NCBI GenBank assembly: GCA_016178305.1
Contig: JACOTM010000018.1
Span: 1 to 38,952, forward strand
Length of the DNA stretch: 38,952 nt
Reading direction: 5' to 3'
From: Flavobacteriia bacterium
GTDB taxonomy: Bacteria > Bacteroidota > Bacteroidia > Flavobacteriales_D > Crocinitomicaceae
This document shows positions 1 through 38,952 of the stretch, piece by piece. Each line of letters starts with the position of its first letter. Position 1 is the first letter of the stretch. A model generated the notes under the pieces. That model ran no database searches, was not told the DNA's origin, and worked only from the letters and a program-made list of their open reading frames with translations. Both the position numbers and the translations under genes were made by a program.

Positions 1-322
1 ATTGACGCGTATTTTTAAGTTTAGTTAAAAAAATAGGTTCATCATATTCAAAAAACGTACTGCTTGCATCCCAAGATAAATAAAGATTTTCTTTTTGTAG
101 AACACGTTCCTTTTTTAACTCTTGAAGACAATTGTTAATAAACGAACTGAGCATGAGTGGATGAAAAATAGTTCCAAATGGATTTGAAAAAGTATTGAAT
201 CCATGGTGATTAAATTTTTTTGAAATTTCATCCGAAAAACAACTTCCGAGTAAAATTATTTCATCTTCATGTTGTATTGAAAAAGTTGCTTTTTTTATTG
301 GAAATGAAATAGTATAATCCAT
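1..322 (-). CDS. GSCFA domain protein, N-terminal part (cut by window edge)
   Basis: About 107 N-terminal residues are present; the 3' end lies outside the window. Translation from the ATG at 322 gives MDYTISFPIKKATFSIQ, followed by the family-naming motif LLGSCFSDEI at about residues 26-35. GSCFA proteins are a Bacteroidota-rich family related to SGNH-type hydrolases; the Ser in GSCF is the expected nucleophile by family analogy, and the substrate is unknown. The start lies one base beyond the stop codon of the upstream gene (324-326), so translation is probably coupled. It is the last visible gene of a four-gene minus-strand operon of exported proteins, yet it shows no signal peptide itself. 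The motif makes the family call good; function is inferred only. Confidence 0.82.
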   Translation of the reverse strand, partial: MDYTISFPIKKATFSIQHEDEIILLGSCFSDEISKKFNHHGFNTFSNPFGTIFHPLMLSSFINNCLQELKKERVLQKENLYLSWDASSTFFEYDEPIFLTKLKNTRQ

Positions 323-323
323 T

Positions 324-1694
324 TTAAAAGAATTTATTTCTACGAATTAAGCGGTCGACAGGGATATGAATAGTTCCAAATATTTCATGAGAACTGATAG
401 AATCAATTGCAAAACCTATTTTCGTTCCACGTTGCGTCCAAACGCCATGATTTTTAGAACCATTTATTAGTTTTGGATACGATTCACCAGAATAAAAAAG
501 AAGCGAAGATTTTGTTTCAATAAAAGAAAGCGGAGGAGAAGCTAGAAATTGAAAGTGTTTGTCATGTTTCGTTAAAATACCTTTCGCAAACAATAAATTA
601 ATGAGATTTTGAGCATTAGAATTTACAGATAGTAACAAAGAGAAACCGGGTATTTTTTCTTCCTTAATTTTTTTAACTTCAGTAATATTAAACTCTTCAT
701 CCATGACAGATTCAATAAAAGTTTCATGAATAGTGGTAAATCCACCTTGTGTAAAGCATAAATCACCTTCCCAGGCATTTAAAAATTCTTTTGTTGGAAA
801 GGCAATTTTTTTACCTAATTTGATTAAGAATTTATAAATTGGGTCTTCAAAAGCATTTCGTAAGTTCGCAATATCTAAATGAATATTAAGCTCTCGACTT
901 GAAATAGAATTATTTTTTAGCTCAATTCCATCCTTTTTCATTTTAATATTGAGAGGTTTTTTATTTCTGAAATACGAAAGTAAGCTAAAGCTTGAAGAAT
1001 CACTATTGTGAGCGAAAAGAGCCGTTTCTAAGCCTTGGTCTTGTAGTTTTTTCCAGTTAGAATAGAGAACTAATTTTTCATCTTTAAATTGCTTTTCGTT
1101 TAAAAAAGATTTCCAGCAGGGCTCTAAACCCCCTTTTTTGGCATATATAATTCTATTATAAGTTTCAGAAAATCCCGTTCCTTTATAGAGAAATAACCAA
1201 TTATGATCATAAGTTATATATCCTTTTTCTTTGGTGTAAGTATAAACTTTTTGCTCATTCCAAAGTGTGTCTTTTATTTCTACCCATTTGCTTAAGCGTT
1301 GAATTCCTTGAAAAATTTTACTACTATCTGTAACATGAATAATGACGCCCCAGTTACCGTTTTCATTCGCAAATAAGAAAATGGGTTTCTGAAGATTTAA
1401 ACCATAACTTTTACCTTGTCCTAATAAAAATTCATAAGAAAATAAATCTCTAAAAGGAATTTTATGATAAAAAAGCATATCACTTGTTTCTTTTGCGACA
1501 TCTAGTAATTGACAGCGACCTAAAAAATCAGCTTGGGGTAAACGGTCTTCAAAAGAAGGTTTTTCATAATAACCATTAAAGTATGGTCTTAGAAATAATA
1601 TACTTGCAAGAACGGTTGCTAATATTATTAAAAATGTAGTTTTGCGAAGAAATATTTTGATTCTTCTTCTTAAATTTTTACTTAGAAATGACAT
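324..1694 (-). CDS. membrane-anchored envelope protein, distant DUF4836-like
   Basis: A 456-residue protein with a basic N-terminus and one hydrophobic segment at about residues 19-36 (TTFLIILATVLASILFL), then a long soluble region, so probably anchored in the inner membrane with the bulk in the periplasm. I recognise no catalytic motif. Its first half follows the same pattern as the upstream neighbour (1678-3579): a short region ending in an F-x-YEF or VRYEF-type stretch, then G-x-x-L/F-x-x-P/K, a beta-rich FxF segment, and a region ending in a Y-rich strand and a K/RG turn. I infer a distant paralogue. Its start codon overlaps the end of the upstream gene by 17 nt, and the GSCFA gene follows after 1 nt, so all three are likely co-translated. 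The role is unknown. Confidence 0.75.
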   Translation of the reverse strand: MSFLSKNLRRRIKIFLRKTTFLIILATVLASILFLRPYFNGYYEKPSFEDRLPQADFLGRCQLLDVAKETSDMLFYHKIPFRDLFSYEFLLGQGKSYGLNLQKPIFLFANENGNWGVIIHVTDSSKIFQGIQRLSKWVEIKDTLWNEQKVYTYTKEKGYITYDHNWLFLYKGTGFSETYNRIIYAKKGGLEPCWKSFLNEKQFKDEKLVLYSNWKKLQDQGLETALFAHNSDSSSFSLLSYFRNKKPLNIKMKKDGIELKNNSISSRELNIHLDIANLRNAFEDPIYKFLIKLGKKIAFPTKEFLNAWEGDLCFTQGGFTTIHETFIESVMDEEFNITEVKKIKEEKIPGFSLLLSVNSNAQNLINLLFAKGILTKHDKHFQFLASPPLSFIETKSSLLFYSGESYPKLINGSKNHGVWTQRGTKIGFAIDSISSHEIFGTIHIPVDRLIRRNKFF

Positions 1695-3579
1695 AAATGC
1701 TATTGATCAGATCGAGAATGTATTTGCCTGAATTTTCATATTCACCTGTAAAACCGTACGTAATATCAAAATTTGTATTGTGAATTGTTGTTTTAGATGA
1801 GGTTAATTCCATGATTCCTGTTTTACCCCGCATAGCATCAAGCAAGTCATTTTGTTCTGCTGTAAACATTTCAGCAGGAAGTTTATCAATAACTTTACTC
1901 CAATCTACATAAGCATAAGCAAAGCCACTTTTCTTATTTTTTTTAGCAATTGCTCCTGATAAAGATTCTTTTCCATAACCATTTGCGTGATTTTTAGCTA
2001 AATCTTCGTCATTTGTAAAAATGAATAATCCATTTTTGTTAATCATGTATAAGGGAACGGATTTTAATATAGCATTTTCAAATTTCCAATAGTCGCCGTA
2101 TTTTTTACATTGCGAAGTAATTCGTGCAATATGATTTAATATTTTTTCAGGAATATCTTCTCTGTCTGTTGAAATACCAAAAGCAAATAAAGGCATATCA
2201 ACTTCTAATTCAACTACTTTTTCTTCGTAATTGTAATTTTCATCGTAAGTATATTCAATTTTTGTTGTTTTAACTTTCTTTATTCCATTAAAAGTCCCAA
2301 AAACACTTCCTTTATAAGTTCCAAAGAGCGCATCTTTATCAACAAATTCATTTAACAGTTCAAGTGTTAGTAAAGTTGATGAGACACGTGCATTTTTTTC
2401 GCTTTGTAAAATAGGGATAATTATTTTATAAGCTTGTTCATAAGCTTCTTTCAGATTCACATTGTAAGTAAAATGAGCAGAATTTCCTTCATGAATGTAT
2501 TTGAAAACATTTTTATCAAATTTTGTATTATTCATTTTTTCGTAAATAGAACCTAATGCATCGCTGTAATTTGCTTGTAGCTTTAATTCAATATTGTTAT
2601 TATTTAAATACAAATCCCCAAGCATGATATTTCCTGTGTACAAGGAGTTAAATTCTTCATACATACTAGGAAACATAGATTGAAAATACCAAAAACCTTG
2701 TGCTTTTTTAAAATTTCTAGAATTGTCTAAATAAAAAATTCCTTCTGTTTGATGTGTTAGTTGTTCCGCAAATTTGGCATCTTGCTGTTTTAAATTGATA
2801 TTATTTATAAATAATTCATGGCAAATTTCTAGAAGATACTCTTGTTGGTAAATTATTGATATACTATCTTTTAATTCAGAATAATTTTTTTGTCCAGGGT
2901 CTTCAACAACTACCGGATATTCAGGTTCATTGAATTCTAAATTTTCAGAATCTTGTTTTTCAATTAAGGTCGAATCTTCTTGGAATTCTTCTTCTTCAAG
3001 TACTTCTTGGTTTGTTTCTATATCATATTCTCCATTTTCATAAATTAATTCATTCCCTCTTGAAATCCATATTGAATCTGCTAAGTTTTTTATTTTTTCA
3101 TAGGTAGGGTCAACTCTTAATAATACTCCAATATTACCTTTGATAATTAGATGATTGAAATAAGAATTATAATATTCAACTCCTTCAATAGGGCTTTCAA
3201 CTTGATCAAAATCATCAAATGTTGCAAATAATTGTTGTTTGTTTTTTATTCCGAAAGTAAATCCAGAAACTTCGAAATCCTTTCCTTTTCCAAAAAACAC
3301 ATTTAACTTTTGATCAAAATCGATTCCGGAATCTTTTAATGTCTTTCCAGAAGTTGAACCATCAAATAATTCTGACTGAACTTCTTCCATGAATTCATAG
3401 CGTACTAATTCATCCATTGAAACTTTTTGTAACAAAGAAATATTGTTTAAACTAAAAACAGTTACAGCTTCTTTTGGAATAAAATCTTCGGAATTTTGCC
3501 CATAAAGATTATTGCACGCTAGTAAAATTACTTGAGTTAGAAGTAATATTTTAAAGTATTTATTGATGTTTTTTCTCAT
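1678..3579 (-). CDS. DUF4836-like exported protein
   Basis: A 633-residue protein with an N-terminal export signal (ILLLTQVILLAC at about residues 11-22). The Cys at about 22 could be a lipobox cysteine (LLAC), or cleavage could follow YGQ at about residue 28. The mature start, IPKEAVTVFSLNNISLLQK, fits the DUF4836 family opening (proline-lysine, then a VFSLN-type strand and a leucine-rich helix). A low-complexity acidic linker (ESIETNQEVLEEEEFQEDS-like, about residues 185-225) divides two beta-rich lobes. DUF4836 proteins are Bacteroidota envelope proteins of unknown function. The gene is 20 nt downstream of the lipoprotein gene and overlaps the next gene by 17 nt, so it is mid-operon. The family assignment is by recall of its N-terminal pattern and should be profile-checked. 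Confidence 0.72.
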   Translation of the reverse strand: MRKNINKYFKILLLTQVILLACNNLYGQNSEDFIPKEAVTVFSLNNISLLQKVSMDELVRYEFMEEVQSELFDGSTSGKTLKDSGIDFDQKLNVFFGKGKDFEVSGFTFGIKNKQQLFATFDDFDQVESPIEGVEYYNSYFNHLIIKGNIGVLLRVDPTYEKIKNLADSIWISRGNELIYENGEYDIETNQEVLEEEEFQEDSTLIEKQDSENLEFNEPEYPVVVEDPGQKNYSELKDSISIIYQQEYLLEICHELFINNINLKQQDAKFAEQLTHQTEGIFYLDNSRNFKKAQGFWYFQSMFPSMYEEFNSLYTGNIMLGDLYLNNNNIELKLQANYSDALGSIYEKMNNTKFDKNVFKYIHEGNSAHFTYNVNLKEAYEQAYKIIIPILQSEKNARVSSTLLTLELLNEFVDKDALFGTYKGSVFGTFNGIKKVKTTKIEYTYDENYNYEEKVVELEVDMPLFAFGISTDREDIPEKILNHIARITSQCKKYGDYWKFENAILKSVPLYMINKNGLFIFTNDEDLAKNHANGYGKESLSGAIAKKNKKSGFAYAYVDWSKVIDKLPAEMFTAEQNDLLDAMRGKTGIMELTSSKTTIHNTNFDITYGFTGEYENSGKYILDLINSIYVISK

Positions 3580-3599
3580 GAAAAGTAATTACTTAAAAA

Positions 3600-4283
3600 T
3601 TAATCCTTTTTTAAAGGACTAAGATAGATTGTATTTTCCAATAAATTTAAATTTTGTATTAAAGAATACGTATTTGTCTGTAACATTATTGCCATTTTAC
3701 TTGGAGCTAATTTGGCATTGTTGTTTACAAATTTTTCTATTGGCCTGTCAAATCGAGTTACGGAAGTATATTTTCCTAGTTTTAATTGCTCAATTTCGGT
3801 TTCTGAAAATTCTTTTTTCTTATTAAATGTGAATTCTGGGATATTTCGAATTAATTTTTGCCCATCCCAAGTTACCCAATTTTCAGTCAATTCTTTTATG
3901 TTTTTATTCAGATTTTCTTCAATGATAACATCATGAATAGCATTTTGTAAAGCAATTAATGATGTAAAATCACATTTTATTTTAAATATATAATCGGAAT
4001 AATTGCTTTCTAAAGTAATATTTGTAATTCCAGATTTTGATTCTAATTTACTTTTAAAATGGTTCACGCGTTGTTTTATTTCTTCTATTGAAGGAACTTT
4101 TCGACCATCTAAGCTATCTAAAGCTAAAATAGAATTGATTTTTATTTTACTAGCGCTTAAATTTAAGGTATATTTAAATGTTCCGGAACCATCTGAATTT
4201 AAAGTTAAATCATCAATAATTTCAACACAAGAGTTTGCTAAAAAGAAAATAGTAATTAAAATAAATAAATTTTTATATTTCAT
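3600..4283 (-). CDS. small lipoprotein, unknown function
   Basis: A 227-residue protein with a signal peptide ending in a clear lipobox (FLANSC, Cys at about 19), so probably a lipid-anchored envelope protein. The mature part starts VEIIDDLTLNSDGSGTFKYTLNLS, a beta pattern with a D-G-S-G-T turn seen in several lipoproteins of unknown function. The rest has a helical stretch (IEEIKQRVNHFKSKLESK) and no catalytic motif. It is the first gene of the four-gene minus-strand operon and has a Bacteroidota -7 element ending 4 nt before its ATG, so the transcript may be leaderless. It probably works with the two DUF4836-like proteins downstream, by context only. Confidence 0.75.
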   Translation of the reverse strand: MKYKNLFILITIFFLANSCVEIIDDLTLNSDGSGTFKYTLNLSASKIKINSILALDSLDGRKVPSIEEIKQRVNHFKSKLESKSGITNITLESNYSDYIFKIKCDFTSLIALQNAIHDVIIEENLNKNIKELTENWVTWDGQKLIRNIPEFTFNKKKEFSETEIEQLKLGKYTSVTRFDRPIEKFVNNNAKLAPSKMAIMLQTNTYSLIQNLNLLENTIYLSPLKKD

Positions 4284-4287
4284 GATA

Positions 4288-4295
4288 CAAATTTA
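4288..4295 (-). promoter_or_regulatory. Bacteroidota -7 element of the envelope operon
   Basis: On the minus strand the sequence reads TAAATTTG, a full match to the Bacteroidota sigma factor -7 consensus TAnnTTTG. It ends 4 nt before the ATG at 4283. I saw no clear -33 TTG at the expected distance. Since transcription normally starts a few bases downstream of this element, the first base would be at or next to the start codon. Confidence 0.5.
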
Positions 4296-4403
4296 GCTAA
4301 AAGGTAGTTTCAAAAACAATACCAATAAAATTTAGTTTTTCTTAACATTTGAACAATTTTGATAATTTACATTGGTTCTAGATTCACTTTTCTATTTTTC
4401 TTA

Positions 4404-4411
4404 TACTTTTG
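4404..4411 (+). promoter_or_regulatory. Bacteroidota -7 element of the glycosyltransferase operon
   Basis: TACTTTTG matches TAnnTTTG and ends 4 nt before the ATG at 4416. No good -33 TTG is visible at 17-19 nt spacing. It is divergent from the promoter at 4288-4295, and the same 4 nt gap suggests a leaderless transcript. Confidence 0.45.
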
Positions 4412-4415
4412 AGGT

Positions 4416-5111
4416 ATGTTAAAATCAAAAAAAGCAATTGTTTCTGTAACGAATGATTTATATACCGATCAACGTGTACATAAAATTTGCTTATTCCTTG
4501 TTAATAAAGGTTATGATGTTACTTTGGTAGGTAGATTGAGACAACAAAGTTTAGAATTAATAGAAAGACCTTACAAAACCAAACGACTGAAGTTATATTT
4601 TGACAAAGGAGCAATGTTTTATGCCGAATATAATATTCGATTGTTTCTTTTTTTACTATTTAAAAAATCAACAATTTTAGTTTCAAATGATTTAGATACT
4701 TTGTTGGCTAATTTTTGTGCTTCAAAATTGAAGTTTAAAGTAAACTTAATTTATGATTCTCATGAATATTTTACGGAAGTTCCTGAGCTAATAAAACGTC
4801 CGAAAATTAAAAAGATATGGGAATTAATTGAAGGATGGATTTTCCCAAGATTAAACCATATTTATACTGTTAATAATTCTATTGCAGCAATATATTCAAA
4901 AAAATATAATAAAAAAATCCATGTCGTTCGAAATATTTCCATGTTATGGAGTCCTGTGAATTTGAAATCTAAAAAAGATTTAGGGATGAATGAAACAAAG
5001 AAAATAATCATTGTTCAAGGTGCTGGAATTAATATTGATAGAGGAATAGAAGAAGCTGTTGAAGCAATGAAATGGGTATTCAGAAATGATGAATTATACT
5101 TTTTATGCTGA
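4416..5111 (+). pseudogene. glycosyltransferase, N-terminal fragment (gene broken by internal deletion)
   Basis: 231 codons give the N-terminal Rossmann lobe of a GT-B, GT4-like glycosyltransferase: start MLKSKKAIVSVTNDLYTDQRV, then VSNDLDTL at about 88-95, YDSHEYFTEVPEL at about 112-124 and HIYTVNNSIA at about 146-155. The acceptor lobe and the start of the donor lobe (KIIIVQGAG, RGIEEAVEAM) look intact, ending NDELYFL then C and a stop at 5109-5111. The family would continue here with an IIGGGD-type strand. The rest of the C-terminal lobe is found one frame over, starting about 25 nt earlier (5086). Roughly 35-40 residues between the two parts are missing. Probably nonfunctional, or an assembly error. 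Confidence 0.8.
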
Positions 5112-5433
5112 TTTAGGATTAACATTGGATAAACCAACAAATTTGAATTATCGTTTTTCGCTTCCAAATAAAGTCTTCGATTACATGCATGCAGAAACAC
5201 CAATATTGGCAACTTCTATTCTAGAAGTGAAAAATATTGTAGAAAAACATAAAATAGGAGTGGTTATTCAAAATTTTTCATCTAAAAATTTAGCTGAAAT
5301 GATAAATGAAATATTCGAAAATGAAAACCTTTTATTGGAAATGAAAAAGAATTGTAAAAAAGCTAAATTGTTGGAAAATTGGAAAAATGAAGAAGTTGTT
5401 TTGAATCAAATATATAATTTTGATGGAAAATAA
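5086..5433 (+). pseudogene. glycosyltransferase, C-terminal fragment (other half of the broken gene)
   Basis: 115 codons in a shifted frame: MMNYTFYADLGLTLDKP, then NLNYRFSLPNKVFDYMHA and ETPILATSILEVKNIVE, which is the donor-nucleotide-binding end of a GT4 enzyme, finishing in the usual C-terminal helix with a WKNEE stretch. It belongs to the gene whose N-terminal part ends at 5111. The 20-odd bases shared by both frames (5085-5108) read NDELYFL in one frame and MMNYTF in the other, and both readings are what the family expects at two different places. Two tandem ATG codons (5086, 5089) could allow internal initiation, but the product would lack a complete donor site. It overlaps the next gene by 11 nt. 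Confidence 0.78.
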
Positions 5434-6532
5434 AAAACTTCATATTGTTTCTTTTGATATCCCTTTTCCTGCAAATTACGGAGGTATAGTTGATGTGTAT
5501 TATCGTATCATTTCTTTGCATTCAATGGGTGTTAAAATTCATTTACATTGTTTTGAATATGGACGAAAAGAAGCTTTAGAGCTAGAAAAATATTGTGAAA
5601 AAGTTACTTATTATAAACGTAAACGTACATTAATTGATTTTTTTAGTTTTCTTCCTTTTATTGTAAAAACAAGAATCAATAAAGATTTAGAACAAAATTT
5701 ATTAAAAAATAACGATCCTATATTGTTTGAAGGAATTCATACTTCTTGGTACTTGAATAATTCTAAAATACAGGAGCGGAAAACGATTGTAAGAGCACAT
5801 AATATTGAACATGATTATTATAATGGTTTAGCTAAAAGTTCTAAAGGCTTAAAAAAAATATTTTTTTTAGCAGAAGCTATGAAGCTAAGAAGATATGAAC
5901 ATCAATTAACAAAGGCAAGTATCGTATTATGCGTGAAGCAGTCTGAAATTGCTTATTACAAGAAAATAAATCAAAATACTTTTTTGTTAAATTCATCCTT
6001 TGAACAAAAAAAAATAGATAATGAACCGACAGAAAAATACATTCTTTTCCATGGAAATTTGAGTGTTAGTGAAAATGAATATGCTGTTATTTGGTTAATT
6101 GAAAATGTTTTTAAAACAATTCAATCTATTCCGATTATCATAGCAGGAAAAGATCCAAGTTTGAAATTAAAATCTTTAATAACTCAAGAAAACATAAAAT
6201 TAATTGAGTCTCCTGATTTTGAAACCATGAAAAAAATAGTAAAGAATGCTCGAATTCATATTCTTTATAGTGATCAAAATTCAGGTTTAAAATTAAAATT
6301 GTTAGCCGCTTTACAGACGAGTGGAATTGTACTAGTTAATTCAAATATGGTACAGGGAACTGATTTAGAAAAATTTTGCATAATTGCTGAAAAAGGTCAA
6401 GAGTTTGTATCTCAAATAATAAATAATATTGAAATAGGCTTGAGCGATGATTCAAAAAAAGCAAGGCAATTGATATTTGAAACAAAATGGAATGTAAATC
6501 AATTTAATTCTGAATTATATAAACTAATATGA
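5423..6532 (+). CDS. glycosyltransferase, GT4-like
   Basis: 369 residues from ATG 5423; an in-frame TTG at 5420 is less likely. It begins MENKKLHIVSFDIPFPANYGG, the glycine-rich opening of the acceptor lobe of GT-B enzymes. Further on are IVRAHNIEHDYY (about 132-143), a typical acceptor-lobe stretch of these enzymes, YILFHGNLSVSEN (about 207-219) opening the donor lobe, and ILYSDQNSGLKLKLLAAL (about 286-303), where the family carries its donor-phosphate site. The P-x-G-x-G/E motif found in many GT4 enzymes is replaced by QNSGLKLK, a variant common in Bacteroidota. It lies in the same operon as the broken glycosyltransferase, overlapping it by 11 nt. Substrate is unknown; polysaccharide or glycolipid synthesis is inferred. 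Confidence 0.82.
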   Translation: MENKKLHIVSFDIPFPANYGGIVDVYYRIISLHSMGVKIHLHCFEYGRKEALELEKYCEKVTYYKRKRTLIDFFSFLPFIVKTRINKDLEQNLLKNNDPILFEGIHTSWYLNNSKIQERKTIVRAHNIEHDYYNGLAKSSKGLKKIFFLAEAMKLRRYEHQLTKASIVLCVKQSEIAYYKKINQNTFLLNSSFEQKKIDNEPTEKYILFHGNLSVSENEYAVIWLIENVFKTIQSIPIIIAGKDPSLKLKSLITQENIKLIESPDFETMKKIVKNARIHILYSDQNSGLKLKLLAALQTSGIVLVNSNMVQGTDLEKFCIIAEKGQEFVSQIINNIEIGLSDDSKKARQLIFETKWNVNQFNSELYKLI

Positions 6533-6615
6533 TTGATTCGTTATTTGAAGACTTTTTAGTTGAATTATTTGATTTGATAAATATTTTTATTAATTTCCCT
6601 AAAACATACTTATGA
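6529..6615 (+). CDS. possible 28-residue peptide between two ATGA overlaps
   Basis: An ORF of 28 codons, MIDSLFEDFLVELFDLINIF..., starts inside the stop of the glycosyltransferase (ATGA at 6529-6532) and stops inside the start of the MgtC-family gene (ATGA at 6612-6615). It is acidic and hydrophobic with an amphipathic helix look (LFEDFLVELFDLINIFINF). The double coupling suggests a translated linker peptide that passes ribosomes to the MgtC gene, but a chance ORF in AT-rich DNA is possible. No family is recognised. Confidence 0.3.
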   Translation: MIDSLFEDFLVELFDLINIFINFPKTYL

Positions 6616-7247
6616 AAGATCCAATTCTTATAGAAGAAATAATAAAATTAGTGGTCGCTTTACTAATAGGTGCAATTATAGGTGCAGAAAGAGAATATAA
6701 AAGTAAAGCTGCTGGTTTTAGAACCGTTATTTTAATCACGGTTGGTTCTACTTTGTTTACGATTGTTTCAAATGTAATGGGAGCTGATGCTCGTGTTGCT
6801 TCAAATATTGTTACCGGAATTGGATTTTTAGGTGCTGGTGCTATTTTTAGAGAAGGAGTAAATGTAAAAGGTCTCACTACTGCAACCACAATATGGATTT
6901 CTGCAGCTATTGGTATGGCAATTGGTATTGGAAAATATGATTTTGCTATTGTTGCATTGGTGATTGTAATGTTAGTTCTATTGAGTTTTACGTGGATTCA
7001 GAATATTATCGAAAAAACAAACAAAGTTGAAATTTATCATATTACAATTGAAAATAATAAGGAAACAAATAAACAAACTCTAAAAGCTATTTTTGTTTCT
7101 TGTCAATTGAAAGCCCGTTGTGTGAAACACATGAAAGATCATCATAAACAAACGTATATGTTTACGGTTCAAGGTCCTGCAAGAAATCATTCAAAACTGA
7201 TTGACGTATTATTTAATTCTGAATTTATTGCTTCATTTGAAGCATAA
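6612..7247 (+). CDS. MgtC/SapB family membrane protein
   Basis: 211 residues. The N-terminal half has four or five hydrophobic helices with the family signature LLIGAIIGAEREYKSKAAGFRT at about 17-38 and TGIGFLGAGAIFREG at about 67-81. The C-terminal third (about 140-211) is soluble and looks like the ACT-like cytoplasmic domain found in many SapB proteins (VEIYHITIENN). MgtC proteins in enterobacteria affect Mg2+ homeostasis and inhibit the F1Fo ATPase; in Bacteroidota the role is unknown. The gene sits after the glycosyltransferase operon with no visible promoter, so it is probably co-transcribed. The start is ATG 6612; upstream of it only the tiny ORF 6529-6615 is seen. Confidence 0.88.
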   Translation: MKDPILIEEIIKLVVALLIGAIIGAEREYKSKAAGFRTVILITVGSTLFTIVSNVMGADARVASNIVTGIGFLGAGAIFREGVNVKGLTTATTIWISAAIGMAIGIGKYDFAIVALVIVMLVLLSFTWIQNIIEKTNKVEIYHITIENNKETNKQTLKAIFVSCQLKARCVKHMKDHHKQTYMFTVQGPARNHSKLIDVLFNSEFIASFEA

Positions 7248-7323
7248 GTTATCAATAATACAATTCAACCGATCAAATTAACGATTCATAGTTTTTTCAA
7301 TTAATTTATTTATAAACTAAAAT

Positions 7324-7331
7324 TAGATTTG
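7324..7331 (+). promoter_or_regulatory. -7 element of the TonB receptor operon
   Basis: TAGATTTG fits TAnnTTTG and lies 18 nt upstream of the ATG at 7350. No convincing -33 TTG is seen. It would drive the receptor, histidine kinase and response regulator together. Confidence 0.45.
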
Positions 7332-7349
7332 AAGACCAATTAAAATAAT

Positions 7350-9728
7350 ATGAAATTTATAAAATATCCCATTATTCTGTTTGCTTTTTTATCTAATTTG
7401 CAATTTTTATTCGGACAAACTTCCACGCAAAGCATCAAAGGGATGGTCATTGACAAACAATCACAGGTAGCTATTCCAAGTGTTTTAATTAAAATTTTTA
7501 ATACTGATACAATTTTTGAAGTTGAGTCTGATATTGATGGAAAGTATTTAGTAAGTGGAGTGAAACCAGGTAGATATGATCTTTATGCTTCATTTATAGG
7601 GTATAAATCAGTTACCATTCCAAATATTGTCGTAACGACAGGAAAAGAAGTGGTAGTTGATATTTCGTTAGAGGAGCAAATAAATTCAATTCAAGAAGTT
7701 GTTATTTCTGCCAATAAAAAGAATGAAACGAATAATGAATTAACTTCAGTAAGTGCTCGTTCATTTAGTACAGAAGAAGTAAACCGATTTGCAGGAGGTC
7801 GATCAGATCCTTCAAGAATGGCGGCTAATTTTGCAGGTGTAAGTTCACCCGATGATTCAAGAAATGACTTAGTTATTAGAGGAAATTCACCAACAGGTGT
7901 ATTATGGCGAATTGAAGGGTTGAATATTCCAAATCCAAATCATTTTTCAACAATCGGTACAACTGGTGGGCCAGTGAGCGCTTTAAACACAAATGTTTTA
8001 AAAAACTCTGATTTTTTTACTTCAGCTTTTCCTTCTGAATATGGTAATGCAACTGCAGGAGTTTTTGATTTAGGATTTAGAAAAGGAAACTCAGACAAAA
8101 GAGAACATACTTTACAATTAGGGGCATTAACGGGGTTGGAAGCTGTAACTGAAGGACCAGTTCGAAAATCAAAAGGTTCTTCTTATCTGATTGCATATCG
8201 ATATTCCTTTACTGAATTTGCTCAAAAAGCAGGAATTCCAATCGGTACAACAGCCACTCCTTTTTATCAAGATTTGTCATTTAAAATAAATGGAGGAAAA
8301 ACTAAAATCGGAAAGTTTGTATTGTTTGGAGTTGCTGGAAAAAGTCGAATTAATTTTTTACATGATCAAATTGATAGCACTGATTTATTTGCTAATCCAA
8401 CTCGAGATAGTTATTTTACCAGTAAAATGGCTTTAATCGGGGTAAGTCATTTTGCTAGATTAAACCAGCAGTCATATTTTAAAACGGTAATTGGGGCAAC
8501 CTATTCAGCTTCTATTTACAATGAAGATTCAATTAATAAGAACAACAATCAGATTAAAAGAATACTTGAAAACACAACACAGCAAGTAAGATATACAATC
8601 AATAGTTCGTTTAACTCTAAAATGAACTCCAAAATATTTTTAAAAATAGGAGTTCTTGAAGAAATCATAGGACTTAATTTATTTTACAGAAGTAAGTACT
8701 ATACGACTGATTGGAAACAAATTTGGGATTATAATGATTACACTTCATTGCTCCAAGTTTACGCTCATGTTAAATACACAATTTCAAATCGATTTACTTT
8801 AAATGCGGGTTTGCATAATCAATATTTAGTATTGAACAAATCGAATTCTTTAGAGCCTAGAATTGGTCTGAAATTCCAAGTTAATGAAAAAAGTAATTTA
8901 AGTTTTGGATATGGTTTACATAGCCAAATGCAACCAATAGATGCCTATTTTTATAGAACTTTATTAGCAAATGGAACTTATGTACAGTCCAATATTAATA
9001 TGGGGTTTACAAAAAGCAATCAATTTGTTTTAGGCTATGAAATTTTCCCTAAAAAAGATTGGCGGGTAAAAGTTGAAACGTATTATCAATATTTATTCAA
9101 TGTTCCTGTAACTCAAGTGTCGAGTGCCTATTCAATGCTAAACGCAGGCGCGAGTTTTTTTCCGAATGAAACTTCATATTTAGTGAATAAAGGTACAGGT
9201 GAAAATTATGGTTTAGAATTAACCTTAGAGAAATTTTTCAGTAAGGGATATTACACTTTAATAACAGGATCTATTTATGAGTCAAAATATAAAGGGAGCG
9301 ATGATGTTTTAAGAAATACAGGTTTCAATGGGAAATTTGTTTATAATATACTTGCAGGAAAGGAATTTAAATTAGGTTCGGACAAACGAAATGCATTAAC
9401 ATTCGATGTAAAATATACACATGCAGGAGGTAGGTTTTATACTCCAGTTGACCTAGTTGCTTCTCAATTGATTAATTTTCAGGTGTTAAAAGGGGATGGT
9501 TATGCTTATACGCAACGTAATCCTAATTTTTTTAGATTGGATGTGAAAATTGGATTTACATTAAATAGCAAGAAAAAGAAAATGGCTCAATCATGGTATT
9601 TAGATATTCAGAACATTACAAACCATAAAAATGTCTTTGCTCAAAGGTACAATCCTTTAACTGGAAATATGAATACAGCTTATCAAATCGGATTTTTTCC
9701 AAACTTTGTTTATAAATTTCAATTTTAA
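7350..9728 (+). CDS. TonB-dependent receptor, carboxypeptidase-regulatory-like N-terminus
   Basis: 792 residues with a signal peptide (cleavage after FGQ at about 23). Residues about 26-112 form a carboxypeptidase-D regulatory-like Ig domain (SIKGMVIDKQSQVAIPSVLI, DIDGKYLVSGVKPGRYDLYASFIGYKS). The plug follows at about 120-240 (RNDLVIRGNSPTGVLWRIEGL, GNATAGVFDLGFRKG) and then a beta-barrel to the final residue F, the usual outer membrane signature. It takes up a ligand across the outer membrane with TonB energy; no SusD-like partner is nearby, so a glycan role is not supported. The family often pairs with regulators, and here a LytS/LytR-type two-component system follows at 3 nt. Confidence 0.9.
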   Translation: MKFIKYPIILFAFLSNLQFLFGQTSTQSIKGMVIDKQSQVAIPSVLIKIFNTDTIFEVESDIDGKYLVSGVKPGRYDLYASFIGYKSVTIPNIVVTTGKEVVVDISLEEQINSIQEVVISANKKNETNNELTSVSARSFSTEEVNRFAGGRSDPSRMAANFAGVSSPDDSRNDLVIRGNSPTGVLWRIEGLNIPNPNHFSTIGTTGGPVSALNTNVLKNSDFFTSAFPSEYGNATAGVFDLGFRKGNSDKREHTLQLGALTGLEAVTEGPVRKSKGSSYLIAYRYSFTEFAQKAGIPIGTTATPFYQDLSFKINGGKTKIGKFVLFGVAGKSRINFLHDQIDSTDLFANPTRDSYFTSKMALIGVSHFARLNQQSYFKTVIGATYSASIYNEDSINKNNNQIKRILENTTQQVRYTINSSFNSKMNSKIFLKIGVLEEIIGLNLFYRSKYYTTDWKQIWDYNDYTSLLQVYAHVKYTISNRFTLNAGLHNQYLVLNKSNSLEPRIGLKFQVNEKSNLSFGYGLHSQMQPIDAYFYRTLLANGTYVQSNINMGFTKSNQFVLGYEIFPKKDWRVKVETYYQYLFNVPVTQVSSAYSMLNAGASFFPNETSYLVNKGTGENYGLELTLEKFFSKGYYTLITGSIYESKYKGSDDVLRNTGFNGKFVYNILAGKEFKLGSDKRNALTFDVKYTHAGGRFYTPVDLVASQLINFQVLKGDGYAYTQRNPNFFRLDVKIGFTLNSKKKKMAQSWYLDIQNITNHKNVFAQRYNPLTGNMNTAYQIGFFPNFVYKFQF

Positions 9729-9731
9729 TTT

Positions 9732-10760
9732 ATGAGTAGAAGTAAAAATCGATTTATATGGATGATATTAATAGGAGCATTAATATTTGTACTACTTGAA
9801 ATAATGTTAGATGATGGAAAGTATTATCCAACTCGAAATCGATTTTTAGATTTAATGTTGTCAATTAGTATTACTCTTTTTGTTTGGGAAGGGAATTTAA
9901 TATTAGATTCTAAATTAAATATTTTTTCTCCATGGCAGCATAAAAAAGCAATTAGAAGAATATTTCTACAATTATTGTTAAGTTCTTTCTACACTTTTAT
10001 TGTGATTTATTTTTCGATGGTCATTTTTAGTCAATTTATTTGTGAAATACCAGAAGACCGTAAAATAGTCTTAATGAAATCGGCAATAATTATAGGCTTA
10101 TTAGTTACTTTTATTATTATTTCAATAGAAATCGGTATACAATTTTTTAAAAAATGGAAACAGAGTTTGATAGAATTGGAAAAATATAAAACAGAATCAA
10201 CTCAAGCCCAATTACAAAATTTAAAAAATCAATTAAATCCACATTTTTTGTTCAATAATTTAAGTGTTCTTTCTTCCTTAGTTTACCAAAACCAAGATAA
10301 AGCAGTTGATTTTATTAACCAATTATCGAAAGTGTACAGGTATATTTTGGATAATCGTAATACGGAATTGATTACAATTTCAGATGAAATGAAATTTTTA
10401 GAGTCATACTTTTTTTTATTAAAAATAAGATTTGGGGAAAATATTCAAATAACAATAGAATTAAATGAAAATGAATTACAAAAAATGATTCCACCACTGT
10501 CTATTCAAACACTTGTTGAAAACGCAATTAAACACAATGAAATCTCTTCAAGCTTTCCGCTATTTATAAAAATATCGACTTTACATAATAATTTAGTAAT
10601 TTGTAACAATATTCAATTAAGGATACAATATGATAAAAGTTCAAAAACAGGATTGAAAAATATTCAAAAGAGGTATCATTTTTTTACAGATAGAGAAATA
10701 TTTATATTAAACGATGAACAAAATTTTTGCGTTCATATTCCAATGTTAACTTTAAGATGA
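9732..10760 (+). CDS. LytS-type sensor histidine kinase
   Basis: 342 residues: four hydrophobic helices at about 9-26, 41-58, 77-102 and 115-138, with no periplasmic sensor domain of size, then a coiled region (LIELEKYKTESTQAQLQNLKNQ) and the histidine kinase domain of the LytS/YehU family. The phospho-acceptor His171 lies in NQLNPHFLFNNLSVLSSL. An N-box follows at about 252-272 (PPLSIQTLVENAIKHNE), and TGLKNIQKRY (about 314-323) is the degenerate G-box typical of Bacteroidota members. It starts 3 nt after the TonB receptor stop and its last codons overlap the response regulator start as ATGA, so the pair is translationally coupled. The signal sensed is not visible; a membrane-embedded sensor is likely. 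Confidence 0.88.
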   Translation: MSRSKNRFIWMILIGALIFVLLEIMLDDGKYYPTRNRFLDLMLSISITLFVWEGNLILDSKLNIFSPWQHKKAIRRIFLQLLLSSFYTFIVIYFSMVIFSQFICEIPEDRKIVLMKSAIIIGLLVTFIIISIEIGIQFFKKWKQSLIELEKYKTESTQAQLQNLKNQLNPHFLFNNLSVLSSLVYQNQDKAVDFINQLSKVYRYILDNRNTELITISDEMKFLESYFFLLKIRFGENIQITIELNENELQKMIPPLSIQTLVENAIKHNEISSSFPLFIKISTLHNNLVICNNIQLRIQYDKSSKTGLKNIQKRYHFFTDREIFILNDEQNFCVHIPMLTLR

Positions 10761-11509
10761 AAGTAATAATAATTGAAGATGAAAGATTAAGTTCCGATTA
10801 TTTGATAAATATTCTAAATAGAATTGATTCAACAATTGAAGTAATCAACGTGTTAGAGTCTGTAAAAGATTCAATAATAGCGTTTAATCAAACTGTTTCA
10901 GCGGACTTAATTTTTGCAGATATACATTTATCAGATGGAATAAGTTTTGATATTTTTTCGAAAATCAATGTTGAAATACCAATTATTTTCACAACTGCTT
11001 ATGATCATTATGCTATTAAAGCATTTAAGTTAAACAGCATAGATTATTTATTAAAACCTATTGGAATCGATGAGTTAAAAAATGCTATTGATAAACATAA
11101 AAAATACAGTGGTAATTTAAATTTAGATAATTTATCAAACCAATATCAGTATGAAACAAAATTGTATAAAAATAGATTTATAGTTAAAATAGGAGATAAT
11201 ATTTCCAGTATAAAAACAGATGAAATATCCCATTTTTTATCAGAAGATGGTGTTGTGTTGCTCGTGACTTTTTTTGGAAAAAAATATATTGTAGATTATA
11301 ATTTAGATCAATTAGAATTATTAATACCGCCAACAAATTTTTATAGATTAAATAGAAAGGTAATTGCATCCTTAAATTCAATTCAAAAAACAAATTCATT
11401 TTTTAATAGTAGATTGAAAGTTAAAATAGAATTTTTAAATGAAGAATCGAGTATTGTTAGTCGTGAACGAGTGATACAGTTTAAAAAATGGTTGGATGGT
11501 GAATTATAG
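10757..11509 (+). CDS. LytR/AlgR-type response regulator
   Basis: 250 residues from ATG 10757; a TTG at 10727 would overlap the kinase more deeply and adds a non-homologous extension. The receiver domain covers about 1-120: acidic pair E7/D8, phospho-acceptor D55 in FADIHLSDG, T80 and K100 (DYLLKP). The C-terminal half (about 140-248) is a LytTR DNA-binding domain: IVKIGDNISSIKTDEISHFLSEDG, then FYRLNRKVIASLNSIQK, then WLDGEL at the end. It is the partner of the kinase upstream, joined by an ATGA overlap. The TonB receptor in the same operon is the natural candidate target, making it an autoregulated receptor-sensor unit by inference. Confidence 0.92.
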   Translation: MKVIIIEDERLSSDYLINILNRIDSTIEVINVLESVKDSIIAFNQTVSADLIFADIHLSDGISFDIFSKINVEIPIIFTTAYDHYAIKAFKLNSIDYLLKPIGIDELKNAIDKHKKYSGNLNLDNLSNQYQYETKLYKNRFIVKIGDNISSIKTDEISHFLSEDGVVLLVTFFGKKYIVDYNLDQLELLIPPTNFYRLNRKVIASLNSIQKTNSFFNSRLKVKIEFLNEESSIVSRERVIQFKKWLDGEL

Positions 11510-11515
11510 AGGCAT

Positions 11516-11546
11516 AAAAAAAGTGGATGTTATTATCCACTTTTTT
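11516..11546. terminator. bidirectional terminator between convergent genes
   Basis: Stem GTGGAT (11523-11528) pairs with ATCCAC (11535-11540), flanked by an A run (11516-11522) and a T run (11541-11546) which also pair. It follows the response regulator stop and lies before the minus-strand DUF1573 stop, so it can end both transcripts. Confidence 0.85.
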
Positions 11547-11568
11547 ATTGTTTTATGTAAAAATTAAT

Positions 11569-12069
11569 TTAATTTTTTGGAGCTTCAATTTGTTCTACAG
11601 CAGGAGCAGCTAAAACAATTCCTTTGATAGTTAAAATAATTGGGGTAGTTGAAACATTTGTAGTAACAGTAATTGATTTCGTAAAAGCACCAACTCTTTT
11701 AGTATCATAATGTACAGAAATCTGACTTTTTTGACCTGGTTGAATTGGTTCTACTGGTTTTGATGCAGTTGTGCAACCACAGCTTGTTTGTACATTTTGA
11801 ATTAGTACAGGAGTATCCCCCGTGTTTTTAAATTCAAAAACGAATAATTCTTGAGAATCATAAGGAATCTCATTTCTTTCAATCGTTTCTTTTGAAAATG
11901 TAATTGGAGCTTTTTCTTGAGCAGGAGGTGTTTTAGCCTCATTTGGATTTTGAGTTTTAACAGTTTCAGTAACCTGCACTTCTCTCATTTCTTTTTTCTT
12001 AACGGGCTCTTGCGCTGATGCGTTTAATGTTAACGTTAACATTGCAATTGATAATAGTATAATTTTCAT
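11569..12069 (-). CDS. DUF1573 domain protein
   Basis: 166 residues from ATG 12069. A longer reading from a TTG at 12090 only adds LKKRTI-like residues in front of the signal peptide, so I chose the ATG. The signal peptide ends at about residue 20 (LNASAQ). After a Pro/Lys-rich linker comes the DUF1573 core at about 68-155: the signature SCGCTTASKP at about 102-111, an Ig-like fold close to the ASPM-SPD-2-Hydin and MSP families (FEFKNTGDTPVLIQNV, VHYDTKRVGAFTKSITV). Common Bacteroidota secreted proteins; function unknown. No clear -7 element is seen upstream, only TTGTAACCTTG near 12070-12100. Confidence 0.87.
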   Translation of the reverse strand: MKIILLSIAMLTLTLNASAQEPVKKKEMREVQVTETVKTQNPNEAKTPPAQEKAPITFSKETIERNEIPYDSQELFVFEFKNTGDTPVLIQNVQTSCGCTTASKPVEPIQPGQKSQISVHYDTKRVGAFTKSITVTTNVSTTPIILTIKGIVLAAPAVEQIEAPKN

Positions 12070-12158
12070 AATCGTTCTTTTTTTTAACAAGGTTACAATA
12101 AAAAATTTAATCTAAATATATTTTTAACAAAAAAATGACAAATATTGTACCAAAACGT

Positions 12159-12767
12159 TTAGTCTGTAAAATAGTTGCTTAATACATCTTTAATTGATTC
12201 AAAAGTGTTTTCAATTATTGTGCCAATTTTCTTTTTGTTAAACCATTTAACTTCTGTAATTCCTTCTTCAATTTGAGGTGTAACTAATTTTGATCCTTTA
12301 TAATTAACGGAATACCAATATGTTTTTTTTATAGTAGGTCGGTTATGATATAGATATGTATGATATGTAATACTAATCAATTTATTTAGTTGAATGTTTT
12401 TAATACCACATTCTTCTTCAATTTCTCTAATTGCTGTTGTTTCAGGTGTTTCATCTTTTTCCATTTTTCCTTTTGGAATATCCCAAATTTCATTTCTTTT
12501 TATAAACAGAAATTTATTTTTTCTTTTGACAATGCCGCCAGCAGCTTCAATAAAATCAAAATTATTAAATAATTGTTTGAATACTTTTTTGGGGTTTGAT
12601 GAGATGACATAAATTGGAATATGCTTCTTATTACTTGAAATACAATTGAATATTAACTTTTTTATTTTTTTATTTTTTTTAGTGTGAAAGAATATTCCCT
12701 CTGTAAGTTTGAAATCTTTCTCTTCTAATATGAATAAGGGTGTATTTTCAATAAAAACTTTGTACAT
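12159..12767 (-). CDS. Nudix hydrolase
   Basis: 202 residues from ATG 12767; an extension to 12863 would run into the pyrE coding region and is not homologous. The N-terminal 75 residues form a separate alpha/beta lobe, and the Nudix fold follows from about 78. The Nudix box is clear at about 105-127: GKMEKDETPETTAIREIEEECG, with the glutamates of REIEEECG as metal ligands. It is preceded by IKRNEIWDIPKGK. These enzymes hydrolyse nucleoside diphosphate derivatives; the substrate cannot be read from sequence. It is divergent from pyrE, and the two ATGs are only 7 nt apart, so each promoter must lie inside the other gene. Confidence 0.87.
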   Translation of the reverse strand: MYKVFIENTPLFILEEKDFKLTEGIFFHTKKNKKIKKLIFNCISSNKKHIPIYVISSNPKKVFKQLFNNFDFIEAAGGIVKRKNKFLFIKRNEIWDIPKGKMEKDETPETTAIREIEEECGIKNIQLNKLISITYHTYLYHNRPTIKKTYWYSVNYKGSKLVTPQIEEGITEVKWFNKKKIGTIIENTFESIKDVLSNYFTD

Positions 12768-12770
12768 TTG
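12763..12770 (+). promoter_or_regulatory. -7 element of pyrE, inside the Nudix start region
   Basis: TACATTTG matches TAnnTTTG, covers the Nudix start codon (12765-12767 on the other strand) and ends 4 nt before the pyrE ATG at 12775. No strong -33 TTG is seen. The predicted transcript would begin at or next to the ATG. Confidence 0.5.
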
Positions 12771-12774
12771 TGTT

Positions 12775-13416
12775 ATGATTTTGAATAACGAAAAAGCGTT
12801 AAAGGTAGCAGAATTTTTATTACAAATAAAAGCTGTGAAATTAGAACCCAATAATCCTTTCACTTGGGCCTCAGGTTGGAAATCTCCAATTTATTGTGAT
12901 AATCGTGTAACTCTTTCATTTCCAAATATACGAACGTTTATTAGACAGTCTTATGCTGAATCAATAATTGAAAAATTTGGAAAACCAGATATTATTGCTG
13001 GAGTAGCAACTGGAGGAATAGCTCAAGGGGCTTTAGTAGCACAAGAACTTGGAGTTCCATTCATATATGTTCGTAGTTCTGCAAAGGAGCACGGAATGGG
13101 GAATCAAATTGAAGGATTTTACGAAGAAGGAAAAAAAGTAGTTGTAATTGAAGATTTAATTTCAACTGGAGGAAGTAGTTTGAAAGCAATTGATGCTCTG
13201 AAAGATGCTGGTTTAGATGTAAAAGGTCTCGTAGCAATTTTCACGTATGGCTTCGAAAAAGCAAAGGAAAGTTTTGAAAAAGCGGAATGTCCTTTCATTA
13301 CTTTAACTTCTTATGATGTATTAATTGAGCAAGCTTTAAAGCAAGATTATATCAATGTAAGTGATTTGGATTCTTTGAAAGAATGGAAAGATAGTCCTGA
13401 AACTTGGAAAAAATAA
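12775..13416 (+). CDS. pyrE: orotate phosphoribosyltransferase
   Basis: 213 residues from ATG 12775 (MILNNEKALKVAEFLLQ); an upstream in-frame ATG at 12709 lies within the divergent Nudix gene and is rejected. The PRPP-binding loop VVVIEDLISTGGSSLKA at about 120-136 is the family signature, with WASGWKSPIYCDNR at about 30-43 and the flexible-loop region SAKEHGMGNQIEG at about 99-111. It converts orotate and PRPP to OMP in pyrimidine synthesis, in the cytoplasm. An SRPBCC protein follows 4 nt later. Transcription probably starts near the ATG itself. Confidence 0.96.
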   Translation: MILNNEKALKVAEFLLQIKAVKLEPNNPFTWASGWKSPIYCDNRVTLSFPNIRTFIRQSYAESIIEKFGKPDIIAGVATGGIAQGALVAQELGVPFIYVRSSAKEHGMGNQIEGFYEEGKKVVVIEDLISTGGSSLKAIDALKDAGLDVKGLVAIFTYGFEKAKESFEKAECPFITLTSYDVLIEQALKQDYINVSDLDSLKEWKDSPETWKK

Positions 13417-13420
13417 AATT

Positions 13421-13822
13421 ATGATTATTCAAAGCACAACTGTACTTGTTGAATCAACACAAGAACAAGTTTTTAAATTTTTGTCAGACTCAACTAATTT
13501 ATTACATATTTTACCTCAAGATAAAATTAGTGATTGGAAGGCAACAAGTACAGATTGTTCTTTTAAAGTTCAAGGAGGAGTAACAATTTCATTGATTCAA
13601 GATGGAAATGAAAATCAGGATAAAATTTTCATGAAATCGGGTGAAAAATCACCTTTCCCTTTCAAATTGATAATTCATTTAAAAATGTTGAATCAACAAA
13701 CAGAAGGTTATATCGAGTTTGATGGTGAAGTAAATATGTTCTTAAAAATGATGGTTGAAAAGCCCTTGACAAGTTTGTTTAATTATATGTCTGAGAAACT
13801 TAAATCTCATTTCTCAAATTAA
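13421..13822 (+). CDS. SRPBCC-fold protein, pyrE neighbour
   Basis: 133 residues, starting 4 nt after the pyrE stop. The opening IQSTTVLVESTQEQVFKFLSDSTNLLHILP is typical of START/SRPBCC (polyketide cyclase-like) proteins: a strand, then a helix with FxFLSD, then an L/P-rich turn. C-terminal helix LTSLFNYMSEKLKSHFSN fits. Small stand-alone SRPBCC proteins of this size occur next to pyrE in flavobacteria; the ligand is unknown. The stop overlaps the convergent birA end by 23 nt. Confidence 0.72.
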   Translation: MIIQSTTVLVESTQEQVFKFLSDSTNLLHILPQDKISDWKATSTDCSFKVQGGVTISLIQDGNENQDKIFMKSGEKSPFPFKLIIHLKMLNQQTEGYIEFDGEVNMFLKMMVEKPLTSLFNYMSEKLKSHFSN

Positions 13823-14540
13823 ATTTAATCTCTTTTAAATTGTATTTCTGAATTTGATTCCCCTTTTGTATTATTAAGCGCCCAATTTCGTCAATATCGA
13901 TTATTTTTCCCGTAAATTCACTTTGATTATCTGTAAAAATAGTTTCTTGTTGGTATAACCAAAGATTATTTAAATATTCCTTTTTTAGAAATGTAAAGTT
14001 TTCATTTGTTATGTGTTTCCAGTTTAAATTCAATTCATTAATTAAGGATAATAAGACCGTGTAAATTGGATTAAATTCATTGGTTTCCATGCGAATACTT
14101 GTGCCGTTAATTGTGTTTAAGTCCATTTGATTTACATTTATCCCAATTCCAATAATTACATGTTCAATATTGGATTTATTTAGGTGAGTTTCTACTAATA
14201 CACCTGTTATTTTTTTTGACCCAATTAAGATATCATTTGGCCATTTTATTGAAGGAGATAAATCAAACTTTTTTAATGTTTTTAGGATTGAAATTGAGAC
14301 ATAAATGGTTAAATAAAATTGATGAATTACTGACAGTTTTTCAGGTCTTAAATATATGGATGTAACTATGTTTTCTCCTGGTTTTGAATACCATGTGTTT
14401 CCTCTTTGCCCTTTTCCTGCAGTTTGTTCGTCTGCCAAAATTACCGTACCATGTTCAATATTGTTACTTTGAATCAAATTGGCAACATAATTGTTGGTTG
14501 AATCAACATTCTCGAGTTGAATTATTTTTTTTCCTATCAT
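13800..14540 (-). CDS. birA: biotin-[acetyl-CoA-carboxylase] ligase
   Basis: 246 residues. Opens IIQLENVDSTNNYVANL, then ILADEQTAGKGQRGNTWYSKPGENIVTSI at about 34-62, whose GKGQRG is the biotin/ATP loop (GRGRRG in E. coli), and SIKWPNDILIGSKKITGVLVE at about 96-116 with the conserved Lys. It attaches biotin to the carrier protein of acetyl-CoA carboxylase in the cytoplasm. There is no N-terminal helix-turn-helix, so it is a single-function ligase and not a repressor like E. coli BirA. It is divergent from rsfS and overlaps the end of the convergent SRPBCC gene. Confidence 0.95.
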   Translation of the reverse strand: MIGKKIIQLENVDSTNNYVANLIQSNNIEHGTVILADEQTAGKGQRGNTWYSKPGENIVTSIYLRPEKLSVIHQFYLTIYVSISILKTLKKFDLSPSIKWPNDILIGSKKITGVLVETHLNKSNIEHVIIGIGINVNQMDLNTINGTSIRMETNEFNPIYTVLLSLINELNLNWKHITNENFTFLKKEYLNNLWLYQQETIFTDNQSEFTGKIIDIDEIGRLIIQKGNQIQKYNLKEIKFNLRNEI

Positions 14541-14597
14541 TTGTTAAATTTGAGAGGTTAAAACCATATAAAATCGAGTAAATTTAAAATTTAAAGT

Positions 14598-14605
14598 TAG
14601 ATTTG
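14598..14605 (+). promoter_or_regulatory. -7 element of rsfS-ftsH
   Basis: TAGATTTG matches TAnnTTTG, 18 nt before the rsfS ATG at 14624. The -33 region is not obvious. Confidence 0.48.
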
Positions 14606-14623
14606 TAAGTATAAAAAAATTAG

Positions 14624-15001
14624 ATGTATAAAAAACAAAACGATATAGACTCAAAAGTATTATGTGATACTGTTGTAGAAGGAATGCAAGAAATGAAAGC
14701 AAATGACATCGTAGTTCTGGATTTAAGAGGGATTTCGGGTGCTGTGGCTGATTTTTTTGTTATTTGTAGTGGAGATTCATCGACTCAAGTTGAAGGGATT
14801 TCATCTTCATTGATTAGACATACAAGAAAAGAAATTCAAGAAAGACCTTGGCATACGGAAGGAAAAGGAAATAGCGAATGGGTTCTGGTTGATTATGTTT
14901 CTGTCGTAGCACATATTTTCTATAAAACAGCTAGAGGATTTTATGATTTAGAAGATCTTTGGGCAGATGCTGTGAGAACGGATGTACCTAATTTAAATTA
15001 A
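14624..15001 (+). CDS. rsfS: ribosome silencing factor RsfS
   Basis: 125 residues of the RsfS/YbeB/Iojap family: KANDIVVLDLRGISGAVADFFVICSGDSSTQVEGIS at about 26-61, then WHTEGKGNSEWVLVDYVSVVAHIFYKTARGFYDLEDLWADA at about 77-117. It binds ribosomal protein L14 and blocks joining of the subunits when nutrients are short. It is followed 7 nt later by ftsH in an operon. Length fits the family (about 105-130). Confidence 0.93.
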   Translation: MYKKQNDIDSKVLCDTVVEGMQEMKANDIVVLDLRGISGAVADFFVICSGDSSTQVEGISSSLIRHTRKEIQERPWHTEGKGNSEWVLVDYVSVVAHIFYKTARGFYDLEDLWADAVRTDVPNLN

Positions 15002-15008
15002 TATAAAA

Positions 15009-17105
15009 ATGTCTGAAACAAATAATAAGAAGAAAAATCCTTTTTCAATCTATTGGATATATGCAATGATTGGTGTTGCATTGATTGGTTATCAGTTATA
15101 TATGAGTTCGTCTCCTTCAACTTCATTGGGAGATGAGCAATCTTTCTTTCAATTAGCAGAGAATGGGTATATTTCAAGAGTTTACATCGTAAATCGCGAT
15201 CATGCTGAATTTAAATTGAATAAAAAAGGAGTTGAGTATATTAAAACAACTAAGGATACTCAGTTTAAAGCAATTGGAAAAGCATTTAAACAGAGTAATA
15301 ACTTCAATAATACTGAACCAACAATTTATTTAGAATTAATTGATGCAGGAAATTTTTCAGCTAAAATTGATAAACTAAATGATGAATTTTCGAAGGCACA
15401 TAAAAAAGAAATTATAAGTATGCCTAAAACTGAAAAAGATTATTTGGGAGGTATTTTAAGTTTACTATTACCTATCGTTTTATTGGTAGTAGTGTGGATG
15501 TTTGTAATGCGACGAATGGGTGGAGGCTCAGGCGGAGGCGGAGGTCAAATTTTCAATATTGGTAAGTCAAAAGCTAAAGTATATGAAAAAGGAAAATCTA
15601 CAAATGTCACGTTTAAAGATGTTGCGGGTTTAGCAGAAGCTAAGATTGAAATAGAGGAAATAGTTGAGTTTTTAAAAAATCCAAAAAAATATACAGAGTT
15701 AGGAGCTAAAATACCCAAAGGAGCTTTATTAGTAGGGCCTCCGGGGACAGGGAAAACCTTATTGGCAAAAGCCGTAGCAGGAGAGGCTCAAGTTCCTTTT
15801 TTCTCTTTATCCGGTTCTGATTTTGTTGAAATGTTTGTTGGAGTAGGAGCTTCAAGGGTTCGAGATCTTTTTAAGCAAGCGAAAGAAAAATCTCCTTCAA
15901 TTATTTTTATTGATGAAATCGATGCAATAGGGCGTGCTAGAGGAAAAAATAATAGTTTTGGTTCGAATGACGAGAGAGAAAATACGTTGAATCAATTGTT
16001 GACTGAGATGGACGGTTTTGGGACGAATTCAGGAGTTATTATTTTGGCAGCTACAAACCGTGCAGATGTTTTAGATAGTGCATTGATGCGTGCAGGGCGT
16101 TTTGATCGACAAATTTATGTTGATATGCCTGATATTAATGAACGTAAAGAAATTTTTAATGTTCATTTGAAACCTATTAAGTTAGATGAAAAAATGGATG
16201 TTGATTTCTTAGCTAAACAAACTTCTGGTTTTTCAGGTGCAGATATTGCAAATTTATGCAATGAAGCAGCTTTAATTGCTGCAAGACATGGAAAACATCA
16301 TGTGGAAAAGCAAGATTTCTTAGATGCTGTAGATCGAATAGTAGGTGGATTAGAAAAGAAAAATAAAATTATTACGAAAACAGAAAAAAAATCAATTGCT
16401 TTTCATGAAGCAGGTCATGCTACAATTTCTTGGTTATTGGAATATGCACATCCTTTAGTCAAAGTTACTATCGTACCTAGAGGCCGTTCATTAGGAGCAG
16501 CATGGTATTTACCAGAAGAAAGAAGTATTACAACAACAGAGCAATTGTTAGATGAAATGTGTTCGGCTTTAGGAGGTCGTGCTGCAGAACAACTAATTTT
16601 TGGTAAAATCAGTACTGGAGCATTAAGTGATTTGGAAAAAGTGACTAAACAGGCTTATGCAATGGTTTCTGTATATGGTTTAAATTCTAAAGTTGGTAAT
16701 ATTTCATTTTATGATTCACAAGGACGTGATTCATTTACGAAACCTTATTCTGAAGATACGGCAAGAATTATTGATGAAGAAGTTAGTAAATTAATAGAAA
16801 ATCAATACCAAAGAGCATTAACGATTTTGACAGAAAATCAAGATAAATTAACGCTTTTAGCCGAGAAATTATTGACATCCGAGGTGATTTTTAAAGAAGA
16901 TTTAGTTACGATTTTTGGTGAGAGAGAATGGCATGTTGAAGAATTAAGTACTCCACATGTTGAAGAGGTTGAGGCTGTTGAAAAAGAAACCGAAACAAAC
17001 TCAAATGAATCAACGGACGAGCAAGTAATAGAAAAAAAATCTGAAGTTGAATCGGCAGAGGTGCCTAGTGCATTGCAAAGTTCCGATGAAAATAAAGAGA
17101 ATTAA
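15009..17105 (+). CDS. ftsH: ATP-dependent zinc metalloprotease FtsH
   Basis: 698 residues. Transmembrane helices at about 12-31 and 147-168 bracket a periplasmic domain. The AAA module carries Walker A GPPGTGKT (243-250), Walker B IIFIDEID (298-305), a pore loop [11 protein letters not shown] and the arginine-finger region MRAGRFDR (360-367). The zinc motif HEAGH is at 466-470, with a second-zinc region LSDLEKVT. A glycine-rich hinge GGGSGGGGG (171-179) follows TM2, and the C-terminus has an acidic, low-complexity tail. It degrades membrane and regulatory proteins at the inner membrane. It lies in an operon with rsfS and ends before a terminator at 17130. Confidence 0.97.
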
Positions 17106-17129
17106 AAAATAATTTAGAACTTACAAATC

Positions 17130-17165
17130 AATTCCCACTAATTTGTTATTAGTGGGAATTATTTA
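17130..17165 (+). terminator. hairpin after ftsH
   Basis: Perfect 12-bp stem: AATTCCCACTAA (17130-17141) and TTAGTGGGAATT (17149-17160), 7-nt loop, followed by an AT-rich ATTTATTTTA tail instead of a pure T run. It separates rsfS-ftsH from cdsA, and some read-through into cdsA is likely. Confidence 0.7.
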
Positions 17166-17181
17166 TTTTAATAAATAAGGA

Positions 17182-17997
17182 ATGAGTAATATATTGTTAA
17201 GAGCTATAACCGGTTTCTTTTTTGTAGTGTTAGTAATTGCTTCGCTTTGGTTTGGGACGATACCAACAGTGATTGTTTCAACTATTTTTTTTGTATTAGG
17301 GTTAATTGAATTTACATCCATTTTTAAACACATGAAGCAAATTCAATTGTTTAAAAATTATTTTATTTTTATTAGTATTATTTTATACACAATAATAATT
17401 TTGGCTTATTTAAATTACATTGATTTTGTTTTTTTAAGTATTATACCTTTGTTGATTTTTAGTTTCTTTTTAGTTGAGTTATGGCGCAAAAAAGAAAATC
17501 CGATTTTAAATATTGGAATACATTTATTAGGTGTTTTTTATTTGGTTTTACCATTTTCATTGATTATTATTTTGAATGAGGAAAGTACAGAGCGCAATCC
17601 ATTAGTTATAGGTATGTTTTTGTTAATTTGGTCAAACGATACTTTTGCATATCTATCTGGAAGATTTTTTGGAAAAACGAAATTGTTTGAGAGAATATCT
17701 CCTAAAAAAACATGGGAAGGTACGATAGGAGGGATTTTGCTTACGATGATAATTGGTTTTTTAATAAGTTTTTGGGGAGACAATAATGATTTTGATTTTT
17801 GGTTGATAGCTGCGTTGATAGTTGCACCAGCTGCAATATTTGGGGATTTAATTGAGTCGTTATTTAAAAGAAGTTTAAATATTAAAGATTCTGGAACAAT
17901 TTTGCCTGGTCATGGAGGGATCCTTGATCGTTTCGATGCTGCAATTTTTACAATACCATTTTTTTACAGTTGGTTTATTATTTATAATTATTTTTAA
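17182..17997 (+). CDS. cdsA: phosphatidate cytidylyltransferase
   Basis: 271 residues with about eight hydrophobic segments. C-terminal family signature: FFGKTKLFERISPKKTWEGTIGG at about 162-184, GDLIESLFKRSLNIKDSGTILPGHGGILDRFDA at about 221-253. It converts phosphatidic acid and CTP to CDP-diacylglycerol, the precursor of bacterial phospholipids. psd follows 14 nt later, which makes a phospholipid operon. The start ATG has a weak AAGGA upstream, a rare example of a Shine-Dalgarno-like sequence here. Confidence 0.93.
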   Translation: MSNILLRAITGFFFVVLVIASLWFGTIPTVIVSTIFFVLGLIEFTSIFKHMKQIQLFKNYFIFISIILYTIIILAYLNYIDFVFLSIIPLLIFSFFLVELWRKKENPILNIGIHLLGVFYLVLPFSLIIILNEESTERNPLVIGMFLLIWSNDTFAYLSGRFFGKTKLFERISPKKTWEGTIGGILLTMIIGFLISFWGDNNDFDFWLIAALIVAPAAIFGDLIESLFKRSLNIKDSGTILPGHGGILDRFDAAIFTIPFFYSWFIIYNYF

Positions 17998-18011
17998 GAA
18001 AAATTTTACTT

Positions 18012-18677
18012 ATGAAAATACATAGAGAAGGATATTTAATCATTTTTATTGCAATTGTTTTACTTTCAGTAATTCATGTTGGAAATTATTTTTTATATCA
18101 AGCGCTTGGCTGGATGTGGTTATATATTTTATTGATTGTAGGAGAATTGACAATGTTGTATTTGGTTATTCAATTCTTCCGAATTCCAAATAGAACTTGT
18201 GTTTTTGAAGACAATGATATTATCTGCCCAGCAGATGGAAAGATAGTTGTTATTGAGGAGGTTGAAGAATCAGAATATTTTAATGATAAAAGAATTCAAA
18301 TATCTGTTTTTATGTCTCCGTTAAATGTTCATGCAAATTATAATCCAATTTCAGGGGTTATTAAATATGTAAAATACCATAAAGGGTTGTTTTTAGTAGC
18401 TTGGCATCCTAAAAGTAGTACAGACAATGAAAGAACAACAGTTGTTACTGAGCATGCCTCAGGGAAAGAAGTATTGTTTAGACAAGTCGCAGGTGCGGTA
18501 GCTAGAAGAATTTGTTATTATGTCCATCCAAATCAAAAGGTGATAACAGGGGAAGAATATGGATTTATTAAATTTGGATCCCGAATTGATTTGTTTTTAC
18601 CTTTGGATTCTACAATAAATGTTAAAATAGGCGATATTGTGCAAGGAAGAATTACTAAAATTGGAAATTTAAATTAA
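18012..18677 (+). CDS. psd: phosphatidylserine decarboxylase
   Basis: 221 residues with two N-terminal hydrophobic segments (about 8-28 and 33-55). The conserved region ICPADGKIVVIEEV lies at about 71-84, and the self-cleavage site is Gly189-Ser190 in IKFGSRIDLFLP, which leaves a pyruvoyl group. Its short length and FGS site place it in the archaeal/Bacteroidota class of PSD proenzymes. It makes phosphatidylethanolamine at the inner membrane. It follows cdsA by 14 nt. Confidence 0.93.
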   Translation: MKIHREGYLIIFIAIVLLSVIHVGNYFLYQALGWMWLYILLIVGELTMLYLVIQFFRIPNRTCVFEDNDIICPADGKIVVIEEVEESEYFNDKRIQISVFMSPLNVHANYNPISGVIKYVKYHKGLFLVAWHPKSSTDNERTTVVTEHASGKEVLFRQVAGAVARRICYYVHPNQKVITGEEYGFIKFGSRIDLFLPLDSTINVKIGDIVQGRITKIGNLN

Positions 18678-18715
18678 AAAAGATTATATTCGTTTTACAA
18701 ATTAAATAATTTACT

Positions 18716-18928
18716 ATGAAAAATGTTTTTGTTGCACTTTCATTAATGATGTTTGTTGGTTCTATGACTGCTACATCTTATGCTGCTTCTAATGGAGCTA
18801 ATATTTCTATTTTGAAAAAAGATAAAAAGAAGAAAAAGAAAAAAGCATGCTGTGCTAAAAAAGAAGGAGAAGAAAAAAAGTGTTCGAAAGAAGGTGAGAA
18901 AAAATCATGTTGTTCCGAAGGTAAATAA
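18716..18928 (+). CDS. small secreted Lys/Cys-rich protein
   Basis: 70 residues. Signal peptide at about 1-23 (LMMFVGSMTATSYAA). The mature part opens SNGANISILKKDKKKKKKKAC, then CAKKEGEEKKCSKEGEKKSCCSEGK, holding five cysteines (two CC pairs, one single Cys) in a Lys/Glu-rich tail. Bacteroidota carry similar small proteins with no assigned role; metal binding or a periplasmic cation-handling role would be a guess. A downstream terminator isolates it, and upstream it lies 38 nt after psd with only a weak TATATTCG -7 candidate. Confidence 0.72.
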   Translation: MKNVFVALSLMMFVGSMTATSYAASNGANISILKKDKKKKKKKACCAKKEGEEKKCSKEGEKKSCCSEGK

Positions 18929-18930
18929 TA

Positions 18931-18966
18931 AAAAAAAAGCTGATTTAAATTAATCAGCTTTTTTTT
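18931..18966. terminator. bidirectional terminator
   Basis: AAGCTGATT (18937-18945) pairs with AATCAGCTT (18952-18960), flanked by A and T runs on both sides. It lies between the small secreted protein (plus) and the DUF4197 gene (minus). Confidence 0.85.
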
Positions 18967-18968
18967 AT

Positions 18969-19709
18969 TTATTGAGTTATGCTACCAAATACCTTAACTA
19001 AAATATCGCTAATTCTGGCTGCAGGATCCTTGCGAATTTTGTTTTCTTCCTGCTCTACCATGTAAAATAATCCTTTGATAGCTTTGTCTGTTACATAAGC
19101 ATTTAAGTCTGGATTTATTTTTTCTCCACCTGACAAAGTCATAGCAGAATTATATTTGTTGATAATTGGATTCCAATAATCAGTTAATTTAACTTTAGAA
19201 ATAGCTTCTTTTACTTTTGGTGTGAAGGCAGCAATAAGTTGTGCTGAAGTATTATCTTTTAAAAATTTTGTTGCAGCCCCATTTCCTCCATTTAATATAG
19301 CGAACCCATCTTGAACAGACATGTTCGTAATAGCATTAGCGAATATAGGTAAAGCTTCTTTGCATGCTTCTTCTGCTGCTCTATTTAGCGTAGTTTCAAA
19401 TTTGTCAACTTGGGAAGTTAAACCCCAATCTAAAGCTTTTTGTCTCACCTTAATTGCATCTTCTGGAAAAGGTAGTTTAATAATTGAATTACCTAAAAAC
19501 CCATCTGTTACAGAAGTTAAATTTACAGAGTTTTTGATCCCAACTTGTAATGCTTCTTTTAAGCCCGAAATAACTTCCGAATTTGTAAGTTGTGGTTTTT
19601 GTGCTGTCGTAGGAGTTGTAATTGAACTTGCGGCTTCTTCAAGCACATCACACGAAACAGTTAATAGGAGTGAAGTGTAAATAAAAATTGGAATTATTCT
19701 TTTTTTCAT
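18969..19709 (-). CDS. DUF4197 lipoprotein
   Basis: 246 residues with a signal peptide and lipobox (LLTVSC, Cys at about 20), then an all-helical DUF4197 body: SEVISGLKEALQVGIKNSVN at about 44-63, FLGNSIIKLPFPEDAIKVRQ at about 71-90, DGFAILNGGNGAATKFLKD at about 134-152, ending KDPAARISDILVKVFGSI. DUF4197 proteins are periplasmic or outer-membrane-linked, of unknown function. It has its own -7 element (19727-19734) and convergent terminator. Confidence 0.87.
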   Translation of the reverse strand: MKKRIIPIFIYTSLLLTVSCDVLEEAASSITTPTTAQKPQLTNSEVISGLKEALQVGIKNSVNLTSVTDGFLGNSIIKLPFPEDAIKVRQKALDWGLTSQVDKFETTLNRAAEEACKEALPIFANAITNMSVQDGFAILNGGNGAATKFLKDNTSAQLIAAFTPKVKEAISKVKLTDYWNPIINKYNSAMTLSGGEKINPDLNAYVTDKAIKGLFYMVEQEENKIRKDPAARISDILVKVFGSITQ

Positions 19710-19726
19710 GATATTTTTTAATTATT

Positions 19727-19734
19727 CAAACATA
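19727..19734 (-). promoter_or_regulatory. -7 element of the DUF4197 gene
   Basis: On the minus strand TATGTTTG matches TAnnTTTG, 17 nt before the ATG at 19709. Confidence 0.45.
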
Positions 19735-19770
19735 CAATAAAAAAAATTAATGCAAATGATATACCAAAAA

Positions 19771-22485
19771 TCATTTTATTACATTAACACTTCCATAAAG
19801 AAGTTTTTTATCATCTGTATATAAATCTTTTAATATTGCTCTCCAAGAATAAGTTCCATCTGATACAATTTTTCCCTGAAAAGTTCCGTCCCAACCTACT
19901 TGTGGGTCATTTGTTTCGAATATAGTTTGTCCCCAACGATTGAAAATAGTTAAATTGAAATCAAAATTATCTATTCCAGCAGTATAAAAAATCCATTTTT
20001 GATTGAATTCATCCCCGTTTGGAGTAAATGTATTTGGGGCATAGAATAGTATGTCAGACACAACATTTAAATAAATAATTGTAGAATCTATACATCCAGA
20101 TTCGTTTGTTACTGTTAAATGAATTGGATAAACTCCAACAGTACCTTCTTCAAATTTAAAAGTAGGATTTTGATCTGAACTAATTGATGGAGCTGAATAT
20201 GGAGAATACCATGCCCAATTTAATACATCGTCTGAAGATCTATCTTGAATATTTACTTTTGTTTCAAAAATAGTTGTAGGATTTGGATTAATGAAAAAAT
20301 CTGCATTCGGAATAGGACTTACTGTAATTAAATCTTGAAATGTTTTAGAATATACACATCCATATATTGATGTAATATCTATATTTAATGTATATGAACC
20401 TGGTTCTATGTATGTGTTTGAGGCAGAATCTATTCCTATTTTATTGATGTTGTTTTTATCGCCAAAGTCAAAATGAGTATTAGCAATTTGATTAGCTAAG
20501 TTTGAATTATTTAAAAATTCAAACTTAGCTGGTGCACAGCCTTTTAATGTGTTAGGAATGATTGATGGAATAATTGCTGTTGGGAAATTGATTGTTAAGC
20601 AAGTGTCTGTGGTCGGAGATCCGCATGCTTCAGATAACGTTACACAATATTGAGTTCCACTATTTAACGGTGTTACTGTGATTGTGCTTCCTGTACCAAT
20701 GTTGTTGCTATTTTCTGTCCAAGTGTAAGTGTATGCAGATGAGCCTCCTGTTCCTGAAACAGAAAGTAAATCACTATTTAAAGGGCAAATCGTATCAATA
20801 ATTGATGGTGATAAATTTGTAAAAGACAATGGTAAGGGTTCTGAAATCATTTGTGTTAGCGTTTTCGTACATCCATTTGCATCTTGTACAATTATTGTTT
20901 GTAATCCAGCAGGTAAATCTGAAGCGGTATTTGAAATGGAAGTTGAGTTATCCCAATTATAGGTGTATGGAGCTGTTCCGTCAGTAGTATTGATTGTTAT
21001 AATACCATTGCTCATTGAATTGCAATTGACGTCTGTAAAACTAGCAATAGTACTTATCATTGGAGGGATTTCTGTTACAGTTAAGGTAACGGTTCCATTA
21101 CAACCAATAGAAGAAGTAATGTTGCAGGTGTAGGTACCAGCTGACAAACCAATTGCAGTTTGAGTTGTTTGTGCCATTGGGTCATCCCATAAATAGGTTA
21201 AGATCCCTAAAGAAGGAGACATGTTAGCTGTAGCAGTTCCATCAGTACCATTTTGACATGATACTTGTGTGGTAGATCCAGTAAATGAAGCTGTTGAAGT
21301 TGTTACTGTGGTTGAAGCGTTTGCTTGACATCCCGTAGAGGAAGTCATAATCACTTGATAAGTACCTGGGGAAACATTATTAACGGTTGATGTAGTTTGA
21401 TTTCCAAGTGTAGGCCACATAAATGTATAAGGAGAAGCTCCTGATAATGGAGTTGCTGTCACTGTACCAACTCCTGAATTACAAACATCAGCTGTCATTG
21501 AAGCAGAGACAGAAACAGACTCTATTGTAACAAAACTTGTATCAGAAATTGAACCAATAGCATTTCCGCAGGCAGTACCTGAAAGAAAATATCCTATTGG
21601 TCCAGCTGAAACTTGGGTTACATTTAATACCCCATTATTGTATGGAAACACTTGTCCTGTAGTGCTTGCCCACATGGTTGTGTTATTGAGAACTGTATTA
21701 ATAAATACGTAAGGAATAGCTGTATTAACATAGTTGTTAGTGTTAGCAGGTGTCGTAGGAGTAAATCGTTGTCCATCTTGGTTGGCGCTCCATTGAGAAC
21801 AATTTCTACCAGCAATCATTACTGCATTTGTACCAGCAGCATTTTCAATTCCTTCGTATGCTAAACCATTATTCCAACCAGAACAAATTCCTTTGTTTCC
21901 AATGAAAATTTCGATCACATTTGTTGTTTCATATAAAATTAGCCCTGCGTATGTACATGCTGTTGGACCACAACTAAAACCATCGACACTGTTGTATAAA
22001 ACTATAAATTTTCGGTTAGGTGCAGTTCCTATTGTTTGATATTGAATAGCATTAGTCATACCACTAGGATTTTGATCTTGGTATGCTAACATAATCGAAT
22101 TAAAAGCACCTGTTACACTAGCGTTAGGTAAAGTGTTTCCAACAGAAAAAGAATATGGACAATACCCGCTTGCATTTGCTATATTAAATGAAACAAGACC
22201 ATTTGACCCAACAATACATTGTGAGTAATTCGAACCGTAAAAACTAAAATTAAAACCAATGTTGACAGTAGAACTCCAAACATCATCAGTCAAATTTAAG
22301 GAAGTTGGTGCTGTTAAAGTGATTCCTCCCACAACATTTCCTCCTGGAGTACAATCGTTTATTTGAACAGCTTGTCCTTGGCAAGCAGTAACATCTGTTC
22401 CAAGACAAGCATTGATAGCTGGCATTTGAGCAGAAGATATGATTGCGAAACATGTTAAAATAACAGTAATTAATATTTTTTTCAT
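19771..22485 (-). CDS. type IX secretion cargo protein with gliding-type C-terminal domain
   Basis: 904 residues with a signal peptide (cleavage after SAQ at about 20). The body has repeated Ig/SprB-like modules; the repeating signature is a P-Y-T/F-x-W strand followed by G-T/L-x-x-V/I (SPYTFMWPTLGNQTT, PYTYNWDNSTS, AYTYTWTENSN). A PKD-like module with CxxDST (ESGCIDSTIIYLNV) precedes the C-terminal domain at about 815-904 (YAPNTFTPNGDEFNQKW, FNRWGQTIFETND, GVNVIK-type ending), which is the type B sorting signal of the type IX secretion system. It is exported to the cell surface; role unknown, adhesion or gliding likely. No homologue of a secretion-machine gene lies nearby. Confidence 0.92.
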   Translation of the reverse strand: MKKILITVILTCFAIISSAQMPAINACLGTDVTACQGQAVQINDCTPGGNVVGGITLTAPTSLNLTDDVWSSTVNIGFNFSFYGSNYSQCIVGSNGLVSFNIANASGYCPYSFSVGNTLPNASVTGAFNSIMLAYQDQNPSGMTNAIQYQTIGTAPNRKFIVLYNSVDGFSCGPTACTYAGLILYETTNVIEIFIGNKGICSGWNNGLAYEGIENAAGTNAVMIAGRNCSQWSANQDGQRFTPTTPANTNNYVNTAIPYVFINTVLNNTTMWASTTGQVFPYNNGVLNVTQVSAGPIGYFLSGTACGNAIGSISDTSFVTIESVSVSASMTADVCNSGVGTVTATPLSGASPYTFMWPTLGNQTTSTVNNVSPGTYQVIMTSSTGCQANASTTVTTSTASFTGSTTQVSCQNGTDGTATANMSPSLGILTYLWDDPMAQTTQTAIGLSAGTYTCNITSSIGCNGTVTLTVTEIPPMISTIASFTDVNCNSMSNGIITINTTDGTAPYTYNWDNSTSISNTASDLPAGLQTIIVQDANGCTKTLTQMISEPLPLSFTNLSPSIIDTICPLNSDLLSVSGTGGSSAYTYTWTENSNNIGTGSTITVTPLNSGTQYCVTLSEACGSPTTDTCLTINFPTAIIPSIIPNTLKGCAPAKFEFLNNSNLANQIANTHFDFGDKNNINKIGIDSASNTYIEPGSYTLNIDITSIYGCVYSKTFQDLITVSPIPNADFFINPNPTTIFETKVNIQDRSSDDVLNWAWYSPYSAPSISSDQNPTFKFEEGTVGVYPIHLTVTNESGCIDSTIIYLNVVSDILFYAPNTFTPNGDEFNQKWIFYTAGIDNFDFNLTIFNRWGQTIFETNDPQVGWDGTFQGKIVSDGTYSWRAILKDLYTDDKKLLYGSVNVIK

Positions 22486-22666
22486 GTGATAATTAAATAA
22501 TTCAGTTATGTACTAAACGCTTTTAATTTAAAAAGGTTGCGTAAAATTAATGAAAATTAAGTGTATTGGAGGCGTTTGTACATTATTTCACTCATAGAGA
22601 ATTATTTTAGAAACATATTTTTGTTGATAAAAAAGAATATGTTATTATTTATATCATGTTTCTACG

Positions 22667-22683
22667 TGTAAAAAATTTTTACA
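22667..22683. repeat. 17-bp palindrome at the gdhA promoter
   Basis: TGTAAAAA (22667-22674) and TTTTTACA (22676-22683) form a perfect inverted repeat with a single central A. The right arm overlaps the gdhA -7 element, a position where a repressor could act. The AT-rich sequence could also be chance. Confidence 0.35.
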
Positions 22684-22687
22684 TTTG
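22680..22687 (+). promoter_or_regulatory. -7 element of gdhA
   Basis: TACATTTG matches TAnnTTTG, 28 nt before the ATG at 22716. The upstream intergenic region (22486-22679) shows no gene and no further feature beyond the overlapping palindrome and a GTTTCTAC at 22658-22665. Confidence 0.52.
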
Positions 22688-22715
22688 CCTCGATTTTTTT
22701 AAAACTAAATAAGAG

Positions 22716-24071
22716 ATGTCAAATAAATATCAAGCTCAGATTGATGCTTTCATGGAAAAAGTGAAAGCTACTCATGGTCATGAGAAAGAATTCATTCAAG
22801 CGGTTCACGAAGTTGCTGAAGCAGTAATTCCTGTAATCGAAGAAACACCTAAGTACAAAGCAGCTAAAATTCTTGATAGAATTGTTGAGCCAGAAAGAAC
22901 TATTTTATTTAGAGTTCCATGGTTGGATGATAAAGGTGAAGTTCAAATCAATAGAGGTTACCGTGTTGAATTTAATTCAGCAATCGGACCATACAAAGGT
23001 GGTTTACGTTTCCATCCTTCTGTTAATTTATCTATTTTGAAATTTTTAGGTTTCGAGCAAATCTTCAAAAATTCTTTAACAACATTGCCTATGGGTGGTG
23101 GTAAAGGAGGTTCTGATTTTGATCCTAAAGGTAAGTCAGATAACGAAGTAATGAAATTTTGTCAATCTTTTATGACTGAGCTATCTCGTCATATTGGAGC
23201 TGATACAGATGTTCCTGCGGGTGATATAGGTGTAGGTGGACGTGAGATTGGTTACATGTTTGGTCAATACAAAAGAATTCGTAATGAATTTACAGGTGTT
23301 TTAACTGGTAAAGCTCGTAACTGGGGTGGGTCGTTGATTCGTCCAGAAGCTACAGGATACGGTACTGTATATTTTGCGAAAGAAATGTTAGCTACAAAAG
23401 GTGATTCTTTCCAAGGAAAAGTTGTTGCAGTTTCTGGTTCAGGAAATGTTGCTCAATATGCTTGTGAAAAAGCAACTCAATTAGGGGCTAAAGTTGTTAC
23501 TTTATCAGATTCAGAAGGTTATATCTATGATGAGGCTGGTATTGATGCTGGTAAATTAGCTTTCGTAATGGAATTGAAAAACGAAAAAAGAGGTCGTATT
23601 TCTGAGTACGTAGCAAAATATCCTACAGCTAAATTTGTTGCAGGAAAACGTCCTTGGGAAGTGAAAGTTGATATTGCTTTACCATGTGCTACTCAAAATG
23701 AATTGAATGGAGAAGAAGCAAAAGTATTAATTGCTAATGGTGTGAAATGTGTTGCAGAAGGTGCTAATATGCCTTCAACTCCAGAAGCTATTGAAGCTTT
23801 TGATACAGCAAGAATATTATTCTCTCCAGGAAAAGCTTCTAATGCTGGTGGTGTTGCTACTTCAGGTTTAGAAATGTCTCAAAACTCTTTACGTTTGTCT
23901 TGGACAGCTGAAGAAGTTGACGGAAAATTACACGGCATTATGGTTTCAATACACGAGGCATGTGTTAAATTTGGTAAAAGAGAAGATGGAACAATTGATT
24001 ATGTTAAAGGTGCAAATATTGCAGGTTTCGTAAAAGTTGCAGATTCGATGATTGATCAAGGTTTGGTTTAA
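22716..24071 (+). CDS. gdhA: NADP-type glutamate dehydrogenase
   Basis: 451 residues, the length of the E. coli GdhA class. Conserved: [35 protein letters not shown] at about 68-102, [24 protein letters not shown] at about 125-148 with catalytic Lys130, [20 protein letters not shown] at about 167-186, and a dinucleotide-fold [21 protein letters not shown] at about 240-260. It assimilates ammonium by converting 2-oxoglutarate to glutamate. It is a single-gene transcript ended by a strong terminator. Confidence 0.96.
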
Positions 24072-24090
24072 TCAGTAAGAATATATTAGA

Positions 24091-24119
24091 AAGGCTGTCT
24101 TTTTTGACAGCCTTTTTTT
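24091..24119 (+). terminator. terminator of gdhA
   Basis: AAGGCTGTC (24091-24099) pairs with GACAGCCTT (24106-24114), 6-nt T loop, then a T run (24113-24119). Confidence 0.92.
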
Positions 24120-24186
24120 ATGTTTAGATTTTTTTTATTTACGTAAAAGTCGTAACTAAAACCGTTTCTACACGAAATAATTTATT

Positions 24187-24194
24187 TATATTTG
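24187..24194 (+). promoter_or_regulatory. -7 element of fbaA-accD
   Basis: TATATTTG matches TAnnTTTG, 15 nt before the ATG at 24210. Upstream, GTTTCTAC at 24164-24171 lies 15 nt away, the same word and almost the same spacing as at the gdhA promoter. Confidence 0.52.
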
Positions 24195-24209
24195 TAGGCT
24201 AATAAAAAA

Positions 24210-25286
24210 ATGTACACTATGCTTCATTCGATTAAGCCAGGCGTTGCTACTGGTGATATGGTTCAAGAGATATTTAGATATGCTAAAGAAAAAGGTTTTG
24301 CTTTACCTGCAATAAATGTGACATGTTCAAGCACAATCAATGGTGTTTTAGAAACAGCTGCAAAAGTAAATTCACCTGTGATTATTCAATTTTCAAATGG
24401 GGGAGCACATTACAATGCTGGCAAAGGTTTATCAAATGAAAATGAAAAAGCTGCAATAGCAGGTGCAGTAGCAGGTGCGAAACATATTCATACTTTAGCT
24501 GAAGCTTATGGAGCTGTTGTTATTTTACATACAGATCATTGCGCTAAAAAATTATTGCCTTGGATTGATGGTTTATTGGAAGCAGGAGAAAAATATTTTG
24601 CAGAAACAGGAAAACCTTTATATAGTTCTCACATGATTGATTTATCTGAAGAACCAATTGAGGAAAATATTGAAATTTCTAAAAAATATTTAGAACGTAT
24701 GAGTAAAATCGGTATGACTTTAGAAATAGAATTAGGAATTACAGGAGGAGAAGAAGATGGAGTTGATAATTCAGATGTTGATAGCTCTAAATTATACACT
24801 CAGCCTGAAGAAGTCGCTTATGCTTATGAAGAACTTTCTAAAATAAGTAATCGTTTTACAATTGCAGCTGCTTTTGGAAATGTTCATGGAGTTTATAAAC
24901 CAGGCAATGTGAAATTAACACCAAAAATTTTAAGAAATTCTCAAGAATTTGTTCAAGCAAAATTTAATACTGGAATAAATCCAGTAGATTTTGTTTTTCA
25001 TGGAGGATCTGGATCTACATTAGAAGAAATTAGAGAGGCAATCACTTATGGAGTGATTAAGATGAATTTAGATACAGACTTACAATTTGCATTCACAGAA
25101 GGAGTGAGGGATTATGTTGTGAATAAAATTGATTATTTGAGAACACAAATCGGAAATCCAGATGGAGATGATCAACCGAATAAAAAACATTACGATCCTA
25201 GAAAATGGTTACGTGAAGGCGAATTAACTTTTGTTAAACGTTTAGAACAGGCATTTGAAGATTTGAATAATATTAACACACTTTAA
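24210..25286 (+). CDS. fbaA: fructose-bisphosphate aldolase, class IIA
   Basis: 358 residues aligning end to end by eye with E. coli FbaA. Catalytic Asp109 and zinc ligand His110 fall at the E. coli positions in LHTDHCAKK, with [19 protein letters not shown] at about 170-188, FHGGSGS at about 263-269 (phosphate/zinc region) and [11 protein letters not shown] at about 285-295. It splits fructose 1,6-bisphosphate in glycolysis and works in reverse in gluconeogenesis. The start could be ATG 24210 or 24219; I chose the first. accD follows 38 nt later. Confidence 0.95.
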
Positions 25287-25324
25287 TCAGTTTCAAAATG
25301 GTTTTAGAAGTTTCAGAAGAAGAT

Positions 25325-26170
25325 ATGAGTTGGTTTAAAAGAAATAAAGAAGGTATTACAACTTCTACAAAAGAGAAAAAAGAAACACCTGAAGGGTTGT
25401 GGCAAAAATGTTCTAATTGTAAAACGTTATTTACAGTAGAGGATTTAGTTAAGAATAATTGGGTGTGTGATAGATGTTCAAATCACGAGAGAATTGGTTC
25501 TGAGCAATATTTTAAAATATTATTTGATGAAGGAAAATATACAGAGTTAAACGAAAAATTAACCTCAGGTGATCCTTTGAATTTTGAAGATACTAAAAAA
25601 TATATTGACAGAGTTAAAGCAACTCAAAAAGCGACTGGTTTAACAGATGCAATTAGAACAGTTGTTGGAAAGTTAGATGGACACGATTTTGTTGTGGCTG
25701 CGATGGATTTTTCTTTTATTGGAGGTTCATTAGGTTCTGTCATGGGAGAGAAAATTGCAAGAGCAATAGATGAGGCGATCAAAATTAAAGCTCCATTTAT
25801 GATTGTTTCAAAATCAGGAGGGGCACGTATGATGGAAGCTGGTTTTTCATTGATGCAAATGGCTAAAGTTTCAGGGAAATTAGGGCAATTAGCAGAAGCA
25901 AAATTACCCTATATTTCGTTTTTAACAGATCCAACTACAGGTGGAGTTACAGCTTCTTTTGCGATGTTGGGTGATTTGAATATTGCTGAACCAGAAGCAT
26001 TAATAGCATTTGCTGGACCTCGAGTTGTTAGAGAAACGATCGGGAGAGATTTGCCAGATGGTTTTCAAACTTCTGAATTTGTTCTAGAACATGGATTTTT
26101 AGACTATATTGTTGATCGAACTAATTTAAAAGAGACTTTGGGGAAATCATTAAAATTCTTTAGAAAATAA
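25325..26170 (+). CDS. accD: acetyl-CoA carboxylase, carboxyltransferase subunit beta
   Basis: 281 residues from ATG 25325 ([11 protein letters not shown], the family start). An ATG at 25298 adds nine residues with no homology, though it cannot be excluded. A four-cysteine zinc finger lies at about 28-50 (CSNCKTLF then CDRCSNHE). The crotonase-like carboxyltransferase core has [20 protein letters not shown] at about 162-181 and [31 protein letters not shown] at about 203-233. It transfers carboxyl from biotin to acetyl-CoA in fatty acid synthesis. It shares an operon with fbaA; accA is not in the window. birA at 13800-14540 serves the same enzyme. Confidence 0.95.
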
Positions 26171-26188
26171 AATAAAAAGATGAATCGA

Positions 26189-26217
26189 TTGGAATATAGA
26201 AATTATAGCTATATTTG
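26189..26217 (+). promoter_or_regulatory. promoter of rpsO-pnp
   Basis: A -33 TTG (26189-26191) and a -7 TATATTTG (26210-26217) with an 18-nt spacer, a good full Bacteroidota promoter. The leader from about 26223 to 26264 is about 42 nt; ribosomal protein S15 in E. coli represses its own translation through such a leader, but I see no obvious pseudoknot here. Confidence 0.62.
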
Positions 26218-26264
26218 CAACGTCGAATAGTCGACTACATAAAAATCATTAAAATAATATTGGA

Positions 26265-26534
26265 ATGTATTTAACTACAGAAGTAAAAAAAGAAATCTTC
26301 GCTAAACACGGAGGAAGTGAAACAAACACAGGTTCAACTGAAGCTCAAATTGCTTTATTTAGCTTTAGAATTAACCATTTAACTGGGCATTTGAAAAATA
26401 ATCGTAAAGATTACGGAACTCAAAGAGCTCTTCAGTTATTAGTTGGTAAACGTAGAAGTTTATTGGATTACTTGAAAAGAAATGATATCGAAAGATACCG
26501 TGCTATTGTTAAAGAATTAGGCTTACGTCGTTAA
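26265..26534 (+). CDS. rpsO: 30S ribosomal protein S15
   Basis: 89 residues, the usual length. Conserved: FAKHGGSETNTGSTEAQIALFSFRINHLTGHLKNNRKDYGTQRALQLLVGKRRSLLDYLKRND is broken here into its parts, HGGSETNTGSTEAQIALF at about 15-32, NHLTGHLKNNRKDYGTQR at about 37-54, and LLVGKRRSLLDYLKR at about 58-72. It binds the 16S rRNA central domain early in assembly. It is placed before pnp as in most bacteria, with a hairpin between them. Confidence 0.97.
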   Translation: MYLTTEVKKEIFAKHGGSETNTGSTEAQIALFSFRINHLTGHLKNNRKDYGTQRALQLLVGKRRSLLDYLKRNDIERYRAIVKELGLRR

Positions 26535-26555
26535 TTAACGCTAGATAGATTTATT

Positions 26556-26597
26556 GAAGAGGGGGCAGTCGAAGTAGTTCGGGTGCCTTTCTTTTTT
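26556..26597 (+). terminator. hairpin between rpsO and pnp
   Basis: GAAGAGGGGGCA-type left arm (from 26556) pairs with TGCCTTTCTTTT (26584-26595); the inner part adds CGAA (26570-26573) with TTCG (26578-26581) around a GTAG loop, and a T run follows. G-U pairs are included. In E. coli this site holds a partial terminator and RNase III processing sites for control of pnp; the same role is inferred here. Confidence 0.6.
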
Positions 26598-26648
26598 ACT
26601 AAGAGAGTTATTTAAGATTAAATAGAAATAAATTGAAATAATACAAAT

Positions 26649-28793
26649 ATGAATATAGGAATCAGAAAATCTATCGTAGTTGATGGTAAAGAGATTTCAG
26701 TTGAGACTGGAAAGTTAGCAAAGCAGGCTGATGGCTCTGTTGTTGTTAGAATGGGAGACACAATGTTATTGGCAACTGTTGTTTCTACACCTGAAGCGAA
26801 AGAGGGAGTAGATTTTTTACCGTTAACGGTAGATTACAGAGAGAAATTCTCTGCAGCAGGAAGAATCCCTGGGGGGTTTTTAAGAAGAGAAGCAAGACCA
26901 TCTGATGGAGAAGTATTAATTATGCGTTTGGTTGATAGAGCTTTACGTCCACTTTTTCCAGATGATTATCATGCAGAAGTACAAGTGATGATTCAATTGT
27001 TGTCATTTGACGGTGTGAATAATCCTGATGTCCTTGCTGGTTTTGCGGCATCTGCAGCTATTGCTGTTTCAAATATTCCGTTCAACGGACCAATGTCTGA
27101 AGTTCGAATAGGGCGAGTTGATGGTAAATTCATAATCAATCCAACGTATGCTGAAATGAAAATTTCAGATATGGATGTTATGATTGCTGGATCAGCGAAA
27201 GATATCGTGATGTTAGAAGGAGAAATGTTAGAAATATCTGAATCAGAAATGGTTGAAGCTATTAAATTAGCACATGAATCAATCAAGCAACAATGTCAAT
27301 TTCAATTAGATCTGGCTGCTGAAATTCCAACGGCAAATCCAAAAAGAGAATATTCTCATGAGGCGCATGATGAAGAATTAAGAGCACGAGTATATGCTTT
27401 TTCTGAAGAGAAATGTAGAGAAGTAGCACGTAAAGGTTTAGCTTCAAAAGCAACTAGAACTGAATTGTTTGATGCTATCAAAACAGAATTAAAAGCTACT
27501 TTTACAGAAGAAGAATTAACTGAAAAAGGAGGGTTGGTTTCTGTTTATTTTAGTGAAATCAAGAAAAAAGCAGTTCGTTATGTCATGTTACATGAAAGAA
27601 AACGCTTGGATGGACGTAAATTTGAAGAAATCAGACCGATTTGGGCTGAAGTTGATTATTTACCAATGGTTCATGGTTCAGCTGTATTTACAAGAGGGGA
27701 AACTCAATCATTAACTACTTTAACTTTAGGTGGTAAAATGGATGAGCAATTATTGGATGGTGCAACATTTAGAGGTACTGAAACTTTTATGTTACATTAT
27801 AACTTTCCTCCATTTTCTACAGGAGAAGCAAAACCGTTAAGAGGTACTTCAAGACGAGAAGTAGGGCATGGAAATTTAGCCTTAAGAGCCTTGAAAAATG
27901 TTTTACCAGATAATAATCCATATACAATTCGTTTAGTTTCTGATATTTTAGAATCAAATGGTTCATCTTCAATGGCAACCGTGTGTGCAGGTACTTTAGC
28001 ATTAATGGATGGTGGTGTTCAAATAAAAGCACCCGTTTCAGGAATTGCAATGGGATTAATTACAGATGAAACAGGAGCATTTTGTGTGCTTTCAGATATT
28101 TTAGGTGATGAAGATCATTTAGGAGATATGGATTTCAAAGTGACAGGTACTTCAAAAGGTATTACTGCTTGTCAAATGGATATTAAAGTAGATGGTTTGT
28201 CGTATGAAGTGTTAACACAAGCTTTAGATCAAGCAAGAGAAGGTCGATTACATATCTTAGGAAAAATTATTGAAACAATTGCAGTGCCTAATAAAGAATT
28301 GAAACCTCAAACGCCAAGAATTGAAATGTTAATCGTACCAAATGATATGATTGGGGCAATTATCGGACCTGGAGGTAAAATCATTCAAGCAATGCAAAAA
28401 GAAACGAATACCGTTATTACAATTGAAGAAATTGAAACAGGTGAAGGTAAAGTGCAAGTTGTTTCTAATAACGGAGATGATATGGCTGAAGCATTGAAAC
28501 GTATAAAATTAATTGCTTTCCCTCCAACTGTTGAAGAAGGAATGGAATACGATGGAAAAGTGAAATCAATTCAAGCTTACGGATGTTTCGTTGAAATTTT
28601 GCCAGGAACAGATGGTTTGATTCATATTTCAGAGTTTGCTTGGGAAAAAACTGAAAAATTAGACGGTTTGGTAAAAGAAGGAGATGTTATTCGTTTTAAA
28701 GTTGTTGGTAAAGATCCAAAAACAAAAAAATGGAAATTATCTCGTAAAGTTTTACTTCCAAGACCAGAGAAAAAAGAAGAAGCACAAGCATAA
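26649..28793 (+). CDS. pnp: polynucleotide phosphorylase
   Basis: 714 residues: two RNase PH domains (about 10-225 and 310-545) with [33 protein letters not shown] at about 56-88 broken by strand turns, [19 protein letters not shown] at about 438-456 and [15 protein letters not shown] (acidic metal-binding residues) at about 484-498. A KH domain has [16 protein letters not shown] at about 573-588, and an S1 domain ([19 protein letters not shown]) at about 636-654. It degrades RNA 3' to 5' by phosphorolysis, in the degradosome. Co-transcribed with rpsO through a partial terminator. Confidence 0.97.
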
Positions 28794-28799
28794 TTTTTT

Positions 28800-28836
28800 A
28801 AAGGGTTGAAAATTAATTTGTTTCCAACCCTTTTTT
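28800..28836 (+). terminator. terminator of pnp
   Basis: AAAGGGTTG (28800-28808) pairs with CAACCCTTT (28825-28833), followed by a T run to 28836. Confidence 0.92.
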
Positions 28837-28864
28837 GATTTAATTTTACATAAAAATAAAAAAA

Positions 28865-29122
28865 ATGGCAAGTAGAAAGTATATTAAAAAAGCCTTAAAC
28901 AATATGGTTTTTGACATCGTTGAAGAATGTTTTACAATTCAGTTGTTTGATGAAACTAAAATTGAAAAAACAAATGTAATTATTAATGAAGCAGCAGATT
29001 TTCAAGATGCAATTTTAGCTCAAATTAGTAAAGCAAAAACAAAACAAGATTTTGCTCCAATTAATTCTAAAATTGAAGAATCAGCATTGGAATTTATTAA
29101 CAAATTAAATAGCTTAAATTAA
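28865..29122 (+). CDS. small unknown protein between terminators
   Basis: 85 residues, MASRKYIKKALNNMVFDIVEECF at the start, with no signal peptide or membrane segment, all-helical in look (NEAADFQDAILAQISKAKTK, KIEESALEFINKLNSLN). No family recognised; similar short proteins exist in related flavobacteria to my memory, without function. It is isolated by terminators at 28800-28836 and 29150-29176, and has no visible -7 element, so its promoter is unresolved. Codon use looks like the neighbours. Confidence 0.7.
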   Translation: MASRKYIKKALNNMVFDIVEECFTIQLFDETKIEKTNVIINEAADFQDAILAQISKAKTKQDFAPINSKIEESALEFINKLNSLN

Positions 29123-29149
29123 TTTTTAAAAATTAACTTAAATAGAAGG

Positions 29150-29176
29150 AAAGCGGATATAAGTCCGCTTTTTTTT
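29150..29176 (+). terminator. terminator of the small unknown gene
   Basis: AAGCGGA (29151-29157) pairs with TCCGCTT (29164-29170), 6-nt loop, then a long T run. Confidence 0.92.
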
Positions 29177-29180
29177 ATGC

Positions 29181-29188
29181 TATTTTTG
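29181..29188 (+). promoter_or_regulatory. -7 element of yaaA
   Basis: TATTTTTG matches TAnnTTTG, 22 nt before the ATG at 29211. Confidence 0.45.
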
Positions 29189-29210
29189 TAATTCAAAAAT
29201 AAATATTAAA

Positions 29211-29975
29211 ATGAAAATTGTAATTTCTCCTGCAAAATCAATAGATTATAAACCTTTGCTTGATAATCCAATGTTATCTTTTCCGTGTTTTTTGAAAGAA
29301 ACGGAAGTCTTGGTTTCTAAATTGAGAAAGATTTCTTCTAAGAATTTAAGTGAAATGATGCATATTTCTACCGACTTAGCGGATTTAAATTACGAACGAT
29401 ATCAAAATTGGGAAATTCCAAATGAAGTAAAACAATCAAATTTTCCATGTATTGCAGGTTTTAATGGTGAAGCCTATAAGGGGTTTGATGCTTGGTCTCT
29501 TTCGCAAGAAGAATTAATAAAAGCACAAGATAAATTAAGAATATTATCGGGATTATATGGCTTATTAAAACCATTAGACCTAATTTATCCATATCGTTTA
29601 GAGATGGGAACAAAATGGCAAATCACAGCCAAAATAAAGAATTTATATCAGTATTGGGGAATAAAGTTAGCTCATCAATTAAATAGAGAAATGTTAAACG
29701 ATGAAGTCTTAGTTAATTTAGCATCAATAGAATATTTTAAAGCAATAGATTTAAAAGTTTTTAGAGGACGAATTATTACTCCTGTTTTTAAAGACTTTAA
29801 GAATGGAGAATTTAAAACAATTATGATGTATGCTAAACATCAAAGAGGAGCAATGGCAAGATTTATCATACAAAATAACATTGCTAATTCAGAAGAATTG
29901 AAGTTATATAATCGGAATGGATATACCTTTGATGTTAATTCTTCAACTGAGAATGATTGGGTGTTTATTCGATAG
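29211..29975 (+). CDS. yaaA: YaaA family peroxide-stress protein
   Basis: 254 residues, the family length (about 250-260). Opens MKIVISPAKSIDY, the family signature; then FNGEAYKGFDAWSLSQEEL at about 84-102, ILSGLYGLLKPLDLIYPYRLEMGTKW at about 110-135, and NLASIEYFKAID at about 169-180. In E. coli YaaA limits free iron and DNA damage under hydrogen peroxide, and it has DNA-binding activity. Single-gene transcript. Confidence 0.93.
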   Translation: MKIVISPAKSIDYKPLLDNPMLSFPCFLKETEVLVSKLRKISSKNLSEMMHISTDLADLNYERYQNWEIPNEVKQSNFPCIAGFNGEAYKGFDAWSLSQEELIKAQDKLRILSGLYGLLKPLDLIYPYRLEMGTKWQITAKIKNLYQYWGIKLAHQLNREMLNDEVLVNLASIEYFKAIDLKVFRGRIITPVFKDFKNGEFKTIMMYAKHQRGAMARFIIQNNIANSEELKLYNRNGYTFDVNSSTENDWVFIR

Positions 29976-29986
29976 TTATTAATTAG

Positions 29987-30024
29987 CAATTGATAGTTGG
30001 CTATTGTAAGTCAACTATCAATTG
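29987..30024. terminator. long hairpin between convergent yaaA and efp
   Basis: CAATTGATAGTTG (29987-29999) and CAACTATCAATTG (30012-30024) are a perfect 13-bp inverted repeat, extendable by a few inner pairs. There is no immediate T run, only ATTTTATT. It lies between convergent genes, so a bidirectional terminator or transcript-end stabiliser is likely. Confidence 0.6.
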
Positions 30025-30036
30025 ATTTTATTGAGA

Positions 30037-30603
30037 TTATTTTTTCACTCTTTCAACGTAAACACCTGTACGCGTGTCTATTTTTATAACTTCTCCCATA
30101 TCTATAAATAAAGGAACTTTCACTTCAGCTCCTGTTGCAATTGTAGCAGGTTTCATAGAGTTTGTCGCGGTATCTCCTTTTACACCTGGTTCAGTATAAG
30201 TTACTTCTGAGATGATATAAAAAGGTAATTCAACTACTAATGGTAATTCTTCTTCTGCATGAAATAATATATTACAAATCATTCCTTCCAATAAAAAACC
30301 AGGTTTTTCAATCATTTTACCAGGAATGTCAACTTGTTCGAAAGATTCATTATTCATGAAAATAAAGTTTTCCCCTTCTTGGTATAGATATTGATATTCA
30401 CGGTTTTCAATACGAACGATTTCAATTTTATGACCTGCTGAAAATGTATTATCTAATACTTTTCCAGATTCAATTTGACGCATTTTTGTACGAACGAAAG
30501 CTGGTCCTTTTCCTGGTTTTACGTGTTGAAAATCGATAATTTGAAACAATTTATCATTGTGTTTAATACACAATCCGTTTTTTATGTCTGCTGTTGTTGC
30601 CAT
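30037..30603 (-). CDS. efp: elongation factor P
   Basis: 188 residues from ATG 30603; the longer reading to 30627 adds eight residues with no homology. Three beta-barrel domains. The tip loop of domain I reads KPGKGPAFVRTK with Lys32 at the place of the modified Lys34 in E. coli, flanked by a Pro (PGKGP). No modification enzyme (EpmA, EarP, YmfI) is in the window. Ends TGVYVERVKK. It rescues ribosomes stalled at polyprolines. Confidence 0.96.
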   Translation of the reverse strand: MATTADIKNGLCIKHNDKLFQIIDFQHVKPGKGPAFVRTKMRQIESGKVLDNTFSAGHKIEIVRIENREYQYLYQEGENFIFMNNESFEQVDIPGKMIEKPGFLLEGMICNILFHAEEELPLVVELPFYIISEVTYTEPGVKGDTATNSMKPATIATGAEVKVPLFIDMGEVIKIDTRTGVYVERVKK

Positions 30604-30624
30604 GCTATTTTTTAAAAAGTGATG

Positions 30625-30632
30625 CAAAGATA
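30625..30632 (-). promoter_or_regulatory. -7 element of efp
   Basis: On the minus strand TATCTTTG matches TAnnTTTG, 21 nt before the ATG at 30603. Confidence 0.5.
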
Positions 30633-30720
30633 AGGAAAATGAGTAAAAATTTAGTATTTAATAGGAAAAAGAAATTCAATTTGGTGTTTTTTAGTTAAAT
30701 TTATTCTAAAACGAATAAAG

Positions 30721-31017
30721 ATGAAAGAATATTGGGAAACATTGAATACGGTAAAGAGAATTAAATTGATATTATCTTTAATTTCAGTTTTGCTAATCAC
30801 TATTTTTGCATTCCAAAATTGGGAAAAGAGTGAGGTAAGTTTTGTTTTTTTTAGTTTGAAAGTTCCTATTACTTTACTTATTTTAGTTGCAATGATTACA
30901 GGATATTTTATTTCTTCGTTGTATAGTTTTAAAAAAATAAGAGTTAAAGAAAATGAAATTAACGAATTAAAAAAGAAAATTGAAGCTATTTCAAAAGATA
31001 GAGGTGATTTTTTATAA
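30721..31017 (+). CDS. LapA-like (DUF1049) membrane protein
   Basis: 98 residues: two hydrophobic segments (about 17-33, LILSLISVLLITIFAFQN, and about 47-66, VPITLLILVAMITGYFISSL), then a charged coiled-coil tail (KENEINELKKKIEAISKD). The F-x-N after TM1 and the glycine in TM2 fit the LapA/DUF1049 family. E. coli LapA works with LapB in control of LpxC and lipopolysaccharide synthesis; that role is only an inference here. Confidence 0.78.
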   Translation: MKEYWETLNTVKRIKLILSLISVLLITIFAFQNWEKSEVSFVFFSLKVPITLLILVAMITGYFISSLYSFKKIRVKENEINELKKKIEAISKDRGDFL

Positions 31018-31035
31018 AATTTCAAATTATTCAAC

Positions 31036-31063
31036 TTGGTTTAATGAATTAATATTAAATTTG
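31036..31063 (+). promoter_or_regulatory. promoter of the structured RNA
   Basis: A -33 TTG (31036-31038) and a -7 TAAATTTG (31056-31063) with a 17-nt spacer: one of the two best full promoters in the window. It points to an RNA starting at about 31067-31069. Confidence 0.65.
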
Positions 31064-31067
31064 TGAT

Positions 31068-31288
31068 AGAGGTACAGCTACGAAGTTAGCGCAGTGACCT
31101 TATCCCTTTGGGGAGCCCATGCAGATTATCTTGAAGCTAACATTTATGACAATAAAAGGGAGTCTTTTTTAGTCAATGGCGGGCCACAACGAATTTCGTT
31201 AAGTTAATGCTTACAGTGGATTACAAAGATTAAAGGTAACCTCAATCGTGTTTTCTGAGCTTCAGAAAACCCACTGCATGGGTTTTAT
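31068..31288 (+). ncRNA. structured non-coding RNA of unknown family
   Basis: The 312-base gap between the LapA-like gene and the next gene holds no ORF of note but has higher GC and many stems. Promoter at 31036-31063. Helices: GAGGT (31069-31073) with ACCTC (31239-31243); GTTAGC (31085-31090) with GCTAAC (31136-31141); TCCC with GGGA (31103-31114); TGAC/GTCA plus AAAAG/CTTTT (31147-31175); CCAC (31184-31187) with GTGG (31216-31219). The end has a 9-bp hairpin (31250-31258 with 31262-31270) and AACCCA/TGGGTT (31268-31284) before TTTT, an end like a terminator. CCCATGCAG (31116-31124) also pairs with CTGCATGGG (31274-31282). Length (about 220 nt) fits 6S-like RNA or a leader of the downstream lipoprotein; I could not assign it. 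Confidence 0.6.
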
Positions 31289-31329
31289 ACTAATATTAAA
31301 TTTTCAGCGTTATAATGAAAAATTAGATT

Positions 31330-31458
31330 ATGAAATACGCTCTTAAAATTTCAGTTGCAATTATTGTTGTATTAATATTTACTTCTTGTGCAAGTACTAA
31401 ATCTTCTCGAAAATGTAATGGTAGAAAAGGGATTGATACACCAATGGGTAAAATGTAA
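31330..31458 (+). CDS. 42-residue lipoprotein
   Basis: 42 residues: MKYALKISVAIIVVLIFTSC is the signal peptide with lipobox FTSC (Cys20), and the mature part ASTKSSRKCNGRKGIDTPMG then KM is short and basic, with one more Cys. The KC-x-G-K/RKG-x-x-TPMG-x-M end looks like a shared motif of tiny Bacteroidota lipoproteins, from memory. It follows the structured RNA by about 40 nt; the RNA could be its leader. A 75-residue protein gene follows 7 nt later, so they form an operon. Confidence 0.7.
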   Translation: MKYALKISVAIIVVLIFTSCASTKSSRKCNGRKGIDTPMGKM

Positions 31459-31465
31459 AAAAAAC

Positions 31466-31693
31466 ATGAATTATGAATTCCCAATTTATCGAAAATTGAG
31501 CAATGGAAAGGTTTATTATAAAATAAATTCATTGAGAGAATTTGAAGAAAAGCAAAAGATAGGAGTGAGGGTTTATTTATATGTTATAAAAGCAGAACAA
31601 TATCCCGAAATGTTGAAAATTCAAGATATGCTATTATGCTTTGAAGGTATATATTTAGAAAGTACAGATGTTGATTGGGATCATTTTATCTAA
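31466..31693 (+). CDS. 75-residue protein of unknown function
   Basis: 75 residues from ATG 31466 (MNYEFPIYRKLSNGKVYYKI). A longer reading from 31388 would run over the lipoprotein in another frame and is rejected. No signal peptide; beta-alpha look, with IYRKLSNGKVYYKINSLREFEEKQKIGVRVYLY broken by a helix, and YPEMLKIQDMLLCFEGIYLESTDVDW at the end. No family recognised. It follows the lipoprotein by 7 nt and overlaps the convergent OmpA-like gene by 8 nt. Confidence 0.62.
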   Translation: MNYEFPIYRKLSNGKVYYKINSLREFEEKQKIGVRVYLYVIKAEQYPEMLKIQDMLLCFEGIYLESTDVDWDHFI

Positions 31694-32564
31694 CTGAAAA
31701 AATTACATCGACACGCCTATTTCTTCTTCTATCTGCTTCCGTTTTTTCAGGCATTACTACAGGTAAATTATTACTGAATCCCTGTGCTTTTAATCGTTTT
31801 TTGTTCACGCCTCTTTTGACAAGTTCTTTTGCTACAATTTTAGCTCTTTGTTTTGAAAGCTTCATCGCTTTTCCACAACATACGTGACCTCGAATAAATG
31901 CGTAAACATTTGTGTTTGAGTTCATATAGCTGGCTAATTTATCAATTTCATCAAAAGAAGAAGGTGTTAATTTAGCTGCTCCATCAAAAAATGAAATATT
32001 TAGCTCCATTTGAAAAACATCTCCTTTTTCTAATTTTTTATCATATATAGAAGTTGAAGATTCTTCAGTTAAAGTATCAATATCGTAAATAAACTTTTCT
32101 ATTTCAGATTGTATTGTGTCTTTTTCAGGTGTAAAAACTTCTTTTTCAAATGTTTCTGAGGTTGTGTCTTTTACAGTTTCCCGATAAATGACATCAACTC
32201 TTCTCCATTTATCATATTCAGATATTGGATAAAGTAAAAAAGAAGGATAATTTGTTCCTCTAATATTTGCAGTGATAATTGGAGCGTTTGGATTTAAAAA
32301 TGCTTTTATAGTATTTAAGCGATGTTCAGCAATTTGCAAATTAATATCTGTTGAACCATCTTTACTGCTGTATGAATTTAATTCTAGAATAATAATAGGA
32401 GTTTTCTCAATAAACAAATTGAAGGTATCTAAGTCTTTCAAGGATTTGACTGTTGGTTGAGATTCATTAACATTGAAAAAAAAGGAAACAATATACGTTT
32501 CTTGTGCACTAACTAATTGAGCACAAGAGCAGAAAATAATGAGGATTAAGAAAATTCTATACAC
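31686..32564 (-). CDS. OmpA-family envelope protein
   Basis: 292 residues from GTG 32564 (no ATG upstream in the segment). Signal peptide with cleavage after SAQ at about 21. Two OmpA-like modules: a degenerate one at about 26-130 (VSFFFNVNESQP, LELNSYSSKDGSTDINLQIAEHRLNTIKAFL, WRRVDVIY) and a canonical C-terminal one at about 190-292 (ISFFDGAAKLTPSSFDEIDKLASYM, FIRGHVCCGKAMKLSKQRAKIVAKELVKRGV, RRNRRVDVIF). It binds peptidoglycan and links it to the outer membrane. A CC pair replaces a residue in the loop usually reading GHTD. A weak -7 (TACATTTA, 32583-32590) is upstream, after the terminator of the protease operon. Confidence 0.85.
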   Translation of the reverse strand: MYRIFLILIIFCSCAQLVSAQETYIVSFFFNVNESQPTVKSLKDLDTFNLFIEKTPIIILELNSYSSKDGSTDINLQIAEHRLNTIKAFLNPNAPIITANIRGTNYPSFLLYPISEYDKWRRVDVIYRETVKDTTSETFEKEVFTPEKDTIQSEIEKFIYDIDTLTEESSTSIYDKKLEKGDVFQMELNISFFDGAAKLTPSSFDEIDKLASYMNSNTNVYAFIRGHVCCGKAMKLSKQRAKIVAKELVKRGVNKKRLKAQGFSNNLPVVMPEKTEADRRRNRRVDVIFSVR

Positions 32565-32590
32565 TTTCTTTTTTATTATTTCTAAATGTA

Positions 32591-32625
32591 AAAAAAATAG
32601 CGTTAATAATAGTTATTAACGCTAT
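32591..32625 (-). terminator. terminator of the M16 protease operon
   Basis: A 13-bp perfect stem, ATAGCGTTAATAA (32597-32609) and TTATTAACGCTAT (32613-32625), 3-nt loop; on the minus strand it is followed by a T run (complement of the A run 32591-32597). Confidence 0.9.
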
Positions 32626-32646
32626 AAAAATAAATAAAAAAATTCG

Positions 32647-34740
32647 TTATTTAAATGTTTTTAAATCTACTTTATCTTTAAATGTAAATGAAATAACTTT
32701 AATGTTAAAAGACATCTCATCTTGAATAATTGCCATTTTAAAAGGAAACAATATACCATTTACTTCTTTAAATTCAGTATATGTTGATGTTATTTCCATC
32801 ATTTTATCATCTGTTTTTTCCATTTTAACACTTTTAACTTTCATAAAAGTTTTAGTATCAAAATAATCAAAAGATTCAGAATTTCCATCGTGTAATTTTA
32901 AGACATAAACTTCTTTACCTTCTAAATTTTCTATACCAATCAATTCATATTTCATTCCTGAAGTGGCATAATTTAATTCAGGTAACAAACCTGTAGATTT
33001 TCCTTTTGCTGCAATTTCTTCCTTCGTTAATTCTTTTTTTCCAGTTTGCATGGAAGTTGTTGCGCCAAAGGATCCATCAAAATAGGATTTTTGTAAAACC
33101 ATTCCTTGTGCTTCTATTTTCGCAGCCTCAGTATTTGGTGTTTGCCAAATTCTTGTAGATGAAATAGGAAAAGGAGCTTGAGGAATTGTAACTTCAGCTA
33201 CTTCTTCAAATGCTTTTAATTTTTTAATCTTTTTAGAAGCATTTTTAATCGAAGTTGTTTGGGTTGTAGCTAAAATATATTTTTCTATTAATTGTTCTTT
33301 TGTAATATCTGCTTTTTTAGTTTCTTTAATTGGTTCTCCAAAAGCATCCCAAACTTCAACAATACCATCTGCGTCAAATTGCTTTAATTTTGATAAAACT
33401 TCTTCATTTCCAACAACAATAATATTACAATTTTTCGCTGTAAAATATTTTTGAGCCATTAATAAAACATCTTCTTTGGATATTGATTCCAGTCTTTTTA
33501 AATAGGTTTGATAATAATCTTTTGGTAACTTATATTTGATAATATTTAAAGCGAAACGAGCAATTGTTTGAGGTCTTTCCAATGAACGAGCGAAATTACC
33601 AGCCATTACCATTTTTGTTAAGTTTAATTCATCATCACTAACATACCCATTTGTAATTTTATCTAATTCAAATAGAATTTGTGTTATTGCACTGTCTGTT
33701 ACATCATTTCTAAAATTTCCAGATGCTGAAAGTGAACTTCCGTATGCGTTTATGTTTAAACCTGAATAACAACCATAGGTATAAGCTTTATCTTCTCTTA
33801 AATTTTGCATCAAGCGAGTGCCAAATCCACCACCTCCGAAAATATCATTTAATACTGTTAATGGTAATTGATCTTTATCACCAGGTTTAACATTTAAAGG
33901 AAAAGTAACATTAATTACAGATTGTACAGCTCCAGGTTTTTTAATGAAAATAACGCGATTTCCAGATTGTTTACTAGAGGGTGTCATTTCTTGATTATAA
34001 ATGTTATCCCCTGACCATTTAGAAAAATATTTTTCGACTAATTCTGTTGCTTGCGCTTTGGTAATATCTCCAACAATAACTAAATAACTACCTGTTGGTG
34101 TAAATATTAATTTGTAATATTTTTTTACATCATCTAATGAGATGTTATTTAAAGACTCTTCAGTCATTACTTCACTATACGGATGTCCTTTTGGGAAATT
34201 TGCTTTTGATTCAGCATTATTTGCCATTGATTCAGGACTTGATTTCGTTGAAAGTAAAGATGAAACAGTTTGATTTTTAATTCGATCAAATTCAGATTGC
34301 GGGAAATTAGCACGTATAAGTACATCAGACATTAAGTCTAATCCTTTATCTATGTGTTTGGTTAAACAAGATAGAAATAAGGATTCTTTATCAGCAGATA
34401 AATCTGCACCAATATAATCTTTCTCTTTGTCTAATTGATCTTTTGAACGATTGGTTGTACCTGATAATATTAATTCTCCAGTGATAGAAGATAAACCTGC
34501 TTTAGATCCCTCAGTCATTGGAGTAGCACTCATAACCATGTTAAAGGAAATTTTTGGTAATTTGTGGTTTTCAGATAATATAACTGTAATTCCGTTTGAA
34601 GTTGTGAAAACTTCAGAATCTTTAATGTTAATGGCAGGAGCTTTTGCTGCTGCGGGACGAATTGATCTGTCAACTTGTCCAAATAAGATTGCGGGAATGA
34701 TTAAGCCTAAAGATAAAATATATTTTTTAATCGTATTCAA
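32647..34740 (-). CDS. M16 family zinc-protease homologue, non-catalytic subunit, with C-terminal LolA-like domain
   Basis: 697 residues, signal peptide at about 1-22 (GLIIPAILFGQ). An M16 fold of two repeats at about 35-470: SNGITVILSENHKLPKISFNMVM, KAGLSSITGELILSGTTNRSKDQ (the place of the zinc motif HxxEH reads SSITGE, so no zinc site), PTGSYLVIVGDITKAQATELVEKYF, and GGGGFGTRLMQNLREDKAYTYGCYSG, an R/Y pair typical of substrate-binding subunits. A C-terminal domain at about 540-697 looks like an outer-membrane-lipoprotein-carrier (LolA) fold: YFDTKTFMKVKSVKMEK, TYTEFKEVNGILFPF. It pairs with the catalytic protein 3 nt upstream. Confidence 0.87.
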   Translation of the reverse strand: MNTIKKYILSLGLIIPAILFGQVDRSIRPAAAKAPAINIKDSEVFTTSNGITVILSENHKLPKISFNMVMSATPMTEGSKAGLSSITGELILSGTTNRSKDQLDKEKDYIGADLSADKESLFLSCLTKHIDKGLDLMSDVLIRANFPQSEFDRIKNQTVSSLLSTKSSPESMANNAESKANFPKGHPYSEVMTEESLNNISLDDVKKYYKLIFTPTGSYLVIVGDITKAQATELVEKYFSKWSGDNIYNQEMTPSSKQSGNRVIFIKKPGAVQSVINVTFPLNVKPGDKDQLPLTVLNDIFGGGGFGTRLMQNLREDKAYTYGCYSGLNINAYGSSLSASGNFRNDVTDSAITQILFELDKITNGYVSDDELNLTKMVMAGNFARSLERPQTIARFALNIIKYKLPKDYYQTYLKRLESISKEDVLLMAQKYFTAKNCNIIVVGNEEVLSKLKQFDADGIVEVWDAFGEPIKETKKADITKEQLIEKYILATTQTTSIKNASKKIKKLKAFEEVAEVTIPQAPFPISSTRIWQTPNTEAAKIEAQGMVLQKSYFDGSFGATTSMQTGKKELTKEEIAAKGKSTGLLPELNYATSGMKYELIGIENLEGKEVYVLKLHDGNSESFDYFDTKTFMKVKSVKMEKTDDKMMEITSTYTEFKEVNGILFPFKMAIIQDEMSFNIKVISFTFKDKVDLKTFK

Positions 34741-34742
34741 TG

Positions 34743-36236
34743 TTAGTTTTTAGGAACTGTTTCGGTTTCAATTTCTGGTTTTGGTAAATATTCTAAAATG
34801 ATGCGAGCATTTTGAGTTAAATATTTATTAGCAACTCTTAGAATGTCTTCCCGAGTTACTTTCATGTAAGAATCAAGTTGATTATTCACTCTATTTGCAT
34901 TTCCAAAGTAAACATAATTGTCAGCTAAATTTTCGCATACACCAGCAATTGAAGCATTTGAACTTACAAATTGATTTTCGAATTGATTTCTAACTTTTTC
35001 AAATTCTTCTTGAGAAATTAATTCTTTTTTGATTAATTCTATCTGTTTATCAATTTCTACTTGAATGGAGTCTAAGCTAATATCTTTGGATGCTATAGCT
35101 GCAAAAATTCCCATTCCCGCATCTTCTAAGCCATAAGCGAACGAGAAGGCATAATTGGCCATTTGTTTTTTCTCAACAATTGTTTTATTCATTCTTGAAC
35201 TTGAACCTCCTGATAACACTTCGTTTAACATTTCTAGTGCTGGAAAATCAGGATTTGTTTGTTCAGGAAATCTGTAAGCAATAAAAAGAGCAGGTAATTG
35301 TATGTTATCATAGATCGTATCTTTCAGTACACTTTTTGGAGTTTCGTTCGTTTTTGTTGGTCGCGGAATAACACTTGCTTTTGATGCGTAATAATCAACT
35401 ACTTTTTTTGCCTCTAAATCTTTTAAATGGTTGAAGTTTGTTAAATCAAATTTAGATTTTGCAACTTTATATTTAGCTAAAAAAGCTTCATCAGATAAAT
35501 TTTCAACATCTCTATACAAATTGATTGCTTCTCCTTTAGGTATTGATGCAAAATATTTTTCTACAAATTTTTTAGTTTCAGCGATATTAATATCTCCAGC
35601 AATAGAAATAGTTGAATTTGCAGGAACATAAAAGGTTCTGTAAAAATTCACATAATCGGCTTCTTGTGCAGCATCTAAATGCTCCATACTCCCAATTGGT
35701 ACCCAGTTATAAGGATGAACAGTAAACATTCTTTTGAATATTTCAGGAATAAAAGAAGCATAAGGTTGGTTATCAACACGCTGTCTTTTTTCTTCTTTAA
35801 CTACTGATCGTTGTGTCTCGATGCCTGTATTTTCAACTTTAGCATGTAGCATCCGTTCGCTTTCCAACCAAATTCCAAGTTCTAATTGATTTGAAGGCAG
35901 AATTTCATAATAATAAGTCCTGTCTTGTGAAGTATTAGCATTTAATGCTCCGCCATTTTTCTCAACCAATTCACTGTATTCTCCACGGCCGATATTTGTT
36001 GTTCCTTCAAATAATAAGTGTTCAAAAAAATGAGCAAAACCTGTTCTTTCGGCTTTTTCATTTTTTGAACCTACATGATAAAGTACAGAAACAGCAACGA
36101 TTGGAGTTGAATGTTCTTCGTGTAAAATTACGTGGATTCCATTTGGTAAGTCATACTCGACGTACTCAATTTTTTTTTGTGAAAAGGATACTAGCGAAGA
36201 GAAACTAATGCATCCTAACAAAATGATTTTTTTCAT
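34743..36236 (-). CDS. M16 family zinc protease, catalytic subunit
   Basis: 497 residues from ATG 36236 (MKKIILLGCISF); a reading to 36272 adds 12 non-homologous residues before the signal peptide (LVSFS, about residue 19). The zinc motif is HFFEH at about 69-73 in GFAHFFEHLLFEGT, with the distal Glu in a helix some 75 residues on, and RSVVKEEKRQRVDNQPY. An N- and a C-terminal M16 repeat are joined by a linker of about 60 residues (AEAINLYRDVENLSDEAFLAKYK). It starts the operon; the partner starts 2 nt past its stop. Likely a periplasmic heterodimeric peptidase. Confidence 0.9.
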   Translation of the reverse strand: MKKIILLGCISFSSLVSFSQKKIEYVEYDLPNGIHVILHEEHSTPIVAVSVLYHVGSKNEKAERTGFAHFFEHLLFEGTTNIGRGEYSELVEKNGGALNANTSQDRTYYYEILPSNQLELGIWLESERMLHAKVENTGIETQRSVVKEEKRQRVDNQPYASFIPEIFKRMFTVHPYNWVPIGSMEHLDAAQEADYVNFYRTFYVPANSTISIAGDINIAETKKFVEKYFASIPKGEAINLYRDVENLSDEAFLAKYKVAKSKFDLTNFNHLKDLEAKKVVDYYASKASVIPRPTKTNETPKSVLKDTIYDNIQLPALFIAYRFPEQTNPDFPALEMLNEVLSGGSSSRMNKTIVEKKQMANYAFSFAYGLEDAGMGIFAAIASKDISLDSIQVEIDKQIELIKKELISQEEFEKVRNQFENQFVSSNASIAGVCENLADNYVYFGNANRVNNQLDSYMKVTREDILRVANKYLTQNARIILEYLPKPEIETETVPKN

Positions 36237-36386
36237 GTGTTTATATTTTGTTTTCGTTTGGAAATTTGACAACTTAATTTGATATTGAAAAATAGCTACT
36301 TCAAATTAAAAGAATAAAAACCGATAATGGTCAAAGAAAAGGATATTCGGAAAAAATTGAAGTTGAAAGGTTTTTGTAAAATATAA

Positions 36387-36426
36387 GAAAAGGTAATGAG
36401 TTTATTATTGTTCTCATTACCTTTTC
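36387..36426 (-). terminator. terminator of ndk
   Basis: GAAAAGGTAATGAG (36387-36400) and CTCATTACCTTTTC (36413-36426) form a perfect 14-bp inverted repeat, 12-nt loop. On the minus strand it is followed by TTATATTTTAC, T-rich but not a clean run. Confidence 0.72.
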
Positions 36427-36444
36427 TTTATAGAATAATTCTAA

Positions 36445-36864
36445 TTAGAAAATTTCGTTTGCAGCAAAATGGAATTTACCTTCGATAGCAGCATTTTCAT
36501 CTGAATCCGAACCGTGAACTGCATTTCTTCCTTTGTTTTCAGCATAAGCTTTACGAATTGTCCCTTCTGCAGCTTCAGCAGGATCAGTTGCTCCGATTAA
36601 TTTACGGAAATCTTCAACAGCATTGTCTTTCTCTAAAATCGCAGCAACGATTGGTCCAGAAGACATATATTCAACTAATTCACCGTAGAATGGACGTTCA
36701 GCATGAACGGCATAAAATTCTTTCGCTTGATCTACACTTAATTGCGTATATTTTAAAGCTTTGATTTGAAATCCTGCACCGATAATCATATCGATAATTT
36801 TACCCATGTAACCATTTTCGATTGCATCTGGTTTCAACATTGTAAATGTTCTGTTAGTTGCCAT
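36445..36864 (-). CDS. ndk: nucleoside-diphosphate kinase
   Basis: 139 residues from ATG 36864; a reading to 36879 adds five residues with no homology. Opens [23 protein letters not shown], the family start (TMxKPDAV). Then [51 protein letters not shown] covers the core in pieces: [28 protein letters not shown], and the catalytic His in [12 protein letters not shown] at about 116-127. It balances NTP pools. Confidence 0.96.
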
Positions 36865-36889
36865 TTTTATATTTTTCAATTTTTTTTTG

Positions 36890-36897
36890 CAAAGATA
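36890..36897 (-). promoter_or_regulatory. -7 element of ndk
   Basis: On the minus strand TATCTTTG matches TAnnTTTG, 25 nt before the ATG at 36864. The rest of the gap up to the next gene (36898-37083) shows no gene or structure. Confidence 0.48.
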
Positions 36898-37083
36898 GTT
36901 TTTTAAAAATGAATTGACCTTAGAATCGATTTAAATTTAGTGTGATTTTCAAATTTTAGTTGTTTTCGGATTAAAATATTACTGATTTTAGGGAAAATAA
37001 AAGGATTCGTCATTCAAAAAAATAATGAAAGCGAACTTGTTTTATAGCTTCATTTAGTTCAATTAAACGATTGTTAAAATAGT

Positions 37084-37716
37084 TTATAGAATATTTGAAT
37101 TGTTTAAGAGGTGTTTTAGTTCGTTGAGAATTAAAGCTGTTGCTCCCCAAATTTTTTTATTTGCTATTGTGAAACAAGGGATGTTTTTTTTAGTTTTTCC
37201 ATTTTGAAATTGAATTTCCATCATGTCGATGTTTTCAGGTTTGCTTAATTCTTTTAAATCAAAGTGAACGATTTCTGCAACTTCACGTAAATCTCTGATT
37301 AAATTTGGGATTTCAGTAACATAAAAAACATACGGATAAACAATGAAATTACTAACTGGAATATAAACTTTCGTTAATTCACCAAGTAATTGACCTTTGT
37401 TTATTGGGATTCCAATTTCTTCAAAACATTCTCTCCGAGCGGTGTGTTCAAGATTTGGATCATTTTTTTCTTTTTTACCGCCAGGAAATGAAATTTGACC
37501 ACTATGATTACCTTCATATTCAGGTCTTTGAATGACAATCGTTTTTAAGGTAGATTGATTTGGATAAATAATGACAGATACAGCACTTTCTTTGTAATCT
37601 GTGTTATTTGCAATCCCCCAACTAGATAAAGGTCGATTGGAAGGAGCCATTTCCTGATGAACACTTTCTCCCGGTAGTTGATTCTCAAATGCGTGAATTA
37701 ATTTTTGAAAAAACAT
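37084..37716 (-). CDS. CoA-pyrophosphatase-type Nudix hydrolase
   Basis: 210 residues. The Nudix box lies at about 79-101: GGKKEKNDPNLEHTARREC then FEEIGI, with REC-FEE holding the metal-binding glutamates. The stretch IQRPEYEGNHSGQISFPGGK directly before it fits the CoA-pyrophosphatase pattern (R-x...H-x-GQ-x-x-FPGG). Likely splits CoA or dephospho-CoA derivatives. The ATG at 37716 is 10 nt after the stop of the upstream lipoprotein (37727), forming an operon. Confidence 0.88.
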   Translation of the reverse strand: MFFQKLIHAFENQLPGESVHQEMAPSNRPLSSWGIANNTDYKESAVSVIIYPNQSTLKTIVIQRPEYEGNHSGQISFPGGKKEKNDPNLEHTARRECFEEIGIPINKGQLLGELTKVYIPVSNFIVYPYVFYVTEIPNLIRDLREVAEIVHFDLKELSKPENIDMMEIQFQNGKTKKNIPCFTIANKKIWGATALILNELKHLLNNSNIL

Positions 37717-37726
37717 GGGATAAATT

Positions 37727-38332
37727 CTATTTAATTTTTATTGAATGTAGTATGAAATTGAAATCATCATACAAGTAACTCATATTCGTATTTTTACCAA
37801 TAAATTGAATGACATAAAAGTAATTCTTCACCTTAAATGTTGCAAGATGATAGGTATTTGTGAATCCACTATTGTTATTATCTCCTTCAATTGTTTGGAT
37901 GACTCCTTTGTTTTTATCAGCAAATGTAAATTCTTTTTTAATAGATGCGTATGTATTTGTAAGTGAATTCATTCGTTTGCCAGCATAATAATCGTGAATA
38001 GCATCCATTTCACTAAGTTTTTCATCGAATTCTAATTGAAATTTTTCAGCATCTTTTTTTGAAAATTTTTCAATGCTAAAATTTAAATGTAATTCATTAT
38101 TTTCTAAAAGAAGGGCATTTTTTTTTAATACATATTTCTTTTTCTTTGTATGTTTTTTGAATTGTAAAGGGAGTTTGATATAAATGCTTTTGTAATTGTA
38201 TTTTTTAAAATGTCTAAAATCCATTTGATTGGAACTCAATTCTTGATAGGCATTGTTATTTGTTTCGCTGTTACAAGAAGTAGCGATGAATATTAGAGCT
38301 AAAAAAAGGCTAAAACTAAAGTGGATTTTCAT
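37727..38332 (-). CDS. lipoprotein of unknown function
   Basis: 201 residues, signal peptide and lipobox IATSC (Cys at about 20). The mature part is Lys-rich (FKKHTKKKKYVLKK) with beta-strands after it, ending NFILHSIKIK. No known family; it may be a PsbP/MOG1-like fold by its compact beta pattern (LHLNFSIEKF, HLATFKVKNYFYVIQF), which is a guess. It starts an operon with the Nudix gene. A near-match -7 (TATATTTA) lies upstream. Confidence 0.68.
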   Translation of the reverse strand: MKIHFSFSLFLALIFIATSCNSETNNNAYQELSSNQMDFRHFKKYNYKSIYIKLPLQFKKHTKKKKYVLKKNALLLENNELHLNFSIEKFSKKDAEKFQLEFDEKLSEMDAIHDYYAGKRMNSLTNTYASIKKEFTFADKNKGVIQTIEGDNNNSGFTNTYHLATFKVKNYFYVIQFIGKNTNMSYLYDDFNFILHSIKIK

Positions 38333-38375
38333 TGAAAATTTAATGTTCGAGGTAAATATATTAATTTTTTAAGAC

Positions 38376-38400
38376 AAAAAAAAGGAGAGCGAACTCTCCT
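38376..38400 (-). terminator. terminator of sppA
   Basis: AGGAGAG (38383-38389) pairs with CTCTCCT (38394-38400), GCGAA-type loop; on the minus strand it is followed by a T run (complement of the A run 38376-38383). Confidence 0.93.
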
Positions 38401-38405
38401 CAAAA

Positions 38406-38952
38406 TTAATTTAATTTAAAATCGTAGGGGATTCTCATTTGAATGCCTGAAAATCGTTCTATGCTTTTTATTTTTTTGTAATAATCCAAAATATCTTCAG
38501 AGATACAAGATTTTATAGAAACTTTTTCGTTTTCTTCTGAATCACCTAAAGCTTCTAGTATTTCTGCTATTTTATCTTTTTTAACATTTGGAAAATAAAG
38601 AACTTTTTGATTTTTTATAGCCGCTTTTTTTGCAGCATAATTTATGGCATCTTGAATTCCACCCAATTTGTCAACTAACCCAATTTTTAAGGCGTCTCTT
38701 CCTGTCCAAACCCGACCTCTAGCAATTTGATTTACTTGCTTAATCGTCATAGCTCTTCCTTCAGAAACACGGGTTAAAAAGTTTAAATAAATTTCATCGA
38801 CTTCATTTTGGATGATTGTAAATTCTTCGGGGGTTAATTTACGGTTAGTTGAGAGAATAGCATGTGAATTTGTAGCGACGCGATCAAATGTCAAACCTAA
38901 CTTATTTTCTAACATTTTTCCGGTATAAGGGATGACTCCAAATACGCCAATT
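38406..38952 (-). CDS. sppA: signal peptide peptidase SppA, C-terminal part (cut by window edge)
   Basis: 182 residues of open frame, running off the window; an internal Met at 38915 is not the start. The part before it (IGVFGVIPYTGKMLENKLGL) is coding and matches SppA 67K (GSIGIFGV in E. coli). Further on: RKLTPEEFTIIQNEVDEIYLNFLTRVSEGR, IARGRVWTGRDALKIGLVDKLGG, the signature of this family. The catalytic Ser and Lys would lie upstream, outside the window. It cuts leftover signal peptides in the inner membrane. Confidence 0.92.
   Translation of the reverse strand, partial: IGVFGVIPYTGKMLENKLGLTFDRVATNSHAILSTNRKLTPEEFTIIQNEVDEIYLNFLTRVSEGRAMTIKQVNQIARGRVWTGRDALKIGLVDKLGGIQDAINYAAKKAAIKNQKVLYFPNVKKDKIAEILEALGDSEENEKVSIKSCISEDILDYYKKIKSIERFSGIQMRIPYDFKLN

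Follow-up and report, generated by a model that had tools for sequence, protein, structure and literature searches.

A probable 6S RNA gene with an additional folded 5′ domain in a Flavobacteriia bacterium

It was concluded that this genome very probably encodes its 6S RNA, a small RNA believed to restrain RNA polymerase, at positions 31068–31289 of the window, the whole stretch of 38,952 nucleotides that was analysed. The product, of about 220 nt, appears from its sequence to be independently transcribed and to act in trans, and we infer that it binds polymerase and directs the synthesis of product RNA (pRNA). The analysis established homology, structure, covariation, a single copy by the Rfam model RF01693 and neighbours that vary between relatives. 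The features of the locus were as follows.

31036–31063 (+), candidate promoter, recognised from sequence: a −33-like TTG at 31036–31038, a 17-nt spacer and a −7-like TAAATTTG at 31056–31063
31068–31289 (+), predicted whole transcript of about 222 nt, its 5′ end placed from the promoter and its 3′ end from the U run
31069–31101 (+), 5′ hairpin 1: 31069–31075 with 31094–31095 and 31097–31101, and 31077–31080 with 31087–31090
31103–31114 (+), 5′ hairpin 2: 31103–31106 with 31111–31114, directly adjoining the closing stem
31115–31124 (+), 5′ arm of the closing stem, (G)CCCATGCAG: covariation, and a pair probability of 0.89–1.0 for 31116–31124
31125–31156 (+), 5′ strand of a large internal loop (central bubble, by 6S analogy) and, by the same analogy, presumed pRNA template
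31157–31242 (+), long imperfect inner stem with conserved GGCGGGCCAC at 31178–31187 and GTGGATTAC at 31216–31224 and small apical hairpins: RF01693 structure, covariation
31250–31270 (+), 3′-strand hairpin GTTTTCTGA/TCAGAAAAC, an alternative to the pairing of 31132–31138: 85.4% paired, weak covariation
31274–31283 (+), 3′ arm of the closing stem, CTGCATGGG(T): covariation
31283–31289 (+), U-rich 3′ end and likely termination point; the 3′ ends of aligned homologues are also U-rich

An earlier sequence-only reading had described a full promoter, and its TTG, 17-nt spacing and TAAATTTG were all found at 31036–31063, a combination which we take to be the Bacteroidota promoter type. As that reading had also stated, no open reading frame of 40 aa or more overlaps 31068–31290, and the G+C content is raised, being 0.37–0.41 in the two 100-nt intervals lying wholly inside the segment and lower in the flanks (0.19–0.27 upstream of 31050 and 0.22–0.31 downstream of 31300, in intervals of the same length). 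The segment 31068–31288 folded better than its shuffled versions (z −2.31), with 2 of 200 shuffles equally good. In 19 of 36 aligned homologues, but not in the remaining 17, a TAnnTTTG box was present whose end lay 51–55 nt ahead of the closing stem. This box, the U-rich 3′ ends and the neighbours that are not kept would all fit a 6S-class RNA with its own promoter and terminator. The view of the segment as an independently transcribed structured RNA was supported, as far as sequence can support it, by the RF01693 match and by covariation.

The comparison with Rfam gave a single significant match, that of RF01693 to 31114–31289 with 58.3 bits and an E-value of 5.4e-9, aligned over model positions 1–179 of 179, and this was the sole match of the model in its own genome at E 0.001. 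RF01693 is the family Bacteroidales-1, carrying the Rfam label '6S-Bacteroidales RNA suggested'. The RNA resembles it in the full-length match, the shared motifs GGCGGGCC and GGATTAC, the same inner stem and the paired ends; motifs and inner stem were recovered over the full model together with covariation. It departs from the family in score, since the gathering score of 60 lies 1.7 bits above that of the window copy, and in the Rfam structure line, which leaves both ends unpaired although they do pair. Because of these 1.7 bits a default Rfam scan of the window does not report the RNA. The gathering score is a curator's threshold and not a biological feature, and the window copy is therefore called a homologue rather than an Rfam-listed member. 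Among the 59 genomes searched, DNA homologues were present in 18, the own genome included, and the cut-off of RF01693 was reached in two, namely in a genome of the same genus (G011, 69.5 bits), whose orthologue shares 85% DNA identity, and in one of the same order (G057, 61.7 bits). The side guess of a divergent 6S RNA, made earlier from the long-range closing of the ends, appears to have been right in view of the RF01693 match, the 69.5 bits within the genus and the stem covariation.

The second Bacteroidota model, RF01685 (6S-Flavo), gave a weak alignment to this span (23.6 bits, E 0.48, cut-off 85); the closing stem and the 5′ domain lie outside its 108 positions. In genome G285, both models matched one place (locus L181, 1368–1541, minus strand) with E-values of 3.3e-6 and 0.0014, both below their cut-offs. 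Because the two coincide there and over the same span of the window, the results suggest that RF01693 and RF01685 are parts of one RNA; neither is assigned to a clan in the Rfam search output. RF00013 (6S), by which 6 of 14 control genomes were matched, gave no match in the own genome at E up to 1.

Other candidates were rejected. ARAGORN found no tRNA or tmRNA in the window, and a match of snR47 on the minus strand (E 6.2) was taken as chance. At the gathering threshold the window contained only an S15-Flavobacteria ribosomal protein leader (RF03161, 26210–26267, plus strand, 65.6 bits), elsewhere in the stretch; a 714-aa frame at 26649 looked by eye like polynucleotide phosphorylase.

The pairing of the ends was assessed in related loci. 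Of 49 loci considered, L039 was left out by a position filter, lying near a contig end, and L017 and L181 for want of the search motif; ten of the remaining 46 (L023, L029, L031, L033, L038, L168, L170, L174, L178 and L180) were set aside by eye as too distant or as carrying an enlarged 3′ insert, giving the alignment A1 of 36 homologues. The segments CCCATGCAG (31116–31124) and CTGCATGGG (31274–31282) are perfect complements, as had been noticed from the sequence. In A1 the closing stem formed standard pairs in 98.6% of cells, with both-side changes in 7 of 10 pairs (22 cells), and its covariation score was reached by none of 500 shuffles. When the partners were slid, pairing fell to 22–44%. 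The inner stem (helices 2–4) showed both-side changes in 17 of 20 pairs and the two stems together in 25 of 32, so the covariation looked for in relatives was present; the core structure used for this combined count was itself the RNAalifold consensus of A1, an advantage over its slid versions.

Further, the ends of each homologue were paired with their own partner or with one swapped from another. The own duplex was the stronger among the A1 homologues (−16.3 vs −13.4 kcal/mol) and among 96 Bacteroidales homologues (mean −20.5 vs −12.7 kcal/mol), and in both sets 0 of 300 swaps were as good. Covariation and the preference for the own partner together identify CCCATGCAG/CTGCATGGG as the closing stem of a 6S-type RNA. 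Paired ends, a large internal loop and a terminal stem, the architecture of the 6S class, were all found, and the RNA resembles the Escherichia coli and Bacillus subtilis type of 6S (RF00013, SsrS) in its closing stem, its internal loop with a 3′-side hairpin and its terminal stem.

The covariance model R1 was built from A1 and used at a threshold of E 0.001. With the training genomes counted in, it matched 133 of the 200 genomes examined from the window's family, representing 22 of 24 genera, and 114 of the 299 examined from the order; no match was obtained in 67 of the 200 family genomes. The RNA was single-copy in 131 of the 133 matched. RF01693 at E 0.01 detected 78 of the 200 family genomes, one of them above the cut-off, and RF01685 exceeded its cut-off in none of the 299 order genomes searched. 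Genus g22 of the window's family accounted for 19 of the 20 no-match genomes listed in the order search (165 further ones beyond these) and for 9 of the 20 listed in the family search (47 further ones). The 19 listed in the order search are 96–100% complete. Because G211 of this genus does have a match, divergence of the 6S RNA in g22 was considered as possible as its loss.

An exact core pattern was found in at least 118 stretches of named genomes, 115 of which were assigned to Bacteroidales groups; the remaining matches among those listed were one unplaced Bacteroidota, one Flavobacteriia and one chance match. The last lies in Ancylobacter radicis (L074, 3016–3067), where the DNA is rich in G+C and has the look of coding sequence. 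At one locus of genome G085 (L229) the RNA occurred twice, at 387–563 and 2503–2677, about 2.1 kb apart; in the second copy the 5′ closing arm is damaged and the upstream sequence differs from that of the first, so that it looks like a decayed partial duplicate. Genome G174, which is 75% complete, gave two good R1 matches on separate contigs (C84:3116–3295 and C77:4198–4386), representing either a second copy or a mixed assembly.

Both motifs, Bacteroidales-1 and 6S-Flavo, are listed by Weinberg et al. 2010 (PMC2864571). A 6S RNA was detected in Flavobacterium psychrophilum (PMC9723704), and dRNA-seq of Bacteroides thetaiotaomicron revealed a 6S RNA and two pRNA classes (PMC7366714). The name 'Bacteroidales-1' does not occur in the main text of the latter paper; the 6S RNA of B. 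thetaiotaomicron was equated with the RF01693 RNA because RF01693 matches Bacteroides ihuae where RF00013 does not.

It might be supposed that the segment encodes a structured trans-acting homologue of RF01693 with a function other than that of 6S, for example a base-pairing sRNA or a binder of another protein. For RF01693 a 6S role is only 'suggested' by Rfam, and the extra 5′ domain described below is unusual, both of which agree with such a proposal. We nevertheless regard it as improbable in the face of the single copy in 131 of 133 matched family genomes, the closed-ends architecture with its large internal loop, the homologues in many Bacteroidales, the 6S and pRNA reported from Bacteroides (PMC7366714) and the failure of RF00013 to detect any other 6S RNA in this genome.

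It had been proposed that a terminator competes for pairing at the 3′ end, in the manner of a riboswitch or attenuator. The hairpin on which it was based, AACCCA (31268–31273) with TGGGTT (31279–31284), does exist and overlaps the CTGCATGGG arm. It shares 31279–31282 with the closing stem, is followed by U residues and can be formed in 89.8% of cells. The two pairings therefore exclude each other on paper, but the comparison of relatives supported the closing stem only: the covariation score of the hairpin was reached by 239 of 500 shuffles, and its predicted probability was 0.0 against 0.89–1.0 for the closing stem. Hence, one of the two alternative helices showed signs of selection and the other did not.

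The downstream gene was also considered, since the RNA had been suggested as a leader controlling a 42-residue lipoprotein. Neighbouring genes were sought by tblastn (E 0.001) at 34 related loci, up to 1.5 kb on each side, and the resulting counts are lower bounds, several loci stopping at contig ends. The lipoprotein gene was found at 5 of the 34 loci, the LapA-like gene at 8, EF-P at 8 and OmpA at 3, and the RNA was retained at loci in which these genes were not found. All five loci with the lipoprotein belong to the window's own genus, of which 10 other genomes also gave the locus. Because the gene occurs at only 5 of 34 loci, the RNA was not considered its leader, and no conserved regulated gene was seen downstream. 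A cis-acting riboswitch or attenuator, in which CCCATGCAG would sequester CTGCATGGG, block the AACCCA/TGGGTT terminator and so control the lipoprotein gene at 31330, is on these grounds very improbable.

A 101-aa frame at 31388–31693 (+) overlaps the lipoprotein frame. It had no Pfam match at E 0.001, was 48–51% conserved in three same-genus loci and probably represents a genuine small gene that begins later.

For the 6S RNA the following sequence of events was proposed. The paired ends (31115–31124 with 31274–31283) close an internal loop that would imitate an open promoter, and the long inner stem presents the conserved GGCGGGCC and GGATTAC motifs. By analogy, the RNA would bind the housekeeping RNA polymerase holoenzyme at low nutrients and would be released when the polymerase copies the 5′ strand of the loop into a short product RNA. 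On release, 31258–31264 would leave the 5′ strand and the hairpin 31250–31270 would form. The two 5′ hairpins, which would stack against the closing stem, might either be cut off as a precursor leader or be kept as an extra arm beside the polymerase.

6S RNAs are known to refold in this kind of place, and a possible, weakly supported competition was found here: 31132–31138 can pair with 31258–31264 in place of the hairpin 31250–31270. The predicted probabilities were about 0.6 for the hairpin and about 0.4 for the long-range pairing, and the two were formable in 85.4% and 83.7% of cells, respectively. Loop duplexes gave −10.3 with the own partner vs −9.9 when swapped, 28 of 500 swaps being as good, and a shift of the long-range pairing by one column raised its covariation score (0.305 vs 0.251). 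In E. coli 6S RNA, pRNA synthesis goes along with a larger 3′ stem loop of the central bulge (PMC10406553), and the refolding proposed here likely corresponds to it.

Additionally, no Rfam match was found for the segment between the promoter and the closing stem. In the window the −7 box ends 52 nt short of the closing stem, in contrast to a median of 17 nt (range 9–45) in the Bacteroidales RNAs. The latter were measured at 91 of 111 places with enough sequence (13 had no anchor motif and 7 no promoter box), the start of the closing stem being approximated as 17 nt before the anchor motif. This set, like the other Bacteroidales controls drawn from the 118 core-pattern loci with L074 and L135 excluded, was selected by the exact core pattern and contains many Prevotella. 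The promoter sequence predicts a transcription start in the window some 47 nt ahead of the closing stem.

The two hairpins predicted in this segment were examined in A2, which comprises 27 of the 36 rows of A1. Nine rows (L028, L025, L034, L032, L041, L042, L176, L020 and L026) had been removed by eye before the first count, which favours the count. Among the 26 distinct sequences, both-side changes occurred in all 15 pairs (76 cells, 84.5% paired): in 11 of 11 pairs of hairpin 1, whose helices were 82.4% and 87.3% paired, and in 4 of 4 pairs of hairpin 2, which was 85.4% paired in the register of the window's fold as against 66.7% when shifted by one base. None of 500 shuffles reached the pair count, cell count, paired fraction or covariation score, while the further pair types were no better than shuffles (122 of 500 reached the value). 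RNAalifold on the 5′ alignment alone yielded a poor consensus (−3.3), in our opinion because the alignment is gappy there, and the analysis relied on counting pairs and on folding the sequences individually.

A fairer assessment than the A2 pair count was obtained by folding 54 loci individually, the 36 of A1 and 18 others, some of which are near-identical (e.g. in genus g2) and thus not independent. The two-hairpin fold was the minimum-energy fold at 47 of these 54 order loci; the corresponding numbers were 3 of 98 for Bacteroidales and 4 of 54 for upstream controls. It was seen at 45 of 49 loci of the window's family, two of three of family f3 and neither of the two of f13; the loci failing were L028, L034, L032, L020, L026, L218 and L233. 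Fold energy was weaker evidence, with a mean z of −1.19 for the order loci, −0.22 for Bacteroidales and −0.24 for the upstream controls, and the window's own 47-nt segment was moderately better than its shuffles (z −1.09). By these comparisons the 5′ domain appears to be lineage-specific and covarying in the window's branch.

E. coli 6S RNA is also produced as 5′-extended precursors (PMC10406553). The window's RNA differs from the RF00013 type of 6S, for which this genome gave no match, in that its 5′ extension is conserved and folds as a domain. No description of a two-hairpin 5′ domain of 6S was found in a search of open-access papers. It is possible, though we put it forward tentatively and as somewhat less than an even chance, that the window's branch of the Bacteroidota has retained the domain as a functional element of 6S which, stacked on the closing stem, reaches past the usual 6S–polymerase complex and supplies an extra contact, sensor or maturation signal. 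To our knowledge, no 6S RNA with such an addition is known.

The finding implies that 6S RNA, a global regulator, has been overlooked by default annotation in the window's family, where RF01693 passed its cut-off in 1 of 200 genomes, RF01685 in none of the 299 of the order, and R1 found the RNA in 133 of 200. RF01693 and RF01685 could be merged into one broader model that includes the closing stem, and with it the gene could be named in many genomes. The 5′ domain, being conserved, offers a testable addition to 6S biology, either as a precursor leader or as a working arm.
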